Source: Alphaproteobacteria bacterium
GTDB lineage: Bacteria; Pseudomonadota; Alphaproteobacteria; Geminicoccales; Geminicoccaceae
NCBI GenBank assembly: GCA_026982705.1
Contig: JALSGP010000039.1
Coordinates: 62,001 to 126,000 of the forward strand
Direction: 5' to 3'
DNA length: 64,000 bases
Positions within the stretch are counted from its first letter, which is position 1, and every line of letters starts with the position of its first letter. Shown here in pieces: positions 1-64,000 of the stretch. The notes beneath the pieces are model-generated. The model saw nothing but the letters and a program-made list of their open reading frames with translations. It was not told where the DNA came from and ran no database searches. The position numbers and the translations under genes were made by a program.

Positions 1-1336
1 GCACGCCCCGCGTGCGGAGATCCGCCTTGAGCCGCTCGTAGACGATGCGCTCGTGGGCGGCGTGCTGATCCACGATCACCACCGCATCCGCCGTCTCGGC
101 GACGATGTAGGTGTCGAACAGGAGCGCCCGGGCGACGCCCAGCGGCCCCGCCGGTATCAGGTCCGGCGCGGCGCCGGCCGGCGCCGGCTCCGGCGGCGGG
201 GCGAAGAGGGCCGCGGCCTCGGCCAGTCCCGGTGAGGCCGGAGGCGGGGCGGCCGCCGGCGGAGGCGAGGGTACGGGGGGCGGGGCCCCGGGCCCGGGAT
301 CGGGGGCGCGCACCACCACGGCGCTGCGGTGGCCGTGTTCGGCCAGTGCCCGGCGCAGCGCCCCCACCACCAGCCCTCGCACCCGCTCCGGTTCGCGGAA
401 GCGGACCTCCAGCTTCTGGGGATGGACGTTGACGTCGACCCGCTCCGGCAGGAGCTCCAGGAACAGCGCCACCACCGGATGCCGCCCCTGCGGCAGGAGA
501 TCGCCGTAGGCGGCGCGTACCGCCGCCAGCAGCAGCCGGTCGCGCACCGGCCGGCCGTTGACGAACAGATACTGATGGCGGGTGTGGTTGCGGGAGAGGG
601 TGGGCAGCGCGGCGAGGCCACGCAGATGCAGACCGTCGCCCGCCGCCGCCACGGTGAAGGCGGCTTCCGCCACCTCGTCGCCCAGGAGCGCCGCGATGCG
701 TCCCGGCTCCACCCCGGCGCGGGCCTCGCCCACCGCCGCCAGGTCCAGCACCCGACGGCCGTCGACGGTGAGGCGGAAGGCGACGCCGGGCCAGGCCATG
801 GCCAGCCGCCGCACCACCTCCGCCGCCGCCTCCGCCTCGCTGCGGGCGCTGCGCAGGAAGCGGCGGCGGGCCGGCAGAGCGTGGAACAGATCGGCCACCT
901 CCACCCGGGTCCCGGGCGCCCCGGCGGCCGGCACCGGCCCCTCCCGCCTTCCGTTCTCCACCCGGATGCACCAGGCGTGGGGCGCGTCCGGTGGCCGACT
1001 CGTGAGGACGAGGCGGGCGACGGCGGCGATGGCCGGCAGCGCCTCGCCCCGGTAGCCCAGGGTGGTGATGCGCACCAGCCCCTCGTCGGCGAGCTTGGAG
1101 GTGGCGTGGCGCTCGAGGGCGAGGGGCAGCTCCTCGGCGCTCATGCCGCAGCCGTCGTCCGTCACCAGCACGAGGCGCCGGCCGCCCTCCACCAGCTCCA
1201 CGGCGATGCGGCGGGCGCCGGCATCGAGGGCGTTCTCCACCAGTTCCTTCACCACCGAGGCCGGCCGCTCCACCACCTCGCCGGCGGCGATGCGGTCCAC
1301 CAGATGATCGGGCAGACGACGGATGCGCACGCTCAC
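1..1336 (-). CDS. mutL: DNA mismatch repair protein MutL (5' part, cut by window edge)
   Basis: MutL is the ATP-driven coordinator of methyl-independent mismatch repair. The window holds the first ~445 residues; the C-terminus lies beyond base 1. The N-terminal GHKL ATPase is clear: ELVENALDAG at residues 31-40, DDGCGM at 60-65, RHATSKL at 76-82 and GYRGEAL at 94-100. A long Ala/Pro-rich linker follows, then the start of the C-terminal domain. That domain shows DQHAAHERIVYE near residue 423, which fits the metal-binding motif DQHA(x)2E(x)4E of nicking MutL proteins. An intrinsic endonuclease is therefore expected and MutH is not needed. The start is a GTG whose bases overlap the stop of the upstream M16 gene (GTGA), so the two are translationally coupled. 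Confidence in identity is very high. Confidence 0.96.
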   Translation of the reverse strand, partial: MSVRIRRLPDHLVDRIAAGEVVERPASVVKELVENALDAGARRIAVELVEGGRRLVLVTDDGCGMSAEELPLALERHATSKLADEGLVRITTLGYRGEALPAIAAVARLVLTSRPPDAPHAWCIRVENGRREGPVPAAGAPGTRVEVADLFHALPARRRFLRSARSEAEAAAEVVRRLAMAWPGVAFRLTVDGRRVLDLAAVGEARAGVEPGRIAALLGDEVAEAAFTVAAAGDGLHLRGLAALPTLSRNHTRHQYLFVNGRPVRDRLLLAAVRAAYGDLLPQGRHPVVALFLELLPERVDVNVHPQKLEVRFREPERVRGLVVGALRRALAEHGHRSAVVVRAPDPGPGAPPPVPSPPPAAAPPPASPGLAEAAALFAPPPEPAPAGAAPDLIPAGPLGVARALLFDTYIVAETADAVVIVDQHAAHERIVYERLKADLRTRGV

Positions 1337-2682
1337 GGCCGGTCGCTTCCGATCCCCTCGGGCTCGCCGGCGACCGCGAACAGGATGGGCCGGCCGAAGA
1401 GGCGCGTCGAGACGCGGCGCACGTCCTCGAGGGTGACCGCCTCGACGAGGGCGTTGCGCCGCTCCAGATAGTCGCGGCCGAGCCGCTGGTAGGAGATGCC
1501 GGCGAGCATGCGGGCGACGCCGTCGTTGCTGGTGAAGCGCAGGGGGAAGGAGCCCACGAGATAGGTCTTGGCATCCTCCACCTCGCGCGCCGTCACCTCC
1601 CCCTCGGCCATGCGGCGCGCCTCCCGCGCCACCAGCCGGACGGCCTCGCCCACATTGGCGTTGGAGGTGGCAAGGCCGCCCATCCACAGGGGCGCGTGGG
1701 CGAGATCGAGGAGATAGGTGTAGACGCCGTAGACCAGCCCCCGCTTCTCGCGGATCTCCTCGGTGAGCCTGGAGCTGAACCCGCCGCCGCCGAGGATGTA
1801 GTTGGCCACGTAGGCGGCGTAGAAGTCGGGATCGTGGCGGTCGATGCCGGCATGGCCGAAGACCACCACGCTCTGGGGCACCGGCAGTCGCTCCACCACC
1901 GTGCCCCCCTCCACCGGTGCGGCGTCGGCGATGCCCCCCGCGGCGGGCTCGGCCGGCAGCTCGCCGAAGGTGCGCTCCAGGAGCCGCGCCAGCTCCTCCG
2001 GGGTGATGTCGCCGGCGACGCCGATGTGGAGATTGGCACGGGCGAGCCGCTCGCGGACCAGTCCCAGGAGATCGTCGCGGTCGATGGCGGCCACCGTCTC
2101 CGGCGTGCCGCGGGTGGGCCGACCGTAGGGATGGTCGGGGAAGGCGGTGCGGAACCAGGCACGCCCGGCCCGCACCTGCGGGTCGTTCTCGCGCCGGCGC
2201 AGGCCGGCCAGGATCTGGGCGCGGATGCGCGCCACCGGCTCCTCGTCGAAGCGGGGTTCCAGCAGGGCGAGGCGCAGGAGCTCGAAGGCGAGTTCGCGGG
2301 TCTCGTGGAGGGTCTCCAGCCGGCCGCCGAAGGTGTCGCGGTCGGCGTCGAAGGAGAGACGGATGGCATTGTCCTCCAGCAGCCGCCGGAAGGTCCGGCT
2401 GTCGTGGGGACCGGCACCCTCGTCCAGGAGCCCCGCCGCCATGTGGGCGAGGCCGGCGCGCCCGGCCGGATCGCGGGCGGCGCCCGCGTCGGCGAAGAGG
2501 AAGCGCAGCGAGACGAAGGGAGTCGTGGGCTCGCGCAGCAGATAGGCGCGCACGCCGCCCGGCCCCGTCACCTCCGTCACCTTCGGGGCCGGATCGGTGC
2601 GGGCCCGCGCCCGGGCATCGAGGGACAGGTTCACGAGGCTCACTCCCCACAGGGACAGGAGGGTGCGTCGCGACAGCCGCAT
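1333..2682 (-). CDS. M16 peptidase-family protein lacking the zinc motif (partner subunit)
   Basis: This 449-residue protein belongs to the M16 (insulinase/pitrilysin) family. It begins with a signal peptide with twin arginines, RLSRRTLLSLWG, so periplasmic export is likely. The place where M16 enzymes carry HxxEH reads GLAHMAAGLLDEG here, so the zinc ligands are missing. The C-terminal half keeps the family signature FSSRLTEEIREKRGLVYGVY, which helps bind substrate in the active partner. This pattern is typical of the non-catalytic subunit of two-protein M16 proteases, and the catalytic partner lies immediately upstream. The ATG overlaps the upstream stop by one base (TGATG). Substrate unknown; turnover of small periplasmic peptides is a family-based guess. 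Confidence 0.9.
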   Translation of the reverse strand: MRLSRRTLLSLWGVSLVNLSLDARARARTDPAPKVTEVTGPGGVRAYLLREPTTPFVSLRFLFADAGAARDPAGRAGLAHMAAGLLDEGAGPHDSRTFRRLLEDNAIRLSFDADRDTFGGRLETLHETRELAFELLRLALLEPRFDEEPVARIRAQILAGLRRRENDPQVRAGRAWFRTAFPDHPYGRPTRGTPETVAAIDRDDLLGLVRERLARANLHIGVAGDITPEELARLLERTFGELPAEPAAGGIADAAPVEGGTVVERLPVPQSVVVFGHAGIDRHDPDFYAAYVANYILGGGGFSSRLTEEIREKRGLVYGVYTYLLDLAHAPLWMGGLATSNANVGEAVRLVAREARRMAEGEVTAREVEDAKTYLVGSFPLRFTSNDGVARMLAGISYQRLGRDYLERRNALVEAVTLEDVRRVSTRLFGRPILFAVAGEPEGIGSDRP

Positions 2683-4004
2683 CACGACCGCGTTCCCTCC
2701 GCACGGGCCGGCAGCAGCCGCCCCACCGCGACCCGGTCGGGATCCAGGAGGGCGCGGGCGGCCGCCGCCACCTCCTCCCGGCCGACGGCGCGGATGCGCG
2801 CCGGCCACCGTTCCACCACCGAAACGTCGAGGCCGCTCGTGAGGAAACTCCCGAAGATGCGGGCGATGCCGCCGGGCGAGTCCTTGGCGTAGACCGCCTC
2901 CGCCACCATCCGCCGGCGCACCCGCGCCACCTCCTCCTCGCCCGGCCCCTCCTCCACCAGCCGGGCGATCTCCTCGAACAGCGCCCGCTCCACCTTCTCC
3001 AGCGCCACCCCCGGCCGCGGCGTGGCGTAGACACGGAAGCCGGTGGGATCGAGGGCGGTGCCGCGATAGTAGGCCCCGGCGCCGGCGGCGAGACCGCGCT
3101 CCACCACCAGCGCCCGGTAGAGCCGGCTGGTGGTGCCGCCGCCCAACAGTTCCGCCAGCACCTCCAGGGCCGGCGCCCGCCCCTCCGGATCGACCCGCCA
3201 GCTCGGGGCGAGCCAGGCCGCCGTCACGCTGGGCTGGCGCACCCGCGAATCCCGCAGCTCCACGTAGCGGGCGGTATGGTGTTCCGGTTCCCGCACCCGC
3301 CGCCGCCGGGGGACCTCCCGCGGCGGGATGCGCCCGTAGATGCGCCGGGCGAGGGGCTCCAGCTCCGCCCGGGTGATGTCGCCCACCACCACCAGGATGG
3401 CGTTGTCGGGCGCGTACCAGCGCCGGTAGAAGGCGAGGGCGTCCTCGCGGGTGAAGGTGCGGATCTCGTGGAGCCAGCCGATCACCGGCAGACGGTAGGG
3501 ATGATGCAGGTACTGGACGGCGGCGAGGCGCTCCTCGAGCAGCGCCGCCGGCTCGTTGTCGATCCGCTGGCGCCGTTCCTCGACGATGACGTCGCGCTCG
3601 GTGACGGCGTCCTCCTCGCGGAGGCGGAGGTTGACCATGCGATCCGCCTCCATCTCCATCACTGTCTCGAGATGCCGCCGGGCCACGATCTGGAAATAGG
3701 CCGTGAAGTCGTGGCTCGTCATGGCGTTGTCGTTGCCACCGAGCCGGGCGACGATCTTCGAGAACTGTCCCGGAGGGATCTTCTCCGTGCCCTTGAACAT
3801 CAGGTGTTCGAGATAGTGGGCCAGGCCCGACTTGCCCGGCGGACTGTCGGCGCTGCCCACCCGGTACCAGACCCAGTGGGCCACCACCGGCGCCCGGTGG
3901 TGCTCCACCAGCACCACCTCCATGCCGTTGTCGAGACGGAAGGTCTCGGCGCCGAAGAAGGGACGGTCGGGATCCGCCGTCATCGTCGCCTCGCGCGGCC
4001 TCAT
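2682..4004 (-). CDS. M16 zinc metallopeptidase (catalytic subunit)
   Basis: This 440-residue M16 peptidase carries the inverted zinc motif HYLEH at residues 63-67, followed by the downstream acidic stretch (TERDVIVEERR, ~137-147) that supplies the third zinc ligand. It is the catalytic half of a pair with the zinc-less gene downstream. No clear signal peptide is visible at the start. The chosen ATG overlaps the bamF stop (ATGA); a second ATG seven codons in (base 3983) is also possible. Its place directly after lspA and bamF is a familiar alphaproteobacterial arrangement and suggests a role at the cell envelope, but no substrate can be read from the sequence. Confidence 0.93.
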   Translation of the reverse strand: MRPREATMTADPDRPFFGAETFRLDNGMEVVLVEHHRAPVVAHWVWYRVGSADSPPGKSGLAHYLEHLMFKGTEKIPPGQFSKIVARLGGNDNAMTSHDFTAYFQIVARRHLETVMEMEADRMVNLRLREEDAVTERDVIVEERRQRIDNEPAALLEERLAAVQYLHHPYRLPVIGWLHEIRTFTREDALAFYRRWYAPDNAILVVVGDITRAELEPLARRIYGRIPPREVPRRRRVREPEHHTARYVELRDSRVRQPSVTAAWLAPSWRVDPEGRAPALEVLAELLGGGTTSRLYRALVVERGLAAGAGAYYRGTALDPTGFRVYATPRPGVALEKVERALFEEIARLVEEGPGEEEVARVRRRMVAEAVYAKDSPGGIARIFGSFLTSGLDVSVVERWPARIRAVGREEVAAAARALLDPDRVAVGRLLPARAEGTRS

Positions 4005-4513
4005 TCGTCGTCTCCGCGGGCGGTGTCGGTGCGGGGGATCCGCACCACCCGCTGCACCCGCGGATCACGGGCGAGCCGCTCCGCCTCGGCCACCGGATCC
4101 AGCACCTCGCCACCGGCGCCGGCGGACGGCTCCTGGAGCGAGAAATCGAAGAGGAACGTCGGGCGGCCGCGGCCGATGCGGCGGTCGTCCTCCACGAGAG
4201 TGCGTCGGATGCGCGGATCCGCCGCCACGGGCACCGCCGCCAGCAGGGCGCGATCGCCGGGATCGAGGCGGCCGCCGTCCCCGCCGGTCCGTCCCACCAG
4301 CAGCCGGCGCACCTCCATCTCCTCCCGGTCCTCGCGCGCCGCCACCGTGCGCGGCGGCGGCAGGGTGAAGTCCTTCGGGATCACCAGCGGCCGGTTGCGG
4401 CGGGCCTGGAACTCGTCGGGGACGTTGCGGGCGAGCCCCAGCTTCTGCTGCAGCGTCCCCTCGCAGCCGGCCAGCGTCAACAGCCCCGCGAGCAACAGCA
4501 CCGTCCGTCTCAT
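4001..4513 (-). CDS. bamF: BAM-complex lipoprotein BamF (DUF3035 family)
   Basis: The 170-residue protein starts with a lipoprotein signal peptide, MRRTVLLLAGLLTLAGC, with the acylated cysteine at position 17. The mature part has the alphaproteobacterial DUF3035/BamF look: 'VPDEF..RRNRPLVIPKDFTLPPP' near residues 29-50, then a charged, low-complexity tail. BamF is an alphaproteobacterial accessory subunit of the outer-membrane beta-barrel assembly machine. It lies between lspA, whose product cleaves its signal peptide, and the M16 pair, with ATGA overlaps on both sides. The family assignment comes from memory of the motif and the gene order; a profile search would confirm it. Confidence 0.82.
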   Translation of the reverse strand: MRRTVLLLAGLLTLAGCEGTLQQKLGLARNVPDEFQARRNRPLVIPKDFTLPPPRTVAAREDREEMEVRRLLVGRTGGDGGRLDPGDRALLAAVPVAADPRIRRTLVEDDRRIGRGRPTFLFDFSLQEPSAGAGGEVLDPVAEAERLARDPRVQRVVRIPRTDTARGDDE

Positions 4514-4998
4514 CGCTCCGCCCTCCCCACGTCCGGGCGCCGGTCGGTCACCGTCTCCACCAGCAGCCACAGCACGCCGCCCACCACCGCCACGTCGGCG
4601 AGGTTGAAGGCGGGCCAGTGCCAGTCGCCGACGTGGAAATCCAGATAGTCCACCACCGCCCCGAAGCGTACCCGATCGTAGACGTTGCCGAGGGCCCCGC
4701 CGAGGATGGTCCAGAGCGCCAGACGGGCCACGGGCCGCGTCTCCCGGCGCCCCCACTGGACCAGGAGGGCCGAGATCACGAGCGCGAGAACGACCAGCAG
4801 CCAGGGAGCCACGGCGCCGAGGCCACTCAGGAGTCCGAAGCTCACCCCCGGATTGTGGACCAGCACCAGATTGAAGAAGGGCGTGACCTCCACCACCTCG
4901 CCCGGCTGCAGGATGCGGGTGATCAGGAGCTTGCTCGCCCGGTCGGCACCGAAGACGGCCGCCACCACCAGCAGATCCGTGAGCCGGATGCCGGCCAT
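4510..4998 (-). CDS. lspA: Lipoprotein signal peptidase (signal peptidase II)
   Basis: LspA is an inner-membrane aspartyl protease that removes the signal peptide of prolipoproteins after diacylglyceryl transfer. The 162-residue length and four hydrophobic segments are normal. The signature regions are intact: GNVYDR (104-109), VVDYLD with catalytic Asp117, and FNLADVA with catalytic Asp135. It overlaps bamF by four bases, and the ileS stop lies three bases upstream of its ATG, so ileS-lspA-bamF-M16-M16-mutL looks like one transcription unit. The ileS-lspA pairing is common across proteobacteria. Confidence 0.97.
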   Translation of the reverse strand: MAGIRLTDLLVVAAVFGADRASKLLITRILQPGEVVEVTPFFNLVLVHNPGVSFGLLSGLGAVAPWLLVVLALVISALLVQWGRRETRPVARLALWTILGGALGNVYDRVRFGAVVDYLDFHVGDWHWPAFNLADVAVVGGVLWLLVETVTDRRPDVGRAER

Positions 4999-5001
4999 GG
5001 T

Positions 5002-7833
5002 CTAGTCCCCGGCCGGCGCCATCCGGGTCACCGCCTCCCGGCAGCGGGGACAGAGCGCGGCCTCGGCATCCACCTCCGGCCGGATCTGCCAGCAGCGGGC
5101 ACATTTGCGCCCCTCGGCCGGGCGGAAGAGGACGCCCACCCCCGGCACGTCCTCCAGCCGGAAGGCCTCGGCCGGCGGCTCGCCGACCCGCAGCTCGACA
5201 CCGCTGGTGATGGCGAGCTCCGCGAGATCCACCCCCTCCAGCGCCGCCGCGTCCTCCGCCGTCACCCACACCACCGGCGCCGCCTCCAGGCTGGCGCCGA
5301 TCCGCCGCTGCTTGCGGGCCACCTCGAGGGCGCCGGTGACGACCCGTCGCACCCGCCGCACCCGCGCCCAGCGGTGGGCCAGCTCCGGATCGTGCCAGTC
5401 GGCGGGGATCTCCGGGAAGAGGTGGAGGTGGACGGACTCCGCCTCGCCCGGATGGCGCACCAGCCAGGCCTCCTCGGCGGTGAACACCAGGACCGGCGCG
5501 AGCCAGCGCACGAGACAGTCGAAGAGCCGGTCGAGGACGGTGCGCGCCGCCCGCCGCCGCGGGGACTCCGGCAGGTCGCAGTAGAGGGAGTCCTTGCGGA
5601 CGTCGAAGTAGAAGGCCGAGAGATCGGTGGCGCAGAAGGCGTGGAGGGCGGTGTAGAAGCGCTGGAAGTCGTAGCTCTCGACGCATTCGCGCAGGAGCCG
5701 GTCGAGCTCGGCCAACCGGTGCAGCACCCAGCGCTCCAGTTCCGGCATGGCCGCCCGCGCGATCCGCTCGCCCTCGTCGAAGTCCCGCAGATTGCCGAGG
5801 ATCCAGCGCAGGGTGTTGCGGAGACGGCGATACTGGTCGGCCTGGCCCTGCAGGATCTCGGGGCCGATGCGCACGTCCTCGGTGTAGTCGGCCGACACCA
5901 CCCACAGCCGCAGGATGTCGGCACCGTGGGTCTTCATGAGGTCGAGGGGCGAGATCACGTTGCCGAGGGACTTGGACATCTTGCGCCCCTCGGCGTCCAC
6001 CACGAAGCCGTGGGTGAGCACCGCCTCGTAGGGGGCACGACCGCGGGTGCCGCAGGCCTCCAGCAGCGAACTCTGGAACCAGCCGCGGTGCTGGTCCGAA
6101 CCCTCGAGATAGAGGGAGGCGGGCCAGCACAGCTCCGGCCGGCGCTCGAGGACGATGGCGTGGGTGGAGCCGGAGTCGAACCAGACGTCGAGGATGTCGT
6201 CGATCTTCTCGTAGTCTTCGGCCCGATAGCGCTCGCCGAGGAACTCCCGCGGGTCGTGCGTCCACCAGGCGTCTGCCCCCTCCTCCTCGAAGGCGCGGGC
6301 GACGCGCTCCAGCACCTCCGGATCCTTCAGCACCTCGCCGCTCTCGCGGTGCACGAAGAGGGCGATGGGCACGCCCCAGGCGCGCTGGCGCGAGATGCAC
6401 CAGTCGGGCCGGCTCTCCACCATGGCACGGATACGATTGCGGCCCTGGGGCGGGATCCAGCGGGTCTCGTCGATGGCCCGCAGCGCCCGCTCGCGGATGC
6501 GCGAGGGGCCGTCCATGGCGATGAACCACTGGTCGGTGGCGCGGAAGATGAGGGGTGCCTTGGAGCGCCAGGAGTGGGGATAGCTGTGGCGCAGGGTCCC
6601 GCGGGCGAGGAGCGCGCCGCGTTCCTCCAGCGCCCGGATCACCGGCTCCCGCGCCTCGAACACGTGGAGGCCGGCGAAACCCGGCACCGCTTCCGTGTAG
6701 CGGCCGTCCTCGGCCACCGTGTCCGGCACCTCGAGACCGTGGCGGCGGCCCAACTCGAAGTCCTCGGCGCCGTGGGAGGGCGCCACGTGGACGAGACCGG
6801 TGCCCTCCTCCTCGGAGACGAAGTCGGCCGGCAGCAGCGGCACCTCGAACCCGTAGCCGCCGGCGAGACCGCGCAGCGGATGACGCGCCACCGCGCCGGC
6901 CAGTTCGCGGCCGCCGAGTTCCGCCACCACCCGGCTCTCGGTGACGCCGGCCGCCGCCTCCAGGCCGCGGCGCAGCTCCGCCGCCACCAGCAGCCGGCGG
7001 CCGGGGCGCACCCGCGCCCCCTCGCCCGTCGCCACCACCTCGATCGCCAGATAGCGGATGTCCGGTCCGTAGGCGATGGCGCGATTGGCCGGGATGGTCC
7101 AGGGGGTGGTGGTCCAGATCACCGCCTCCACGCCCGCGAGCTCCGGCCGCGGCACCCGCACCAGCGGGAAGGCCACCCAGATGGTGGGGGATTCCACCTC
7201 GTGGTACTCCACCTCGGCGTCGGCCAGGGCCGTCTTCTCCACCACCGACCACAGCACCGACTTCTTGCCGCGGTAGAGGTCGCCCGAATGCAGGAAGCGG
7301 AGCAGTTCGCGGTAGATCACGGCCTCCGCCTCGAAGGCCATGGTGGTGTAGGGATTCTCCCAGTCGCCCACGACGCCGAGGCGCTCGAACTCCGCCTTCT
7401 GGATCTCGATCCACCGCGCCGCGTAGGCCCGGCAGGCGGCGCGGAACTCGACGATGGGCACCCGGTCCTTGTCGAGCCCCTTCTTCCGGTATTCCTGCTC
7501 CACCTGCCATTCGATGGGCAGGCCGTGGCAGTCCCAGCCGGGGACGTAGACCGCGTCCATCCCCAGCATCTGCCGGCTGCGGTTGATGACGTCCTTGAGG
7601 ATCTTGTTGAGGGCGGTGCCCATGTGGAGATGGCCGTTGGCGTAGGGCGGGCCGTCGTGGAGCACGAAGCGGGGCCGGCCCGCCGCCGCCTCGCGCAGAC
7701 GCCGGTAGAGGTCCATGCGCCGCCAGCGGGCCACCAGCTCCGGCTCGCGCTGCGGCAGCCGCGCGCGCATGGGGAAGTCGGTGCGGGGGAGGAAGACGGT
7801 GTCGCGATAGTCCCTGTCGGCCATGGCTCTCAC
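5002..7833 (-). CDS. ileS: Isoleucyl-tRNA synthetase
   Basis: This class I aminoacyl-tRNA synthetase charges tRNA-Ile and hydrolyses misformed Val-tRNA-Ile. It is 943 residues long. The HIGH-type motif is [10 protein letters not shown] at residues 63-72 and the KMSKS motif is KMSKSLGN near residue 617. A C-terminal zinc-binding module, CARCWQI...CPRC, lies at about residues 912-932, as in the eubacterial form. The tryptophan-rich connective editing domain lies between the two catalytic halves. The start may be GTG at 7833, which overlaps the ribF stop, or ATG at 7824 ([13 protein letters not shown]), which fits the family N-terminus better. Neither has a strong Shine-Dalgarno. Confidence 0.97.
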
Positions 7834-8801
7834 GTCGCGGTCGAGGGCTCGTGGGGACGGCCCGCGTGCCAGGCGCGGGCCGCCTCGATGTCGCGGCGGA
7901 TCTGGGCGACGAGCGCGGTGAGATCGGGGAAGTCGCGCTCCTCGCGCAGCCAGTGGAGAAAGGCGACCCGGAGGCGTCGGCCGTAGAGATAGTGCGTCCC
8001 GTCCAGGATGTGCACTTCGAGGCGCAGATCGCGCCCACCCACCGCCGGCCGCACGCCGAGACTCGCCACCGCCGGATGCCAGCGCACGCCGCCGTCCGCC
8101 TCGCCGACGCCGGCCCGCACCACGTAGATGCCGCGGGCCGGCAGCAGCCCCTGGGGATGGGTGACGGCGAGATTGGCGGTGGGGATGCCGAGGCGGCGGC
8201 CGAGACCGTCGCCGCGCACCACCCGGCCCTCCACCTCATAGGGCCGGCCGAGGAGGCGGGTGGCGAGGGCGGGATCGCCCTCCACCAGCGCCCGACGGAT
8301 GGTGCTGGAGGAACAGATCACCCCGTCCACGGCGAGCTTGGAGAGCACCGCCACCTCCACGCCCCGGTGCGCGAGCCGGCGGCGCAGCAGATCGGGGGTG
8401 CCGGCGCGGCCGCGGCCGAAGCGGAAGTCCTCGCCCACCGCCACCCCGGTGACGGCGAGGATGCGGTCCACCACCTCCTCGACGAAGGCCTCGGCGGGGG
8501 TCGCCATGAGGGCCCGGCAGAAGCGCAGCACGAAGAGGCGGTGGACGCCGAGGTCCCGCAGGAGACGGGCCTTGCGGGCGAAGGGGGTGAGACGGGGCGG
8601 GGCGGTGGCGGGGTCCACCACCTCACGGGGATGGGGCTCGAAGGTGAGCACGCCCAGGGGCCGGCCACGGGCACGGGCGAGTCCCGCCGCCTCGGCGATC
8701 ACCGCGCGGTGGCCGAGATGGACGCCGTCGAAATTGCCGATGGCGACGACCGCCCCGCGGGCCTCGGGCGGCAGCCGGCCGGGAATGCGGTGGACGTGCA
8801 T
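7830..8801 (-). CDS. ribF: Bifunctional riboflavin kinase / FAD synthetase
   Basis: RibF makes FMN from riboflavin and then FAD. The 323-residue protein has the N-terminal adenylyltransferase domain with [10 protein letters not shown] (residues 22-31) and [14 protein letters not shown]. The C-terminal kinase domain contains [20 protein letters not shown] and the late catalytic region. An AGAAGG ribosome-binding site sits six bases before the ATG, which sets the start. ribF-ileS-lspA is a widely conserved bacterial block. The frame stays open far upstream in this GC-rich DNA, but those residues do not look like RibF. Confidence 0.96.
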
Positions 8802-8868
8802 GGCCGGCCTTCTTTCACGCCGCGGCGGTGCTGTAAAGCGTCGACACGTCTTCCTCCCGCCGCATCCC

Positions 8869-9354
8869 TCAGCCGCCGGCGTCGTGCCGGGGCCGCACCG
8901 CCTCCTCGAGCCAGTCGAGGAGATCGGCGAGGCGGCCGGTGACGGTCTCCGCCCGCACCGTACGCCCGGCGGCCATCTCCACCAGTCGCGGTCGGGACGG
9001 CCGACGGCCGCGGGGCGTCGGCGGCGCGGGCGGGAGCGGGGCCGGACGTACCACGGAGAGGCCGAGACGGCGGCGCAGCCGCGCCGATTCGGCGGCGGCA
9101 CGGCGGCCGGCGGCCCGGGTCTCCTCGCGCACGGCGGTCCGTGGCACCAGCACTTCGGCGGCCGGCCGCGGCGGCACCGCACAGAGACGGGGCCAGGGCT
9201 CCGTGCGCGCCCGCGCGACGGCATCGGCGAAGCGGGCCGGGACGGACGGCGGAGTCGTCGCGCTGCAGCCCGCGAGCAGCAGCGCCAACAGCAGCGCCCC
9301 CGCGCGCCGCCGGGATGTGGCGCGTTCGACGCGTCTTCGACACGAAGGCCTCAC
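8869..9354 (-). CDS. Small predicted lipoprotein of unknown function
   Basis: No family recognised. Starting at GTG 9354 (GGGAG nine bases upstream), the 161-residue product begins with a basic stretch and a hydrophobic run ending in LLLAGC, so Cys30 is a plausible lipidation site. The mature part is rich in Arg, Ala and Pro. It has a charged alpha-helical middle ([25 protein letters not shown]) and a C-terminal segment ending in LADLLDWLEEAVRPRHDAGG. It precedes ribF by 67 bases and is divergent from phaC. The lipobox and codon-position bias support a real gene; the length upstream of the lipobox is unusual, so the true start could be closer to it. Confidence 0.6.
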   Translation of the reverse strand: MRPSCRRRVERATSRRRAGALLLALLLAGCSATTPPSVPARFADAVARARTEPWPRLCAVPPRPAAEVLVPRTAVREETRAAGRRAAAESARLRRRLGLSVVRPAPLPPAPPTPRGRRPSRPRLVEMAAGRTVRAETVTGRLADLLDWLEEAVRPRHDAGG

Positions 9355-9372
9355 GATCCCGCGCTCCCGCGG

Positions 9373-9405
9373 TTGACATCCCGCCTGCCGGTCCGAAGCT
9401 TTAGA
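9373..9405 (+). promoter_or_regulatory. Possible promoter upstream of phaC
   Basis: A consensus -35 box TTGACA lies at 9373-9378. The AT-richer stretch AAGCTTTAGA (9396-9405) follows at -10 distance, but no strong TATAAT match is present; the best hexamers imply a 17-21 base spacer. It sits 65-97 bases before the phaC ATG, in the divergent gap with the lipoprotein gene. This is a weak call. Confidence 0.35.
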
Positions 9406-9469
9406 CGCTCGCGCGCGTGGGCGGAAGGCCGGACCGGGTGCGGGCTTCCGGGTACGACAGAGGTGGCGG

Positions 9470-11251
9470 ATGAGCGAACGGAGCACGGCGGCGCGCCAGG
9501 AGGAGCTGGTGCGGGTTCTCGGCGAGATCGCCGAGAAGAGCCGGCGCATCGTCCAGGACTTCCTCACCCGGCGGCAAGGCGCCGGCAGCGACGGCGTCGA
9601 CCCCCTCGCCATCGGCAACGCGTTCCTCGACTTCACGGCCCGGCTCATGTCCGATCCCTTGACCCTCGCCCGCACCCAGTTCGAGATGTGGCAGGACTGT
9701 CTGCGCCTGTGGCAGAACACCACCCTGCGCATGTTCGGCCACGAGGTGGAGCCCGTGATCACGCCGGAGCGGGGCGACCGCCGCTTCCGCGATCCGGCGT
9801 GGGACGACAACGTCCTCTTCGACTTCATCAAGCAGAGTTACCTGCTCACGGCGCGCTACATCCTGGAGACGGTGCGTAGCCGCGACGACGTCGACGAGAA
9901 GACCCGCCAGAAGGTGGAGTTCTACACCCGTCAGTTCGTCGACGCCCTGGCGCCGTCCAACTTCGTCTTCACCAATCCCGAGGTGCTGCGCGCCACGGTG
10001 GAGACCCGCGGCGAGAACCTGCTGCGGGGCCTCCGCAACATGCTGGAGGATCTGGAGAGGGGCCGTGGCCGGCTGGCCATCCGCACCACCGATCCCGACG
10101 CCTTCGAGATCGGCCGCAACATCGCCACCACGCCGGGCAAGGTGATCCTCCGCAACGAACTGATGGAGCTGATCCAGTACGCGCCCCGCACCGAGCGGGT
10201 GTACCGCCGGCCGCTGCTGATCGTGCCGCCCTGGATCAACAAGTACTACATCCTCGATCTCCAGCCGAAGAACAGCTTCATCCGCTTCGCCGTCGAGCAG
10301 GGCTTCACCGTCTTCGTCATTTCCTGGGTCAATCCCGACGAGCGCCTCGCTCACAAGAGCTTCGAGGACTACATGCGCGAGGGGCCGCTGGCGGCTCTGG
10401 ACGCCGTCACCCGCCAGACCGGCGAGGAGGAGGTGACGGTGATCGGCTACTGCCTCGGCGGCACGCTGCTGGCCGCCACCCTCGCCTGGCTGCGGGCGCG
10501 GGGGGACGAGCGGGTGAAGGCGGCCACCTTCTTCACCACGCTGGTGGACTTCAGCGAACCCGGCGAGCTGGGGGTGTTCATCGACGAGGAACAGCTCGCC
10601 GCCCTCGAGGAGATGATGGCCCAGCGGGGCTATCTCGACGGCGCCGAGATGGCCACCACCTTCAACCTCCTGCGCGCCAACGATCTCATCTGGTCGTTCG
10701 TGGTCAACAACTATCTCCTCGGCAAGGATCCCTTCCCCTTCGACCTCCTGTACTGGAATTCCGACAGCACCCGCATGCCGGCGGCGATGCACAGCTTCTA
10801 TCTCCGCAAGTGCTATCTTGAGAACAGACTCGTCGAGCCCGGCGGCATTACCCTCGCCGGCGTGCCCATCGACCTGCGGCGCATCGACATGCCGGTCTAC
10901 TGGGTGTCCACGCGCGAGGATCACATCGCGCCCTGGAAGACCACCTACGCCGCGACCCGGATCTACACCGGTCCCAAGACCTTCGTCCTCGCCGGCTCCG
11001 GGCACATCGCCGGCATCATCAATCCGGCCGGCTCCACCAAATACGGCTACTGGCTCAATCCGGAGCTGCCGCCGGAGCCGGAGGCGTGGCTGGAGAAGGC
11101 GGAGCACCGGGCGGGTTCCTGGTGGCCCCACTGGGCGGCGTGGAACGCGGCCCGTTCGGGCGAGCGGGTCCCGGCACGCGATCCCGCCGCCGGCCCGCTG
11201 CCGCCGCTGGAGGACGCCCCCGGCCGCTACGTGCGCATCCGCGCGAACTGA
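9470..11251 (+). CDS. phaC: Class I poly(3-hydroxyalkanoate) synthase
   Basis: PhaC polymerises (R)-3-hydroxyacyl-CoA into polyhydroxyalkanoate granules. The 593-residue length and single-subunit architecture match class I enzymes. The lipase-like box GYCLGG places the nucleophilic cysteine near residue 328. The other members of the catalytic triad are in REDHIAPW (Asp ~483) and GSGHIAG (His ~512). The N-terminal ~200 residues are the poorly conserved helical domain. GAGG lies upstream of the ATG. No phaA, phaB, phasin or depolymerase gene is nearby, so precursor supply must be encoded elsewhere. The gene stands alone on the plus strand between minus-strand neighbours. Confidence 0.97.
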   Translation: MSERSTAARQEELVRVLGEIAEKSRRIVQDFLTRRQGAGSDGVDPLAIGNAFLDFTARLMSDPLTLARTQFEMWQDCLRLWQNTTLRMFGHEVEPVITPERGDRRFRDPAWDDNVLFDFIKQSYLLTARYILETVRSRDDVDEKTRQKVEFYTRQFVDALAPSNFVFTNPEVLRATVETRGENLLRGLRNMLEDLERGRGRLAIRTTDPDAFEIGRNIATTPGKVILRNELMELIQYAPRTERVYRRPLLIVPPWINKYYILDLQPKNSFIRFAVEQGFTVFVISWVNPDERLAHKSFEDYMREGPLAALDAVTRQTGEEEVTVIGYCLGGTLLAATLAWLRARGDERVKAATFFTTLVDFSEPGELGVFIDEEQLAALEEMMAQRGYLDGAEMATTFNLLRANDLIWSFVVNNYLLGKDPFPFDLLYWNSDSTRMPAAMHSFYLRKCYLENRLVEPGGITLAGVPIDLRRIDMPVYWVSTREDHIAPWKTTYAATRIYTGPKTFVLAGSGHIAGIINPAGSTKYGYWLNPELPPEPEAWLEKAEHRAGSWWPHWAAWNAARSGERVPARDPAAGPLPPLEDAPGRYVRIRAN

Positions 11252-11325
11252 GGGGGCGGGGGGCGCCCGGGACCGGGCCCGTGAACACGTGGCGGTGCCG
11301 GCGCTGGGCCCGCGCGACGGTGGCG

Positions 11326-11342
11326 GCCCGCTCCGGGCGGGC
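11326..11342. terminator. Hairpin in the phaC / Uma2 convergent gap
   Basis: Arms GCCCGC and GCGGGC enclose the five-base loop TCCGG, directly beside the stop of the minus-strand nuclease gene and 75 bases past phaC. There is no T-run on either strand, so this is only a candidate bidirectional terminator. Confidence 0.35.
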
Positions 11343-11903
11343 TCATGCCGGCCGGACCGGCGGGAACAGATCGGCCACCTCCAGGACGATCCCCGGCGGG
11401 TCGAGCCGCAGTTCGCCCTCGCGCAGGATACGGGTGCGGATCTCACCCCCCGCCCGCGCGTGGTGGATCACCGCCCGTCGTTCCGGGTCCACCACCAGAT
11501 AGTGGCGCACGCTCGCGAGCCGGAAATAGCCCTCCAGTTTGTGCGTGGTGTCCACCCGCCCCGAGGTGGGCGAGAGCACCTCCACCACCAGCAGCGGGTC
11601 CGGCACCAGCAGGGCGTCGTCGGGAAGCGGCGGACCGCAGCGCACCAGCGCATCCGGTTCGAAGGCGGTGGTCTCGTCCACCCGCACCGTCATCCCGTCG
11701 GGGTAGACCTCGCAGGGAAGCCCGCGGCCCTCGACGGCCTCGGCCAGCAGGCGGGCGACACGCAGCTTCACCCGCGCGTGGACGGCCCGCTCGGGGGCCA
11801 TGGCCACCACCCGTCCCTCCAGCAGCTCGTGGCGCCCGGGCCGCCCCTCCGCCCAGCGCAGGAACTCCGCCACCGTCATGGTGGACGTCGCCGGCTCGGC
11901 CAT
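11343..11903 (-). CDS. Uma2-family (DUF820) PD-(D/E)XK endonuclease-like protein
   Basis: This 186-residue protein has the Uma2/DUF820 layout. An N-terminal MTVAEFLRWAE helix is followed by RHELLEGRVVAMAPE, then FEPDALVRC (FxPDxxV, catalytic Asp), DPLLVVEVLSP (catalytic Glu) and the downstream KLEGYFRLASVRHYLVVDPE. These are the PD-(D/E)XK core residues. The family is abundant in cyanobacteria and scattered elsewhere, often in many copies, and its physiological role is unproven. The gene stands alone: no transposase, methylase or antitoxin is adjacent. Base composition matches the surroundings. Confidence 0.88.
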   Translation of the reverse strand: MAEPATSTMTVAEFLRWAEGRPGRHELLEGRVVAMAPERAVHARVKLRVARLLAEAVEGRGLPCEVYPDGMTVRVDETTAFEPDALVRCGPPLPDDALLVPDPLLVVEVLSPTSGRVDTTHKLEGYFRLASVRHYLVVDPERRAVIHHARAGGEIRTRILREGELRLDPPGIVLEVADLFPPVRPA

Positions 11904-11973
11904 CGGTCGTCTCCACCGTCTCCGTTCCGAGCCTAGGGCGCCGCGCCGGCGGATCCAGTGGGCCGACGACGCC

Positions 11974-12582
11974 TCAGCGGGCGCGGAGACCGCGCGAGCC
12001 CGGCTTCCGGGGCGGGATGGCGGCGAGCTCGGGCGGCACCTCGTCCGGCGCGTAGGTGGGCAGGTCCAGCCGCAGCAGCGGGATCAGCGGCACGCCCACC
12101 TCGGCGCGACCGCCGGAGCGGTCCACCAGACAGGTCGCGGCCACCACCTCGCCACCGGCCTCCCGCACCGCCGCGATGCACTCGCGGGTGGAGAGACCGG
12201 TGGTGACCACGTCCTCGGCCACCAGCACACGCGTGCCGGGCGGGATCTCGAAGCCGCGGCGGAGGGTGAAGCGCCCCTCCACCCGCTCCACGAAGAGGGC
12301 GAGCAGGTCGAGCTGGCGGGCCAGTTCGTAGCCGAAGACGACACCCCCCAGGGCCGGCGCCACCGTCATGGCGACGTCGAGACCGCGCAGCGCCGGCACC
12401 AGCATGGCCACCAGCCGCGCCGCCCGCCGCGGATCCATCAGCACGCGAGCGCACTGGAGGTAGACCGGGCTGTGCCGGCCCGAGCTCAGCACGAAATGCC
12501 CCTCCAGCAGCGCGCCGGCCTCCCGGAACTCGTCCAGCACCCGCGCGCGCCGGGCCTCGTCCGCCGCCACCGGCTCAGCCAT
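11974..12582 (-). CDS. pyrE: Orotate phosphoribosyltransferase
   Basis: PyrE converts orotate and PRPP to orotidine-5'-phosphate in pyrimidine synthesis. The 202-residue product carries the PRPP-binding signature VLVAEDVVTTGLST. Start choice: ATG 12582, with GGAG seven bases upstream, overlaps the rel stop by eight bases. A longer in-frame start exists but would add residues from inside rel. The N-terminus (EFREAGALLEGHFVLSSGRHS) matches the family. rpoZ-rel-pyrE is a familiar alphaproteobacterial order, although the pdxJ-acpS genes that often follow are absent here. Confidence 0.95.
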   Translation of the reverse strand: MAEPVAADEARRARVLDEFREAGALLEGHFVLSSGRHSPVYLQCARVLMDPRRAARLVAMLVPALRGLDVAMTVAPALGGVVFGYELARQLDLLALFVERVEGRFTLRRGFEIPPGTRVLVAEDVVTTGLSTRECIAAVREAGGEVVAATCLVDRSGGRAEVGVPLIPLLRLDLPTYAPDEVPPELAAIPPRKPGSRGLRAR

Positions 12583-14821
12583 GGACCCGCTCCGCGTAGG
12601 TGACGCGATCGAGGGCACGCAGCGCCGCCAGCACCCGATCGGCGTGCTCCACCCCCGTCACCTCGGCGTCGATGAGGATCTCGTACACCTCGCGCGTGCG
12701 ACGGGTGACGCGGATGTCGGTGATGTTGGCCTCGTGGCGGGCGAAGGCGCCACAGGCCTCCTCCAGCGCCCCCGGCCGGTGGACGGCGAGGATGCGATAG
12801 CGCACCGGCGCCCGCACCTCCCCCTTCTCCGTGTTCCAGGCGAGATCGACGGTGCGGCGGTCGCGGTCCTGCACCCGCTCCAGCACCCGGCAGTCGCGGC
12901 GGTGGATGGCGACGGGCCGGCCACTGCGGATGACGCCGACGATGTCGTGACCCGGCACCGGCCGGCAGCAGCGGGCGAAGGTGAAGGGCACGCCCGCCGG
13001 CAGGCCGAGGATGGGCGATGCGGCCCCGTCGTCCTCCCCGCCCTCCCGCCGCTGCGGCGGGCGCAGGGGGATCACCTTGGCCGGCGGCGCCTCCCGCCGC
13101 GGCCGCAGCTCGGGATGGAGCTGTTCCAGCACGAAGCGGGCGGCGATCCGCCCCTCGCCCACCGCCGCCACCAGATCCTCGAGGCTGCGGTAGTCCAGCC
13201 GACGCCGCGCCCGCTCCAGCTCCTGATCCGTGAGTTCCAGCCCCTCGCCGGCGAAGGTGCGCTCCAGCAGTTCGCGCCCGCGCTCCAGGAAGAACTCGCG
13301 CTGGCGGGTGCGCAGGAAGCGACGGATGCGGGCGCGCGCCTTGGCGCTCACCACGAAGCGCTCCCACTCGGGCGAGGGGAAGGCGTCGCGACGGGTGAGG
13401 ATCTCCACCTGGTCGCCGTTCTCGAGACGGGTGTCCAGCGGCACGATGCGGCCGTCCACCTTGGCCGCCCAGCAGTGATCCCCCACCTCGGTGTGGATGG
13501 CGTAGGCGAAGTCCACCGGCGTGGCGCCGCGCGGCAGCACCACCAGATCGCCCCGCGGCGTGAAGCAGAACACCTGGTCGCGGTGGAACTCGAGCCGGGT
13601 GTGTTCGAGGAATTCCTCCGCCGAGGTGGCGTTGTCGAGGATGTCCAGCAGATCCCGCACCCAGGGATAGCACCGGCCCTCGGTGGCGGGGCGCCCTTCC
13701 TTGTAGGACCAGTGGGCGGCGACGCCGCGCTCCGCCTCCTCGTCCATCTCGCGGGTGCGGATCTGGACCTCGATCTTGCGCCCCTCGGGGCCGATGACGG
13801 TGGTGTGGAGGGAGCGGTAGCCGTTGGGCTTGGGGGTGCTGATGTAGTCCTTGAAGCGACCCTCCACCATCTTGTAGTGGCCGTGGATGACGCCGAGGGC
13901 GGCGTAGCACTGCGGCACCGTCTCGACGATCACCCGGAAGGCCATGATGTCCGAGAGCTGCTCGAAGCTCACGTTCTTGCGCTGCATCTTGCGCCAGATG
14001 GAATAGGGCCGCTTCTCCCGCCCCTTCACCTCGGCCTCGATGCCCTCGCGGGCGAGCAGCTCCTCCAGATGGGCGCAGATCCGCCGCACCACGCCGGGAT
14101 CGTCGCGGCGCAGCCGCTCCAGACGCCGCAGGATCCCGCGGTAGGCGTCGGGCTGGAGTTCGGCGAAGGCGCGATCCTCGAGCTCGTCCTTGATCTCGGC
14201 CATGCCGATGCGGGCCGCCAGCGGCGCGTAGATCTCGAGCGTCTCGAGGGCGATGCGGCGGCGGCGGTCGGGATCGCGGATGTAGTGGAGGGTGCGCATG
14301 TTGTGGAGACGGTCCGCGAGCTTGATGAGCAGCACGCGGATGTCGTCCGACATGGCCAGCACCAGCTTGCGGAAGTTCTCCGCCTGGCGGGCCTGGACGG
14401 AGGCGAAGCGGATGCGGCCGAGCTTGGTGACGCCGTCCACCAGCGCTGCCACCCGCGGCCCGAAGCGGGCCTCGATCTCGTCGAGGCCGTGATCGGTATC
14501 CTCCACCACGTCGTGGAGCAGGGCGGCGGCGATGGTGACGTCGTCGAAACGGTAGTCGGCGAGGATGCCGGCCACCTCGACGGGATGGTGGAAGAAGGGA
14601 TCGCCCGACGCCCGCTTCTGGCTGCCGTGGGCCATCATGGCGAAGACGTAGGCGCCGTTCAGCAGCTCCTCGTCGGCGTCGGGATCGTAGGCCTTGATCT
14701 TCTCGACGAGTTCGTACTGGCGGAGGATGCGGACGGGACGCGGCGGCGGCGCCCCGTCGGCGACCGGTACCGCGACGGGCGCGGGCGAGGCCTCGACGGC
14801 GGCGCGCTCCGGCCCGGACAC
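12575..14821 (-). CDS. rel: Bifunctional (p)ppGpp synthetase/hydrolase Rel
   Basis: This RelA/SpoT homologue makes and degrades the stringent-response alarmone. It has 748 residues. The hydrolase domain is intact, with HHP at 78-80 and HDVVED at 103-108. The synthetase domain contains REKRPYSIWRKMQ and RFKDYISTPKPNGYRSLHT. RFKD is the RxKD motif of bifunctional enzymes, whereas synthetase-only RelA has ExDD. TGS and C-terminal ACT regions follow (IHTEVGDHCW...; VTGVEHADRVLAALRAL). The start is a GTG with GGGAGG upstream, 28 bases behind rpoZ. As in most alphaproteobacteria this is probably the only long RSH protein, which cannot be checked here. Confidence 0.96.
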   Translation of the reverse strand: MSGPERAAVEASPAPVAVPVADGAPPPRPVRILRQYELVEKIKAYDPDADEELLNGAYVFAMMAHGSQKRASGDPFFHHPVEVAGILADYRFDDVTIAAALLHDVVEDTDHGLDEIEARFGPRVAALVDGVTKLGRIRFASVQARQAENFRKLVLAMSDDIRVLLIKLADRLHNMRTLHYIRDPDRRRRIALETLEIYAPLAARIGMAEIKDELEDRAFAELQPDAYRGILRRLERLRRDDPGVVRRICAHLEELLAREGIEAEVKGREKRPYSIWRKMQRKNVSFEQLSDIMAFRVIVETVPQCYAALGVIHGHYKMVEGRFKDYISTPKPNGYRSLHTTVIGPEGRKIEVQIRTREMDEEAERGVAAHWSYKEGRPATEGRCYPWVRDLLDILDNATSAEEFLEHTRLEFHRDQVFCFTPRGDLVVLPRGATPVDFAYAIHTEVGDHCWAAKVDGRIVPLDTRLENGDQVEILTRRDAFPSPEWERFVVSAKARARIRRFLRTRQREFFLERGRELLERTFAGEGLELTDQELERARRRLDYRSLEDLVAAVGEGRIAARFVLEQLHPELRPRREAPPAKVIPLRPPQRREGGEDDGAASPILGLPAGVPFTFARCCRPVPGHDIVGVIRSGRPVAIHRRDCRVLERVQDRDRRTVDLAWNTEKGEVRAPVRYRILAVHRPGALEEACGAFARHEANITDIRVTRRTREVYEILIDAEVTGVEHADRVLAALRALDRVTYAERVHG

Positions 14822-14848
14822 GGCACGGCCCTCCCGCCGACGCCCCGC

Positions 14849-15247
14849 TCAGTCGCGGTCGGGCACGTCGAACTCGGAATAGGAGAGGGTCTCGGGCAGA
14901 CTCTCCAGTTCGCCGCCGCCCCCCGTTCCCTCGCCCTCGGCGGCGACGGGCACCAGCTGGGCGAGCTCCGCCTCGAGGTCCGGCTCCTCCTCCTCGCGCG
15001 CGGTCAGCGCCTCCTCCAGCCTGCGGTAGCGCCTGAGACCGTAGATCAGCTCGTAGCGCAGATGGTCGAGGTCGAGCCTGCTCTCGGCGATCTCGCGGAG
15101 GGCGACGACCGGGTTCTTGTCGTTGTCGTGGGGCACCATCAGCGGCGCGCCGGCGGAGATGTCGCGCGCCCGCTGGGCCGCCAGCAGCACCAGTTCGAAC
15201 CGGTTGGGGACCTGCTGGATGCAGTCCTCGACGGTGATGCGTGCCAT
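14849..15247 (-). CDS. rpoZ: RNA polymerase omega subunit
   Basis: Omega helps assemble RNA polymerase and shapes its ppGpp response. The 132-residue protein opens with [30 protein letters not shown], the standard omega N-terminus. It then has an acidic C-terminal extension that alphaproteobacterial omegas often carry. GGAG lies seven bases before the chosen ATG; an upstream in-frame start is unlikely because conservation begins at this Met. Its position just before rel is the usual one. Confidence 0.95.
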
Positions 15248-15381
15248 GTCGGAGCTCCGTCCCGCGAAGGATCGATCCCGCGGCTCCACAGATGGCGCCC
15301 CCGGCCCCCGCCGGCAAGACGCCCCTGTTCGCCGCCGCCCGCCCGCTCTAGCCTCCTCCCGGCCACAGGGGAGACGGAACC

Positions 15382-16128
15382 GTGGAGACCATCCGCTGCG
15401 ACGGCCGGATCCTAGCCGTCCGGATACGGAAGGGCCGCACGCCCGGCGTGCTGTTCCTGCCGGGCTTCCGCTCGGACATGGAGGGCACCAAGGCCACCTT
15501 CCTCGACGCCCTCTGCGGACGGCTGGGACGCGCCTGTCTGCGCTTCGACTATCGCGGCCACGGCCGCTCGCCGGGCCGCTTCGAGGACTTCACCATCGGC
15601 GGCGGCCTCGCCGATGCCCTGTGCGTGCTGGACCGTGCCGCCGACGGGCCGGTGGTGGCGGTGGGCTCCTCCATGGGCGGCTGGATCGCCCTGCTGCTGG
15701 CCCGCGCCCGGCCGGAACGCGTCGCCGCGCTGGTGCTGATCGCCCCCGCCCCCGACTTCACCGAGCGGCTGATGTGGCGGGTCTGGCCCGAGGCGAAGCG
15801 GCGCGAACTCCGCGAGCGCGGCGTGGTGTGGGAACCCTCGGACCACGAGGGGCCGGTCCCCGTCACCCGCACCCTGATCGAGGACGGCCGCCGCCACCTC
15901 CTGCTGGAGGACGCGTCGCTCCCCGTCCGCTGTCCGGTCCACGTCCTCCACGGCATGCGGGACGAGGCGGTCCCGTGGGAGCTCTCGCTGGAGCTCGCGG
16001 CGAAGCTGGAGACGCCGCACGTGACGGTGGAGCTGGTCAAGGACGGCGACCACCGCCTCTCCCGGCCGCAGGATCTGGCGCGGCTGGAGCGGGCGGTGGT
16101 GCGGATGCTGGAGGAGGTCAGCCCGTGA
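15382..16128 (+). CDS. Alpha/beta hydrolase
   Basis: A 248-residue serine hydrolase of the alpha/beta fold. The oxyanion region is [10 protein letters not shown], and the nucleophile elbow is GSSMGG (Ser near residue 95). The acid sits in [11 protein letters not shown] and the catalytic histidine in [10 protein letters not shown]. The overall pattern ([21 protein letters not shown]) resembles the small ABHD10-like thioesterase/acyl-esterase group found in alphaproteobacteria, but the substrate is unknown. GTG start with AGGGGAG eight bases upstream. Its stop overlaps the stop of the oppositely oriented CoxL-type gene by 11 bases. It diverges from rpoZ across a 134-base gap with no clear promoter. 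Confidence 0.9.
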
Positions 16129-18427
16129 CCCCGAGCTCCCGCAGGAGCTCCCACAGACGCGACGGCGTGACGGGCATGTCCAGGTGGCGGACGCCGAATT
16201 CGGCGAGGGCATCCACGAGCGCGTTGACCACCGCCGGCGGCGCGCCGATGGCGCCGGCCTCCCCCGCCCCCTTCATGCCCAGGAGATTGGTGGTGGAGGG
16301 GATCTCCAGGTAGGAGAAGTCGATCATGGGCAGATCCGACGCCCGGGGCAGGCGGTAGTCCATGAAGGAGCCGGTGAGGAGCTGACCCGATTCCGGATCG
16401 TAGACCGTCTCCTCCATCAGCGCCTGCCCCACCCCCTGGGCGATGCCGCCGTGGACCTGACCGGCCAGCAGCAGCGGATTGAGCACCCGACCGAAGTCGT
16501 CCACCACCGTGTAGCGTTCGATGGTGGGCCAGCCGGTGGCGATGTCGATGGCCACCTCCACCACGTGGCAGCCGTTGGGGAAGGTGGGCGCCGGCGGCTG
16601 GAAGGTCCCGCGGCCGTCCAGCCCCTCCCCGCCGGCCCGCGCCGCCACCTCGAACAGGCTCACGCCGCGGTCGGTGCCGACGATGCGGAACCGTCCGTCG
16701 GCGAACACGATGTCCGCCTCCGCCGCCTCCAGCATCTCGGCGGCGAGGCGTTTCGCCTTCTCCACCACCGCCTCGGCGGCGAGACGGGTGGCGGCGCCGC
16801 CCACCGGGATCGAGCGGGAGCCGCCGGTGCCGCGGCCGCTCTCCACGAGGTCGGTGTCCCCCTGGATCACCTCCACCGTCTCGAAGTCCACCCCCAGCAT
16901 CTCGGAGAGGATCTGGGCGTAGGCGGTCTCGTGGCCCTGACCGTTGTTCTGGGTGCCGACGAAGAGGCGCACCCGCCCGTCCGGCCGCACCTCCACCCGG
17001 GCGCTCTCGTCGGGCCCGCCGGCGCAGCGCTCGATGTAACAGGCGACGCCGAGGCCCAGCAGCCGCCCGTCGCGCCGCGCCCGCCTTCGCCGTTCCGGGA
17101 AGCCGGCCACGTCCGCCCGCTCCAGCGCCCGCTCCAGTATCCGCGGGAAGTCGCCGGAATCGTAGGTGTAGCCGAGGGCGGTGGTGTAGGGCATCTGCCC
17201 GGGGCGGACGAAGTTGCGGCGGCGCAGTTCCACCGGATCGATCCCCAGCACCCGGGCGGCGTGGTCGAGGGCGCGTTCCACCGCATAGGCGGCCTCGGGC
17301 CGGCCGGCGCCGCGGTAGGCGTCCACCGGTGCCGTGTGGGTGAACACGCAGGTGACCCGGTAGAGGGCGGCGGGGATGTCGTAGACGCCGGTGTACATGT
17401 AGCCGCCGGCCTCGGTGGGGATGAAGGGGCCGAACTGGGAGAGATAGGCGCCGAGATTGGCGGTGGCCTCCGCCTTCAGGGCCACGATCCGGAGATCGGC
17501 GTCGAAGCCGAGGGTGACGGTGGTGACGTGGTCGCGACCGTGGGTGTCGGCGAGGAAGGCCTCGCCGCGTTCGGCCACCCACTTGACCGGCCGCCGCAGG
17601 GTGCGGGCCGCGTGGAGGGCGATGGGATATTCCGGGAAGACCCAGATCTTCATGCCGAAACCGCCGCCCACGTCACGCGTGACCACGCGCAGCTTCTCCG
17701 GCGGGATGCGCAGGACGTCCTCCGCCAGGATGCGCCGCATGTTGTGAACGCCTTGGCTGCCCACCAGCAGGGTGAGCCGGTCGCTCGCGGGGTCGTACTC
17801 GGCGAGGCAGCCGCGTGTCTCCATGGAACAGGGCACGAGGCGGTTGTTGACGAGGGTGAGGGAGACGGTGTGGACGGCCCGCGCCAGCGCCGCCTCCACC
17901 GCCTCGGCGTCGCCCAGCTCCCACACCAGCGCCCGGTTGTCCGGCGCCTCCTCCGGCCACACCCGCGGTGCGTCCGGAGCGGTGGCCCGCGCCGTCTCCA
18001 CCACGTGGGGCCGCGGCTCGTAGTCGATCTCCACGAGCTCCGCGGCATCCCGCGCCGCGGCCCGGGTCTCGGCGATCACCGCCACCACCGGATCCCCCAC
18101 GAAGCGCACCCGCCCGCGCGCCAGCACCGGCCGCTCGGGCCGCGCCATGGGCGTGCCGTCGGGATTGTCGTAGAGGGCCTTGCAGGGCAGCGGACCGAGG
18201 CCGGCGCGGTCCAGATCCTCGATGGTCCACACCGCCAGTACCCCCGGCGCGCGGCGGGCGGCCCCGGTGTCGATGCGGCGGATCACGGCGTGGGCGTGGG
18301 GCGAGCGCACCAGCACCAGATGGGCCAGGCCGGGCGGGGCGTGGTCGTCCACGTAGCGCCCGCGGCCCGTCACCAGACGCGGATCCTCCTTCCGCGCCAC
18401 CGCCTGACCGACGCCGAAGCGGCCCAT
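16118..18427 (-). CDS. CoxL-type molybdopterin-binding hydroxylase subunit (copy 1)
   Basis: The 769-residue protein is the large, molybdenum-cofactor subunit of a xanthine-dehydrogenase-family hydroxylase. Domain order is normal: an N-terminal a/b hammerhead (GRGRYVDDHAPPG), then Moco-binding regions [30 protein letters not shown] and the terminal [19 protein letters not shown] with the catalytic Glu. The active-site loop reads AYRGAGR, as in 'form II' and other hydroxylases, not the AYRCSFR loop of genuine CO dehydrogenase, so CO oxidation is not supported. The FAD (CoxM-like) and 2Fe-2S (CoxS-like) subunits that such enzymes need are not adjacent. A close paralogue lies at 30741-33059. Strong GGGGAGGAG site before the ATG. 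Confidence 0.93.
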   Translation of the reverse strand: MGRFGVGQAVARKEDPRLVTGRGRYVDDHAPPGLAHLVLVRSPHAHAVIRRIDTGAARRAPGVLAVWTIEDLDRAGLGPLPCKALYDNPDGTPMARPERPVLARGRVRFVGDPVVAVIAETRAAARDAAELVEIDYEPRPHVVETARATAPDAPRVWPEEAPDNRALVWELGDAEAVEAALARAVHTVSLTLVNNRLVPCSMETRGCLAEYDPASDRLTLLVGSQGVHNMRRILAEDVLRIPPEKLRVVTRDVGGGFGMKIWVFPEYPIALHAARTLRRPVKWVAERGEAFLADTHGRDHVTTVTLGFDADLRIVALKAEATANLGAYLSQFGPFIPTEAGGYMYTGVYDIPAALYRVTCVFTHTAPVDAYRGAGRPEAAYAVERALDHAARVLGIDPVELRRRNFVRPGQMPYTTALGYTYDSGDFPRILERALERADVAGFPERRRRARRDGRLLGLGVACYIERCAGGPDESARVEVRPDGRVRLFVGTQNNGQGHETAYAQILSEMLGVDFETVEVIQGDTDLVESGRGTGGSRSIPVGGAATRLAAEAVVEKAKRLAAEMLEAAEADIVFADGRFRIVGTDRGVSLFEVAARAGGEGLDGRGTFQPPAPTFPNGCHVVEVAIDIATGWPTIERYTVVDDFGRVLNPLLLAGQVHGGIAQGVGQALMEETVYDPESGQLLTGSFMDYRLPRASDLPMIDFSYLEIPSTTNLLGMKGAGEAGAIGAPPAVVNALVDALAEFGVRHLDMPVTPSRLWELLRELGVTG

Positions 18428-18593
18428 CGTCTCCTCCCCCGAGCCGGAACCGGCCTCTCCTTAGCCCCGGCGCAGGATCGGCACCAGCCCCGCCCCGGCG
18501 CTTGCGCCCGGGACCGGATTCGTCAAACTGCCCGTGAGAACCCGAGCCGGCCGCCGCCGGCTCCAACGAGCGCCGGGAGCGCGAGGAGGTGTG

Positions 18594-20621
18594 ATGGGGG
18601 CAGAAACCGTCCGTAACGTCGCCCTGGTGGGCCCCAGCGGATCCGGCAAGACCACGCTGCTCGAGAGCATGCTGTTCGTCTCCGGTGCCGTCTCCCGCAA
18701 GGGACGGGTCCTGGACGGCACCAGCGTGGGCGACGCCAGCCCGGAGGCACGGGCCCGCCAGATGAGCACCGAGCTCAACGTCGCCCATTTCACCCGTGAC
18801 GGCATCCGCTACAACGTGCTCGACTGCCCCGGCTCGGTGGAGTTCCTGCAGGAGATGCGCCAGGCGGTGGTGGGCACCGACCTCGCCGTGGTGGTGGTGG
18901 AACCGGTGCCGGAGCGCATGATCACCGTGGCGCCGATCCTCCAGTTCCTCGACGAGCAGGAGATCCCGCACCTCGTCTTCATCAACAAGATGGATCGCTC
19001 GGAGGTGCGCTTCCGCGACCTCGTGGCCAAGCTGCGCGAGCTCAGCGCCAAGCCGGTGATCCCCCACCAGTACGCCATCGGCCGCGGCAACGAGCTCGTG
19101 GGCTTCATCGACCTCGTCACCGAGAAGGCCTACGCCTATCGCGACGGGGCCCCCTCGGAGGAGATCCCGCTGCCGGAGGAATACCGCGAGCGCGAGGAGC
19201 AGGCGCGCAACGACATGCTGGAGACGCTCGCGGACTTCGACGACGACCTCATGGAAAAGCTGCTGGAGGACGAGCGGCCCACCGCCGAGGAGATCCTGGC
19301 CGATCTGCGCAAGACCCTGGGAGCGGACCTGGTGGTGCCGGTGTTCGTGGGGGTGGCGGAGCAGGACAAGGGCATCCGCCGGCTGCTGGAAGCCATCGCC
19401 CGCGAGGCGCCGACCCCGGACGAGCACGCGGCGGCGCTCAAGATCGACACCGAGGGGCCGGCCGCCGCGCAGGTGCTCAAGAACTTCCACCACGCCCAGA
19501 GCGGCAAGCTCTCGCTGGTGCGGATCTGGCGCGGCACGGTCCGCGACGGCATGCAGCTCTCCGGCATCCGGGTGGGCGGCGTCTACCGTCTCTTCGGCGC
19601 CCAGATGCAGCCCGTGGAGCAGGCTGCGGCCGGCGACATCGTGGCCTTGGCGCGCATGGAGGAGGCGCGCACCGGCGCCCTGCTCCACGAGGGCGACGGG
19701 ACGCCGCCGCTCCGGGTGCCGGAGGTGGCGCCGGCCCAGCCCATGTACGCCTTCGCCGTGCGGGCGAAGAACCGCAACGACGAGGTCAAGCTGTCGGCGG
19801 CGCTGCAGAAGCTGGTGGACGAGGATCCGGGACTGCGGGTGGAGCACGACGCCGAGCTGCAGCAGACGCTGCTGTGGGGTCAGGGCGAGCTCCATCTGCG
19901 GGTGGCCCTCGACCGGCTCGAGCAGAAGTTCCGGGTTCCCGTCGAGGTGAGTCCGCCACGGACCCCCTATCGCGAGACCATCCGCAGAGGCACCCAGGCC
20001 CACGGCCGCCACAAGAAGCAGACGGGCGGCCACGGCCAGTTCGGTGACGTCAAGATCGAGATCCGCCCGCTCGCCCGCGGCGAGGGCTTCGCCTTCGAGA
20101 ACCGGGTGGTGGGCGGCGCCGTCCCCAAGCAGTTCGTCCCCGCGGTGGAGGCCGGGGCGAAGGAGTATCTGCGGAAGGGCCCCCTGGGCTTCCCGGTGGT
20201 GGACGTGGGCATCACCCTCTTCGACGGCCAGCACCATCCGGTGGACTCCAACGAGCTCTCCTTCAAGCTGGCCGTGGCCCTCGCCCTCAAGGACGGCCTG
20301 CCGCGCTGCAACCCGGTGTTGCTGGAGCCCGTCCTCGACGTCACCGTCTCGGTGCCGAGCGAGTACACCTCCCGCACCCTCCAGCTGGTCACCCAGAGGC
20401 GCGGCCAGATCCTGGGCTACGATTCCAAGCCGGGCTGGCCCGGCTGGGACGAGGTGAAGGCGCAGATCCCCCAGGCGGAGATGCGCGACCTCATCGTCTC
20501 CCTGCGCTCGCTCTCCCAGGGCACCGGCTTCTTCGCCTGGAGCTTCTCTCACTATCAGGAGGTGCCGGAGCGGCTGCAGAAGGAGATCGTGGAACGGGCA
20601 CGGGCGGAGGCGGCGGGCTGA
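18594..20621 (+). CDS. Elongation factor G-like GTPase (EF-G paralogue)
   Basis: A 675-residue translational GTPase of the EF-G fold: P-loop GPSGSGKTTLLES (13-25), switch DCPGSVEF, NKMD, then domains II-V including domain IV (GGHGQFGDVKIEIRP). The P-loop wording and the compact length put it in the EF-G-like subgroup that occurs besides the canonical fusA of the str operon. No ribosomal protein or EF-Tu gene is near, which supports a paralogue. Role uncertain: members of related groups act in ribosome recycling or have no known job. GGAGG lies before ATG 18594. Confidence 0.88.
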   Translation: MGAETVRNVALVGPSGSGKTTLLESMLFVSGAVSRKGRVLDGTSVGDASPEARARQMSTELNVAHFTRDGIRYNVLDCPGSVEFLQEMRQAVVGTDLAVVVVEPVPERMITVAPILQFLDEQEIPHLVFINKMDRSEVRFRDLVAKLRELSAKPVIPHQYAIGRGNELVGFIDLVTEKAYAYRDGAPSEEIPLPEEYREREEQARNDMLETLADFDDDLMEKLLEDERPTAEEILADLRKTLGADLVVPVFVGVAEQDKGIRRLLEAIAREAPTPDEHAAALKIDTEGPAAAQVLKNFHHAQSGKLSLVRIWRGTVRDGMQLSGIRVGGVYRLFGAQMQPVEQAAAGDIVALARMEEARTGALLHEGDGTPPLRVPEVAPAQPMYAFAVRAKNRNDEVKLSAALQKLVDEDPGLRVEHDAELQQTLLWGQGELHLRVALDRLEQKFRVPVEVSPPRTPYRETIRRGTQAHGRHKKQTGGHGQFGDVKIEIRPLARGEGFAFENRVVGGAVPKQFVPAVEAGAKEYLRKGPLGFPVVDVGITLFDGQHHPVDSNELSFKLAVALALKDGLPRCNPVLLEPVLDVTVSVPSEYTSRTLQLVTQRRGQILGYDSKPGWPGWDEVKAQIPQAEMRDLIVSLRSLSQGTGFFAWSFSHYQEVPERLQKEIVERARAEAAG

Positions 20622-20641
20622 AGCCCCCGGCGCCGGTCCCC

Positions 20642-20671
20642 GCGGGCGCGGTGATGCCACACCGCGCCCGC
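20642..20671. terminator. Strong bidirectional hairpin terminator
   Basis: A perfect inverted repeat with 12-base arms (GCGGGCGCGGTG / CACCGCGCCCGC) and a six-base loop ATGCCA. It lies exactly between the converging EF-G paralogue and the MFS gene. It has no T-run, but its position and strength fit a two-way terminator. Confidence 0.72.
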
Positions 20672-20675
20672 CGTC

Positions 20676-21902
20676 TCAGGAGGCGGGGCGGGCGGCGGTG
20701 CCGGCGGCGCGGGCCGACAGCACGGTGGGCAGGGTGGCCAGCGCCAGCGCCGCGGCGATCCACATCACGAGGCGCGGCAAGCCCAGGTCCAGCACCAGCC
20801 CGTAGACCGGCGGCCCCACCAGTCCCGCCACGTTGAAACCGGTGGTCACGAAGCCGAAGACCCGGCCCATGGCGCCGGGCGGGGTGATGCGGCGCACCAA
20901 CATGTCGCGTGAGGGCGCCACCACACCGGTGGCGAAACCGGCGGTGGCGAAGACGGCGACGAGGGTGCCGACGCCCAGCGCCACCTCCGCCGCCACCACC
21001 GCCGCGCCTGCCGCCCACAGCAGACAGCCCGCCACCACCAGATCGTGGCGGCGCACCCGGTCGGCGACGAGGCCTCCCGCCAGCACGCCCAGCGCGCCCA
21101 TCACCAGGAAGGCGGTGAGGGGCGCGTTGGCGGTGGCGAGATCGAAGCCGTAGCGTCGCTCCAGGAAGGCGGTGGTGAAGTTGTTGAAGCCGAGATGCGA
21201 GGTGGCGTAGAAGGTGATGAAGAGGAAGGCCAGCAGCACCGGCCGGCTGGCGAACAGCCCGAGGTCGGCGCGCAGGCCGCCGGGCCGGCGGGCGCGGGGA
21301 TGCGGGTCCACGTGCAGATGACGGCGGGCCGCCACCATCAGCGCCGCCACCAGCAGGCCGGCGATGCCCGCGATCACCAGCGCCGCCCGCCAGCCCCACA
21401 GGGCGTCCAGCGCCACCAGCACCGGCGGGGCGGCGGCGAAGCCGGCGTAGCCGCCGAAGGTGTGGAAGGAGAAGGCGCGGCCCATCCGCCGCTCGCTCAC
21501 CCGCGCGTTGAGGATGGCGTAGTCGGCCGGGTGGTAGACGGCGTTGCCGAGGCCGGCGAGGGCGGAGAAGAGGAGGAGGGCGAGATAGTCCGGGAACAGG
21601 CCGATGCCGGCGATGGCGGCGGCGAAGGCGATCTGGCCGGCGACGAGTATGGCGGCCGGCCCGTAGCGGTCCACCAGCACACCGATGGGCGCCTGGGTCA
21701 CGGCGGTGAGGAGGTTGAGCACCGCCAGCGCCACGCCGAGTTCGGTGTAGCCCACGCCCAGCGCCTCCGCCAGCACCGGGAACAGCGGCGGCAGGGCGAT
21801 GATGTAGAAATGGGCGAAGAAATGGCCCAGGGTGATCAGGCCGATCACCGGAAGATCGTGGCGGCCGCCGCGGACCGCCGCGGGCTCGGACGTGGTGGCC
21901 AT
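20676..21902 (-). CDS. MFS transporter
   Basis: A 408-residue major facilitator with about 12 hydrophobic segments. The loop 2-3 motif region is APIGVLVDRYGPAAILVAGQ, and a second copy in the C-terminal half reads AGGLVADRVRRHDLVVAG. The N-terminus (GLITLGHFFAHFYIIALPPLFPVL) resembles the fosmidomycin-resistance/YfnA-like set of drug or organic anion exporters, so export of a small molecule is possible; the substrate cannot be read. The chosen ATG has GGGGGAG six bases upstream; an in-frame ATG ten codons earlier is a weaker option. Confidence 0.9.
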   Translation of the reverse strand: MATTSEPAAVRGGRHDLPVIGLITLGHFFAHFYIIALPPLFPVLAEALGVGYTELGVALAVLNLLTAVTQAPIGVLVDRYGPAAILVAGQIAFAAAIAGIGLFPDYLALLLFSALAGLGNAVYHPADYAILNARVSERRMGRAFSFHTFGGYAGFAAAPPVLVALDALWGWRAALVIAGIAGLLVAALMVAARRHLHVDPHPRARRPGGLRADLGLFASRPVLLAFLFITFYATSHLGFNNFTTAFLERRYGFDLATANAPLTAFLVMGALGVLAGGLVADRVRRHDLVVAGCLLWAAGAAVVAAEVALGVGTLVAVFATAGFATGVVAPSRDMLVRRITPPGAMGRVFGFVTTGFNVAGLVGPPVYGLVLDLGLPRLVMWIAAALALATLPTVLSARAAGTAARPAS

Positions 21903-21994
21903 GGACCGCTCCCCCGACGCGCCCCCCGTCATGGCGAGCGGGGCGCCGTCCGGCAAGGCCGTCGCACGCAGGGCGGCCATGCCGGTGGCGGGGA

Positions 21995-22240
21995 TCAGGG
22001 CGGCGTCGCCGGGCGCAGGGTCACGAATCCCTGGCTCACGAACCAGTCGATTCCCCAGGTGACCAGGGCCGCCAGCACCGTGGTCACCAGCGCCTTGATC
22101 CACAGCCGCGGCCGCGCGGGCGCGCCGGGCTCGGTGCCCGGGACCGGATCGTGCTGGGCCTCCACGCCGAAGGGCAGGGTGGTGAAGAAGATCAGCCACC
22201 AGACGACGACGAAGGTGACCGCGAGTCCGGTGGTGCTCAT
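21995..22240 (-). CDS. DUF1467 family small membrane protein
   Basis: An 81-residue protein with two transmembrane helices (TGLAVTFVVVWWLIFFTTLPFGV and the LVTTVLAALVTWGIDWF region) joined by a short loop. This is the DUF1467 pattern, an alphaproteobacterial family of unknown function that typically follows the methylmalonyl-CoA epimerase gene. Its ATG overlaps the epimerase stop (ATGA), so the two are co-translated. Confidence 0.88.
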   Translation of the reverse strand: MSTTGLAVTFVVVWWLIFFTTLPFGVEAQHDPVPGTEPGAPARPRLWIKALVTTVLAALVTWGIDWFVSQGFVTLRPATPP

Positions 22241-22641
22241 GCCTCTTCGAGTTCCAGCAGCGTGCCGAAGACGTCCTTGGGATGAAGGAACAGGACCGGC
22301 CTGCCGTGGGCGCCGATCCTGGGCTCACCGTCGCCAAGGACGCGGACGCCCCGCGCACGGAGATGGTCGCGGGCGGCGGCGATGTCCTCCACCTCCACGC
22401 AGATGTGATGGATGCCGCCCTGCGGATGGCGTTCCAGGAAGCCGCGGATGGGCGAGTCGTCGCCCAGCACCCCCAGCAGTTCGATGCGGGTGTTGGGCAG
22501 CTCCACGAAGACGGTGCGCACGCCGTGTTCCGGCTGGTCCTCGATCCCGGAGACCCGGGCGCCCAGCACGTCGCGGTAGAAGGCACGCGCCTTCTCGAGG
22601 TCGGGCACGGCGATGGCCACGTGGTTGAGACGTCCGATCAT
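22237..22641 (-). CDS. mce: Methylmalonyl-CoA epimerase
   Basis: A 134-residue glyoxalase/VOC-fold protein that interconverts (R)- and (S)-methylmalonyl-CoA in propionyl-CoA metabolism. The metal ligands are recognisable: LNHVAIAVPDLEKA near the N-terminus, GGIHHICVEVED in the middle and GTLLELEE at the end. It starts two bases after the RNase J stop and overlaps DUF1467. This RNase J-epimerase-DUF1467 order recurs in alphaproteobacteria. Confidence 0.94.
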   Translation of the reverse strand: MIGRLNHVAIAVPDLEKARAFYRDVLGARVSGIEDQPEHGVRTVFVELPNTRIELLGVLGDDSPIRGFLERHPQGGIHHICVEVEDIAAARDHLRARGVRVLGDGEPRIGAHGRPVLFLHPKDVFGTLLELEEA

Positions 22642-22643
22642 GG

Positions 22644-24335
22644 TCAGCGCAGCTCCTGCGGTTCCTCCTCGAGGGCGGCCAGCACCTCCGGGGTGACGCG
22701 GGTGATGGCCACGTCGACGATGGGCCGTTTCTGCCGCGGCAGCCCCAGGGTCTGCCGCACGGCGATGCGGGCCGCCTCGCGCACCTTCTCGTCCTCCAGC
22801 ACCGCCCGGTCCTCCAGCGCCTCGATGGCCCGCACCACCGCGTCCGACAGCTCCTCGAGGCGCGGATCGAAACGCTCCGCCGGTACCGCCCCGGCGTTGG
22901 AGAGGGTCGGCGGCGCCAGCACGCTGCCCCAGCGGTCCAGCACCACCGAGACGAAGATGGCGCCGTGGTGCTCGAGGCGGCGGCGTGCGCGGAACAGCTC
23001 GTCGCTCTCCGGCAGGAAGTCGCCGTTCTCCACCACCCGCCGGCCGGTCGGGACCGTGTCCACCACCACCGGATCGCCCGGTGCGAGGCGCAGCACCTCG
23101 CCGTCCCTGATCCAGGGCGCGTGGGCGATTCCCTGGCGGCGGGCGAAGAGGACGTGGGCGTGGAGGTGACGGGGTTCGCCGTGGACCGGCACCACGATCC
23201 GCGGCCGCAGCCAGCGGTAGAGCTGCTCCACCTCCTCCCGGCAGGGATGGCCGGAGACGTGGACGAAATGGTCCTCCTCGGTGATCACCTCGATGCCGGC
23301 CAGCACCAGACGGTTGTGGAGTTCGAAGAGGGTGCGCTCGTTGCCGGGAATGATCTTGGAGGAGAAGATGACGGTGTCCCCCTCCTCCAGCCGCACCCGC
23401 GGATGCTGGCCCTGGGCGATGCGCACCAGCGCCGAGCGCGGTTCGCCCTGGCTGCCGGTGACCAGCATGAGGGTCCGCTCGCGGGGGAGATCGCGCGCCT
23501 CGTGCTCGTCGCGCAGCCGCGGCAGATCGTCGAGATAGCCGCATTCCTGGGCGGCATCCAGCATGCGGCGGATGGAGCGGCCCACCACCACCACCTCGCG
23601 GCCGGCCGCCCGACCCGCCAGCGCCGCGCTGCGCAGGCGGGCGATGTGGGAGGAGAAGGTGGTGACGGCCACCCGGTGGGGCTGGTCGGCGATCAGCCGG
23701 GCGAGACTGTCGCGGACCTCCGCCTCCGAACCGGAGGTGCCGGGCACCATGATGTTGGTGGAGTCCGCCACCACCGCCAGCACGCCGTCGTGGCCCAGCG
23801 CCTCGAGGGTGGGGATGTCGGTGGTGGTGCCCACCAGCGGCGCCGGATCCAGCTTCCAGTCGCCGGTGTGAAGGATGCGCCCGAACCGGGTCTCGATCAC
23901 CAGCGCGTTGGCCTCGGGGATCGAGTGGGTGACGTGGACGAAGCGGCAGCCGAAGGGCCCCACCTCGAAGCGCTCGCCCGGCTCCACCACCGTCACCGGC
24001 GGCGGCTCGAGCCGCATGTCCTCGAACTTGCGCCGCAGCACGGCGGCGGCGAAGGGGCTGCACCAGATCGGGCATTCCAGTCGCCGCCACAGATAGGGTA
24101 CGGCGCCCAGATGGTCCTCGTGGGCGTGGGTGAGCACGAGGCCGGCGAGATGCGCGCGCTCGGCCTCCACGAAGGCGAGATCCGGCACCAGCAGTTCGGC
24201 GCCGGGGACGTCGTTCTCGGGAAAGCCGATGCCGAGGTCCACCATCATCCAGCGGCCCTCGGCGCCGTAGAGATAGCAGTTGAGACCGATCTCGCCGACG
24301 CCGCCCAGGGCGACGAAACGCAGACCATCGTCCAT
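22644..24335 (-). CDS. rnj: Ribonuclease J
   Basis: RNase J is a metallo-beta-lactamase/beta-CASP nuclease with 5'-3' exonuclease and endonuclease activity in RNA turnover and rRNA maturation. The 563-residue protein carries THAHEDHLG (the HxHxDH zinc motif), HTGDWKLDP, and the beta-CASP motifs (DSTN, SSKIIPGNE, VSGHPCREE, PVHGEPRHLHAH). Its ATG overlaps the coaX stop by one base (TGATG), so coaX-rnj-mce-DUF1467 is one unit. Confidence 0.95.
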   Translation of the reverse strand: MDDGLRFVALGGVGEIGLNCYLYGAEGRWMMVDLGIGFPENDVPGAELLVPDLAFVEAERAHLAGLVLTHAHEDHLGAVPYLWRRLECPIWCSPFAAAVLRRKFEDMRLEPPPVTVVEPGERFEVGPFGCRFVHVTHSIPEANALVIETRFGRILHTGDWKLDPAPLVGTTTDIPTLEALGHDGVLAVVADSTNIMVPGTSGSEAEVRDSLARLIADQPHRVAVTTFSSHIARLRSAALAGRAAGREVVVVGRSIRRMLDAAQECGYLDDLPRLRDEHEARDLPRERTLMLVTGSQGEPRSALVRIAQGQHPRVRLEEGDTVIFSSKIIPGNERTLFELHNRLVLAGIEVITEEDHFVHVSGHPCREEVEQLYRWLRPRIVVPVHGEPRHLHAHVLFARRQGIAHAPWIRDGEVLRLAPGDPVVVDTVPTGRRVVENGDFLPESDELFRARRRLEHHGAIFVSVVLDRWGSVLAPPTLSNAGAVPAERFDPRLEELSDAVVRAIEALEDRAVLEDEKVREAARIAVRQTLGLPRQKRPIVDVAITRVTPEVLAALEEEPQELR

Positions 24336-25138
24336 CACCGTGCGTTCCCCTCCTTGCGGCCGGCACGGATGCGCTCGCGGTTGGCGAAATAGACCCTGAG
24401 CAGACCGGCCATGGTGAGATCGGGATCCACGTGCGCGATCAGGCGACTGCGGCGGGCGAAGAGGGGGGCGAGGCCGCCGGTGGCGACGGTGGTGGCGAGG
24501 CCGCCCACCTCCTCGGCGATGCGGGTGACGATCCCCTCCACGAGCCCGAGATAGCCCCAGTAGATGCCGGACTGCATGGCGGTGACGGTGTCGCGTCCCA
24601 CCACCCGGGCCGGCGGTTCCACGGCGATGCGCGGCAGCCGGGCGGCCCGTCGGTGCAGCGCCTCCAGCGAGAGACCGATGCCGGGCGCGATGGCGCCGCC
24701 GCAGTAGACGCCGCGGCCGTCCACCAGGTCGAAGGTGGTGGCGGTGCCGAAGTCGATCACCACCAGCGGCGGCGTGTAGCGCTCGAGGGCGCCGGCGGCG
24801 TTGACCACCCGGTCCGCGCCCACCTCGGCGGGATTGGCCACGTCCAGCGGGATGGGATAGGGCAGGTCCTCCCCCACCACGTGGGCGCGGCAGCCGAAGA
24901 AGTCGCGGCTCATGACGCGCAGCGGCACCACCGCCTGCGGCACCACGCAGGAGATGACCACCGCCTCCACCGCCTCCCGCGGGATGCGGGCGAGTCCCAT
25001 GAGCTGCAGCAGCAGTGCCGCGTACTCCTCGGCGGTGCGCTCGCGGTCGGTGGACAGCCGCCACTGCCCGAGCTGCTCGCGCTCCCGGTAGACGGCGAAG
25101 ACGGTGTTGGTGTTGCCCACGTCGACGGCGAGCAGCAT
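24335..25138 (-). CDS. coaX: Type III pantothenate kinase
   Basis: CoaX phosphorylates pantothenate, the first step of coenzyme A synthesis, and is the feedback-resistant form. The 267-residue product shows the ASKHA-fold motifs: DVGNTNTVFAVY at the N-terminus, GADRVVNAAGA (GADR motif) and DFGTATTFDLVD. GGAG lies five bases ahead of the ATG. In many alphaproteobacteria birA and nuo genes precede it; here an ABC ATPase gene diverges instead. Confidence 0.95.
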   Translation of the reverse strand: MLLAVDVGNTNTVFAVYREREQLGQWRLSTDRERTAEEYAALLLQLMGLARIPREAVEAVVISCVVPQAVVPLRVMSRDFFGCRAHVVGEDLPYPIPLDVANPAEVGADRVVNAAGALERYTPPLVVIDFGTATTFDLVDGRGVYCGGAIAPGIGLSLEALHRRAARLPRIAVEPPARVVGRDTVTAMQSGIYWGYLGLVEGIVTRIAEEVGGLATTVATGGLAPLFARRSRLIAHVDPDLTMAGLLRVYFANRERIRAGRKEGNAR

Positions 25139-25301
25139 GGAGGCTCCGGGGTCCGGGCGACGGCGGAGGGCATCTCCCGGCTCCAACCTAGCGCGCCCTT
25201 CGGCGGTGCGAAAGGGCGGTGGCGGTCGCCCCCGTCCGCGCCCCTTTACGGGTGCCGCGGGACCGGCCACCTTCGCCGCGTCCGCCGGGGAGGCCGCAGG
25301 C

Positions 25302-26396
25302 ATGCGTCCCGACGAGACCGCCTTCGTCCGCTTCGACGGCGTGGAGAAGAGCTACGACGGGCGCACGCTGGTGGTGCGCCGGCTCGACCTCGACATCGCC
25401 CGCGGCGAGTTCCTGACGCTGCTGGGGCCGTCGGGCTCGGGCAAGACCACCTGCCTCATGATGCTGGCCGGCTTCGAGCCGGTCACCCGCGGCGAGATCT
25501 ACCTCGAGGGCCGCCCCCTCTCCCGGGTGCCGCCCCATCGCCGCGACATCGGCATGGTGTTCCAGAACTACGCCCTGTTTCCCCACATGACGGTGGCCGA
25601 GAACCTGGCCTTCCCCCTCGAAGTGCGACGGCTGGGACGGGCGGAGATCGAGACGCGGGTCCGGCGGGCGCTGGAGATGGTGCGGCTCGCCGGTTTCGAG
25701 CACCGCCGCCCCGCCCAGCTCTCGGGCGGTCAGCAGCAGCGGGTGGCGCTGGCCCGGGCGCTGGTCTTCGAACCGCGCCTCGTGCTCATGGACGAGCCGC
25801 TGGGCGCGCTGGACAAGCAGCTGCGGGAGAACATGCAGTACGAGCTCAAGCGCCTGCACGAGCGGCTGGGCATCACCGTCGTCTACGTCACCCACGACCA
25901 GGGCGAGGCCCTCACCATGTCCGACCGGGTGGCGGTGTTCGAGGCCGGCCGCATCCGCCAGCTCGCCACGCCCCAGCGGCTCTACGAGGAGCCGGAGAAC
26001 GCCTTCGTCGCCCGCTTCATCGGCGAGAACAACACCTTCCGCGGCCGCATCCGCGCCCGCGAGGGCCGCTTCTGCCGGGTGACGGTGGAGGGTGGCGGCG
26101 AGATGCTGGCGCTGCCGGTGGCGGTCCGGGAGCCGGGCGAGGCCACCACCCTGTCGCTGCGACCGGAGCGGGTGTGGCTGGATCCGCCGGAGGGGGCGGT
26201 GGAGAACCGCTTCGTCGGCCGGGTGGTGGAGCCGGTCTACCACGGCGATCATCTGCGCCTGGTGCTGGAGGTCTGCGGCAATCGCGAGTTCGTGGTGAAG
26301 GTGCCCAACCGGCCCGGGACGCGCTGGCCGACACCGGGCGAGACGCTGCGGGTGGGCTGGCGGGCGGAGGACCTGCGGGCGCTGGATCCGGCCTGA
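25302..26396 (+). CDS. PotA-like ABC transporter ATPase (orphan)
   Basis: A 364-residue ABC ATPase of the polyamine/iron/sugar importer class: Walker A GPSGSGKTT, signature SGGQQQRVALARAL, Walker B LVLMDEPLGALD, and a C-terminal TOBE domain (LSLRPERVWLDPP). The Q-loop context MVFQNYALFPHMTV is typical of PotA. No permease or periplasmic binding protein gene flanks it: the next gene converges three bases away and coaX diverges. It must serve a transporter encoded elsewhere or share partners. GGGGAGG lies eight bases upstream of the ATG. Confidence 0.9.
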   Translation: MRPDETAFVRFDGVEKSYDGRTLVVRRLDLDIARGEFLTLLGPSGSGKTTCLMMLAGFEPVTRGEIYLEGRPLSRVPPHRRDIGMVFQNYALFPHMTVAENLAFPLEVRRLGRAEIETRVRRALEMVRLAGFEHRRPAQLSGGQQQRVALARALVFEPRLVLMDEPLGALDKQLRENMQYELKRLHERLGITVVYVTHDQGEALTMSDRVAVFEAGRIRQLATPQRLYEEPENAFVARFIGENNTFRGRIRAREGRFCRVTVEGGGEMLALPVAVREPGEATTLSLRPERVWLDPPEGAVENRFVGRVVEPVYHGDHLRLVLEVCGNREFVVKVPNRPGTRWPTPGETLRVGWRAEDLRALDPA

Positions 26397-26399
26397 GCC

Positions 26400-26786
26400 T
26401 CACCCGCGCTCCGCCTCCGGCCCCACCGGCACGTAGTGGAAGGGCGAGACCTTGCGGTAGAGCCAGGGATACTGGCGGACCATGCATTCCACCCGGGTCA
26501 CGTGCCAGCTCAGCAGCCCGAGGGCGAGCTGGACCGCCCACGAGAGGAGGAAACCGCGCAGGTGGAGGAGCTCGCCCGCGAAGAGCGCGTAGACCAGAAA
26601 ACGGTCGGCGAGGGCGAGGCCCAGGGCGGCGAAGGCCACGTGGCGGGCGGGCTTCCAGTTGCGGGCGACGGCGCGGCCGGCGAGGGCGGAGGCGCCGCCC
26701 GCCAGGACCACGGTGAGGCCCAGGAAGACCGGGAGGGAGGTGCCGAGCCAGCTCTCCACGACCGTGACCTCCGCCTCAGTGTCCAC
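26400..26786 (-). CDS. DUF6867 family membrane protein
   Basis: A 128-residue protein with three or four hydrophobic segments (LGTSLPVFLGLTVVLAGGAS; VAFAALGLALADRFLVYALF; FLLSWAVQLALGLLSW) and a soluble C-terminal tail with VRQYPWLYRKVSPFHYVP. This matches the DUF6867 family as I remember it, which sits at the end of branched-chain amino acid transporter operons in alphaproteobacteria. The start is a GTG that overlaps livF by 11 bases, so it belongs to the liv operon. Function unknown. Confidence 0.72.
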   Translation of the reverse strand: MDTEAEVTVVESWLGTSLPVFLGLTVVLAGGASALAGRAVARNWKPARHVAFAALGLALADRFLVYALFAGELLHLRGFLLSWAVQLALGLLSWHVTRVECMVRQYPWLYRKVSPFHYVPVGPEAERG

Positions 26787-27486
26787 CCTCGAGATAGGCC
26801 GCCCGCACCTCGGGATCGGCGAGGAGCTCGCGTCCCGTTCCCTGCAGCACCACCTCGCCCGTGGCCAGCACGTAGCCGCGATGCGCGATGCGCAGCGCCT
26901 GATAGGCGTTCTGCTCCACCAGCAGGATGGTGAGACCGCGGGTGCGGTTGATCTCGACGATGGCGCGGAAGATCTGCCGGACCAGATTGGGGGCGAGGCC
27001 GAGGGAGGGCTCGTCCAGCAGCAGCAGGCGCGGGCGCGCCATCAGCGCGCGCCCGATGGCCAGCATCTGCTGCTCGCCGCCGGAGAGGGTGCCGCCGCGC
27101 TGATGGAGCCGCTCCCGGAGGCGGGGGAAGAGGGCGAAGACCTGTTCCACGTCCTCCTCGAAATGGCGCTCGCCGTCGACGGTGGCCCCCATCTTGAGGT
27201 TCTCGAGCACCGTCATGCGCGGGAAGATGCGGCGTCCCTCGGGGGCGTGGGCGACACCGCGGCGGACGATCTCCCAGGTGGGCAGATGGGTGATGTCCTC
27301 GCCGTCGAGGAGGATGCGGCCGGCGCTCGCCCGCGGATCGCCGCAGATGGTCATGAGCAGGGTGGTCTTGCCGGCGCCATTGGCCCCGATGATGGTGACG
27401 ATCTCGCCCCGGCGCACATCCAGGCTCACCCCCTTGAGGGCCTCGATGTGGCCGTAGTGGGTGTGGACGTCCCGCACCTCCAGCAT
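26776..27486 (-). CDS. livF: Branched-chain amino acid ABC transporter ATPase LivF
   Basis: A 236-residue ABC ATPase of the LivF class: Walker A GANGAGKTT, LivF-type PEGRRIFPRMTVLENLKMGA, signature LSGGEQQMLAIGRAL, Walker B LLLLDEPSLGLAP. It pairs with LivG at the LivHM pore to drive uptake of leucine/isoleucine/valine or related ligands such as urea or short amides. Its ATG overlaps the livG stop by one base. Confidence 0.94.
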   Translation of the reverse strand: MLEVRDVHTHYGHIEALKGVSLDVRRGEIVTIIGANGAGKTTLLMTICGDPRASAGRILLDGEDITHLPTWEIVRRGVAHAPEGRRIFPRMTVLENLKMGATVDGERHFEEDVEQVFALFPRLRERLHQRGGTLSGGEQQMLAIGRALMARPRLLLLDEPSLGLAPNLVRQIFRAIVEINRTRGLTILLVEQNAYQALRIAHRGYVLATGEVVLQGTGRELLADPEVRAAYLEGGH

Positions 27487-28334
27487 CAGTCCCCTCCCCC
27501 GAGGCGGGCGAGATCCTGCGCCACTTCCTCCGGCAGCGCCTCGTCCTCGGCCTCGCCGAGATAGGCCTTGATCACCACCGGATCGGTGCGGATCCGCTCG
27601 GGGGTTCCCTCGGCGATCTTGCGGCCGTAGTCGAGCACGACGATGTGGTCGGAGATGCGCATGACCATGCTCATGTCGTGCTCGATGAGGAGGATGCCGA
27701 TGCGCTCGCGGTCGCGGATCTCCACCAGCAGTTCGGCCAGCTCCGCTGTCTCCCGGGGATTGAGGCCGGCCGCCGGCTCGTCGAGGCACAGGAGCCTGGG
27801 CTCGGTGCACATGGCGCGGGCGATCTCCAGCTTGCGCTGGTCGCCATAGGGGAGCGCGCCGGCGTCCCAGTCGGCCCGGGCCAGGAGGCCCATGCGGTCG
27901 AGCCAGTAGCGGGCGCGGTCCACCGCCTCCCGCTCGGCCGTGCGATAGCCCTTCCAGCCGAACAGGCCCAGCACCGTGTAGCCGGAGGCCCGCATGAGAC
28001 GGTTGTGCTGGGCCACCACCAGATTCTCCAGCGCCGTCATGTTGGCGAAGAGACGGATGTTCTGGAAGGTGCGGGCGATGCCGTGGCGGGGGATGCGGTA
28101 GCCGTCCTCCCGTTCCAGCAGCACCGGCCCGAAGCGGCCGTGGAAGACGAGGCGGCCCACCGTGGGCCGGTAGAAGCCGGTGAGGCAGTTGAAGACGGTG
28201 GTCTTGCCAGCGCCGTTGGGACCGATGATGGCGGTGATGCGGAGATCGTGGGCGGTGAAGGAGAGATCGTCGACGGCGACGAGGCCGCCGAAACGCATGG
28301 TGAGGTGTTCCACCTCCAGGAGCGGCGCGGTCAT
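27486..28334 (-). CDS. livG: Branched-chain amino acid ABC transporter ATPase LivG
   Basis: A 282-residue ATPase of the LivG class: Walker A GPNGAGKTTVFNCLTGFY, LivG-specific GIARTFQNIRLF with the inserted helix region (ASGYTVLGLFGWKGYRTAE), signature LPYGDQRKLEIARAM and Walker B LLCLDEPAAGLNP. It overlaps livM (ATGA) and livF (TGATG). Confidence 0.94.
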   Translation of the reverse strand: MTAPLLEVEHLTMRFGGLVAVDDLSFTAHDLRITAIIGPNGAGKTTVFNCLTGFYRPTVGRLVFHGRFGPVLLEREDGYRIPRHGIARTFQNIRLFANMTALENLVVAQHNRLMRASGYTVLGLFGWKGYRTAEREAVDRARYWLDRMGLLARADWDAGALPYGDQRKLEIARAMCTEPRLLCLDEPAAGLNPRETAELAELLVEIRDRERIGILLIEHDMSMVMRISDHIVVLDYGRKIAEGTPERIRTDPVVIKAYLGEAEDEALPEEVAQDLARLGGGD

Positions 28335-29650
28335 CGCGGCGCCTCCTCGCCCTCGCCGCGGCCGTGCAGCCGCACCGTGGGCTCGCGGAAGGCGAGCAGG
28401 CCGCGCGGCCGCCAGACCATGATGCCCACCATCGCGGCCCCGAACAACAGCATGCGGAACTGCTCGAACTCGCGGCCCAGTTCCGGCAGCACCACGATCA
28501 CCAGCGCCGCCAGCGCCACGCCGATCTGGCTGCCCATGCCGCCCAGCACCACGATGGCGAGAATGGTGGCGCTCTCGATGAAGGTGAAGCTCTCCGGACT
28601 GATGAAGCCCTGACGGGTGGCGAAGAAGGAGCCGGCGAAGCCGCCGAACATGGCGCCCAGGGCGAAGGCGGTGAGCTTGGTGTTGGTGGGATTGATGCCG
28701 AGGGCCTTGCAGGCGATCTCGTCCTCCCGGAGCGCCTCCCAGGCGCGGCCGATGGGCAGGCGGCGGATGCGCAGGACGAACCAGTTGGTGATCAGGGCGA
28801 GGATCAGGATGAGATAGTAGAGGAACACCACCCGGTGGAGGCTCGAATACTCGATGCCGAAGAACTGGTGGAAGGTCGTGCCTTCCGCGGAATAGCGCTT
28901 GAATTCGAGCCCGAAGAAGGTCGGCCGCGGAATGCCCGAGATGCCGTCCGGACCGTTGGTGACGTCGTACCAGTTCAGGAGGACGATGCGGATGATCTCG
29001 CCGAAGCCGAGGGTGACGATGGCGAGATAGTCGCCTCTGAGGCGCAGCACCGGGAAGCCCAGGAGGATGCCGGCGAGGGCGGCCAGCACGCCGGCGATGG
29101 GCAGCGCCTCCCAGAAGCCGAGACCGAACCACTGGGCGAAGAGGGCGTAGGAATAGGCCCCGACGGCGTAGAAGGCCACATAGCCCAGGTCCAGGAGCCC
29201 GGCGAGGCCCACCACGATGTTGAGTCCCCAGCCCAGCATCACGTAGATCAGCACGGTGGTGGCCACGTCCACCACGTAGCGGTTGCCGAAGGGGGTGAAG
29301 GGCAGGAGGAAGGCGACGAGGGCCGCGGCGACGCCGAACCAGCGGGCGTGGACGGTGAAGAAACGCGCGAAGGGACCGGCCTCGCCGCGGGCGCGACGGG
29401 CCGGACCCCGGACCGCGCGCAGGAAGGAGACGGCGAGATGGCCCAGGAAGACGGTGACGGTGCCGACGACCACCCAGTGGGGCCGGTAGACGAGCCCGAG
29501 GCGGCCCTCCTGGCCCACCAGCTGGAACCCCATCAGCGGCACGAACAGCACGAAGGCGACGAAGGCGGCGAGACCGGCCTCCTTCAGGGCGCGGACGAGG
29601 TCGAAGCCGCCGGCGGCGGTGCGGGGGCCGACGGTGGCGACGGTGCTCAT
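28331..29650 (-). CDS. livM: Branched-chain amino acid ABC permease LivM
   Basis: A 439-residue permease with an N-terminal extension of about 130 residues holding three hydrophobic segments, as in long LivM proteins. The core follows: GWGLNIVVGLAGLLDLGYVAFYAVGAY, LGFPVLRLRGDYLAIVTLGFGEI, and the ATPase-coupling EAA-like loop GRAWEALREDEIACKALGINPT. It forms the channel with LivH. Confidence 0.94.
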   Translation of the reverse strand: MSTVATVGPRTAAGGFDLVRALKEAGLAAFVAFVLFVPLMGFQLVGQEGRLGLVYRPHWVVVGTVTVFLGHLAVSFLRAVRGPARRARGEAGPFARFFTVHARWFGVAAALVAFLLPFTPFGNRYVVDVATTVLIYVMLGWGLNIVVGLAGLLDLGYVAFYAVGAYSYALFAQWFGLGFWEALPIAGVLAALAGILLGFPVLRLRGDYLAIVTLGFGEIIRIVLLNWYDVTNGPDGISGIPRPTFFGLEFKRYSAEGTTFHQFFGIEYSSLHRVVFLYYLILILALITNWFVLRIRRLPIGRAWEALREDEIACKALGINPTNTKLTAFALGAMFGGFAGSFFATRQGFISPESFTFIESATILAIVVLGGMGSQIGVALAALVIVVLPELGREFEQFRMLLFGAAMVGIMVWRPRGLLAFREPTVRLHGRGEGEEAPR

Positions 29651-29654
29651 GGCC

Positions 29655-30569
29655 TCACACCTTCTCGATCTCGGGCTTGCCCAGGAGCCCGGTGGGCAGG
29701 AAGATCAGCACGATGACGAGGATGGAGAAGGCCGCCACGTCCTTGTATTCGGTGGTGAAATAGCCGGACCAGAAGGCCTCCACCAGACCCAGCAGCAGCC
29801 CGCCCAGCATGGCCCCCGGGATGGAGCCGATGCCGCCCAGCACCGCGGCGGTGAAGGCCTTGATGCCGGCGAGGAAGCCGATGAAGAAATCCACCACGCC
29901 GTAGTAGAGGGTCGCCATGAGACCGGCGACGGCGGCCAGCGCCGCCCCCATCACGAAGGTGAGGGAGATGGTGCGGTCCACGTTGACGCCGCACAGCGCC
30001 GCCATCTTCAGATCCTGTTCGCAGGCGCGCTGGGCGCGGCCGAGGGGCGTGCGGGCGATGATCCAGGAGAAGATGGCCATCAGCACCAGCGTCAGCACGA
30101 CGATCATGATCTGCACGTTGCTGACGCGCACGGCGAAACCACCCTCCTCGGCGAGGATCCAGCCGCCGGTGACGATGGGCGGCACCGCCTTGACATTGGC
30201 GCCCTGGAGGAGCTGGACGTAGTTCTGCAGGAAGATGGACATGCCGATGGCGGAAATCAGCGGTGCCAGGCGGAAGGAGCCGCGCAGCGGCCGGTAGGCG
30301 AGGCGTTCCACCGTCCAGCCGTAGGCGGCGGTGAAGACCATGGCCAGGACCAGCACCAGCAGCAGCGCCAGGGGGATCCAGGTGATGCCGAGCACCCCCA
30401 GCAGCAGGAAGGTGATGATGGAGATGAAGGCCCCGATCATGTAGATCTCGCCATGGGCGAAATTGATCATGCCGATGATGCCGTAGACCATGCTGTAGCC
30501 GATGGCGATGAGGCCGTACATCATCCCGAGCGTCAGCCCGTTGATGAGCTGCTGGAGGAAGTAGAGCAT
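29655..30569 (-). CDS. livH: Branched-chain amino acid ABC permease LivH
   Basis: A 304-residue permease beginning LINGLTLGMMYGLIAIGYSMVYGIIGMINFAHGE, the LivH signature. The coupling loop is TPLGRAQRACEQDLKMAALCGVNVD. AGGAGG lies ten bases upstream of the ATG. It is the first gene of the livHMGF-DUF6867 operon. The periplasmic binding protein that normally accompanies these genes is missing from the window. Confidence 0.94.
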   Translation of the reverse strand: MLYFLQQLINGLTLGMMYGLIAIGYSMVYGIIGMINFAHGEIYMIGAFISIITFLLLGVLGITWIPLALLLVLVLAMVFTAAYGWTVERLAYRPLRGSFRLAPLISAIGMSIFLQNYVQLLQGANVKAVPPIVTGGWILAEEGGFAVRVSNVQIMIVVLTLVLMAIFSWIIARTPLGRAQRACEQDLKMAALCGVNVDRTISLTFVMGAALAAVAGLMATLYYGVVDFFIGFLAGIKAFTAAVLGGIGSIPGAMLGGLLLGLVEAFWSGYFTTEYKDVAAFSILVIVLIFLPTGLLGKPEIEKV

Positions 30570-30670
30570 CGGCGCGGGGCCTCCTGGTTCTCGATCGCGG
30601 CTCGGCGACGGCGCGACGGGCGGACGGCACGACGGACGGGGTACACCCGACGGGGTGCCCTCCGGTTCCG

Positions 30671-30696
30671 GGCGGGCGCTTTAGCGGAAGCCCGCC
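30671..30696 (-). terminator. Hairpin between the CoxL-type gene 2 and livH
   Basis: GGCGGGC pairs with GCCCGCC around an inner stem (CTT/AAG), giving a stable stem with one small bulge. It lies 45 bases downstream of the stop of the second CoxL-type gene and before livH. It has no U-run. Probably ends the CoxL transcript. Confidence 0.5.
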
Positions 30697-30740
30697 GGGC
30701 GCGCAAGGCGTCGGCCGGGATCCCCCGCCCCCGGGAACGG

Positions 30741-33059
30741 TCAGCCGCCGGCGGCGGCGACGGCGGCGCGCACCCGCGCCGGCGTGAGGGGCATGTCGAG
30801 ATGGCGGATGCCCAGCGGTGCCAGGGCGTCCATCACCGCGTTGACCACCGCCGGCGGCGCGCCGATGCTGCCGGCCTCGCCGCAGCCCTTGACGCCGAGC
30901 GGATTGTGACGGCAGGGGATCTCGATGTAGGAGAAGTCCACGAAGGGCAGGCGGTCGGCCCGCGGCAGGGCGTAGTCGGCGAAGCTGCCGGTGAGCAGCT
31001 GGCCCCAATCGGGATCGAAGACCGCGTGCTCCAGCAGCGCCTGGCCCACCCCCTGGGCGATGCCGCCGTGGACCTGGCCGGCCACCAGCAGCGGGTTCAG
31101 CACCACGCCGAAGTCGTCCACCACCGTGTAACGGACGAGATCGACGGTCCCGGTCTCCGGGTCCACCTCCACCTCGGCGATGTGACAGCCGTTGGGATAT
31201 GAGTAGGCGGACAGCGTGATCTCGGCGTCGGCGTCGAGCCCGGATTCGAGACCGGCCGGCCGCTCCCGCCAGCTCGCCACCAGGCGGGCGAGTTCGAGCA
31301 GGGCGATCTCCCGGTCGGTGCCCCGCACCCGGAAGACGCCGTCGGCGAACACCACGTCGTCGACGGCCGCCTCGAAATGATGGGCGGCGGCGAGACGGCC
31401 CTTCTCGATCACCCGCGCCGCCGCCTCCAGCAGCGCCGTGCCCTCGGCGGTGAGCGAGCGCGAGCCGCCGGTCCCGCCACCCTCCTCCATGACGTCGGTG
31501 TCCCCCTGCACCACGCGCACCCGCTCCGGCGGCACGCCCAGCCGCTCGGCCAGGATCTGGGCGTAGGCGGTCTCGTGGCCCTGTCCGGTGGACTGGGTCC
31601 CCACCGCCACCTCCACCGTGCCGTCTTCGAGAAAGCGTACCCGCGCCCGTTCCTCGGCATCGCCCATGGTGGCCTCGATGTAGTAGGCCATGCCGATGCC
31701 GCGCAGCCGTCCGCGCCGGCGCGCCTCCTCCCGCCGTGCCGCCGCCCCCGCCCAGTCGGCCCGGGTCATGCAGGCCTCCATCAGGCGCACGAACTCTCCC
31801 GAATCGTAGGTCTCGCCGGCGGCGGTCCGGTAGGGCATCTCCTCCGGTGCGATCATGTTGCGCCGGCGCAGCTCCTCCGGCGGCAGGCCGAGCTCGCGGG
31901 CGGCCACGTCCACCAGCCGCTCCAGGGCGTAGATGCTCTCCGGCCGGCCCGCGCCGCGATAGGCGTCCACCGGCTGGGTGTTGGTGAAGACGCCGAGGAC
32001 GCCGTAGGAGACGGCGGGGATGCGATAGACGCCGGTGAGCACCTTGAGGGCGGCGAGGGTGGGGATGAAGGGGGCGTAGTTGGAGAGATAGGCGCCCATG
32101 TCGGCCCGCACCCGCACCCGGTAGGCGAGCATGCGGGCATCGGCGTCGAAGGCGAGCTCGGCCACGGTGACGTGACCACGGCCATGGGTGTCGGCGAGAA
32201 AGCTCTCGCCACGGCCGGCCGTCCAGCGCACCGGGCGGCCGAGGGTGTGGGCGGCCCAGGCCACCATCACGTATTCGGGATAGACGAAGATCTTCATGCC
32301 GAAGCCGCCGCCCACGTCGGGGGTGCGCACGCGGATGCGCGCTTCCGGCAGCCCCAGCAGCCGGGCCAGCAGTTGGCGATGCAGCCACACGCCCTGGGAG
32401 GGCACCCACACCACCAGCCGCCCCGTCCCTTCCTCGGGATGGGCGAGGCAGGCGCGCGGCTCCATGGCACAGGGCACGACACGGTTGTTGACGAGCTCGA
32501 GGCGGGTGACGTGGGCGGCGCGGGCGAAGGCCTCGGCCACCGCCGCCTCGTCGCCGAAGTGCCAGTCGAAGGCGACGTTGCGGGGCGCCGCCTCGTGGAG
32601 GGTCACGGCGGCGGCGTCGGCGCGGGCCGGGTCCACCACCGCCGGCAGCTCCTCCCAGTCCACCGCCACCGCCTCCGCCGCCGCTTCCGCCGCCGCACGG
32701 CTCTCGGCCACCACGAAGGCCACCGCCTCGCCCGCGTGGCGCACGCGGTCGCGGGCCAGCACCGGCCGCGGCGGATCGGCGCGGCGGCTGCCGTCGCGGT
32801 TCTTGAGGGGCACGAGGCAGGGGATGTGCATCCGCCCCTCGGGATCCATGCGCTCGGCCGTCACCACCGCCACGACGCCCTCGACGGCCTCCGCCGCCGT
32901 CACGTCGACGGAGCGGATGCGGGCGTGGGCGACGGGGCTGCGCACCACCGCGAGATGGAGCGCGCCGTCGATGCGGAGGTCGTCGAGAAAGCGGCCCCGG
33001 CCGGTGACGAAGCGCCGATCCTCGAGCCTGCCGACGGGCTGACCGATGCCGAACTTCAC
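30741..33059 (-). CDS. CoxL-type molybdopterin-binding hydroxylase subunit (copy 2)
   Basis: The 772-residue product is a second large subunit of the xanthine-dehydrogenase family, clearly paralogous to the gene at 16118-18427. Both begin KFG/RFG(I/V)GQxV.R.EDxRxVTGRGRxxDD and share [30 protein letters not shown], [21 protein letters not shown] and the terminal [15 protein letters not shown]. The active-site loop is again AYRGAGR, so this is not a form I CO dehydrogenase. GTG 33059 is chosen because GGGAGG lies seven bases upstream and homology begins there. No small or medium subunit genes adjoin it. The substrate may be an aldehyde, purine or N-heterocycle. Confidence 0.92.
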
Positions 33060-33134
33060 CGCGCCGCCTCCCTCGAGGGGGGTCCGCCGCCACTCTAGCC
33101 GCTCGCGGCCGGCTGCCAAGCACCGCCGCGATGC

Positions 33135-33162
33135 GGACGGGCCGCCCGCGGGCGGCCCGTCC
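33135..33162 (-). terminator. 28-base palindrome, probable terminator of the cyclase-family gene
   Basis: Perfect 14+14 palindrome (left half GGACGGGCCGCCCG) 18 bases past the stop of the cyclase-family gene and 76 bases before the CoxL-type start. It can fold as a 12-pair stem with a CGCG loop. No T-run follows. Confidence 0.6.
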
Positions 33163-33180
33163 CGGCGGCGGAGATCCGCC

Positions 33181-34005
<825 letters not shown>

Positions 34006-34117
34006 GGCTCGATCCCTCCCTGTCATCGGACATGTCGTGATGCGGGCGAATGGTGCCGCGACGGGACCGTCGGTGCAAGGACGGGTGATGGTGCGGGAAG
34101 CGTTGGCGGAAAGGTCG

Positions 34118-34194
34118 TGGTCGGAGCGGGCGGATTCGAACCGCCGACCCCCAGTCCCCCAGACTGGTGCGCTACCAGGCTGCGCTACGCTCCG
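34118..34194 (-). tRNA. tRNA-Pro (anticodon GGG)
   Basis: On the minus strand the sequence folds into a full cloverleaf: acceptor CGGAGCG/CGCTCCG, discriminator A, T-loop GGTTCGAATCC, and anticodon arm CCAGT-CTGGGGG-ACTGG, which gives anticodon GGG for the CCC codon. CCA is encoded (34118-34120). It is 77 bases including CCA and stands alone between two protein genes. Confidence 0.97.
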
Positions 34195-34203
34195 CCTGCC
34201 GGC

Positions 34204-34232
34204 CATATAGAGGGCCGGCAGGTTCCCGGCAA
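34204..34232 (-). promoter_or_regulatory. Promoter of tRNA-Pro
   Basis: Read on the minus strand, -35 TTGCCG (34227-34232) and -10 TATATG (34204-34209) are 17 bases apart. The -10 box is an isolated AT patch in GC-rich DNA. The tRNA begins 10 bases past the -10 box. Confidence 0.6.
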
Positions 34233-34306
34233 CGGCGCGCCACACGCTTGGCCCCACGCCCAGCCGCCGCTACCGTCGGCGCGGATCACGGCGGGGGAGG
34301 CCGTCC

Positions 34307-35170
34307 ATGCGTCTGCTCTCCTTCATCCACGGCGACCGGGCCAGCTTCGGCCTGCGCACCGACCGCGGCATCGTCGATCTCGGCGCCCGTCTCGGCGGCC
34401 GGGTGGCCGATCTGCGCGCGCTCCTCGATCTGCTGGACCGTGGCATGACGCTGCCGGATCTGCGCGGGGCGGAGGCCGACTTCCGCGCGGACGAGATCAC
34501 CTGGCTGCCCCCCGTGCCGCGGCCGGGCAAGATCCTCTGCGTGGGCCTCAACTACGCCGAACACCGGGAGGAGACGGGCGGTCGCGGCGCCCATGCCCAT
34601 CCCACCCTCTTCGTCCGCTTCCCGGACAGTCTCGTGGGCCACCGCCGACCCCTGCGCCATCCCGGCATCTCCCAACAGTACGACTATGAGGCGGAGCTCG
34701 CCGTGGTGATCGGCCGCCGCGCCTTCGACGTGCCGGCGGCGCGGGCGTGGGAGGTGGTGCTGGGCGTCTCCTGCTTCATGGACGGTTCGGTCCGGGACTT
34801 CCAGTTCCACACCGGCCAGTTCACCCCGGGCAAGAACTTCCGCGAGAGCGGCGCCTTCGGACCGGAGATCGTCACCCTCGACGAGGTGCGCGAGGGTTTC
34901 GGCGCACGGGTGATCCGCTGCGTGGTGGACGGCGAGGAGCGCCAGCGCGCCACCCTGGGCGAGATGATCTTCGACGTCCCCGCGCTGGTGGCCTACGTCA
35001 CCCGCTGGACGGTGTTGGAGCCCGGGGACGTGATCGCCACCGGCACGCCGGGCGGTGTGGGTTTCGCCCGCACGCCGCCGCGCTTTCTCGCCCCGGGCAG
35101 CCGGGTGGTGGTGGAGATCGACGGGGTGGGACGCCTCGAGAACACCGTACGGGCGGCCGAGGGGGCCTAG
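34307..35170 (+). CDS. Fumarylacetoacetate hydrolase family protein
   Basis: A 287-residue FAH-family enzyme, a group that cleaves or decarboxylates beta-keto/2-oxo acids in aromatic and sugar-acid catabolism. Visible core: KILCVGLNYAEHREE, the metal ligands in YDYEAELAVVIGR, and the closing TGTPGGVGFARTPPRFLAPG. The usual NDxSARD segment reads MDGSVRDFQ and the GKSFD segment reads GKNFRESG, normal variations within the family. GGGGAGG lies before the ATG. No pathway neighbours define the substrate. Confidence 0.9.
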   Translation: MRLLSFIHGDRASFGLRTDRGIVDLGARLGGRVADLRALLDLLDRGMTLPDLRGAEADFRADEITWLPPVPRPGKILCVGLNYAEHREETGGRGAHAHPTLFVRFPDSLVGHRRPLRHPGISQQYDYEAELAVVIGRRAFDVPAARAWEVVLGVSCFMDGSVRDFQFHTGQFTPGKNFRESGAFGPEIVTLDEVREGFGARVIRCVVDGEERQRATLGEMIFDVPALVAYVTRWTVLEPGDVIATGTPGGVGFARTPPRFLAPGSRVVVEIDGVGRLENTVRAAEGA

Positions 35171-35238
35171 GGAGGGGCGGCCCGCCGCGCGCAGGGGACG
35201 GTGCTTCGCCCTTGTCCCGGCGAAGGTGCGCCGCCACT

Positions 35239-36348
35239 GTGGCGCGGGACGGCGGAGATCCGCGGAGCGTGCGCGCCGGGGACGGACCCTCGCTGGAACG
35301 GCTGCTGGACCGCATCGCCGGCCTCGGCATCCTGGCGCTGCTGCTGCTCGGCACCGTGCTGGTGCTGCGCCCCTTCTTCTCGCCGCTGCTGTGGGGGGTG
35401 GTGCTGGCCTTCTCCACCTGGCCGGCCTACGCCCGCCTCGAACGGTGGTGCGGCCGCCGGCGCGGTCTCGCGGCGCTCTTCATGACCCTCGGCCTCGCCG
35501 TGGCCTTCGTGCTGCCGCTGGTGCTGGTGGGGGTGAGCCTCGCCGGCAACGCCCGCGAGCTGGCGGAGGAGGTGGTGGCGCTGCTGGAGCGGGGCCTGCC
35601 GGAGCCGCCGGCCTGGCTCGCCGCCCTCCCGCTGGTGGGCGGTCTCCTCGCCGAGAGCTGGCGGGCGGTGGCGACCGACCCGGAACGCCTGCTGCCCTTC
35701 CTCCAGCCGCTGCTGGGCCCGCTGCGCGATCTGGCGCTGGCCGGCGGAGCCGTGATCGGGACCGGCCTCGTCCAGATGATCACCGCCGTGCTCATGGCCT
35801 ATTTCTTCTACCGCGACGGCGCGGCCCTGGGCCGCCGGGTGCGGCGGCTGGCCGGACGCGTGGCCGGCCCCAGTGCCGACCACTATTTCGAGGTGGCCCA
35901 GACGACGCTGCGGGGCGTGGTCTACGGCACCGTGGGCACCGCCATCGTGCAGGCGGCCCTCGCCGTCGTCGGCTTCCTGATCGCCGGCGTGCCGACCGCC
36001 TTCCTGCTGGGCTTCCTCACCTTCCTGCTGGCGCTGTTCCCGGTGGGAGCGCCCCTGGTGTGGCTGCCGGTGGCGCTGTGGCTGTTCCACGCCGGCGGCT
36101 GGCCCTGGGGCGTGTTCATGCTGCTGTGGGGCGGGCTGGTGGTGAGCGGGTCCGACAACATCGTCCGTCCCTGGCTCATCAGCCGCGGCAGCAAGCTGCC
36201 CTTCCTGCTGGTGTTCGTGGGCGTGATCGGTGGGGTGGTGGCCTTCGGCTTCCTCGGCATCTTCCTGGGCCCCACCCTGCTGGCCCTGGCGGTGGCGCTG
36301 GTGCGGGAATGGAGCGGCGACGGTCCCGCCGAAGGACCCGCCGGATGA
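35239..36348 (+). CDS. AI-2E family (PerM/UPF0118) membrane permease
   Basis: A ~369-residue membrane protein with seven or eight hydrophobic segments, in the AI-2E transporter/PerM pattern: an N-terminal helix pair, a long amphipathic stretch (residues ~100-190), then LMAYFFYRDG and the C-terminal FPVGAPLVWLPVALWLF and SGSDNIVRPWLISRGSKLP motifs. Family members export the quorum signal AI-2 or act as Na+/H+ antiporters; the function of this one is unknown. Two in-frame GTG starts are possible (35239, 35269); neither has an ideal ribosome-binding site, so the first few residues are uncertain. Confidence 0.88.
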   Translation: MARDGGDPRSVRAGDGPSLERLLDRIAGLGILALLLLGTVLVLRPFFSPLLWGVVLAFSTWPAYARLERWCGRRRGLAALFMTLGLAVAFVLPLVLVGVSLAGNARELAEEVVALLERGLPEPPAWLAALPLVGGLLAESWRAVATDPERLLPFLQPLLGPLRDLALAGGAVIGTGLVQMITAVLMAYFFYRDGAALGRRVRRLAGRVAGPSADHYFEVAQTTLRGVVYGTVGTAIVQAALAVVGFLIAGVPTAFLLGFLTFLLALFPVGAPLVWLPVALWLFHAGGWPWGVFMLLWGGLVVSGSDNIVRPWLISRGSKLPFLLVFVGVIGGVVAFGFLGIFLGPTLLALAVALVREWSGDGPAEGPAG

Positions 36349-36715
36349 CGGCGGGACGGGACCGGCCGGAAGATCCGCGAAGGCGCGGGGATCCCCGCGG
36401 GCGCGGACACGGATGCGCCGCGCCGCCGTCGGTGCCGGCATGGCCCGGGATCGCACCGGCGGCGGGACGACGGACCGGCGCAGGCCACCGGCCACTTCCG
36501 GACGGGGACTCTCGCGCCCCGGAAGGGGAATGGGCGATCGACGGCGCAGCGGGGCCGGATAGGCGGGAGTCCCCGCGCGCCGGGGCGCGACGGCCCGCCG
36601 CGGTCCGTCGGGAAGGCCGGACCTCGCCGGTCCTCGGGACGGGTCGAGCGCCGTCTCGCCCGCCTTCCGGTACGGCCACCCCCGCCCTCGCCGCATCCGC
36701 CCCGCCGAGGGCCGC
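36349..36715. other. Intergenic stretch without a supported gene
   Basis: 367 bases between the converging permease and Sel1 genes. A perfect 16-base palindrome (CGCGGGGA/TCCCCGCG, 36384-36399) lies 36 bases after the permease stop and could act in termination. Further down is an imperfect inverted repeat around 36422-36474. Frames are open only because of the high GC; their translations are Arg/Pro/Gly-rich without any recognisable domain. Confidence 0.6.
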
Positions 36716-37093
36716 TCACACGCCGAGCTTGGCCATGCGCTTCTGGGCCTCGTCCAGCTGCCGCGGGGTGAGATGGGCGCGCAGCTTGATCATGAGGTCG
36801 GCGGCGAGACGGTCGCCGTCGCGGGCGGCCTGCGCCAGCAGCACGTAGGCGGTGACGGGATCCTTGCGGACGCCGCGACCGGTCATGTGCATGTAGGCGA
36901 GGCTGGTGCGGGCGCGGGGATGTCCCTTGCGGGCCGCCTGTTGGAACCAGCGGGCGGCGAGCACGTCGTCCTTCGGGACGCCGCGCCCCTGCGCGCAGGC
37001 GACGCCCAGCAGGAACATGGACTCGGTGTGTCCGTCCTCGGCCGCGAAGCGCAGCGCCTCGATGCGCCGTTTGAGTTCGTCCTCGCCGCTCAT
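36716..37093 (-). CDS. Small Sel1-repeat protein
   Basis: A 125-residue protein made mainly of two Sel1-like repeats: SMFLLGVACAQGRGVPKDDVLAARWFQQAARKGH and its follower ARTSLAYMHMTGRGVRKDPVTAYVLLAQAARDGD (each 34-36 residues). A short helical tail comes next (LTPRQLDEAQKRMAKLGV). Sel1 repeats are alpha-solenoid protein-binding modules. There is no signal peptide, so it is likely cytosolic. GGAG lies six bases before ATG 37093; the frame stays open upstream but those residues lack repeat character. Partner unknown. Confidence 0.85.
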   Translation of the reverse strand: MSGEDELKRRIEALRFAAEDGHTESMFLLGVACAQGRGVPKDDVLAARWFQQAARKGHPRARTSLAYMHMTGRGVRKDPVTAYVLLAQAARDGDRLAADLMIKLRAHLTPRQLDEAQKRMAKLGV

Positions 37094-37246
37094 CTCGGCT
37101 CCCGCAGCACCGGGCGACGGCCCGAGTCTGCCGCGCCGATCTTGCCGAAGCGTTAACGCCACCGTCCCGTCGTCGGACATTCGCGGGGCATTCGCGGGGG
37201 AGACCGCACATCTCCGCGCATGGCGGGCCACCGCCGGCCTCCCCGC

Positions 37247-38563
37247 TCACGGGGCCACGCCGGCGGGCGCGGGCGGTCTGGCCGCCTCCGCCGGGTCGCG
37301 GCCGAGGGGATCCGGCGCGGCCCGTTCCGTCGCCTCGCGGTCGCGGACCAGCACCCGGAGCAGCACGGTGATGGTCAGCAGTTCGTAGAAGAGATCGAAG
37401 AAGGCCATGTTGAGGAAGGCGCCGGCGGTGGCATAGCCCACGTAGCTCGCCGGCAGCAGGCGGCCGAGCCGCACCGCCCAGACCAGATCCCCGGAGCCGG
37501 TCGCCGCCCGGGCGGCGGCGCGGGCGGTCAGCACGCCACCCGCGAAGAGGGCGAGGAACAGGACGAGCCCCACCACGCCGTGTTCACCCAGGACCTCGAA
37601 GTAGATGCTGTGGGCCTCGAGATAGTCGCCCTGGAGATGGCGGATGCCGTTCAGGGTGAACACGCCGAAGCCGCCGCCCCAGAGCGGGGCCGCCGCCACC
37701 ACCTCCTCGAGGGTCCAGCGCCAGACCCGGAGGCGCAGCGCGAAAGAGGGATCGCGGGCATAGTCCTCGATGGAGGCGATGCGTGCGTACCAGTCCGGCG
37801 GCAGCAGGGCGAGCGCCACCGCTGCCGCGGCGAGGCCGGCCAGGGCCAGGGCCAGACGGTGACGACTCTGCCACCACAGCACGAGGGCGGTGGCCATCAG
37901 CGCCACGAACCCGCCGCGCGAGCGCGTGCCGAGGATCGCCAGCACGTCCAGCCACACCACCCCCCACAGCGCCCAGCGCAGCGGCCGCCACGGTGCCGTC
38001 TCGGCGAGGAAGACCAGGAGGGGCAGCACCACCACCAGGGCGAGGGCGAGGCCGTTGTTGTCGCCGATGAGCGTCTCCGGCGGGCCCCAGACGAGATGGC
38101 GCCCGCCGGTGGCCAGCACGAAGAGGCCGCCCTTGACGGCGAAGAAACCGACGGAGAGAGCCACCACGGCCACGAACGCGCGCAGGCGACCGGGCTCGGC
38201 CAAGAGGACGAGGCTCAGCACCACCACCAGGAACATCTTGGCGAAGCGCGCCCATTCGGCGAAGGCCACCGCGGGCGCCCGGGCGACGGTGAAGGTGGTG
38301 AAGGTGACCCACAGCGCGAACAGCACCAGCAGCCAGAACAGCGGCGTGGTGGGCGGCAGCCGCCGCTCGCGGTGGAGCATCCAGGCCACCACGGTGAGCC
38401 CGGCGAACAGCAGGCCGAAGGGCTGGCCGTAGGCGAATCCCCACACCAGCCGGTGCGGGTTCATGAGGGAGAACCAGTGGTAGGCGAGCACGCCCAGATG
38501 GGGCCGGGCGAGGATCGCCGGGATCAGGGCCAGCACCAGGCCGAAGAGTAGGAGATCGCGCAT
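37247..38563 (-). CDS. Exosortase-system-type O-glycosylation ligase (DUF5935 + Wzy_C)
   Basis: A 438-residue polytopic protein, about 10-11 membrane segments. The N-terminus contains RPHLGVLAYHWFSLMNPHRLVWGFAYGQPFG, a close match to the DUF5935 domain of putative O-glycosylation ligases that accompany exosortase A (PEP-CTERM) systems. The C-terminal half carries the O-antigen ligase/Wzy_C pattern: GTRSRGGFVAL, GFGVFTLNG, and EAHSIYFEVLGEHGVVGL with the periplasmic histidine. These enzymes are proposed to attach glycans to exported proteins or polymers. No exosortase, glycosyltransferase or PEP-CTERM protein gene is in the window, so the partner system is elsewhere or lost. The start ATG has only a weak ribosome-binding site. 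Confidence 0.82.
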   Translation of the reverse strand: MRDLLLFGLVLALIPAILARPHLGVLAYHWFSLMNPHRLVWGFAYGQPFGLLFAGLTVVAWMLHRERRLPPTTPLFWLLVLFALWVTFTTFTVARAPAVAFAEWARFAKMFLVVVLSLVLLAEPGRLRAFVAVVALSVGFFAVKGGLFVLATGGRHLVWGPPETLIGDNNGLALALVVVLPLLVFLAETAPWRPLRWALWGVVWLDVLAILGTRSRGGFVALMATALVLWWQSRHRLALALAGLAAAAVALALLPPDWYARIASIEDYARDPSFALRLRVWRWTLEEVVAAAPLWGGGFGVFTLNGIRHLQGDYLEAHSIYFEVLGEHGVVGLVLFLALFAGGVLTARAAARAATGSGDLVWAVRLGRLLPASYVGYATAGAFLNMAFFDLFYELLTITVLLRVLVRDREATERAAPDPLGRDPAEAARPPAPAGVAP

Positions 38564-38646
38564 CGCCCCGCTCGCGCCGTCGCCCCCGGAGCTGCATCGC
38601 GCCCGCGGCCGGCGCAATCCCGTGGCCGGCAGGCCTCGCGACGATC

Positions 38647-38667
38647 TTGTCAACCAGAGATTGACAA
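38647..38667. promoter_or_regulatory. Inverted repeat in the divergent gap (operator candidate)
   Basis: TTGTCAA (38647-38653) and TTGACAA (38661-38667) are exact reverse complements separated by seven bases. The right arm overlaps a consensus -35 box TTGACA reading toward the small plus-strand gene at 38726. An AT-rich, symmetric site in a divergent gap of a GC-rich genome suggests a repressor or activator site. Confidence 0.45.
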
Positions 38668-38725
38668 AGCCTTGCGAGGAATGCCATCCTCGAAGCGGAG
38701 TCCCCGAACCGCCGGAGTGCCCGCC

Positions 38726-39064
38726 ATGAATCCCAAATTTCCCGCGATTTTGCGCCGGTTCGTCCGCATCTGGCGGCGCTGGCCCAGGCATTTCGTCCTA
38801 AGAACCGATGGCGTGCCCGTCGAACTCCTCCACGTGGAGGAGCGCGACGGCCGCCGCCGGCTGGTGGTGCGCCTCCCCGACGGTCGCCGCCTCACCCTGC
38901 GCCCCGACGAGGTGGAGAGCCGTCCGGTCCTGGCACCCCTCTACGCCACCCTCACCGTGGCGTTGATCGCCGCCATCCTCTTCGGCACCCTCGACCGTGA
39001 TCCCGGCCGCTTCCTGGACCTGCTGGCCCGCGTGGCGGACCTGCTGCTGCCGGTGGCCGGCTGA
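38726..39064 (+). CDS. Small protein with one or two C-terminal membrane helices
   Basis: No family recognised. The 112-residue product has a basic N-terminus (NPKFPAILRRFVRIWRRWPRHF), a central segment that looks like a small beta-sheet domain (VELLHVEERDGRRRLVVRLPDGRRLTLRPDEV), a hydrophobic helix (LYATLTVALIAAILFGTL) and an amphipathic tail ending LLPVAG. GGAG lies eight bases before the ATG. It diverges from the ligase gene across the inverted repeat. Its balanced amino-acid composition supports a real gene. Confidence 0.65.
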   Translation: MNPKFPAILRRFVRIWRRWPRHFVLRTDGVPVELLHVEERDGRRRLVVRLPDGRRLTLRPDEVESRPVLAPLYATLTVALIAAILFGTLDRDPGRFLDLLARVADLLLPVAG

Positions 39065-39200
39065 TCACGCCGCCCCCTCCCCGCGTCCCCCGCACGTCCG
39101 CCCTCCGGGGCGGGCGTCGCCGTCACCGGCGGTGGGCCGGCACGCTTGACAGGGATCCGGGGGCGGTGTCGAGTGGCGGGGGTGCGGGCGGAGGCGGGAC

Positions 39201-40196
39201 ATGGCCACCACCATGCGGGCCATGGTGCTGCACCGGCCGGGCACGCCGCTGGTGGCGGAACGCCGGCCGGTGCCCGAACCCGGGCCGGGCGAGGTGCGCA
39301 TCCGCGTCCTCGCCTGCGGCGTCTGCCGCACCGATCTCCATCTGGTGGACGGCGAGCTGCCGGATCCGCGGCTGCCGGTGATCCCCGGTCACGAGATCGT
39401 GGGAGTGGTGGACGCCGTCGGGGCCGGCGTCGAGGGACTCGCGCCGGGGCGACGGGTGGGCGTGCCCTGGCTGGGCCGGACCTGCGGTCACTGTCGTTTC
39501 TGTCGGAGCGGTCGCGAGAATCTGTGTCCCGAGGCCCGCTTCACCGGCTACACCCTGGACGGCGGCTATGCCGAGTACACCGTGGCCGACGCCCGCTACG
39601 TCTTCCCCCTCGACGAGCGCCTCGAGCCGGTGGCGGCGGCACCGCTGCTGTGCGCCGGCCTCATCGGCTATCGCAGCCTCGTCCGGGCGGGCGATCCGCA
39701 CACCGTGGGACTCTATGGCTTCGGTGCCGCCGCCCACATCCTCGCCCAGGTGCTGGTGTGGCAGGGCCGTCGCGTCTTCGCCTTCACCCGTCCGGGTGAC
39801 GCGGCGGGCCGGGACTTCGCCCGCCGCATGGGCGCCGAATGGGCCGGCGGGTCCGACGAGCGGCCGCCGGTGCCGCTGGATGCCGCCATCGTCTTCGCGC
39901 CGGTGGGCGATCTGGTGCCGCGGGCGCTGGCGGCGGTGGACCGCGGTGGCATCGTCGTCTGCGGGGGTATCCACATGAGCGACATCCCGCGCTTTCCCTA
40001 CCGCCTGCTGTGGCTGGAGCGGGAGATCCGCTCGGTGGCCAATCTCACCCGCCGCGACGGCGAGGCCTTCCTCGCCCTCGCCCCGAAGGTCCCGGTGCGC
40101 ACCGAGACGGTGGTCTATCCGCTGGAGCGGGCCAACGAGGCGCTCGCCGATCTCCGTGCCGGCCGCATCCACGGCGCGGGCGTGCTGGTACCGTGA
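39201..40196 (+). CDS. Zinc-dependent alcohol dehydrogenase
   Basis: A 331-residue medium-chain dehydrogenase. Catalytic zinc ligands: CGVCRTDLH, GHEIVGVV and, later, a cysteine in LLCAGLIGYR. The structural zinc site is CGHCRFCRSGRENLC. The NAD-binding segment is unusually short (GLYGFGAAAHI in place of GxGxxG). The shape matches the AdhA-like subgroup whose members reduce or oxidise short alcohols. Its stop overlaps the ogt start (GTGA), so the two genes form an operon. Confidence 0.91.
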   Translation: MATTMRAMVLHRPGTPLVAERRPVPEPGPGEVRIRVLACGVCRTDLHLVDGELPDPRLPVIPGHEIVGVVDAVGAGVEGLAPGRRVGVPWLGRTCGHCRFCRSGRENLCPEARFTGYTLDGGYAEYTVADARYVFPLDERLEPVAAAPLLCAGLIGYRSLVRAGDPHTVGLYGFGAAAHILAQVLVWQGRRVFAFTRPGDAAGRDFARRMGAEWAGGSDERPPVPLDAAIVFAPVGDLVPRALAAVDRGGIVVCGGIHMSDIPRFPYRLLWLEREIRSVANLTRRDGEAFLALAPKVPVRTETVVYPLERANEALADLRAGRIHGAGVLVP

Positions 40197-40801
40197 CGAC
40201 GGTGGACCTCGGCACCGTGGCGAGCCCCTTGGGGCCGCTCCACTTCGCCCTCCACGAAGGCCGGCTCGTCGCCCTCGCCTTCGATGCCGACTCCTGCGCC
40301 ACGACCGTCCGGCGCCTGTTCGGGCCGCGCCCCCGGACCGGCCGCGATCCCGTCCGCGGCGAGCTGATCGCGCGCATGGAGGCCTATTTCGCCGGCGATC
40401 TCGCCGCCCTCGACGCCATCCCCGTCCGGGTCGCCGGCTCGCCCTTCGCCTGTGCGGTGTGGCGGGCGCTGCGCGACATCCCTCCGGGCGCCACCGAGAG
40501 CTACGGCCATCTCGCCGCCCGCATCGGCCGGCCGGGCGCCGGCCGGGCGGTGGGCCGGGCGGTGGGCGCCAATCCCGTCTCGCTGGTGCTGCCCTGCCAC
40601 CGGGTGGTGGGTTACGACGGTGCCCTCGTCGGCTATGGCGGCCGGCTCGACCGCAAGGCCCGGCTGCTCGCCCACGAGGGTGTGCTGGCCGCGGACGGCT
40701 CACGGGCGCTGGGCGTCGACCAGGGCCTCGAGGGCCCGCGTCACGTGGCCCCCGTGGCGTGTGAGCAGTGCCCGCGCCCGCTCCGGCGACGCCCCGCGTA
40801 G
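40193..40801 (+). CDS. ogt: Methylated-DNA--protein-cysteine methyltransferase
   Basis: Ogt repairs O6-alkylguanine by transferring the alkyl group to its own cysteine. The active-site motif PCHRVVGYDG is intact, and the DNA-binding helix-turn-helix reads GATESYGHLAARIGRPGAGRAVGRAVGANP. Homologues end close to LLAHEGVLA, but the frame here continues for ~34 residues with no similarity I know (through CEQCPRPLRRRPA). It overlaps the 3' end of the opposing murQ gene by 102 bases. The start GTG overlaps the dehydrogenase stop. Identity is certain; the tail is odd. Confidence 0.94.
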   Translation: MTTVDLGTVASPLGPLHFALHEGRLVALAFDADSCATTVRRLFGPRPRTGRDPVRGELIARMEAYFAGDLAALDAIPVRVAGSPFACAVWRALRDIPPGATESYGHLAARIGRPGAGRAVGRAVGANPVSLVLPCHRVVGYDGALVGYGGRLDRKARLLAHEGVLAADGSRALGVDQGLEGPRHVAPVACEQCPRPLRRRPA

Positions 40802-41620
40802 GATCAGCAGCGCCACCGGCACCTCGCCGCCCGCGTCCGCCAGGGCCCGCACCACCGCCCCCTCGTCGGCCCCCGTGAGCTCGGCCAGGAGCCGCCGGGC
40901 GCGGGCCGCCAGCTTGGCGTTGGCGGTGCGCAGTGCCACCATGCGGCCACGGTGGACCCGTCCGAGCCGGGTCATCAGGGCGGTGGAGAAGAGGTTGAGG
41001 GCGATCTTCTGGGCCGTGGCGGCGGCCATGCGGGTGGAGCCGGCCGGGAACTCGCCGCCGGTGGGCAGGATCACGGCGTGCTCCGCCTCGACGGCGAGAG
41101 GGGCCCGCGGGTCGTTGACGAAGGCGACGGTGAGCGTGCCCCGCGCCCGCGCCGTCGTCACCGCGGCGCGCACGAAGGGCGTGCGGCCGGAGGCGGCGAG
41201 GGCCAGCAGCACGTCCGCCGCCCCCGGCACCAGCGCCGTCACCGCCGCCCGCGCCGCCTCCACGTCGTCCTCCGCCCCCTCGACGGCGCGGGTGAGGGCT
41301 ACGGTCCCGCCCGCCAGCACGAAGGCCACCCGCTCCGGCGGAAAGGAGAAGGTGGGCCAGAGCTCCACCGCGTCCTGGACGGCGATGCGCCCGGAGGTGC
41401 CGGCGCCCGCGTAGATCAGCCGCCCGCCGCGGCGGATGCGGGGTTCCGCCGCCGTCACCGCCCGGGCGAGGGCGGGCAGCGCCCCGGCCACCGCCGCCAC
41501 CGCCCGCCACTGCCGCTCCAGCAGCCCTTCCAGCAGCTCCTCGAGCGGCCAGGTCTCGGCCGTCTCGAAGCGGACCGGCACCGTCTCCGTCGCCGGCAGC
41601 CGCTCCCGTGCGCCGCTCAT
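40700..41620 (-). CDS. murQ: N-acetylmuramic acid 6-phosphate etherase
   Basis: MurQ removes lactate from MurNAc-6-phosphate during recycling of cell-wall sugars. The 306-residue SIS-fold protein shows GAGTSGRIAVQDAVELWPTF (GAGTSGR signature), the SIS core, TGGEFPAGSTRMAAATAQKIALNLFSTALM and GRVHRGRMVALRTANAKL. Its ATG overlaps the stop of the upstream epimerase (ATGA). No MurNAc PTS permease, anmK or nagZ is nearby. The 3' end is antisense to the ogt tail. Confidence 0.94.
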   Translation of the reverse strand: MSGARERLPATETVPVRFETAETWPLEELLEGLLERQWRAVAAVAGALPALARAVTAAEPRIRRGGRLIYAGAGTSGRIAVQDAVELWPTFSFPPERVAFVLAGGTVALTRAVEGAEDDVEAARAAVTALVPGAADVLLALAASGRTPFVRAAVTTARARGTLTVAFVNDPRAPLAVEAEHAVILPTGGEFPAGSTRMAAATAQKIALNLFSTALMTRLGRVHRGRMVALRTANAKLAARARRLLAELTGADEGAVVRALADAGGEVPVALLILRGASPERARALLTRHGGHVTRALEALVDAQRP

Positions 41621-42597
41621 GCCGGCGCTCCGCCGAGCTCGTCCTCGACGAAGGCGTGGAGGATCGAGTCCATGTCGGGGTCGGCGGCGAAGCCGAGACG
41701 GCGGGCGGTCGCGGCCTCGAAGCGGGCGGGCCAGCCGCGGACGATGCGGGCGACGGTCTCGTCCGGCACGAAACGCACCCGCGCCACCGCCGCCGCGCCG
41801 CCCACCCGCCCGAGCGCCGCCAGCATCTCCGCCACCGTCACCGTGAGTCCCGGCAGCACGAACGCGCGTCCCATCGGCAGCGCCTCCTCCGGCAGGGTGG
41901 CGGCGTGGAGGAAGGCCTCCACCACCCGCCGCGGCGAGGTGAGGTAGAGGGCGGTGTCGGGCGGCACCGGACATACAGCTCCGCGACCGGTGAGCGGCTC
42001 GCGCAGGATGGAGCTGGCGAAGGCGGAGGCGGCGCGGTTGGGGCGGCCCGGTCGCACCACCACCGTGGGGAGCCGGAGCGACACGCCGTCCACGAAGCCC
42101 CGGCGGCTGCCGTCGGCCACCAGCAGCTCGCCCATGGCCTTCTGGGCGCCGTAGGAACTCTGCGGCGCGAGGGGCACGTCGTCACCCACCGGATCCGGCA
42201 GGGGACCGCCGTAGACGGCGACGGAGCTGGCGAAGACCAGCCGCGGCCGCCGGCCGGTGCGACGCAGGGCCTCCAGCACGGCGCGGGTGCCGTCGAGATT
42301 GACCCGCATGCCGAGTTCGTAGTCGGCCTCGGCCTGGGCGCTCACCACCGCCGCCAGATGGAAGACCAGATCCGCCTCCGCCAGCGCCGGCGCCACCGCC
42401 GCCGCGTCCGCCACGTCGCCCGTCCGCACCTGGAGGCGCGGATCCTCCGGCAGATCCGGCGCCACCCTGTCGAAGGCCACCACCCGCGTCACCACCGGGC
42501 CGTCGGCGCCGATCCGTCCCCGGTCCAGCAGGGTCCGCACCAGCCGCCGGCCGAGGAAGCCGCCGGCCCCCGTCACCGCGATGCGCACGCGCCTCAC
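41617..42597 (-). CDS. NAD-dependent epimerase/dehydrogenase, DenD (D-erythronate dehydrogenase)-like
   Basis: A 326-residue extended short-chain dehydrogenase: nucleotide motif VTGAGGFLGRRL, active-site SSVAVYG with the catalytic YGAQK further on. The spacing and phrases such as FASSVAVYGGPLPDPVGDDVPLAPQSSYGAQKAMGELL resemble D-erythronate dehydrogenase (DenD), but the partner kinase, isomerase and epimerase of that pathway are absent. It is translationally coupled to the M48 protease upstream (GTGA) and to murQ downstream (ATGA). The start could be GTG 42597 or GTG 42588. Confidence 0.84.
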   Translation of the reverse strand: MRRVRIAVTGAGGFLGRRLVRTLLDRGRIGADGPVVTRVVAFDRVAPDLPEDPRLQVRTGDVADAAAVAPALAEADLVFHLAAVVSAQAEADYELGMRVNLDGTRAVLEALRRTGRRPRLVFASSVAVYGGPLPDPVGDDVPLAPQSSYGAQKAMGELLVADGSRRGFVDGVSLRLPTVVVRPGRPNRAASAFASSILREPLTGRGAVCPVPPDTALYLTSPRRVVEAFLHAATLPEEALPMGRAFVLPGLTVTVAEMLAALGRVGGAAAVARVRFVPDETVARIVRGWPARFEAATARRLGFAADPDMDSILHAFVEDELGGAPA

Positions 42598-44072
42598 TCC
42601 CACCACCATCGCTCCCGGGCGCGGGTCCGCACCGGCACCTTGATCCGCTCGCCCGGCCGGAAGTCGCGGAGTGCGCGGCGATGGTTGAGCACGAGCAGAT
42701 GCTCCAGCGGCAGGCGTTCCACCGCCACCCGCCGCACCAGTCGCCGCACGCCCTCGCGCGGCACCCGCATCACCCGCAGCCGCACCACCGGCACCCGCCG
42801 CGCCTCCCCGGGCGCCAGGGTGCGGAAGCTGTCCAGCACGCCGAGGAAGCGTCCGCGCTCGTCCCCGTCCAGCCAGGGCGCGGCGTAGAGGAAGCGGAAC
42901 ACCCGCCTCTCCTCGTCCATGAGCACGGCGAGCCAGGCCTCGCGACCGTCGAGGGAAAGTTCGGCCACCGCCGCCTCGTAGCCGTGCCAGGTGCGATAGC
43001 GTCCCGTGCGGACCACCGGCCGGTTCTCCACCTCGCGCGCCAGCACGTCGGCCGGATCCTCCCACGGCCGTGCCTCGCCCATGTCGAAGACCAGCAGCCG
43101 CCCGCCGGGCCCCTCGCCGATCACCGCATCGGGACGGTTGGTGAGGCGGAAGCCGGGCGGCGCCTCGAAGCGGAAGCGCAGCACCGGATGGACGAAGCGC
43201 CGTCCCCGCACGAAGCCCTGCTTCGGCCCGTCGCCGAAGACCAGCCCGTCGAGACGATCGAGCCAGATGTCCCGGCGGGCCTCGCCGGGGCCGAGGCGGG
43301 CGGCGAGGCGGCGGGCGGCGCGCACCCGCGCCGGCGTACTGGGATGGGTGGACAGGAACTCGGGCACCGCCGCCGCGTCCTCGCCCCGCAGCCGGGCCTG
43401 CAGCCGCTCCCAGCCGTCGAGGGCGTCGAGGATGCGGGCGAGGGCCGCGGGGTCGTAGCCGGCGCGGGCGAGATAGCGGAGGGCGAGGCGATCGGCCTCC
43501 CGCTCCTGCTCGCGGGAGAAGCCGGCCACGTAGGCGGCGGCGCCCAGCGAGGCCAGCTCGCCCAGCAGCTCGCCCTCCTGTCCGCCCACCGCCGCCGAGG
43601 CGAGGGTGCCGAGGATCAGCGCCACCAGCCCGGCGCCCAGAAGCTGCTGCTGGCGTTCCGGCACGTGGCGGGCCGCCACGTGACCGATCTCGTGGGCCAG
43701 CACCGCCGCCAGCTCCGCCTCGTCGTCGGCCAGCGCCAGCAGCCCGCGGGTGACGTAGACGTAGCCCGGCAGGGCGAAGGCGTTCACCACCGGACTGTCG
43801 AGGAGGGTGAAGGTGAAGACCTCGTCGGGAATGTCCGAGGCCGCCGCCACCCGCAGACCGATGCGCGCCACATAGTCCGAGAGTTCCCGGTCGTCGTAGG
43901 CGCCGCCGTACCGGGCCAGGACCTTCGGATGCTCCTCGCGGGCCAGGGCCCGCGCCTGCTCGGGAGTCATCAGGGAGTATTCCACCGTCCCCCGGGCCGG
44001 ATTGCGCACCGGCTGACAGGCGGCGAGGGCGAGGGCCAGCGTGACGGCGAGCAGGCGGCGGCACGGGCTCAT
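42594..44072 (-). CDS. M48 metalloprotease lipoprotein (BepA-like)
   Basis: A 492-residue zinc protease with a lipoprotein signal peptide (RRLLAVTLALALAACQP). The M48 active site is HEIGHVAARH, with the third ligand in EREADRLALRYLARAGYDP. The C-terminal 200 residues form a second conserved region seen in alphaproteobacterial M48 proteins (FEAPPGFRLTNRPDAVIGEG), ending GERIKVPVRTR. BepA-type proteases check outer-membrane protein assembly in the periplasm. Coupled to the gene upstream (ATGA) and downstream (GTGA). Confidence 0.92.
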   Translation of the reverse strand: MSPCRRLLAVTLALALAACQPVRNPARGTVEYSLMTPEQARALAREEHPKVLARYGGAYDDRELSDYVARIGLRVAAASDIPDEVFTFTLLDSPVVNAFALPGYVYVTRGLLALADDEAELAAVLAHEIGHVAARHVPERQQQLLGAGLVALILGTLASAAVGGQEGELLGELASLGAAAYVAGFSREQEREADRLALRYLARAGYDPAALARILDALDGWERLQARLRGEDAAAVPEFLSTHPSTPARVRAARRLAARLGPGEARRDIWLDRLDGLVFGDGPKQGFVRGRRFVHPVLRFRFEAPPGFRLTNRPDAVIGEGPGGRLLVFDMGEARPWEDPADVLAREVENRPVVRTGRYRTWHGYEAAVAELSLDGREAWLAVLMDEERRVFRFLYAAPWLDGDERGRFLGVLDSFRTLAPGEARRVPVVRLRVMRVPREGVRRLVRRVAVERLPLEHLLVLNHRRALRDFRPGERIKVPVRTRARERWWWE

Positions 44073-44752
44073 GGGCTCACCTCCAGCTGGAGCGGGCTGG
44101 TCACGTGGATCATGGGCCCGCCCTGCTCCAGGATCCAGCCGCGCGCCTCCACCCGATGGCCGGCCAGCAGATCCGGCTCGATGCCGTTGCGCCGGAAGTG
44201 GGCCACCACCGGCGGGGCCAGCCGCAGCGAGAAGTCGCGGCGGAAGTCGCGGCCGAAGTCGAGGTAGACGAAGCGGCCGGCCCGCCCCACCCGCCGCACC
44301 CGCCCCCGCACGAGGGCGAAGCGCAGGGGCCGCGCCCGCACCCGATCCGCCCGCTCCACCGGCGGATCCCGCCAGAGTCCGCGGCGCCGGCGGCGGGCCC
44401 GGTACTCCAGCACCAGCAGCCGACCCGCCTCCTCCTCGTCCACGGCGGTGGGGTCCACCAGCGCCCGTCCCTCCCGCAGCAGCACCGCCCGGAGATCGCC
44501 GCGGCGACCCGGGATCCCGAGTTCGGCCCGGAGGCGGCCGTGGCGGTCGCGCCCGAAGACCCGCCGTACCCTCACCTCCTCCAGCATGCCGGCCTCCCAC
44601 AGCACCACGCCCCGCAGCACCACCACCCGGCCGTCGGCCAGCTGCACCTCGTCCGGCGGCACCAGGCGGGCGGCCACGGCCGCCGCCGGTGGTGCGGGCA
44701 GGGCGGCGGCCAGCAGGGCGAGGAAGGCCCGGCGTGCGAGATGCGGGGTCAT
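44069..44752 (-). CDS. Exported thermonuclease-like (SNase fold) protein
   Basis: A 227-residue secreted protein: a signal peptide with twin arginine (LARRAFLALLAAALPAPPAAA), then a region with the staphylococcal-nuclease layout (VVVLRGVVLWEAG, GRDRHGRLRAELG, LREGRALVDP, LVLEYRARRRRRGLWRD). The catalytic RLxGIDAPE segment is degenerate, so nuclease activity is doubtful. The C-terminal part resembles an OB-like domain (GRAGRFVYLDFGRDFRRDFSLRL) often annotated as 'thermonuclease family protein'. It leads the operon SNase-M48-DenD-murQ, each gene overlapping the next by four bases. Confidence 0.75.
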   Translation of the reverse strand: MTPHLARRAFLALLAAALPAPPAAAVAARLVPPDEVQLADGRVVVLRGVVLWEAGMLEEVRVRRVFGRDRHGRLRAELGIPGRRGDLRAVLLREGRALVDPTAVDEEEAGRLLVLEYRARRRRRGLWRDPPVERADRVRARPLRFALVRGRVRRVGRAGRFVYLDFGRDFRRDFSLRLAPPVVAHFRRNGIEPDLLAGHRVEARGWILEQGGPMIHVTSPLQLEVSP

Positions 44753-44881
44753 GGACTGAGGTGACACGCTCCGGGATCCGCGGCCATTGTTCCCCGGAGC
44801 GCGGCTTCCTGCCAAGGGCCCGCCGTTGCCCGCGGCCCCGTCCGTCGGATAGGCTCGCGGCGGTCCGGGGAGGGTGGTGAC

Positions 44882-46480
44882 ATGAACGTGGCCCGTCTCT
44901 TCGCCCGTCACGCCGGGCCGCGCGGTGGCGAGCCGGCGCTGGCCCTCGGCACGCGGCCGGTGGCCGACTGGCGCACCCTGTGCGAACGGGCCGCGCGGCG
45001 GGGCGAGGCGCTGGTGCGCACCTTTCGCCTCGCGCGCGGCGACCGCGTCGCCCTCTTCGCCCGCAACCGTCCGGAATATCTGGAGCTGCTGCTGGCCTGC
45101 TGGTGGGCGGGTCTGGTGCCGGTGCCCGTCAACGCCCGGCTGCATCCGGAGGAGCTGGCCTGGATCCTCGCCCACTCGGGCGCGCGGCTGCTGGCGGTGA
45201 GCGAGGACCTGGCGGGGCCGGCGGGGCGGCCGGAGGTGCCGGGTCTGCGCGCCGTCCTCGTCCTGGGCGGGCGCGAATGGGCGCGGCTCGCCACCGGCGA
45301 GGCGGGACCGCCGGCGGAGGTGGAGGGGGACGAGGTGGCCTGGCTCTTCTACACCTCCGGCACCACCGGCCGGCCCAAGGGGGCGACGATCACCCACCGC
45401 AATCTGCGGGCCATGGTCTGGGCCTACGGCATCGACGTGGATCGGCCGCGGGCGGGCGACGCCATCGTCCACGCCGCACCCCTCTCCCACGGCTCCGGCC
45501 TCTACGCGCTGCCGCTCGCGGCGGTGGGCGGCGTGCAGGTGATCCCGGAATCCGGCGGCTTCGATCCGGTGGAGGTGACGGCGCTGTGGCGGGCGTGGCG
45601 GGGCGTGCGCATGTTTGCCGCGCCCACCATGGTGCGGCGGCTGGTGCGGGCCGTGCGCGAGGGTGCGGGGGAGGTCGGCCATCTGGAGACGCTGGTCTAC
45701 GGCGGCGCCCCCATGTACCGGGCCGACCTCGACGAGGCCCACGCGGTGCTCGGCTTCCGCCTCGCCCAGATCTACGGCCAGGGCGAGAGCCCCATGACCA
45801 TCACCGCCATGGACCGCGACATGCATCGCCGTTTCGCCGCCGATCCCGCCCTCGCCCACCGCCTGGAGTCGGCGGGCGTGCCGCAGGTGGTGTGTCGGGT
45901 GGAGGTGTGGGACACGGACGGGCGACCCCGTCCCCCGGGCGAGATCGGCGAGATCGTGGTGCGCGGGCCCTCCGTGGTGCCGGGCTATTGGCGCGATCCC
46001 GAGGCCACCCGCCGGACCATGGGCGACGGCTGGCTGCGCACGGGCGATCTCGGCTGCTTCGACGCGGACGGTTTCCTCTACATCAAGGACCGGGCCAAGG
46101 ACCTGATCATCTCCGGCGGCGCCAACATCTATCCGCGGGAAGTGGAGGAGGTGCTGCTGCGCCATCCCGCCGTGCGGGAGGTGGCGGTGGTGGGACTGCC
46201 CGACCGCGAGTGGGGGGAGCGGGTGGTGGCCTGCGTGGTGGCGGCGCCGGGAACCACGGCGGCGGAGCTGGAGCGCCACTGCCTCGAGCACATGGCCCGC
46301 TACAAGCGCCCGCGCCGCTGGGTGTTCCTGGACGCGCTGCCCAAGAGCGCCTACGGCAAGATCCTCAAACGCGAGCTGCGGGCCCGGCTCCTGGCTTCAG
46401 GAGAGGGCGGCGGCGAGACGGGCGGCGAGGGCCGACGCGGGGACCAGCAGCCACACGGGCAGCACCCGCACGGCGAGTAG
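44882..46480 (+). CDS. AMP-dependent acyl-CoA synthetase/ligase
   Basis: A 532-residue adenylate-forming enzyme: P-loop YTSGTTGRPKGATITH, A5-type IYGQGESPMTIT, A7 GWLRTGDLG, A8 KDRAKDLIISGGANIYPREVEEVL, and the A10 lysine in PKSAYGKILKREL. It activates a carboxylic acid to its CoA ester; the substrate is not deducible. The natural end is near RARLLASG, but the frame runs on with a Gly/His-rich 25-residue tail that overlaps the 3' end of chrA by 84 bases. GGGGAGG precedes the ATG. Confidence 0.93.
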   Translation: MNVARLFARHAGPRGGEPALALGTRPVADWRTLCERAARRGEALVRTFRLARGDRVALFARNRPEYLELLLACWWAGLVPVPVNARLHPEELAWILAHSGARLLAVSEDLAGPAGRPEVPGLRAVLVLGGREWARLATGEAGPPAEVEGDEVAWLFYTSGTTGRPKGATITHRNLRAMVWAYGIDVDRPRAGDAIVHAAPLSHGSGLYALPLAAVGGVQVIPESGGFDPVEVTALWRAWRGVRMFAAPTMVRRLVRAVREGAGEVGHLETLVYGGAPMYRADLDEAHAVLGFRLAQIYGQGESPMTITAMDRDMHRRFAADPALAHRLESAGVPQVVCRVEVWDTDGRPRPPGEIGEIVVRGPSVVPGYWRDPEATRRTMGDGWLRTGDLGCFDADGFLYIKDRAKDLIISGGANIYPREVEEVLLRHPAVREVAVVGLPDREWGERVVACVVAAPGTTAAELERHCLEHMARYKRPRRWVFLDALPKSAYGKILKRELRARLLASGEGGGETGGEGRRGDQQPHGQHPHGE

Positions 46481-47563
46481 GGCGGCCAGCGCCAGCGGGA
46501 GCCCCGCCGGCGCGTCGAGCGCCCGCGGCAGCACCGGGTCCAGCAGCGCCGCCAGCAGCAGCCCCACCACCGCCGCCTCGATCCCGGCCAGCGCCCGCAC
46601 CACGGGCCGGTGGCGACGCAGGGCGGCCAGCAGCGGCAGGCCCGCCGCCACCAGCAGCAGCGAGGGCAGATAGACGGCGACCAGGGCCACCAGGGCGCCG
46701 GCGGGCCCGCCGCCCGTCGCCACCATCCCCAGATAGGCGGCGAGGCTCACGAGGGGGCCGGGTACCGCCTGGGCGAGGCCGTAACCGGCGAGGAACAGGG
46801 GCTCGGGGACCAGTCCCGGCGCCACCACCTCGTTGGCGAGGAGCGGCAGCACCACGTGGCCGCCGCCGAAGACCAGGGCGCCGGCACGGTAGAAGCGGTC
46901 GGCCAGCACCGCGAGGGGGCCGCCGGAACGGGCCGCGAGCGGCAGCAGCACCAGCAGCAGCAGGAACGTACCGAGCCACGGCAGCGCCCGCCGCGCCCGA
47001 CCCCCGTCGGCGGGCACCGCCTCCTCTCCCCGGGGCGGCAGCCACGCGCCGGCGACGGCGCCGGTGGCCAGCGCCAGCATCTGGCCGGTGGTCCCGCCGA
47101 GGACGCCCGCCAGCACCGCCGCCGCGATCACCAGGGCGAGCCGGCGGCCGTCGTCCCGAAGCGGCCACAGCATCCGCCCCCAGGCATCCACCACCACCGC
47201 GAGGGCGGCGATCTCGAGCCCGTCCAGCCAGGGGCGGGCGGCCTCGGGATCGAGGCGCAGCGCGAGGACGCCGGCCGCGGCCATCACCGTCGCCGCCGGC
47301 AGGACGAAGCCGAGCCAGGCGGCGAGCAGGCCCGCGAACCCCGCCCGGCCGTGGCCGATGGCCATGGCCACCTGGCTGGAGGCGGGCCCCGGCAGGAGCT
47401 GGGCGAGGGCCGTGTATTCGGCGAAGCGGCGCCCGTCCAGCCAGCCCAGATCCTCCACGAAACGGCGGCGAAAGAGGGCGAGATGGGCGACGGGACCGCC
47501 GAAACCCACGAGACCGAGGCGCAGGAACTGGAGGAAGACCTCCCCCACCGGTCCGGCCGTCAC
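46397..47563 (-). CDS. chrA: Chromate transporter ChrA (two-domain CHR family)
   Basis: A 388-residue membrane protein made of two CHR domains in tandem. Each has its signature: FGGPVAHLALFRRRFVEDLGWL and LPGPASSQVAM in the first half, FGGGHVVLPLLANEVV and VPGPLVSLAAYLG in the second. Long-chain CHR proteins expel chromate, coupled to the proton gradient. GTG 47563 has GGAGAGG upstream; the open frame beyond it runs antisense into the neighbouring gene and is rejected. Diverges from the beta-propeller gene. Confidence 0.92.
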   Translation of the reverse strand: MTAGPVGEVFLQFLRLGLVGFGGPVAHLALFRRRFVEDLGWLDGRRFAEYTALAQLLPGPASSQVAMAIGHGRAGFAGLLAAWLGFVLPAATVMAAAGVLALRLDPEAARPWLDGLEIAALAVVVDAWGRMLWPLRDDGRRLALVIAAAVLAGVLGGTTGQMLALATGAVAGAWLPPRGEEAVPADGGRARRALPWLGTFLLLLVLLPLAARSGGPLAVLADRFYRAGALVFGGGHVVLPLLANEVVAPGLVPEPLFLAGYGLAQAVPGPLVSLAAYLGMVATGGGPAGALVALVAVYLPSLLLVAAGLPLLAALRRHRPVVRALAGIEAAVVGLLLAALLDPVLPRALDAPAGLPLALAALLAVRVLPVWLLVPASALAARLAAALS

Positions 47564-47673
47564 GCCCTTCCTCTCCGCCGACGTCGCCGTCCGCCGAAGC
47601 ACGTCGACCGTATCTTGACCTTCCCCCTGGAGGAACGCCCACCTCCCGGGCGGAGCGACGGAGAGGACCCCCG

Positions 47674-48732
47674 ATGCCATCCGCCATGTCCCGTCCCCGG
47701 ATCCCGTGGCGTCCGGCCGTGGCCACGGCCCTCCTCGCCATGGTGGCCGCACCCGCCCTCGCGGGCCCGGTCTATCTGCCGCTGGGCAATGCCGACCGCC
47801 TGGCCGTCGTGGATCACGCCAGCGGTGAGGTGCGACGGATACTCGCGGATCTGCCCGCCCCCCACGGGGCGGCGCTGACGCCGGACGGCACCACCCTCGT
47901 GGTGGGGAGCTTCGCCGAACGGGAGGCGGACACGATGCCGCCGCGCCCGGCCGGCGTCGATCCGGCGGCCCACGCCCGTCACCATGCGAAGAAGCCCGCG
48001 GACGACGCGGGTGTGACCACTATCTCGCTGCTGGATCCCGCGACGGGCGAGGTGAGGCGGCGCGTCGACCTGGCGGGCGCGGTCCATCACGTGGCGGTGG
48101 ATCCCTCCGGCCGCTGGGCGGCGTTCACCCATCCCGGCTACGGTCGGGCGAGCGTCGTCGACCTCGCCGGCGGCGAGGCGGTGCTGCGGATCCCCACGGG
48201 CGAGGGCCCCAACTATCTCGTCTTCTCGCCCGACGGCCGGCGCCTCTATGTGGGCAATTCCGGTGACGACACCGTCACGGTCCTGCGGGTCGGCACGTGG
48301 ACGGTGGCGGGACGCTTCCGTCTGCCCGTGGCCCCCGGTCACATGGCCCTCTCCCCCGACGGCGGCCGGCTCTACGTGGCGGATGCCGCCGGCGGCACCG
48401 TGCTGGCGGTGGCCACCGAGGACGGTGCCGTGCTCGCCCGCCGGGATCTGGGCGAGGCCCTGCACGGGCTCGCGCTGGCCCCCGACGGCGGCACCGTCTT
48501 CGTCGCCGTCACCGGCGGCGATCGGCTGGTGGCACTGGATGCGGCGGACCTGACGGTCCGGGAGGAGCGACGTTTCGCCGCCCCCTATCACGTGACGGTG
48601 GTGACGGACGGCGGGCGGCTCATGGTCTCGAGCGCGGCCGAACCGGTGCTCCACGTCTGGGATCTCGGAGATCTCGACCATGTGGCGGCGGTGCGGCTGG
48701 ACGGCATCGGCCATCAGGCGGCCCACCTCTGA
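47674..48732 (+). CDS. Exported YncE-like beta-propeller protein with His-rich loop
   Basis: A 352-residue secreted protein. An N-terminal signal peptide (RPAVATALLAMVAAPALAG) precedes YVTN/WD-like blades of about 42 residues: DHASGEVRR, DPATGEVRRRVDL, VDLAGGEAVLRIPTGEGPNYLVFSPDGRRLYVGNSGDDTV, and LSPDGGRLYVADAAGGTV. A loop near residues 95-105 is His-rich (AHARHHAKK), and VHHVAVDP follows; together with the adjacent chrA this hints at metal handling, but that is a guess. Binding partner unknown. Start ATG 47674 or the Met five codons on. Confidence 0.82.
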   Translation: MPSAMSRPRIPWRPAVATALLAMVAAPALAGPVYLPLGNADRLAVVDHASGEVRRILADLPAPHGAALTPDGTTLVVGSFAEREADTMPPRPAGVDPAAHARHHAKKPADDAGVTTISLLDPATGEVRRRVDLAGAVHHVAVDPSGRWAAFTHPGYGRASVVDLAGGEAVLRIPTGEGPNYLVFSPDGRRLYVGNSGDDTVTVLRVGTWTVAGRFRLPVAPGHMALSPDGGRLYVADAAGGTVLAVATEDGAVLARRDLGEALHGLALAPDGGTVFVAVTGGDRLVALDAADLTVREERRFAAPYHVTVVTDGGRLMVSSAAEPVLHVWDLGDLDHVAAVRLDGIGHQAAHL

Positions 48733-48759
48733 GGAGGGTGACGCCACGCCCCGCGCCCC

Positions 48760-49587
48760 TCATCCCCCGCCCATCCCTTCCCCGTCCCGCCGGCGCGGCG
48801 GCAGCGTCGGATGCGGTCCGGCGACGACGGGGAAGGTGGTGAGCGTGCCGTCGGCAGCCAGGCGGTGGAGGAGGGCCGCCGGCGGCTCCGCCACGAAGCG
48901 GCGCACGCCTTCCCGGTCCAGCATCTCCTCGGCGCAGGTGAAGGCGGTGGAGGGCGCGGTGAGGAGCGGCGCACCGGCGAAGCGGGCGACGGCGAAGCGG
49001 TGGAGGTGGCCGGCGAGGACGGCGCGAAGCCGCGTATCCGCGGCGGCCACCGTCTCCTCCAGCGCCGCGCCGTCCACGAGACCGATGCGGTCCATGTGGG
49101 GGAGCCCCAGCGCCCGCGGCGGATGGTGGAGAGCGAGCAGCACCGGCTCCGCCGTGGCCGCGAGGCGTTCGGCGAGCCAGCGGCGCTGATCCTCGCCCAC
49201 CTCGCCGTCGAGTCGACCCGGCATCAGGGTGTCGAGGCCCAGCAGGCGCACGGGACCCACCGGCAGGTCCAGCAGCAGTCGCCCGTCGCGGTGCACCCGT
49301 CCGGGGACGTCGGGAAAGGCGGCCGTCAGCAGGGTGCGGTCGTCGTGGTTGCCGGCGAGCGGCAGCACCGGCACCCCGAGATCCGCGAGGGCCCCGGCCA
49401 GGAAGGCATAGGCGGCGGGATCCTCCTCGCCCACCAGATCCCCTGTCACCAGCACCAGATCCGGCCGCGGCCCGTGCCGCCCGACATGCGCCAGAAGGCG
49501 CAGCAGGCGGGCGTTGGCGTCGAGGACATCCCACAGCAGCCGCCCGGGAACGGTGACGTGGGGATCGGAGATCTGCAGCAGCCACAT
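48760..49587 (-). CDS. Metallophosphoesterase, CpdA-like
   Basis: A 275-residue calcineurin-like phosphoesterase. Metal motifs in order: DPHV (D-x-H), GDLVGEED, GNHDD, HHPP, and GHLHRFAVARF. The pattern, size and LITGD-like opening LLQISDPHVTVPGRLL resemble CpdA, the class III 3',5'-cAMP phosphodiesterase, but related enzymes cleave glycerophosphodiesters, so the substrate is uncertain. It lies nine bases past the CoxG start-to-stop unit on the same strand. Confidence 0.88.
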   Translation of the reverse strand: MWLLQISDPHVTVPGRLLWDVLDANARLLRLLAHVGRHGPRPDLVLVTGDLVGEEDPAAYAFLAGALADLGVPVLPLAGNHDDRTLLTAAFPDVPGRVHRDGRLLLDLPVGPVRLLGLDTLMPGRLDGEVGEDQRRWLAERLAATAEPVLLALHHPPRALGLPHMDRIGLVDGAALEETVAAADTRLRAVLAGHLHRFAVARFAGAPLLTAPSTAFTCAEEMLDREGVRRFVAEPPAALLHRLAADGTLTTFPVVAGPHPTLPPRRRDGEGMGGG

Positions 49588-49596
49588 GGCCGCGGA

Positions 49597-50217
49597 TCAG
49601 GAGGGGGCCAGCAGCCACAGCAGGATCAGCACCAGCACCACCACCCCCACGAGCCAGGGCAACGGCCGCTGGTACCAGGCGAGGGGCGCCTCGGCCGGCG
49701 GGGGCGGTGGCGCCGCCGGTGCCGCCTCGGGCGCGGTTTCGGCGGCGGGCGCCGCTTCGGCGGCCGCGGGCCGCGCCGCCTCGCCCACGATCTCGGCGAA
49801 GCGGGCGAAGAAGGCGTCGGCCATCTTCCTGGCGGTGCCCTGGATCAGCCGCGAGCCGATCTGGGCGAGCTTGCCGCCGACGCTGGCTTCGGCGCGATAG
49901 CGCAGCACCGTGACGCCGTCCTCCTCCGCCAGCTCCACCCGCGCCCGGCCGCGGGCGAAACCGGCGGCCCCGCCCTTGCCCTCGCCCACCAGCACGTAGC
50001 TCCGGGGAGGATCCAGTTCGGTGAGCTGCACCCGGCCGGTGAACCGGGCCCGGACGGGCCCCACCTGGGCCAGCACCCGCGCCTCGAACTCGGTGTCGGA
50101 GATCCGTTTCATCTCCTCGCAGCCGGGGATGGAGCGGCGCAGGATCTCGGGATCGTTGAGGGCCTCCCACACCCGCTGGCGCGGGGCCGGGATACGGTAC
50201 TCGCCGGTGAATTCCAT
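49597..50217 (-). CDS. coxG: CoxG-family SRPBCC protein with C-terminal membrane anchor
   Basis: A 206-residue protein. The SRPBCC domain (MEFTGEYRIPAPRQRVWEALNDPEILRRSIPGCEEM, then GPVRARFTGRVQL and YRAEASVGGKLAQIGSRLI) is the CoxG/DUF-type hydrophobic-ligand fold. An Ala/Pro linker leads to a single C-terminal helix (PWLVGVVVLVLILLWLL) that anchors it to the membrane. CoxG tethers CO dehydrogenase-type enzymes and carries quinone in the known system, so it may serve the two CoxL-type subunits of this window, although it lies 17 kb away from the nearer one. GGGAGG precedes the ATG. Confidence 0.88.
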   Translation of the reverse strand: MEFTGEYRIPAPRQRVWEALNDPEILRRSIPGCEEMKRISDTEFEARVLAQVGPVRARFTGRVQLTELDPPRSYVLVGEGKGGAAGFARGRARVELAEEDGVTVLRYRAEASVGGKLAQIGSRLIQGTARKMADAFFARFAEIVGEAARPAAAEAAPAAETAPEAAPAAPPPPPAEAPLAWYQRPLPWLVGVVVLVLILLWLLAPS

Positions 50218-50305
50218 GCCTCGCCTCCCGCCGGGACGGTCGCCGTGCGGCTGGATACCCGGCCGCCCGGGCGCTGTCGAGGGACGGGCCCCCGGCGGTG
50301 CCGGC

Positions 50306-50334
50306 TTGCGGCGCGCCCGCGGCGGACCTAGCTT
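50306..50334 (+). promoter_or_regulatory. Promoter of tRNA-Thr
   Basis: TTGCGG (50306-50311) and TAGCTT (50329-50334) are separated by 17 bases and the tRNA starts nine bases later. Match to consensus is only partial, but spacing and position are right. Confidence 0.5.
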
Positions 50335-50342
50335 GCAGTCGG

Positions 50343-50415
50343 GCCGGCGTAGCTCAATCGGCAGAGCACCCGCCTTGTAAGCGGGGGGTTGGGGGTTCGA
50401 CTCCCTCCGCCGGCA
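50343..50415 (+). tRNA. tRNA-Thr (anticodon UGU)
   Basis: Full cloverleaf on the plus strand: acceptor GCCGGCG/CGCCGGC, discriminator A, D-arm AGCTCAATCGGCAGAGC, anticodon arm CCCGC-CTTGTAA-GCGGG giving UGU (reads ACA), T-loop GGTTCGACT. The following bases are CCG, so the CCA end is added enzymatically. Confidence 0.97.
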
Positions 50416-50453
50416 CCGATGCCGGCCGTTCCGCGTGCCGCGGGCGGCGGAGG

Positions 50454-51170
50454 TCAGGATCCCAGCAGCTGCCACAGGGAGCGCGCCGTCACCTCGAGAC
50501 CGACGGCGACGGCGGCGAGACCGGTGGCGGTGCGGAGGGCGCGGGCGAGACGGGTGGTGCGGCGCGCCGACCAGCCGAGGGGGAAGGCCAGCACCAGGCT
50601 CAGCAGCCCCATGCCGAGGATGGACCCGACTCCGAACAGGGCCATATAGCCGAGCGCCGACGGCAGCGAGCCGGTGGTCCCCGCCACCAGCACCACCAGC
50701 GGTCCCGAACCGGCGAGGCCGTGGAGGAGTCCCACGGCGAAGGCGCGCCAGGGCGGACCCGGCGGGTGTTCGTGACGATGATGGGCGGGATCGTGGGGCC
50801 CCCGTTCGCCCGCATGGCTGTGGAAGTGCAGATGCCAGCGGCCGTCGCCGTGGTGGTGGAAATGGGCATGGATGCGTTCCGCCCGCAGGCGCCGCAGCAC
50901 CGCGAGACCAAGCCAGGCCACCACCAGCCCCACCGCCAGGTCCACCCACAGACCGAAGCGTTCGGAGAGCGCCCAGCCGAAGGCCACCGCGCCGCCGCTC
51001 ACCAGGAACAGGATGGCGGTGTGGCCCACGCCCCAGAACACGCCGTACTGGACGATGCGCCTCCGGCGCCGCTCGCGGCTCGCCAGCGCCGCCACCGCCG
51101 CCACGTGATCCGCCTCCAGCGCGTGGCGCAGACCGGTCAAGAGGCCGAGGAGGAGGAGGCTCCAGGTCAC
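50454..51170 (-). CDS. Nickel permease (NiCoT/UreH-like) of the hydrogenase locus
   Basis: A 238-residue polytopic membrane protein with about six hydrophobic segments. The first helix pair holds RHALEADHVAAVAAL, the HX4DH nickel/cobalt-transporter signature. The central loop is strikingly His-rich (HAHFHHHGDGRWHLHFHSHAGE then HHRHEHPPG), as in UreH/RcnA-type metal permeases. Nickel import for hydrogenase is the natural role: it overlaps hypB by four bases (GTGA). Direction (import or export) is inferred from context. This is the last gene of the locus. Confidence 0.87.
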   Translation of the reverse strand: MTWSLLLLGLLTGLRHALEADHVAAVAALASRERRRRRIVQYGVFWGVGHTAILFLVSGGAVAFGWALSERFGLWVDLAVGLVVAWLGLAVLRRLRAERIHAHFHHHGDGRWHLHFHSHAGERGPHDPAHHRHEHPPGPPWRAFAVGLLHGLAGSGPLVVLVAGTTGSLPSALGYMALFGVGSILGMGLLSLVLAFPLGWSARRTTRLARALRTATGLAAVAVGLEVTARSLWQLLGS

Positions 51171-52027
51171 CGCCCCACCTCCCCGTCGAGGAGCACCCGC
51201 GGCGCCCGGGCGCGGATCCGCCGGTGGCGCTCCTCCAGCCAGCCGATGAGCCCCTCGAGACCGGTCCCGTCGGGGGCGCAGATCTCCATCCAGGGGCATC
51301 CCGGGGCCACCGCGTCCAGGGCGGCCGCGAAGGCGTCGCGGTCGAAGCCCAGAGGCCCCAGGAGATCGGCCTTCGCCAGCAGGACCAGATCGGCCGAGCG
51401 GAAGATATGGGGATATTTGAGGGGCTTGTCCTCGCCCTCGGTGGGCGAGGCCAGCACCAGACGCACGCTCTCGCCAAGATCGAAGAGGGCCGGGCAGACC
51501 AGATTGCCCACATTCTCGATCATCAGCCACGATCCCGCCGTCGGTGCCAGTTCGGCCACCGCACGGGCCACCATGGCGGCGTCGAGATGGCAGCCGGTGC
51601 CGGTGTTGACCTGGACCACCGGCGCCCCGGCCGCGCGGATCCGGGCGCCGTCGCGATCGGTGGCCTGATCGCCCTCGACGACGAAGACGGGGACCCGCGG
51701 CCCGAGGCGCGGGACGAGCGCCTCCAAGAGGGTCGTCTTGCCGGCCCCGGGGCCGCCCAGAAGGTTGACCGCGAGGATCTCGCGTCCGGCGAAGAAGGCG
51801 CGGTTGCGCGCCGCCAGCCGGTCGTTCTCGGCGAGAATGCGGGCCTCCAGCCGTTCCTCGGGACCGGAGGTCCCGTCGGAGGCGTTCGCGACGTGCCGAT
51901 GCTCCGGAGGATGGGGATGGTGGTGGTGAGGGTGGGGGTGATGGGAGGGACGATCCTCTTCCCCCACCCCCGCGCCCGGCCGCCGGATCACCGCCTCTCC
52001 CTCGCCACAGCCGCAGTGCCCGCACAT
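51167..52027 (-). CDS. hypB: Hydrogenase nickel incorporation GTPase HypB
   Basis: HypB supplies nickel to the large subunit in a GTP-dependent step. The 286-residue protein begins MCGHCGCGEG, the N-terminal high-affinity nickel motif, and has a His-rich segment near residues 27-44 (SHHPHPHHHHPHPPEHRH) for nickel storage. The GTPase core is standard: P-loop LLGGPGAGKTTLLEAL, EGDQATDRDGARIR, GTGCHLDAAMV, IENVGNLVCPALFDLGE, KADLLGPLGFD. Its 5' end overlaps the 3' end of hypA by 40 bases. Confidence 0.96.
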   Translation of the reverse strand: MCGHCGCGEGEAVIRRPGAGVGEEDRPSHHPHPHHHHPHPPEHRHVANASDGTSGPEERLEARILAENDRLAARNRAFFAGREILAVNLLGGPGAGKTTLLEALVPRLGPRVPVFVVEGDQATDRDGARIRAAGAPVVQVNTGTGCHLDAAMVARAVAELAPTAGSWLMIENVGNLVCPALFDLGESVRLVLASPTEGEDKPLKYPHIFRSADLVLLAKADLLGPLGFDRDAFAAALDAVAPGCPWMEICAPDGTGLEGLIGWLEERHRRIRARAPRVLLDGEVGR

Positions 52028-52398
52028 GATCCATCTCCTCCCTCCGCCGGAGCGGCGCCGGCTCCGGCCTCCACCAGTTCGAAGCCCGTCACCAGCAGCT
52101 CTTCGCCGGTCAGCCGCCGGAACCGCCGACTGCCGCAGGGACAGGGGGTGAAGGGGGCATCCTGGACGAATTCGGCCCCGCAGGCGAGACACGACGCCCG
52201 TCCCTCCGGTTCCTCGACCACCAGCTCCGCGCCCTCCACCACCGTGCCCTCCGCCACCAGGGGGAAGCAGAAGCGCACGGCGTCCACCATGACGCCGGCG
52301 AGACGGCCGATGCGCAGGTGCACCCGCCGCACCCGGCGACCGCCGGCGCGTTCGGCGACGATGGCGACGATGCTGCGGGTGAGGGCGAGTTCGTGAAT
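51988..52398 (-). CDS. hypA: Hydrogenase nickel-chaperone HypA with a probable AUU start
   Basis: HypA passes nickel to the hydrogenase large subunit. From the first codon I propose, the protein reads [M]HELALTRSIVAIVAER, the classical HypA N-terminus whose His2 binds nickel. That codon is ATT; no ATG, GTG or TTG occurs in frame upstream before homology begins, and the first in-frame GTG (52332) would delete the first 22 residues including His2. GAGGA lies about ten bases before the ATT, one base after the hypE stop. The zinc site is CLAC...CPCG: the second pair is C-x-C, not the more usual C-x-x-C. Residues ~117-136 are an unusual Ala/Gly-rich tail overlapping hypB. Confidence 0.86.
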   Translation of the reverse strand: MHELALTRSIVAIVAERAGGRRVRRVHLRIGRLAGVMVDAVRFCFPLVAEGTVVEGAELVVEEPEGRASCLACGAEFVQDAPFTPCPCGSRRFRRLTGEELLVTGFELVEAGAGAAPAEGGDGSCAGTAAVARERR

Positions 52399-52399
52399 C

Positions 52400-53473
52400 T
52401 CAGCAGATCCTCGGCAGCTGGTCCCCGATCAGCATGTCGACGATGCGACGGCCCCCGAAGGCGGTGTGCATCACCACGCGGCCCGGCCGTCCCTCCACCA
52501 CGCGTCCCACCAGGCGGCCGCCGGCGCCGTCGGGATGGGCGGCGAGGGCCTCTTCCAGCCGTTCCGCGTCCTCCGCGGCCACCACCCCCACGAGCCGCCC
52601 CTCGCAGGCGAGATAGAGGGGATCGAGGCCCAGGATCTCGCACACGCCGCGCACCTCCTCCCGCACCGGCAGGCTTTCCTCGTGGATCTCGAAGGCGAGG
52701 CCCGAGGCGCGGGCCAGCTCCACCACGGTGGTGGCGAAGCCGCCGCGGGTGGGATCCCGCAGACAGCGCAGACCCGGCACCGCGGCGCGGAGATGGCGGA
52801 CCAGATCCCACAGGGGCGCGCAGTCCGAGCGCACCTCGACCTCGAGCGCCATCTCGCCCCGCGCCACCATCACCGCGGCGCCGTGGTCGCCGAGGGGTCC
52901 CGAGACGAACAGCCGGTCGCCGGGGCGGATGCGATGCGGTCCGAGGTCGCGATCCGGCGGGATCACGCCGAGGCCGGTGGTGGTGACGAAGAGACCGTCG
53001 CAGGCCCCGCGCGGGACCACCTTGGTGTCGCCGGTGACGACCGTCACGCCGGCCTCTTCCGCGGCGGTCCGCACCGAGCGCAGCACCCGCTCCACGAGCG
53101 CGAGTTCGAGGCCCTCCTCCAGGATCAGGGCGAGGGCGAGGGCCCGCGGCTCGGCGCCGCCCACGGCGAGATCGTTGACGGTCCCGCAGACGGCGAGGCG
53201 GCCGATGTCGCCCCCCGGGAACACGGGAGGCTGCACCACGAAGCCGTCGGTGGTGAGGGCGAGGCGGGCGCCCGCCTCGAGCGGGCCGGGATCGAGCCGC
53301 GCCTGGTCGTCCATCCGGGCCAGTTCCCCGTCGCCCAAGGTCGGCACCACCAACGCCTCCAAGAGCTCGTGCATGGCCTTGCCGCCGCTGCCGTGGGCGA
53401 GGGTGACGCGGCCCGCCGCCACCTCGAACAGGCGGCGTCGGCGTTCGGCGAGCAGATCGCGGTGATCGCTCAC
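52400..53473 (-). CDS. hypE: Hydrogenase maturation protein HypE
   Basis: HypE dehydrates its carbamoylated C-terminal cysteine to a thiocyanate that supplies the cyanide ligands. The 357-residue protein has the PurM-like layout with AHGSGGKAMHEL, TTDGFVVQPPVFPGGDIG, GTVNDLAVGGAEP, TGDTKVVPRGACDG, and RDPTRGGFATTVVELA. It ends in PRIC, the conserved terminal cysteine. Its GTG overlaps the hypD stop (GTGA). Confidence 0.97.
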   Translation of the reverse strand: MSDHRDLLAERRRRLFEVAAGRVTLAHGSGGKAMHELLEALVVPTLGDGELARMDDQARLDPGPLEAGARLALTTDGFVVQPPVFPGGDIGRLAVCGTVNDLAVGGAEPRALALALILEEGLELALVERVLRSVRTAAEEAGVTVVTGDTKVVPRGACDGLFVTTTGLGVIPPDRDLGPHRIRPGDRLFVSGPLGDHGAAVMVARGEMALEVEVRSDCAPLWDLVRHLRAAVPGLRCLRDPTRGGFATTVVELARASGLAFEIHEESLPVREEVRGVCEILGLDPLYLACEGRLVGVVAAEDAERLEEALAAHPDGAGGRLVGRVVEGRPGRVVMHTAFGGRRIVDMLIGDQLPRIC

Positions 53474-54603
53474 GCGCGTGCCTCCATCACACGGTCGAGA
53501 TCCCCGTATTGATACCAGGCGGCGCAGGCCCCCTCGGAGGAGACCATGAGGGCGCCGAGCGGGGTCTCGGGCGTGCAGGCGGTCCCGAACACCTTGCACT
53601 GCCAGGGCTTGAGCACGCCCTTGAGGACCTCGCCGCACTGGCAGGAGCGGGGATCGGCGATCTTGAGGGCGGGAATCGAGAAGCGCCGTTCGGCATCGAA
53701 GCGCGCATAGGCGTCCCGGATGCGCACGCCGGAATGGTCGATGGAGCCGAGCCCGCGCCACTCGAAGAATTCCCGCAGCTCGAACACCCGCTCGATGGCG
53801 GCGAGGGCGGCGCGATTGCCTTCCTCCCGTACCACACGGTGGTACTGGTTCTCCACCCGCGGACGCCCCTCGCGGATCTGCACCAGTACCCGCCAGAGGG
53901 CATGCAGGATGTCGAGCGGCTCGAAGCCCGCGATGACCACCGGCCGCCCGTAGACCTCGGGAATGAAGCGGTAGGGCCGGGTCCCGATGACGGCGCTCAC
54001 GTGGCCGGGGCCGAGGAAGCCGTCCAGCTGCATGTCGGGACTGTCGAGAATGGCCTTGATGGTGGGAATGATGGTGATGTGGTTGCAGAAGACCGAGAAG
54101 TTGCGGATGCCCTCGCGCTCCGCCTGGAGGATAGTGAGGGCGGTGGCGGGCATGGTGGTCTCGAAGCCGAGTCCGAAGAAGACCACCTCCCGGTCGGGAT
54201 GGCGGCGGGCGATGGCCAGCGCATCGAGGGGCGAATAGACCATGCGCACGTCGGCGCCTTCCGCCTTGGCCTGCAGCAGGCTCTTGCGCGAGCCCGGCAC
54301 GCGCATGGCGTCGCCGAAGGTGGTGAAGATCACCCCCGGGGTCTCGGCCAGGGCCACGCAGTCGTCCACCCGCCCCATGGGCAGCACGCACACCGGGCAG
54401 CCGGGACCGTGCACGAGCTCGATCTCTTCGGGCAGCATGCCCTCGATGCCGAACTTGAAGATGGCATGGGTATGCCCGCCGCAGACCTCCATGATGGAGA
54501 GGGGGCGCTCGCGGCAGGTGGGAATGTCGGCCACCAGACCCTCGATCGCGGCGACAAGCCGCCGTGCCCTTTCCGGGTCGCGGAATTCGTCCACGAACTT
54601 CAT
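53470..54603 (-). CDS. hypD: Hydrogenase maturation protein HypD
   Basis: HypD is the [4Fe-4S] scaffold on which, with HypC, the Fe(CN)2CO unit is built. The 377-residue protein shows [51 protein letters not shown], and the C-terminal cluster cysteines ([37 protein letters not shown]-like region). Its ATG overlaps the SIS gene stop (ATGA). Confidence 0.97.
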   Translation of the reverse strand: [377 protein letters not shown]

Positions 54604-55289
54604 GACCGTTCTCCCGCCGCCGCATCGCCGCCGCGCCGATGGTCGGCCAGCAGCGTGTGCACGAGATCCCAGAGGATGTGGTAGATGGTGACGTGGGCCT
54701 CCTGCACCCGGTGGATGCTGTCGGTTTCCACCACGAGACAGTGGTCGAGGCCGAGCCGCGCCATCTCGCCCCCGGTGTGGCCGGCGAGGCCGATGGTCTT
54801 CAGACCGAGCCGCTTCGCCTCGCGGAAGGCGCGCACCAGATTGGGCGAGTTGCCGCTGGTCGAGAGGCCGATCAGGGCATCGCCGGGGCGGGCCTGGGCG
54901 ATGAGCTGACGGGCGAAGACGTGTTCGTAGCCCACGTCGTTGGCGACCGCGGTGATCATGGTGCGGTCGCAGCTGAGATCGACGGCGGTGAGGGCCGGGC
55001 GGCCGGCGGTGATGGGATGGAGGAATTCCACCGCCACGTGGGCGGCATCGCAGGCCGAGCCGCCGTTGCCCATGGCGAACAGGCGCCCGCCGCCCCGGAA
55101 GACCTCGGCGAGGGTGCGGGCACAGGCCACCACCGCCTCGGCGTTGCGGGCGAAGAACGTCTCGATCACCCGCAGATGGTGGGCGCTCTTCTGGCGGACC
55201 GACTCCACCAGTGCCGCCTCGAGGGCGGCGGGGTCCTGCCGGCGCCCGTGGAGGAAGGGATAGAGACCGGACAGCGCGTCCTCGGACAT
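54600..55289 (-). CDS. SIS-domain sugar-phosphate isomerase homologue in the hyp operon
   Basis: A 229-residue SIS-fold protein close to D-sedoheptulose-7-phosphate isomerase (GmhA): MGNGGSACDAAHVAVEFLHP, LSCDRTMITAVANDVGYEHVF, LIGLSTSGNSPNLVRAFREAKRLGLKTIGLAGHTGGEMA, and the closing EAHVTIYHILWDLVHTLL. An extra ~40-residue N-terminal helix precedes the domain. It lies between hypC and hypD, overlapping hypD by four bases, so it is co-translated with the Fe(CN)2CO assembly genes rather than with LPS genes (none are present). Its role here is unknown; co-option of a sugar-phosphate-binding fold for hydrogenase ligand chemistry is only a hypothesis. Confidence 0.86.
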   Translation of the reverse strand: MSEDALSGLYPFLHGRRQDPAALEAALVESVRQKSAHHLRVIETFFARNAEAVVACARTLAEVFRGGGRLFAMGNGGSACDAAHVAVEFLHPITAGRPALTAVDLSCDRTMITAVANDVGYEHVFARQLIAQARPGDALIGLSTSGNSPNLVRAFREAKRLGLKTIGLAGHTGGEMARLGLDHCLVVETDSIHRVQEAHVTIYHILWDLVHTLLADHRRGGDAAAGERS

Positions 55290-55300
55290 GGCCCCACTCC

Positions 55301-55579
55301 CTAGCTGCCGCTCGCCCGCATGGCGGCGAGTTCCTCCTGCACCTCGCCCAGCTCCTCCAGCACGGCGAGGGTGGCGCGCGCCTCCTCCTCGCCGATGCGG
55401 GCGAGGGCGAAGCCCACGTGGACCAGCACCCAGGCGCCGACGCAGGTCTCGGGTGCTCGGTCCGGTTCGACGACACAGGCGAGGCTCACCTCCCGTCGGG
55501 TCCCCGCGATCTCCACGAGGCCCAGACGCCGTTCCGCGTCGGTGATGGCCACCACCCTGCCGGGAATGCCGAGACACAT
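55301..55579 (-). CDS. hypC: Hydrogenase chaperone HypC/HupF
   Basis: A 92-residue chaperone starting MCLGIPGRVV. The N-terminal cysteine binds the iron centre with HypD and then the large subunit. The C-terminal half is helical (EEARATLAVLEELGEVQEELAAM). It lies three bases after hypF and 11 bases before the SIS gene. Confidence 0.96.
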   Translation of the reverse strand: MCLGIPGRVVAITDAERRLGLVEIAGTRREVSLACVVEPDRAPETCVGAWVLVHVGFALARIGEEEARATLAVLEELGEVQEELAAMRASGS

Positions 55580-55582
55580 GGT

Positions 55583-57934
55583 TCATCCCTCCGCGATGAG
55601 CCGGGCCGCCGCGGCCGCCAGCTGGCCGAGGGCGAGGCCCCCGTCCCCGGCCGGCACCGCCCGCGGCAGCAGGACCTCGAGACCCCGTCCCGCGAGATCC
55701 GCCACCACCGCCTCGGTGAGCAGACGGTTGTGGAAACAGCCGCCGGAGAGGGCCACGTGACGGAGACCGTGGGCCGCCGCCAGATCGGCCGCGAGATCGG
55801 CGAGGGTGGCGGCGAGGGCCCGGTGGAAGCGGTGGGCGAGGCGGGCGGGATCGGTGCCGCACGCGAGGCCCGCCAGGAGGTCCCTCCACAGCGGCGCCGG
55901 GTCGAGCCGCCACAGATCGCCTTCCCGCACGAGGCGGAGCCGCGGCGGCGGTTCCTCCCCGCCGCGGACACCCGCCGCCAGCGCCTCCAGCCACATGGCG
56001 GCCTCCCCCTCGTAGGCCTGCCGGTCGTGGGGAAAGCCGAGCAGGGCCGCCGCCGCGTCGAACAGGCGGCCGGCGGAACTGGTCCGCGGGACGGGGATCC
56101 GGCCGTCCAGCAGCGGGGCGAGGCGGGCCGATTCGGCGGCGAGACGGCGCCGCAGCGCCTCCGGCAGGTGCGTCGGGACGGTGGCATCGAGGACGTGGAG
56201 ATGGGCCGTCAGCATCCGCCGGGGCTCGCGGGCCGCCCGCTCGCCGCCGGGCATGGGCACGGGCCGCAGGCTCCCGACACGCCGCGGCGCGCCGAGATCG
56301 CCGACGAAGACCTCGCAGCCCCAGATCGTCCCGTCCTCGCCCCAGCCGGTGCCGTCCAGCACGAGCCCGACCGCCGCCGCGCCGGGACCGAAGCCGTGCT
56401 CCGCCAGCACGGCGGCGAAGTGGGCCGCGTGATGCTGGACCTCCACCACCGGCACGCCCAGCTCCCGCGCCAGCTCCTCGCCGAGGGCGCGGCCGCGGTA
56501 GCCGGGATGGCGATCGATCACCACCGCCCGCGGCCGGAAGCCGAACAGCCGGAAGAACAGCTCGCGGCTCTCCCGCCATGCCTCCTCCACCCGGGCATCG
56601 GCGAGATCGCCGTGGTGGGACGAGAGGACGGCGGCACCCTCCACCAGGAGACCGAAGCAGTTCTTGAGATCGCCGCCCACCGCGAAGAGCGGCGGTGCGG
56701 CGGCGAGCCGGGGATGGAGGTGGATCGGCTCCGGCACCCAGCCACGGGCGCGCCGCAGGAGCATGGGTGCGCCCGCCACCGTCCGCACCACCGAATCGTC
56801 GACGCGGTTGGCGATGGGGCGATCGTGCAGGAGGAAGACGTCAGCGATCGCGGCGAGACGGACCCGCGCCTCCTTCTCGTCGATCACCTGCGGTTCGTCG
56901 GAGAGATTGCCGCTGGTCATCACCACCGGCACCTCCAGCCGCCGCATCATCAGGAGATGCAGCGGCGTGTACGGCAGCATGAAGCCCAGAAGATGGAGGT
57001 CCGGTGCCACCTCCGGCGGCAGCCGCTCCGATCCCGCCGCCTCCAGCAGCACGATGGGCGCCCGGGCGCCGGCCAACAGGGCCTCCTCCCGCGCGGACAG
57101 GCGGGCGTAGCGGCGGATGACGGCGGGATCGCGGGCCATGAGGGCGAAGGGCTTGCGGTCGCGACGCTTGCGCGCGCGCAGCCGGCGTACCGCCGCCGCG
57201 TCGGTGGCGAGACAGGCGAGATGGAAGCCGCCGAGACCCTTGACGGCGACGATGAAGCCGCGCCGCAGCAGTCCCGCCACCGCGTCGACGGGGTCGAGCT
57301 GGCTGAAGGCGTCGAAGGGCACGGCGCCGCCGTCCGGTCGCTCCAGCCAGGCGCGGGGACCGCAGGCGTGGCAGGCGGTGGGCTGGGCGTGGAAACGGCG
57401 GTCGGCGGGATCAGCGTACTCGCGTGCGCAATCCCCGCACATGGGGAAGGCGCGCATGGTGGTGCGGGCGCGGTCGTAGGGAATGCCCTCGAGGATGGAG
57501 AAGCGCGGTCCGCAGCGGGTGCAGTTCAGGAAAGGATAGCGGTAGCGGCGGTCGAAGGGATCGGTCAGTTCGCGGGCACAGTCCGGACAGAGGGCGGCAT
57601 CGGGCGGCACCACCGGCCGCGGGCCGCCGCCGGCGTCGCTGGTCTCGATGCGGAAGTCGTCGGCTTCCAGCGTCGCGAGCTCCTCGCGCTCCACCGCCTC
57701 GACGCGGGCGAGGGGCGGTGCCTCGCGGCGCAGGCGCTCGACCAGCGCCGAAAGGGCGGGCGCCGGTCCGGCCGCCTCCACCACCACGCCGTCGCCCTCG
57801 TTGCGCACCCGCCCCACCAGGCCCAGTTCGCGGGCGATGCGCCAGACGGTGGGACGGAAGCCCACCCCCTGCACCACCCCGCGCACCCGCAGGCGCACGG
57901 CCAGAGAGGAGGGGGAGGTGGCGGGCGCGCTCAT
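55583..57934 (-). CDS. hypF: Carbamoyltransferase HypF
   Basis: HypF makes carbamoyl adenylate from carbamoyl phosphate and transfers the carbamoyl group to HypE. The 783-residue protein has the full domain set: acylphosphatase (GVVQGVGFRPTVWRIA), two zinc fingers (CPDC..CTRCG; CGDC..CHACG), YrdC-like (KRRDRKPFALMARD, MTSGNLSDEPQVI), and the C-terminal carbamoyltransferase (HHAAHFAAVLAEH, DGTGWGEDGTIWG, LSGGCFHNRLL). ATG 57934 overlaps the NHL gene stop (ATGA). Confidence 0.97.
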   Translation of the reverse strand: MSAPATSPSSLAVRLRVRGVVQGVGFRPTVWRIARELGLVGRVRNEGDGVVVEAAGPAPALSALVERLRREAPPLARVEAVEREELATLEADDFRIETSDAGGGPRPVVPPDAALCPDCARELTDPFDRRYRYPFLNCTRCGPRFSILEGIPYDRARTTMRAFPMCGDCAREYADPADRRFHAQPTACHACGPRAWLERPDGGAVPFDAFSQLDPVDAVAGLLRRGFIVAVKGLGGFHLACLATDAAAVRRLRARKRRDRKPFALMARDPAVIRRYARLSAREEALLAGARAPIVLLEAAGSERLPPEVAPDLHLLGFMLPYTPLHLLMMRRLEVPVVMTSGNLSDEPQVIDEKEARVRLAAIADVFLLHDRPIANRVDDSVVRTVAGAPMLLRRARGWVPEPIHLHPRLAAAPPLFAVGGDLKNCFGLLVEGAAVLSSHHGDLADARVEEAWRESRELFFRLFGFRPRAVVIDRHPGYRGRALGEELARELGVPVVEVQHHAAHFAAVLAEHGFGPGAAAVGLVLDGTGWGEDGTIWGCEVFVGDLGAPRRVGSLRPVPMPGGERAAREPRRMLTAHLHVLDATVPTHLPEALRRRLAAESARLAPLLDGRIPVPRTSSAGRLFDAAAALLGFPHDRQAYEGEAAMWLEALAAGVRGGEEPPPRLRLVREGDLWRLDPAPLWRDLLAGLACGTDPARLAHRFHRALAATLADLAADLAAAHGLRHVALSGGCFHNRLLTEAVVADLAGRGLEVLLPRAVPAGDGGLALGQLAAAAARLIAEG

Positions 57935-59094
57935 GACGCCAGCTCCCACAGCAGGACCCGATCGTTCCCGGTATCGGCGACGGCCAGCCGGCGGCCGCGA
58001 TGGGAAAGCCCGTAGGGCCAGCACAGGCTGTCACGGGCGGGCGGGCGCCAGCGATTGTCGCCGCGGGATGAGGCATCCGGCTGGCCGGCGAGGGCGAGGG
58101 CGGCGCTCCCGGAAGGCGCGTCGGCGGCGAAGGCCAGCAGCCGGGAGTTGGCGGTGTCCGCCACCACCAGCCGTCCGTCCGCCAGGACCGTCAGGGCGTA
58201 GGGCATGGCCAGCGTCGCGGGGCCGGGCTCGTTCCGTCCGCGGTTGTGGCCCTCGGAGACCATGTCGGGCTGGCCCAGCACCCGATCGCAGGGCGCCCCG
58301 TCGCGGTCGGGAATCCGATCCCAGATCATGATCCGGCTGGTGCCGGCATCGGCCACGAACAGCCGTCCCTCCGTCACCCAGACGGCGTGGGGCCAGCGCA
58401 TGCCCACGGCATCCAGGCCGCGGCCCGCCGCCTCGTCCCGGGCCCGGGGATGGGGCTGGCCGAGCACCAGGTCCGCCTCCCGCCGGGGCGAGTCGGGCGG
58501 GCGGGTCCACATGAGCACGCGCCGATTGCCGGCGTCGGCGACCCACAGCCGTCCCTCCCCGTCGAGATGGAGCCCGCACGGCCAGTGCAGGGTGGTGCCG
58601 TCGGGAGTCGATCCGCGATTGGGGAGATCGCCGTCGAAGCGCTCCTGCCCCAGGAGCCCCTCGGGCATGCGGTCGGGCCGGTCGGGCGGGCCCGCGAAGA
58701 CGAGGATGCGGTGGTTGAAGGAATCGGCCACGAACAGCCGGCTCCCGTCGCCCGCCAGCCCCACCGGCAGCCGCAGCCCCCGCGGGCCCACCTCGCCGCC
58801 GCGGTTGGGACGCTCCTCCCGGGGACCGGCCTGCCCCCACCAGCCGTCGGCGGGCCGTCCGTCGGCCGCGGGATCCTCCCACAGCAGCAGCCGGTGGTGA
58901 CCGCTGTCCGCCACCAGGAGGCGCCCGTCGGCGAGCCACAGCACCCCGCGGGGGCCGAAGAGGGTCCGGAGGTCGGCGGCCACCGGCCCCACCGGCGCAT
59001 CCGGCAGCCGCCCCAGGATCACCCGGGCGCCCTCCGGATCCAGCAGCGGCGGCAAGGTGGGACTCGCCCGGGGCGGTCGCAGGGTCACCCTCAT
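57931..59094 (-). CDS. NHL-repeat beta-propeller of the hydrogenase locus
   Basis: A 387-residue cytosolic protein without signal peptide, built of repeated NHL blades such as GRLLVADSGHHRLLLWEDP, SRLFVADSFNHRILVFAGPP, GRLWVADAGNRRVLMWTRPP, GRLFVADAGTSRIMIWDRIP, GRLVVADTANSRLLAFAAD and RRLAVADTGNDRVLLWELAS, about six blades. NHL proteins of this kind are regular companions of group 1h [NiFe]-hydrogenase genes, but what they do is not established; a scaffold for the complex is likely. Four-base overlaps join it to the NifU-Rieske gene and to hypF. Confidence 0.92.
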   Translation of the reverse strand: MRVTLRPPRASPTLPPLLDPEGARVILGRLPDAPVGPVAADLRTLFGPRGVLWLADGRLLVADSGHHRLLLWEDPAADGRPADGWWGQAGPREERPNRGGEVGPRGLRLPVGLAGDGSRLFVADSFNHRILVFAGPPDRPDRMPEGLLGQERFDGDLPNRGSTPDGTTLHWPCGLHLDGEGRLWVADAGNRRVLMWTRPPDSPRREADLVLGQPHPRARDEAAGRGLDAVGMRWPHAVWVTEGRLFVADAGTSRIMIWDRIPDRDGAPCDRVLGQPDMVSEGHNRGRNEPGPATLAMPYALTVLADGRLVVADTANSRLLAFAADAPSGSAALALAGQPDASSRGDNRWRPPARDSLCWPYGLSHRGRRLAVADTGNDRVLLWELAS

Positions 59095-59939
59095 CCCGGA
59101 CCTCCCGTCCGCACCTCGACGCGATCGCCCACCAGCCGCACCGCCCGGACCTCAAGCTGCACCTCCGGCACCGTCAGACATTCGCCCGAGCGCAGGTCGT
59201 AGCGGAAGCCGTGGTGGGGGCAGACGAGGACGCCGTCACGCACCTCGCCGCCGGCGAGGGGGAGGCCGAGATGGGCGCAGGCGTCGACGAAACAGCTCAC
59301 CACCGGCCCGGTGCGGGCGAGGATCAGCCGCTCGCCGCCCACTTCCCGGAGGAGGATGCCGCCTTCCGGGATCTCCTCGAGGCGGCCCGCCGGATGCCAG
59401 GTCCCGTCGCCGGCGGCGAAGGGGCTGGTGAAGGCCGGCCGCGGGTCGCCGCCGCCACCGGCCGCGACCTGTTCGATGCGGGTGATCTCCGGACAGTGGG
59501 CCTCGATGGCCTTCCGGACGCCGGCATAGAAGGTGAGGGTGGATGCGGGACAGCCGTCGCAGTTGCCGAGGAAGCGCAGCCGCACCCGATCCGGCGGGAT
59601 CACCTCCACCAGCTCCACGTCGCCGCCGTGGCCGCGCAGCATCGGGCGCACCGACTCGAGCGCCGTCTCCACCCGCTCCTGCAGCGACGGCCGGAGGACG
59701 CCGAGGCGCCGGAGAGCGGCGTAGACGAAGGGATCGGCGACGAGTTCGCGCAGCCGCTCGCGACAGGCGGCATCCTCCCGCAGACCGCGGATCAGCCGGG
59801 TCACCGCCTCGCGATAGAAGCCCTCCACGGAATCGCGCCAGCGTCGGGCGAGCCGCCCCGGGGCGTCGCCGACATCGGCGAGGGCCGCCTCGAGCGCCGC
59901 CAGCTCCTCCAGCGTTCGCCGCAGTTCGCCCCCGTTCAC
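59091..59939 (-). CDS. NifU-like / Rieske iron-sulfur fusion protein
   Basis: A 282-residue fusion. Residues 1-85 are helical with no known motif. Residues ~90-155 form a NifU C-terminal domain with C127-D-G-C130. Residues ~180-280 form a Rieske domain with C221-A-H223 and C240-P-H-H243, the ligands of a [2Fe-2S] cluster. Similar proteins (HhyE/HucE type) accompany high-affinity hydrogenases and are proposed electron relays from the small subunit to the quinone pool or respiratory chain. GTG start with GAGG upstream. Overlaps the NHL gene (ATGA). Confidence 0.9.
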   Translation of the reverse strand: MNGGELRRTLEELAALEAALADVGDAPGRLARRWRDSVEGFYREAVTRLIRGLREDAACRERLRELVADPFVYAALRRLGVLRPSLQERVETALESVRPMLRGHGGDVELVEVIPPDRVRLRFLGNCDGCPASTLTFYAGVRKAIEAHCPEITRIEQVAAGGGGDPRPAFTSPFAAGDGTWHPAGRLEEIPEGGILLREVGGERLILARTGPVVSCFVDACAHLGLPLAGGEVRDGVLVCPHHGFRYDLRSGECLTVPEVQLEVRAVRLVGDRVEVRTGGPG

Positions 59940-59947
59940 CCCTCACC

Positions 59948-60172
59948 TCAACGGTACTTGAGGTCCCGGAACAGCCAGGGCTGGGCGAAACCGCCCGCGA
60001 AGCCGGCCGACGCCGCCGCCAGCCACGGCGGCAGTCCCGCGAGGACCAGCACCAGGAACAGTACGGCGGTGAAGAGGATGCCGAGGCCCAGCATCCGGAA
60101 AACCGCCCCGTAGTCCTGGAACAGTTGTCCCCGGAAGAACAGGATCATGCTCTGTTTGGCCATCTCCCACAT
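59948..60172 (-). CDS. 74-residue two-helix membrane protein
   Basis: No family recognised. After an amphipathic start (MWEMAKQSMILFFRGQLFQDYG) come a hydrophobic helix (MLGLGILFTAVLFLVLVLAGLP) and a shorter Ala/Gly-rich one (WLAAASAGFAGGFAQPWLF), ending DLKYR. GGAGG lies before ATG 60172. Eight bases separate it from the NifU-Rieske gene. Its place between TPR and electron-relay genes makes a membrane anchor for the hydrogenase complex plausible. Confidence 0.82.
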   Translation of the reverse strand: MWEMAKQSMILFFRGQLFQDYGAVFRMLGLGILFTAVLFLVLVLAGLPPWLAAASAGFAGGFAQPWLFRDLKYR

Positions 60173-60190
60173 GGGCGCCTCCGTTCCGGA

Positions 60191-60385
60191 TCAGATCAGG
60201 GCGTAGAGAACGAGGCCCACCACCACGCCGGTGGTGCCGGCCAGGGGGCCGTAGAAGGCCCCCATCATGGCCGCCAGTTCGCGTCCGAGATCGCGGGCGG
60301 CGAGGACCATGCCGCCGACGGCGCCCCCGACGACGGACGCGACGAGACCGGCGATGAACGCCACGAGGACACTGGCCACGGTCAC
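60191..60385 (-). CDS. 64-residue two-helix membrane protein
   Basis: No family recognised. Two hydrophobic segments (VASVLVAFIAGLVASVVGGAVGGMVL and FYGPLAGTTGVVVGLVLYALI) flank a short polar loop (AARDLGRELAAMMG). Small-residue motifs (GxxxG-like) suggest helix packing or oligomers. GTG 60385 overlaps the TPR gene stop (GTGA) with GGAGG nine bases upstream. Likely works with the next gene as a small membrane module. Confidence 0.8.
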   Translation of the reverse strand: MTVASVLVAFIAGLVASVVGGAVGGMVLAARDLGRELAAMMGAFYGPLAGTTGVVVGLVLYALI

Positions 60386-61413
60386 GACATCCCTCCTCCG
60401 TCTCCGTTCGGCGGCGGATCCTCCGCCGCCCCATTGCCGCGTGCGCGCACCTCGCGCAGCTCGTCCAGCAGTTCCGCCACCGCCGCCGCCCGTGCCGTCT
60501 CGCCGTGGGCGGTGAAGAGGGCGTGCGCCTCCGCCAGCAGACGGGCCGCCTCCCGGCGACGGCGGGGATTGCCCGCCTCCGGCCGTTCGGGATCGTCGGG
60601 CAGGGCGAGGAGGCATTGCGCCAGGTTGGCGACGGTATTGGCGTATTCCACCGGCGCCCGCTCGCGGTCGCGGACCCGCAGGGCGGCCCGATAGGCCTCG
60701 AGCGCCCGCAGACGATTGGCCAGCGGATGGCCGCTCCGGACGCTCTGGAGCGCATTGCCGAGATTGTTCTGCAGCATCGCCCATTCGCGGGGATGGGCCC
60801 GGGGATCCAGGGCGGCGAGGCCGGCCTCGAAGCACTGCACGGCGAGGGCCTCGCGCATGCCGCCGGCGGTGTCGGCGAAGGCCATGGCGAGAAAGGCGGT
60901 GGCCAGATTGTTCTGGAGCAGGGCGAACTCGCGGGGATGGCGTTCCCGGTCGAACACCCGCAGGGCCCGCTGATAGGCCGCCACGGCCTCGCGCAGGGCC
61001 ACCCGTCCCGAGTTGGCCAAGGCGTGGAGGACCACGCCCAGGAGCATGTCGAGATCGGCCCGCTCCTCCGCATCGCCCTCCCGTTCCAGCACGGGACGGG
61101 CCTCCACCAGCAGATCCCGGGCCGCCTCGAGGGCGGCGATGCCGCCGTCGGGGAGTTCGCGCAGGACCGCCGCCAGTTGCACCCGCACCCGGGCGGCGGC
61201 GAGCGGTCGCCCGGATCCGGCCAGCTCCAAGGCCCGCTCCAACAGCCGCCGCGCCGCCAGCAGATCCTCCCGCCGCCGGGGACGATCGCGCAGTTGACGC
61301 GCCAGCTCCACCAGCATGGCGATGCGTTCCTCGATGTCGTGGTCCGCCTCCTCCACCATGCGCAGAGCGGCGGTCACCGTGGCGGCGACACGGTCCATGG
61401 CGGCGATGTCCAT
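60382..61413 (-). CDS. TPR protein of the hydrogenase locus
   Basis: A 343-residue all-helical protein with tetratricopeptide-like repeats; clear units are YQRALRVFDRERHPREFALLQNNLATAFLAM, FEAGLAALDPRAHPREWAMLQNNLGNALQSV and YRAALRVRDRERAPVEYANTVANLAQCLLAL, each about 45-50 residues. The rest is helical and Arg/Glu-rich. Such TPR proteins recur in group 1h hydrogenase clusters and are thought to aid assembly; this is family context, not shown by the sequence. ATG 61413 has GGGAGGG almost touching it; ATG 61398 is an alternative. Confidence 0.87.
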   Translation of the reverse strand: MDIAAMDRVAATVTAALRMVEEADHDIEERIAMLVELARQLRDRPRRREDLLAARRLLERALELAGSGRPLAAARVRVQLAAVLRELPDGGIAALEAARDLLVEARPVLEREGDAEERADLDMLLGVVLHALANSGRVALREAVAAYQRALRVFDRERHPREFALLQNNLATAFLAMAFADTAGGMREALAVQCFEAGLAALDPRAHPREWAMLQNNLGNALQSVRSGHPLANRLRALEAYRAALRVRDRERAPVEYANTVANLAQCLLALPDDPERPEAGNPRRRREAARLLAEAHALFTAHGETARAAAVAELLDELREVRARGNGAAEDPPPNGDGGGMS

Positions 61414-61465
61414 CCCTCCCGTGACCCGGACGAAGCGAATCCATCACAAGAACAGGAACGAGTCA

Positions 61466-61524
61466 ATCGAATTTTCGATATGAAAAGAAAGTTTGCATCT
61501 GAATCCCGTCAAACATCTTGACGG
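61466..61524 (-). promoter_or_regulatory. AT-rich gap with two inverted repeats before the TPR gene
   Basis: The 95-base gap between the unknown gene and the TPR gene is the most AT-rich spot of the locus. It has ATCGAA-TT-TTCGAT (61466-61479) and CCGTCAA-ACATC-TTGACGG (61506-61524), the latter spanning the stop codon of the upstream gene. On the minus strand a TTGACT...TGGATT pair with 17-base spacing could start a second transcript. The hairpin may end or slow transcripts coming from the large subunit. Confidence 0.45.
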
Positions 61525-61844
61525 AACGATTCGAAGACATGCCGCGCGACATAGGCCGCCCGCTCCGGACGGAAGTCGAAACGCAGCGATCGGAGACCGG
61601 GAGCGGCCGGCGGGTTGCGGCGGAAGAAGTCCGCCGCATCCAGGACCCGGTCGCCGCGGGCGTTGCGCCGCTTGAGGAGGAATCCCCCATGGGCGGCATC
61701 CCGCAGGGGGATCAGCCACAGATCCGTCCCTTCCCGCAGAAGGGCGCAGCTCGCCACCGCCTCCAGTCCGGCCGCGCGCACCGCCTCGGCGGAGAAGCGC
61801 AGCCGCCCGTCCACCAGTTCGCCCGCCAGGGCCCCGGCACTCAT
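61509..61844 (-). CDS. 111-residue protein of unknown function in the hydrogenase locus
   Basis: No family recognised. A compact soluble protein: GELVDGRLRFSAEAVRAAGLEAVASCALLREG, then WLIPLRDAAHGGFLLKRRNARGDRVLDAADFFRRN and a basic end (RSLRFDFRPERAAYVARHVFESFRQDV). One cysteine, no membrane segment. The ATG overlaps the protease stop (ATGA), so it is made with the maturation endopeptidase and may act in large-subunit maturation. Confidence 0.8.
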   Translation of the reverse strand: MSAGALAGELVDGRLRFSAEAVRAAGLEAVASCALLREGTDLWLIPLRDAAHGGFLLKRRNARGDRVLDAADFFRRNPPAAPGLRSLRFDFRPERAAYVARHVFESFRQDV

Positions 61845-62320
61845 CGGCCGCCGTCCCCCTCGATCCGGGCGGCGAGGCGGGCCACGAGGCGCGCCACCGC
61901 CCCCGCCACCGCCGGCGACAGCTCCGTCCCATAGTCGAGCCGGGCGGCCTCGATCAGATGGACGCGGACCTCGGCGGGGAAGGCGTCACCCAGCAGTCGG
62001 CGCCCCACGTAGAGGGCATGGGGCCAGCGGAAGTCGTGGAGGCCGCCGCCGGGGGGCGGGGCCTCCGCCGCCTCCTCTCCCGGCAGCTCGAAGAGGGTGC
62101 CGGGGGGGCTGCCGGAGACGGTGGCGTCGACGATGTCGAGGCGGCGGGCCCCGCGCATCCCGTAGACCACCGCCATGCCGTCGGTTCCGGCATCCAGCAG
62201 ACGCACGCCGGCCCGCGCACCGAGGCGCGTCCGCAGGGCCGCGATCACCGCCGGGCCGGCGCCGTCGTCGCCCCGCACGGGATTGCCGCAGCCGATCACC
62301 ACCCACACGGGCGGATCCAC
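61841..62320 (-). CDS. [NiFe]-hydrogenase maturation endopeptidase
   Basis: A 159-residue HupD/HycI-type protease that cuts the C-terminal peptide from the nickel-loaded large subunit. Motifs: GCGNPVRGDDGAGPAVI near the N-terminus (with DDG in place of DEG, as in HycI), LLDAGTDGMAVVYGMRGARRLDIVDATVSG, and VHLIEAARLDYGTELSPAV. Acidic and His residues of the nickel-sensing site are thus present. Starts at GTG, one base after the stop of the Cys-rich gene. Its substrate is probably the large subunit at 63064, whose C-terminal tail is intact in the gene. Confidence 0.92.
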   Translation of the reverse strand: MDPPVWVVIGCGNPVRGDDGAGPAVIAALRTRLGARAGVRLLDAGTDGMAVVYGMRGARRLDIVDATVSGSPPGTLFELPGEEAAEAPPPGGGLHDFRWPHALYVGRRLLGDAFPAEVRVHLIEAARLDYGTELSPAVAGAVARLVARLAARIEGDGGR

Positions 62321-62321
62321 C

Positions 62322-62630
62322 TCAGATGCGCCAGAGGCGACACGACCAGTGCGGCTCCACCGGAACGTCCAGTTCCGGCAGCTCGCACCAGCGGCGGTGG
62401 ACGAGATAGTACATGCAGGTCTCGCACGCCTGTTCCACGCCGGCGTGCAGCACCGGGTTGAGGGTGAAACCCGCCAGCACCAGCCGCCCCTCGAGATCCC
62501 CGCCCCGCGCCCGCAGGGCCTGGATCAGCGTCTGGACCGCCTCGGGCGTGTCGGCACGGGGGCAAACCTCGGTGGCGAGACCGCCCGCCAGCAGATCGTG
62601 AATGCGTCGTCGCAGGGCCGACTCGTCCAC
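62322..62630 (-). CDS. Small Cys-rich hydrogenase-locus protein, paralogue B
   Basis: A 102-residue protein without a known family. The C-terminal half has CETCMYYLVHRRWC and ends EPHWSCRLWRI, giving a CxxC pair, a Trp-Cys and a final Cys. The N-terminal half is helical (LRRRIHDLLAGGLATEV) followed by a short beta-like stretch LEGRLVLAGFTL. It is a tandem paralogue of the gene at 62672. Four conserved cysteines suggest zinc or an Fe-S cluster. GTG start with a strong GGAGGAGGGAG site. One base separates it from the protease gene. Confidence 0.85.
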   Translation of the reverse strand: MDESALRRRIHDLLAGGLATEVCPRADTPEAVQTLIQALRARGGDLEGRLVLAGFTLNPVLHAGVEQACETCMYYLVHRRWCELPELDVPVEPHWSCRLWRI

Positions 62631-62671
62631 GCTCCCTCCTCCTCACCGGACGGACGACCGGGACATTCGGA

Positions 62672-62995
62672 TCAGATGCGCCACAGACGGCACCACCAGT
62701 CGGGCTCGCACGGCAGCGAGATCTCCGGGATGTCGCACCAGCGGCGATGCACGAGATAGTAGATGCACTCCTGACACCGCTGCTGTTCGGGACCGTAGGG
62801 ATGATCCAGGAAGCCCGCGATCACCAGCCGGCCCCGGACGTCGTCCGGGTCCAGCGCCCGGAGCTGGTCGAGGATCTCGGCGAACTCCCGTTCGGTGCGG
62901 GGAATGGGCTCGGTCTCCGTCTCCAGCCCCGCGGCCAGCAGCTCGGCAATATACCGTCGCAGCGCGTCGGGATCGCGCGGTGGTCTGTCGGACAT
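62672..62995 (-). CDS. Small Cys-rich hydrogenase-locus protein, paralogue A
   Basis: A 107-residue protein with the same plan as its neighbour: helical N-terminus (ALRRYIAELLAAGLETE), VRGRLVIAGFL, then CQECIYYLVHRRWC and the end CEPDWWCRLWRI. Shared across both copies: CxxCxYYLVHRRWCxxPE and EPxWxCRLWRI. This copy has one more Cys (PCEPDWW). Both lie directly after the large-subunit gene, so they probably bind or mature it. GGGGGGACC lies ahead of ATG 62995. Confidence 0.86.
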   Translation of the reverse strand: MSDRPPRDPDALRRYIAELLAAGLETETEPIPRTEREFAEILDQLRALDPDDVRGRLVIAGFLDHPYGPEQQRCQECIYYLVHRRWCDIPEISLPCEPDWWCRLWRI

Positions 62996-63006
62996 GGTCC
63001 CCCCTC

Positions 63007-63036
63007 GCCGCCGGCGGGGCGTGCCCCGCCGGCGGC
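63007..63036 (-). terminator. Strong hairpin between the hydrogenase large subunit and downstream genes
   Basis: Perfect inverted repeat with 14-base arms (GCCGCCGGCGGGGC / GCCCCGCCGGCGGC) around GT; folds as a 13-pair stem with a CGTG loop. It sits 27 bases past the large-subunit stop and 11 bases before the ATG of the next gene, whose ribosome-binding site follows immediately. No T-run. More likely an mRNA stabilising or attenuating element than a full terminator. Confidence 0.6.
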
Positions 63037-63063
63037 TCCGCGGGTCTCTCCCGAGGGATCCGG

Positions 63064-64000
63064 TCAGGCGGTCCGGAACCGCGCCAGCTCGCGGCCGGTG
63101 CGCCGGTCGTAGGCGTGCACGGTGCACACCAGGCAGGAATCGTAGGACCGGCACACGTGGCCCACCTCCACCGGATCGGCGGGATCGGCGATGGGAGTCC
63201 CGATCAGGGCCTCCTCGATGGGGCCACGCTCGCCCGCGTCCGACCGCGGTCCCACGTTCCAGGTGGTGGGCGCGATGATCTGATAGTTCTCGATGCGCCC
63301 GTTCTTCACCTCGATCCAGTGGCACAGGGCCCCGCGGATGGCCTCGGTGGCGCCCCAGCCGCGCCCGTCCCGTTCGGTGGGCTTGACGTACCAGGGCTCG
63401 TCGAGCCGGAACTCGCGCAGGATCCGCTCGGCCTCGCGATAGAGCTTCACCAGTTCGTGCATCCGGGCGAAGTGGCGGAGCAGCACGCTCGCGCCCCCCA
63501 TCTTCCGGTACATGTCCAGGACCAGCGGATCCCTGTGCTGCCACGGCTCGCCGTGGTCGCCGCCGGCGACGAGCTGGCGGGCCAGCGGCCCCGCCTCCAG
63601 GCGACCGAAATGCTCGTGGCGGACCGCCGTCGCCCAGGAATAGCGCCCATCGGGATCGATGTCCGCCTTGGGCGAGGGGCGGGTGCTGCGATCGAAGGGA
63701 TGGAGACCCGAGGGCTCGTCGTACCAGGCGCGGCCGATGTCTTCCCGCACCACCGCCTGATCCACCTCGTGGTGGACATCGGCATGGCCGTCGTAGACGC
63801 CGCCCTTCATGATGACGGCCTTCGCCCGCCCCTCGATGGTGGGACGCTGGTACTTGTCCTCATGGGGGAGATAGCCCCAGCTGATGTAGCGGCCGTGCCC
63901 GCGCCCGTATTTGTCGAGCCCGATGTCCATGCCCATGCGCCAGTAGAGACCGAGGTCGGAATTCGCGTGTTCCGGCTTCTCGTCCAGCCAGGCCAGGAAA
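63064..64000 (-). CDS. hhyL: [NiFe]-hydrogenase large subunit, group 1h-like (C-terminal part)
   Basis: The last ~311 residues of a large subunit; the N-terminus, with the first Cys pair, lies beyond the right edge. The C-terminal nickel motif reads RSYDSCLVCTVH, where the usual DPCxxCxxH has Ser for Pro. After this His come 16 residues (AYDRRTGRELARFRTA) that the maturation protease should remove. Upstream are regions typical of large subunits: RGALCHWIEVKNGRIENYQIIAPTTWNVGPR and EEALIGTPIADPADPVEVGHVCRSYD. These and the companions TPR, NHL and NifU-Rieske suggest a group 1h (former group 5), high-affinity, oxygen-tolerant uptake enzyme. Class assignment is inference; the small subunit is not in view. 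Confidence 0.9.
   Translation of the reverse strand, partial: FLAWLDEKPEHANSDLGLYWRMGMDIGLDKYGRGHGRYISWGYLPHEDKYQRPTIEGRAKAVIMKGGVYDGHADVHHEVDQAVVREDIGRAWYDEPSGLHPFDRSTRPSPKADIDPDGRYSWATAVRHEHFGRLEAGPLARQLVAGGDHGEPWQHRDPLVLDMYRKMGGASVLLRHFARMHELVKLYREAERILREFRLDEPWYVKPTERDGRGWGATEAIRGALCHWIEVKNGRIENYQIIAPTTWNVGPRSDAGERGPIEEALIGTPIADPADPVEVGHVCRSYDSCLVCTVHAYDRRTGRELARFRTA

Follow-up and report, generated by a model that had tools for sequence, protein, structure and literature searches.

Two small cysteine-rich open reading frames, both on the minus strand, lie close to the end of the window, the 64,000-nucleotide stretch of alphaproteobacterial DNA analysed here, at the positions given in the original prediction. 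Copy A (62672–62995) encodes 107 amino acids from an ATG start and directly follows hucL, the gene for a group 2a [NiFe]-hydrogenase large subunit. Copy B (62322–62630) is a 102-amino-acid paralogue with a GTG start. Intergenic distances are short, with 68 nucleotides from the large-subunit stop to the start of A and 41 nucleotides from the stop of A to the start of B. The two proteins are 51% identical and have in common the motif C-x2-C-x-Y-Y-L-V-H-R-R-W-C-x-x-P-E and the terminal E-P-x-W-x-C-R-L-W-R-I, which runs up to the stop codon.

The hucL gene (63064–64000, minus strand) is cut by the end of the window; the complete gene is found on the host contig, as are hucS and a gene for a sigma-54 regulator. 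Because the best solved relative of the large subunit is Mycobacterium smegmatis Huc (PDB codes 7utd/7uus; 622 bits, with the next hydrogenase at 222 bits), we assign the enzyme to group 2a (Huc), the hydrogenases that consume traces of atmospheric H2. HucS is likewise nearest to M. smegmatis Huc, and the accessory genes for HucE, NHL and TPR proteins are present. Downstream of A and B, all on the minus strand, are a hydrogenase maturation protease (61841–62320; TIGR00072, 2.6e-35), a conserved 111-amino-acid protein without a family match (61509–61844), a TPR-like Huc accessory protein recognized by synteny with alr0691-type TPR proteins, having no Pfam match of its own (60382–61413), two small membrane proteins, TM1 (about 64 amino acids, 60191–60385, hydropathy 2.57) and TM2 (about 74 amino acids, 59948–60172, hydropathy 2.81), the NifU–Rieske protein HucE (59091–59939; PF01106, 2.6e-20, and PF00355, 1.1e-15), and an NHL-repeat accessory protein (57931–59094; PF01436, 1.1e-21), followed by hyp genes. 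HucE is required for H2 uptake in M. smegmatis (PMC6883350). The same gene order is annotated on plasmids of Sphingopyxis, Bradyrhizobium, Mesorhizobium and Roseovarius. The 111-amino-acid protein carries a GG-x-LLK-x-RN-x-x-GDRV motif, and other phyla have small proteins in the same slot; within the hyp part lies a gene for a SIS-domain (GmhA-like) protein (54600–55300, minus strand), of which other Huc operons also have one.

Profile and sequence searches with the pair against Pfam, NCBIfam and PDB sequences gave no match. The description of a novel family thus stands in so far as no model exists in the databases searched, and needs amending in that one paper already gives the name putative HiPIP to a gene next to hupLS of Acidithiobacillus ferrooxidans, probably the homologue of A (PMC7735108). 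A genome scan by A/B similarity returned 170 loci, of which 80, from at least four phyla, were kept. A is the gene immediately downstream of hucL in 79 of the 80, a count that takes in two loci (L021 and L059) whose contigs start too near A to show hucL but keep the downstream order. B is next after A in 69. On plasmids, A/B relatives occupy 24 places in 12 records, two per record, and every record has a huc operon. That the same placement recurs in the 80 loci fetched by similarity and in the 12 plasmid records indicates that the pair is not a chance occurrence; the original prediction had asked whether homologues are restricted to hydrogenase loci, and huc genes do adjoin 79 of the 80 loci and each of the 24 plasmid places. 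In the 34 A-bearing genomes that we searched, copies of A and B are almost all in the operon.

A few relatives sit elsewhere. Methylocapsa acidiphila has, besides its operon copy, an orphan A away from huc (L073, 7950–8291), between small GYD-like and PhoU-like genes (named by eye). One Burkholderiales genome has a third, divergent A-like copy (L100, 3827–4327) that heads a separate TPR–HucE–NHL segment about 15 kb from its hucSL–A–B part, and a Rhizobacter metagenome-assembled genome encodes a stand-alone relative of the four-cysteine domain only, starting MQGCASCIYF (L101, 1929–2039, minus strand), near ABC-transporter-like genes and not beside huc. The Roseovarius indicus and Octadecabacter plasmids (L010 and L011) carry huc operons with identical protein accessions, which points to recent plasmid transfer. 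No A/B relative was found on viral contigs, and the search of phages gave one chance hit only.

As the 80 loci had been chosen by A/B itself, we also counted loci by HucL. All 17 HucL proteins at least 75% identical to that of the window are accompanied by A (12 from plasmid loci, two from Nitrospirota and three from a sample drawn evenly across the phylum of the window), and none of seven at 59% identity or below is (Thermus, Sulfobacillus, Mycobacterium, Hymenobacter, Runella and two Nitrospirota hydrogenases; in Hymenobacter the lack of A was read from the annotation, which places a protease gene directly after hucL). In a quick tree, the A-bearing HucL proteins form one clade (SH-aLRT 100) that includes members from Nitrospirota, Acidobacteriota and Myxococcota, and as A-bearing HucL from all phyla fall in it, A has evidently moved between phyla with the enzyme. 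Within this clade B was lost at least three to four times and A never, so we regard A as a core component and B as optional; for the same reason an obligatory heterodimer, which had been proposed for the pair, is unlikely. A and B are parted by a single long branch (support 92/100) and are therefore old paralogues. This agrees with their earlier description as two specialized copies, and a recent local duplication as the origin of the pair is rejected.

AlphaFold models of both proteins (pLDDT 94.8 for A and 96.4 for B) have three N-terminal helices followed by an irregular C-terminal domain with four cysteines. Across 52 distinct A and 52 distinct B tails, the four cysteines (C-x2-C-x9-C-x14-C), the tyrosine of CxxCxY, W-8 and W-3 are invariant, with the proviso that loci were found with patterns spanning parts of the tail, which in part predetermines how conserved those parts look; the CxxC half of the tail lay outside the patterns of the genome scan that gave the 80 loci. 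The original prediction depended on the cysteines being conserved in a wider alignment, which they are in 52 of 52 distinct tails of each protein. A metal site, as it proposed, is likely, and similarity to HiPIPs favours Fe–S over Zn.

The tail, C-x2-C-x-[YF]-Y-x6-C-[DE]-L-P-E-L...W-x-C-x-L-W, resembles HiPIPs, and the cysteine order CX2C-Xn-C-Xn-C typical of these proteins is found in both A and B. The HiPIP at L105 (CDNCMFYKAENEGCQLFPENSVAPAGWCQSW) has the same C-x2-C-x9-C spacing and aromatic positions. Comparison by hhalign of the A/B C-terminal core with 17 HiPIPs gave a probability of 73 and a score of 23.4, which none of 300 permutations with HiPIP columns shuffled and cysteines kept could reach (11.2 ± 2.2, maximum 20.9); these cysteine-preserving permutations indicate that the similarity extends past the cysteines. 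With A only the probability was 47 and with B only 69, whereas the control families put to the same test (HypF zinc fingers, NifU, Rieske and HucS segments) were all below 1%. The HiPIP family search had been launched before the fold-search results for B were collected, in which HiPIPs were the top two of three Foldseek hits in the PDB (E = 0.38 and 2.4, not significant alone). The A model gave noise and no HiPIP in the same search. None of 98 A/B members passes the Pfam cut-off for PF01355; the model reaches at best E = 0.081, in four of the 98, and we therefore describe the domain as HiPIP-like rather than assigning it to that family. It comprises residues 74–107 of A (62675–62776, minus strand; C74-x2-C77-x9-C87-x14-C102-RLWRI), supported by the invariant cysteines and by hhalign with the permutation control, and residues 69–102 of B (62325–62426, minus strand), supported by cysteine conservation and the Foldseek hits. 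A HiPIP-like domain and an Fe–S cluster are supported for both proteins, although not proven.

Classical HiPIPs are exported by the Tat pathway, and those at L104–L107 have Tat-like N termini. By eye and by hydropathy (KD19 at most 1.0), neither A nor B has a twin-arginine signal, signal peptide or membrane segment, which fits a cytoplasmic enzyme.

For the transfer of electrons from Huc-type hydrogenases into the respiratory chain, a detailed structural picture exists only for the M. smegmatis form, with menaquinone and HucM. There, HucM (MSMEG_2261), the product of a gene upstream of hucS, builds up the oligomer and provides a hydrophobic menaquinone stalk; the menaquinone is held by Lys212, Tyr229 and Tyr301 of HucS (PMC10017518). 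DUF1641 is matched by the protein encoded upstream of hucS in M. intracellulare and by the product of a gene close to hucS in both Thermus and Sulfobacillus, and these were taken as HucM by position and family; these Mycobacterium, Thermus and Sulfobacillus Huc loci are without A and B. Conversely, profile searches found HucM/DUF1641 in none of 35 A-bearing genomes (that of the window and 34 others), and no HucM-like open reading frame is present in the 80 A-type loci. A and B as relatives of HucM can be rejected, as HucM has DUF1641, to which A and B have no match, and the distributions are complementary. This exclusion concerns one clade and effectively amounts to a single event, and DUF1641 could just be uncommon among Proteobacteria. 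The Bacteroidota Huc loci of Runella and Hymenobacter have no A or B, and in that of Runella no DUF1641 was seen.

TM1 and TM2 are also linked to this form of the enzyme: of the 68 A-type loci with a hucE gene, 67 encode both, whereas seven other loci encode neither and none was found in HucM-type Huc loci. The two could be a membrane anchor for the HucM-less enzyme. Proteobacterial UbiA is above the cut-off in 15 of 16 A-bearing genomes (narrowly in Nitrospira moscoviensis), and MenD, by which menaquinone was scored with the futalosine route outside the count, is found in two of 16. The bacteria that carry A thus appear, from gene content, to be mostly ubiquinone makers.

Lys212, Tyr229 and Tyr301 (M. 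intracellulare HucS numbering) are identical in all 72 aligned HucS sequences of the A clade. Residues N206-M207-H208, D228 and L229 (numbered as in the window), as well as a deletion of two residues, are fixed in and specific to this clade; they lie in the segments containing Lys212 and Tyr229, which differ as a block (residues 206–229). The quinone site may therefore persist while its surroundings are remodelled. Such remodelling would fit a new docking partner, although this is unproven and neutral clade differences would look similar. As the quinone residues are kept, HucS may remain able to reduce quinone on its own, without any relay. The idea that A and B simply replace HucM-mediated quinone reduction is weakened by these conserved residues and by the Bacteroidota loci that have neither.

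We tentatively favour, at somewhat less than even confidence, a reading in which A and B are cytoplasmic HiPIP-like [4Fe-4S] subunits that serve electron exit towards ubiquinone in HucM-less Huc. Each protein would consist of an N-terminal three-helix part and a C-terminal domain, the four cysteines of which most likely bind one [4Fe-4S] cluster, and the two would be dedicated partners of Huc in one large, mostly proteobacterial, HucM-less clade. We infer that A and B could dock on the HucSL core, take electrons from the distal cluster of HucS and relay them, in concert with HucE, TM1 and TM2, towards the ubiquinone pool. The gene slot between hucL and the protease speaks for this reading, as does the independent proposal made for A. 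ferrooxidans (PMC7735108); the sub-threshold match to PF01355, the absence of a HiPIP hit for the A model and the missing Tat signal count against it, as does the case of glycyl radical enzymes, whose HiPIP-like accessory subunits are not known to carry electrons (PMC12358834). A broader proposal would divide Huc into two architectures, a HucM type that pulls in menaquinone and a HucM-less type, mostly in ubiquinone users, in which the HiPIP-like pair and the two small membrane proteins form a new electron exit to the membrane; we consider this generalization doubtful.

A and B might instead lie off the electron path and be assembly or conformational factors, that is, HiPIP-like Fe–S proteins that stabilize or mature HucSL by inserting a cluster, by giving protection from oxygen during assembly or by holding the lobes together instead of HucM. 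The CX2CXnCXnC subunits of the glycyl radical enzymes BSS, MASS and HPAD, which are HiPIP-like, aid solubility or conformational control (PMC12358834), the pair adjoins the protease gene within a maturation operon, the quinone-site residues of HucS are kept in the A clade too, and the clade-specific residues and deletion described above are what would be expected of a new docking surface. Huc of other phyla, however, matures without A and B using the same hyp set, and we hold a role in assembly to be a serious possibility of lower probability than electron exit. It is improbable, to our minds, that A and B are small zinc-binding structural proteins of a zinc-ribbon-like kind, acting as adaptor or scaffold subunits with a convergent resemblance to HiPIPs: four cysteines would bind Zn equally well and the proteins have no significant PDB fold or Pfam match, but their cysteines are not spaced in the paired CxxC...CxxC of zinc ribbons, and similarity to HiPIPs goes past the cysteine positions whereas the HypF zinc-finger control stays under 1%. 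That they are general proteins found in hydrogenase operons by happenstance is largely refuted and barely credible, since the orphan A of Methylocapsa acidiphila and the Rhizobacter relative, which would suit it, stand against the near-universal placement beside huc in the 80 loci and on plasmids and the genomes that hold almost only operon copies.

The strictly linked pair of probable Fe–S proteins is a concrete, testable candidate for the missing electron-transfer step in a HucM-less clade that takes in many soil and water bacteria, among them Bradyrhizobium, Mesorhizobium, Hyphomicrobium, methanotrophs, Sphingopyxis and N. moscoviensis. The enzyme is already studied in the last of these, and in A. 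ferrooxidans if the homologues there are confirmed. Definition of the A/B family also fills a gap in Pfam and NCBIfam.

The nearest precedent is the 2020 multi-omics study of A. ferrooxidans, which reported a ‘putative HiPIP’, DN052_04130, near hupLS and proposed it or the NifU–Rieske protein as the link to ubiquinone (PMC7735108). Like A, this gene is near the structural genes of a group 2a hupLS operon with hyp genes and a NifU–Rieske gene, and locus order suggests that DN052_04130 and DN052_04125 are the A and B homologues. That study, to which A is likened here by description, covers one species and one gene, without the pair, the clade rule or the exclusion of HucM; what the present analysis adds is a definition of the family, its obligate association with a single Huc clade, the early divergence of A from B, a distribution complementary to that of HucM and the linkage of TM1 and TM2. 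TM1 and TM2 (59948–60385) are reminiscent of the small membrane open reading frames asr0689 and asr0690 of Nostoc. HucM resembles A and B as a small accessory gene of the Huc operon present throughout a clade, yet has no sequence relation to them; it forms a coiled-coil stalk, has no cysteine cluster and is the product of a gene upstream of hucS. HucE, like A and B, is an Fe–S protein of the operon and a proposed electron acceptor, but has an unrelated fold and occurs in Huc operons of both kinds. Comparable small Fe–S proteins with a CX2CXnCXnC motif are, by description, the HiPIP-like accessory subunits BSS beta, MASS beta/gamma and HPAD gamma, which likewise dock on a large catalytic subunit, although that of a different enzyme, a glycyl radical enzyme. 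With HiPIPs of PF01355, A and B share the cysteine order, CxxCx[FY], an aromatic-rich C-x-x-W end and profile similarity beyond the cysteines; they differ in the absence of a Tat signal, the extra N-terminal helical part, the RLWRI terminal tail and a match below the Pfam threshold.
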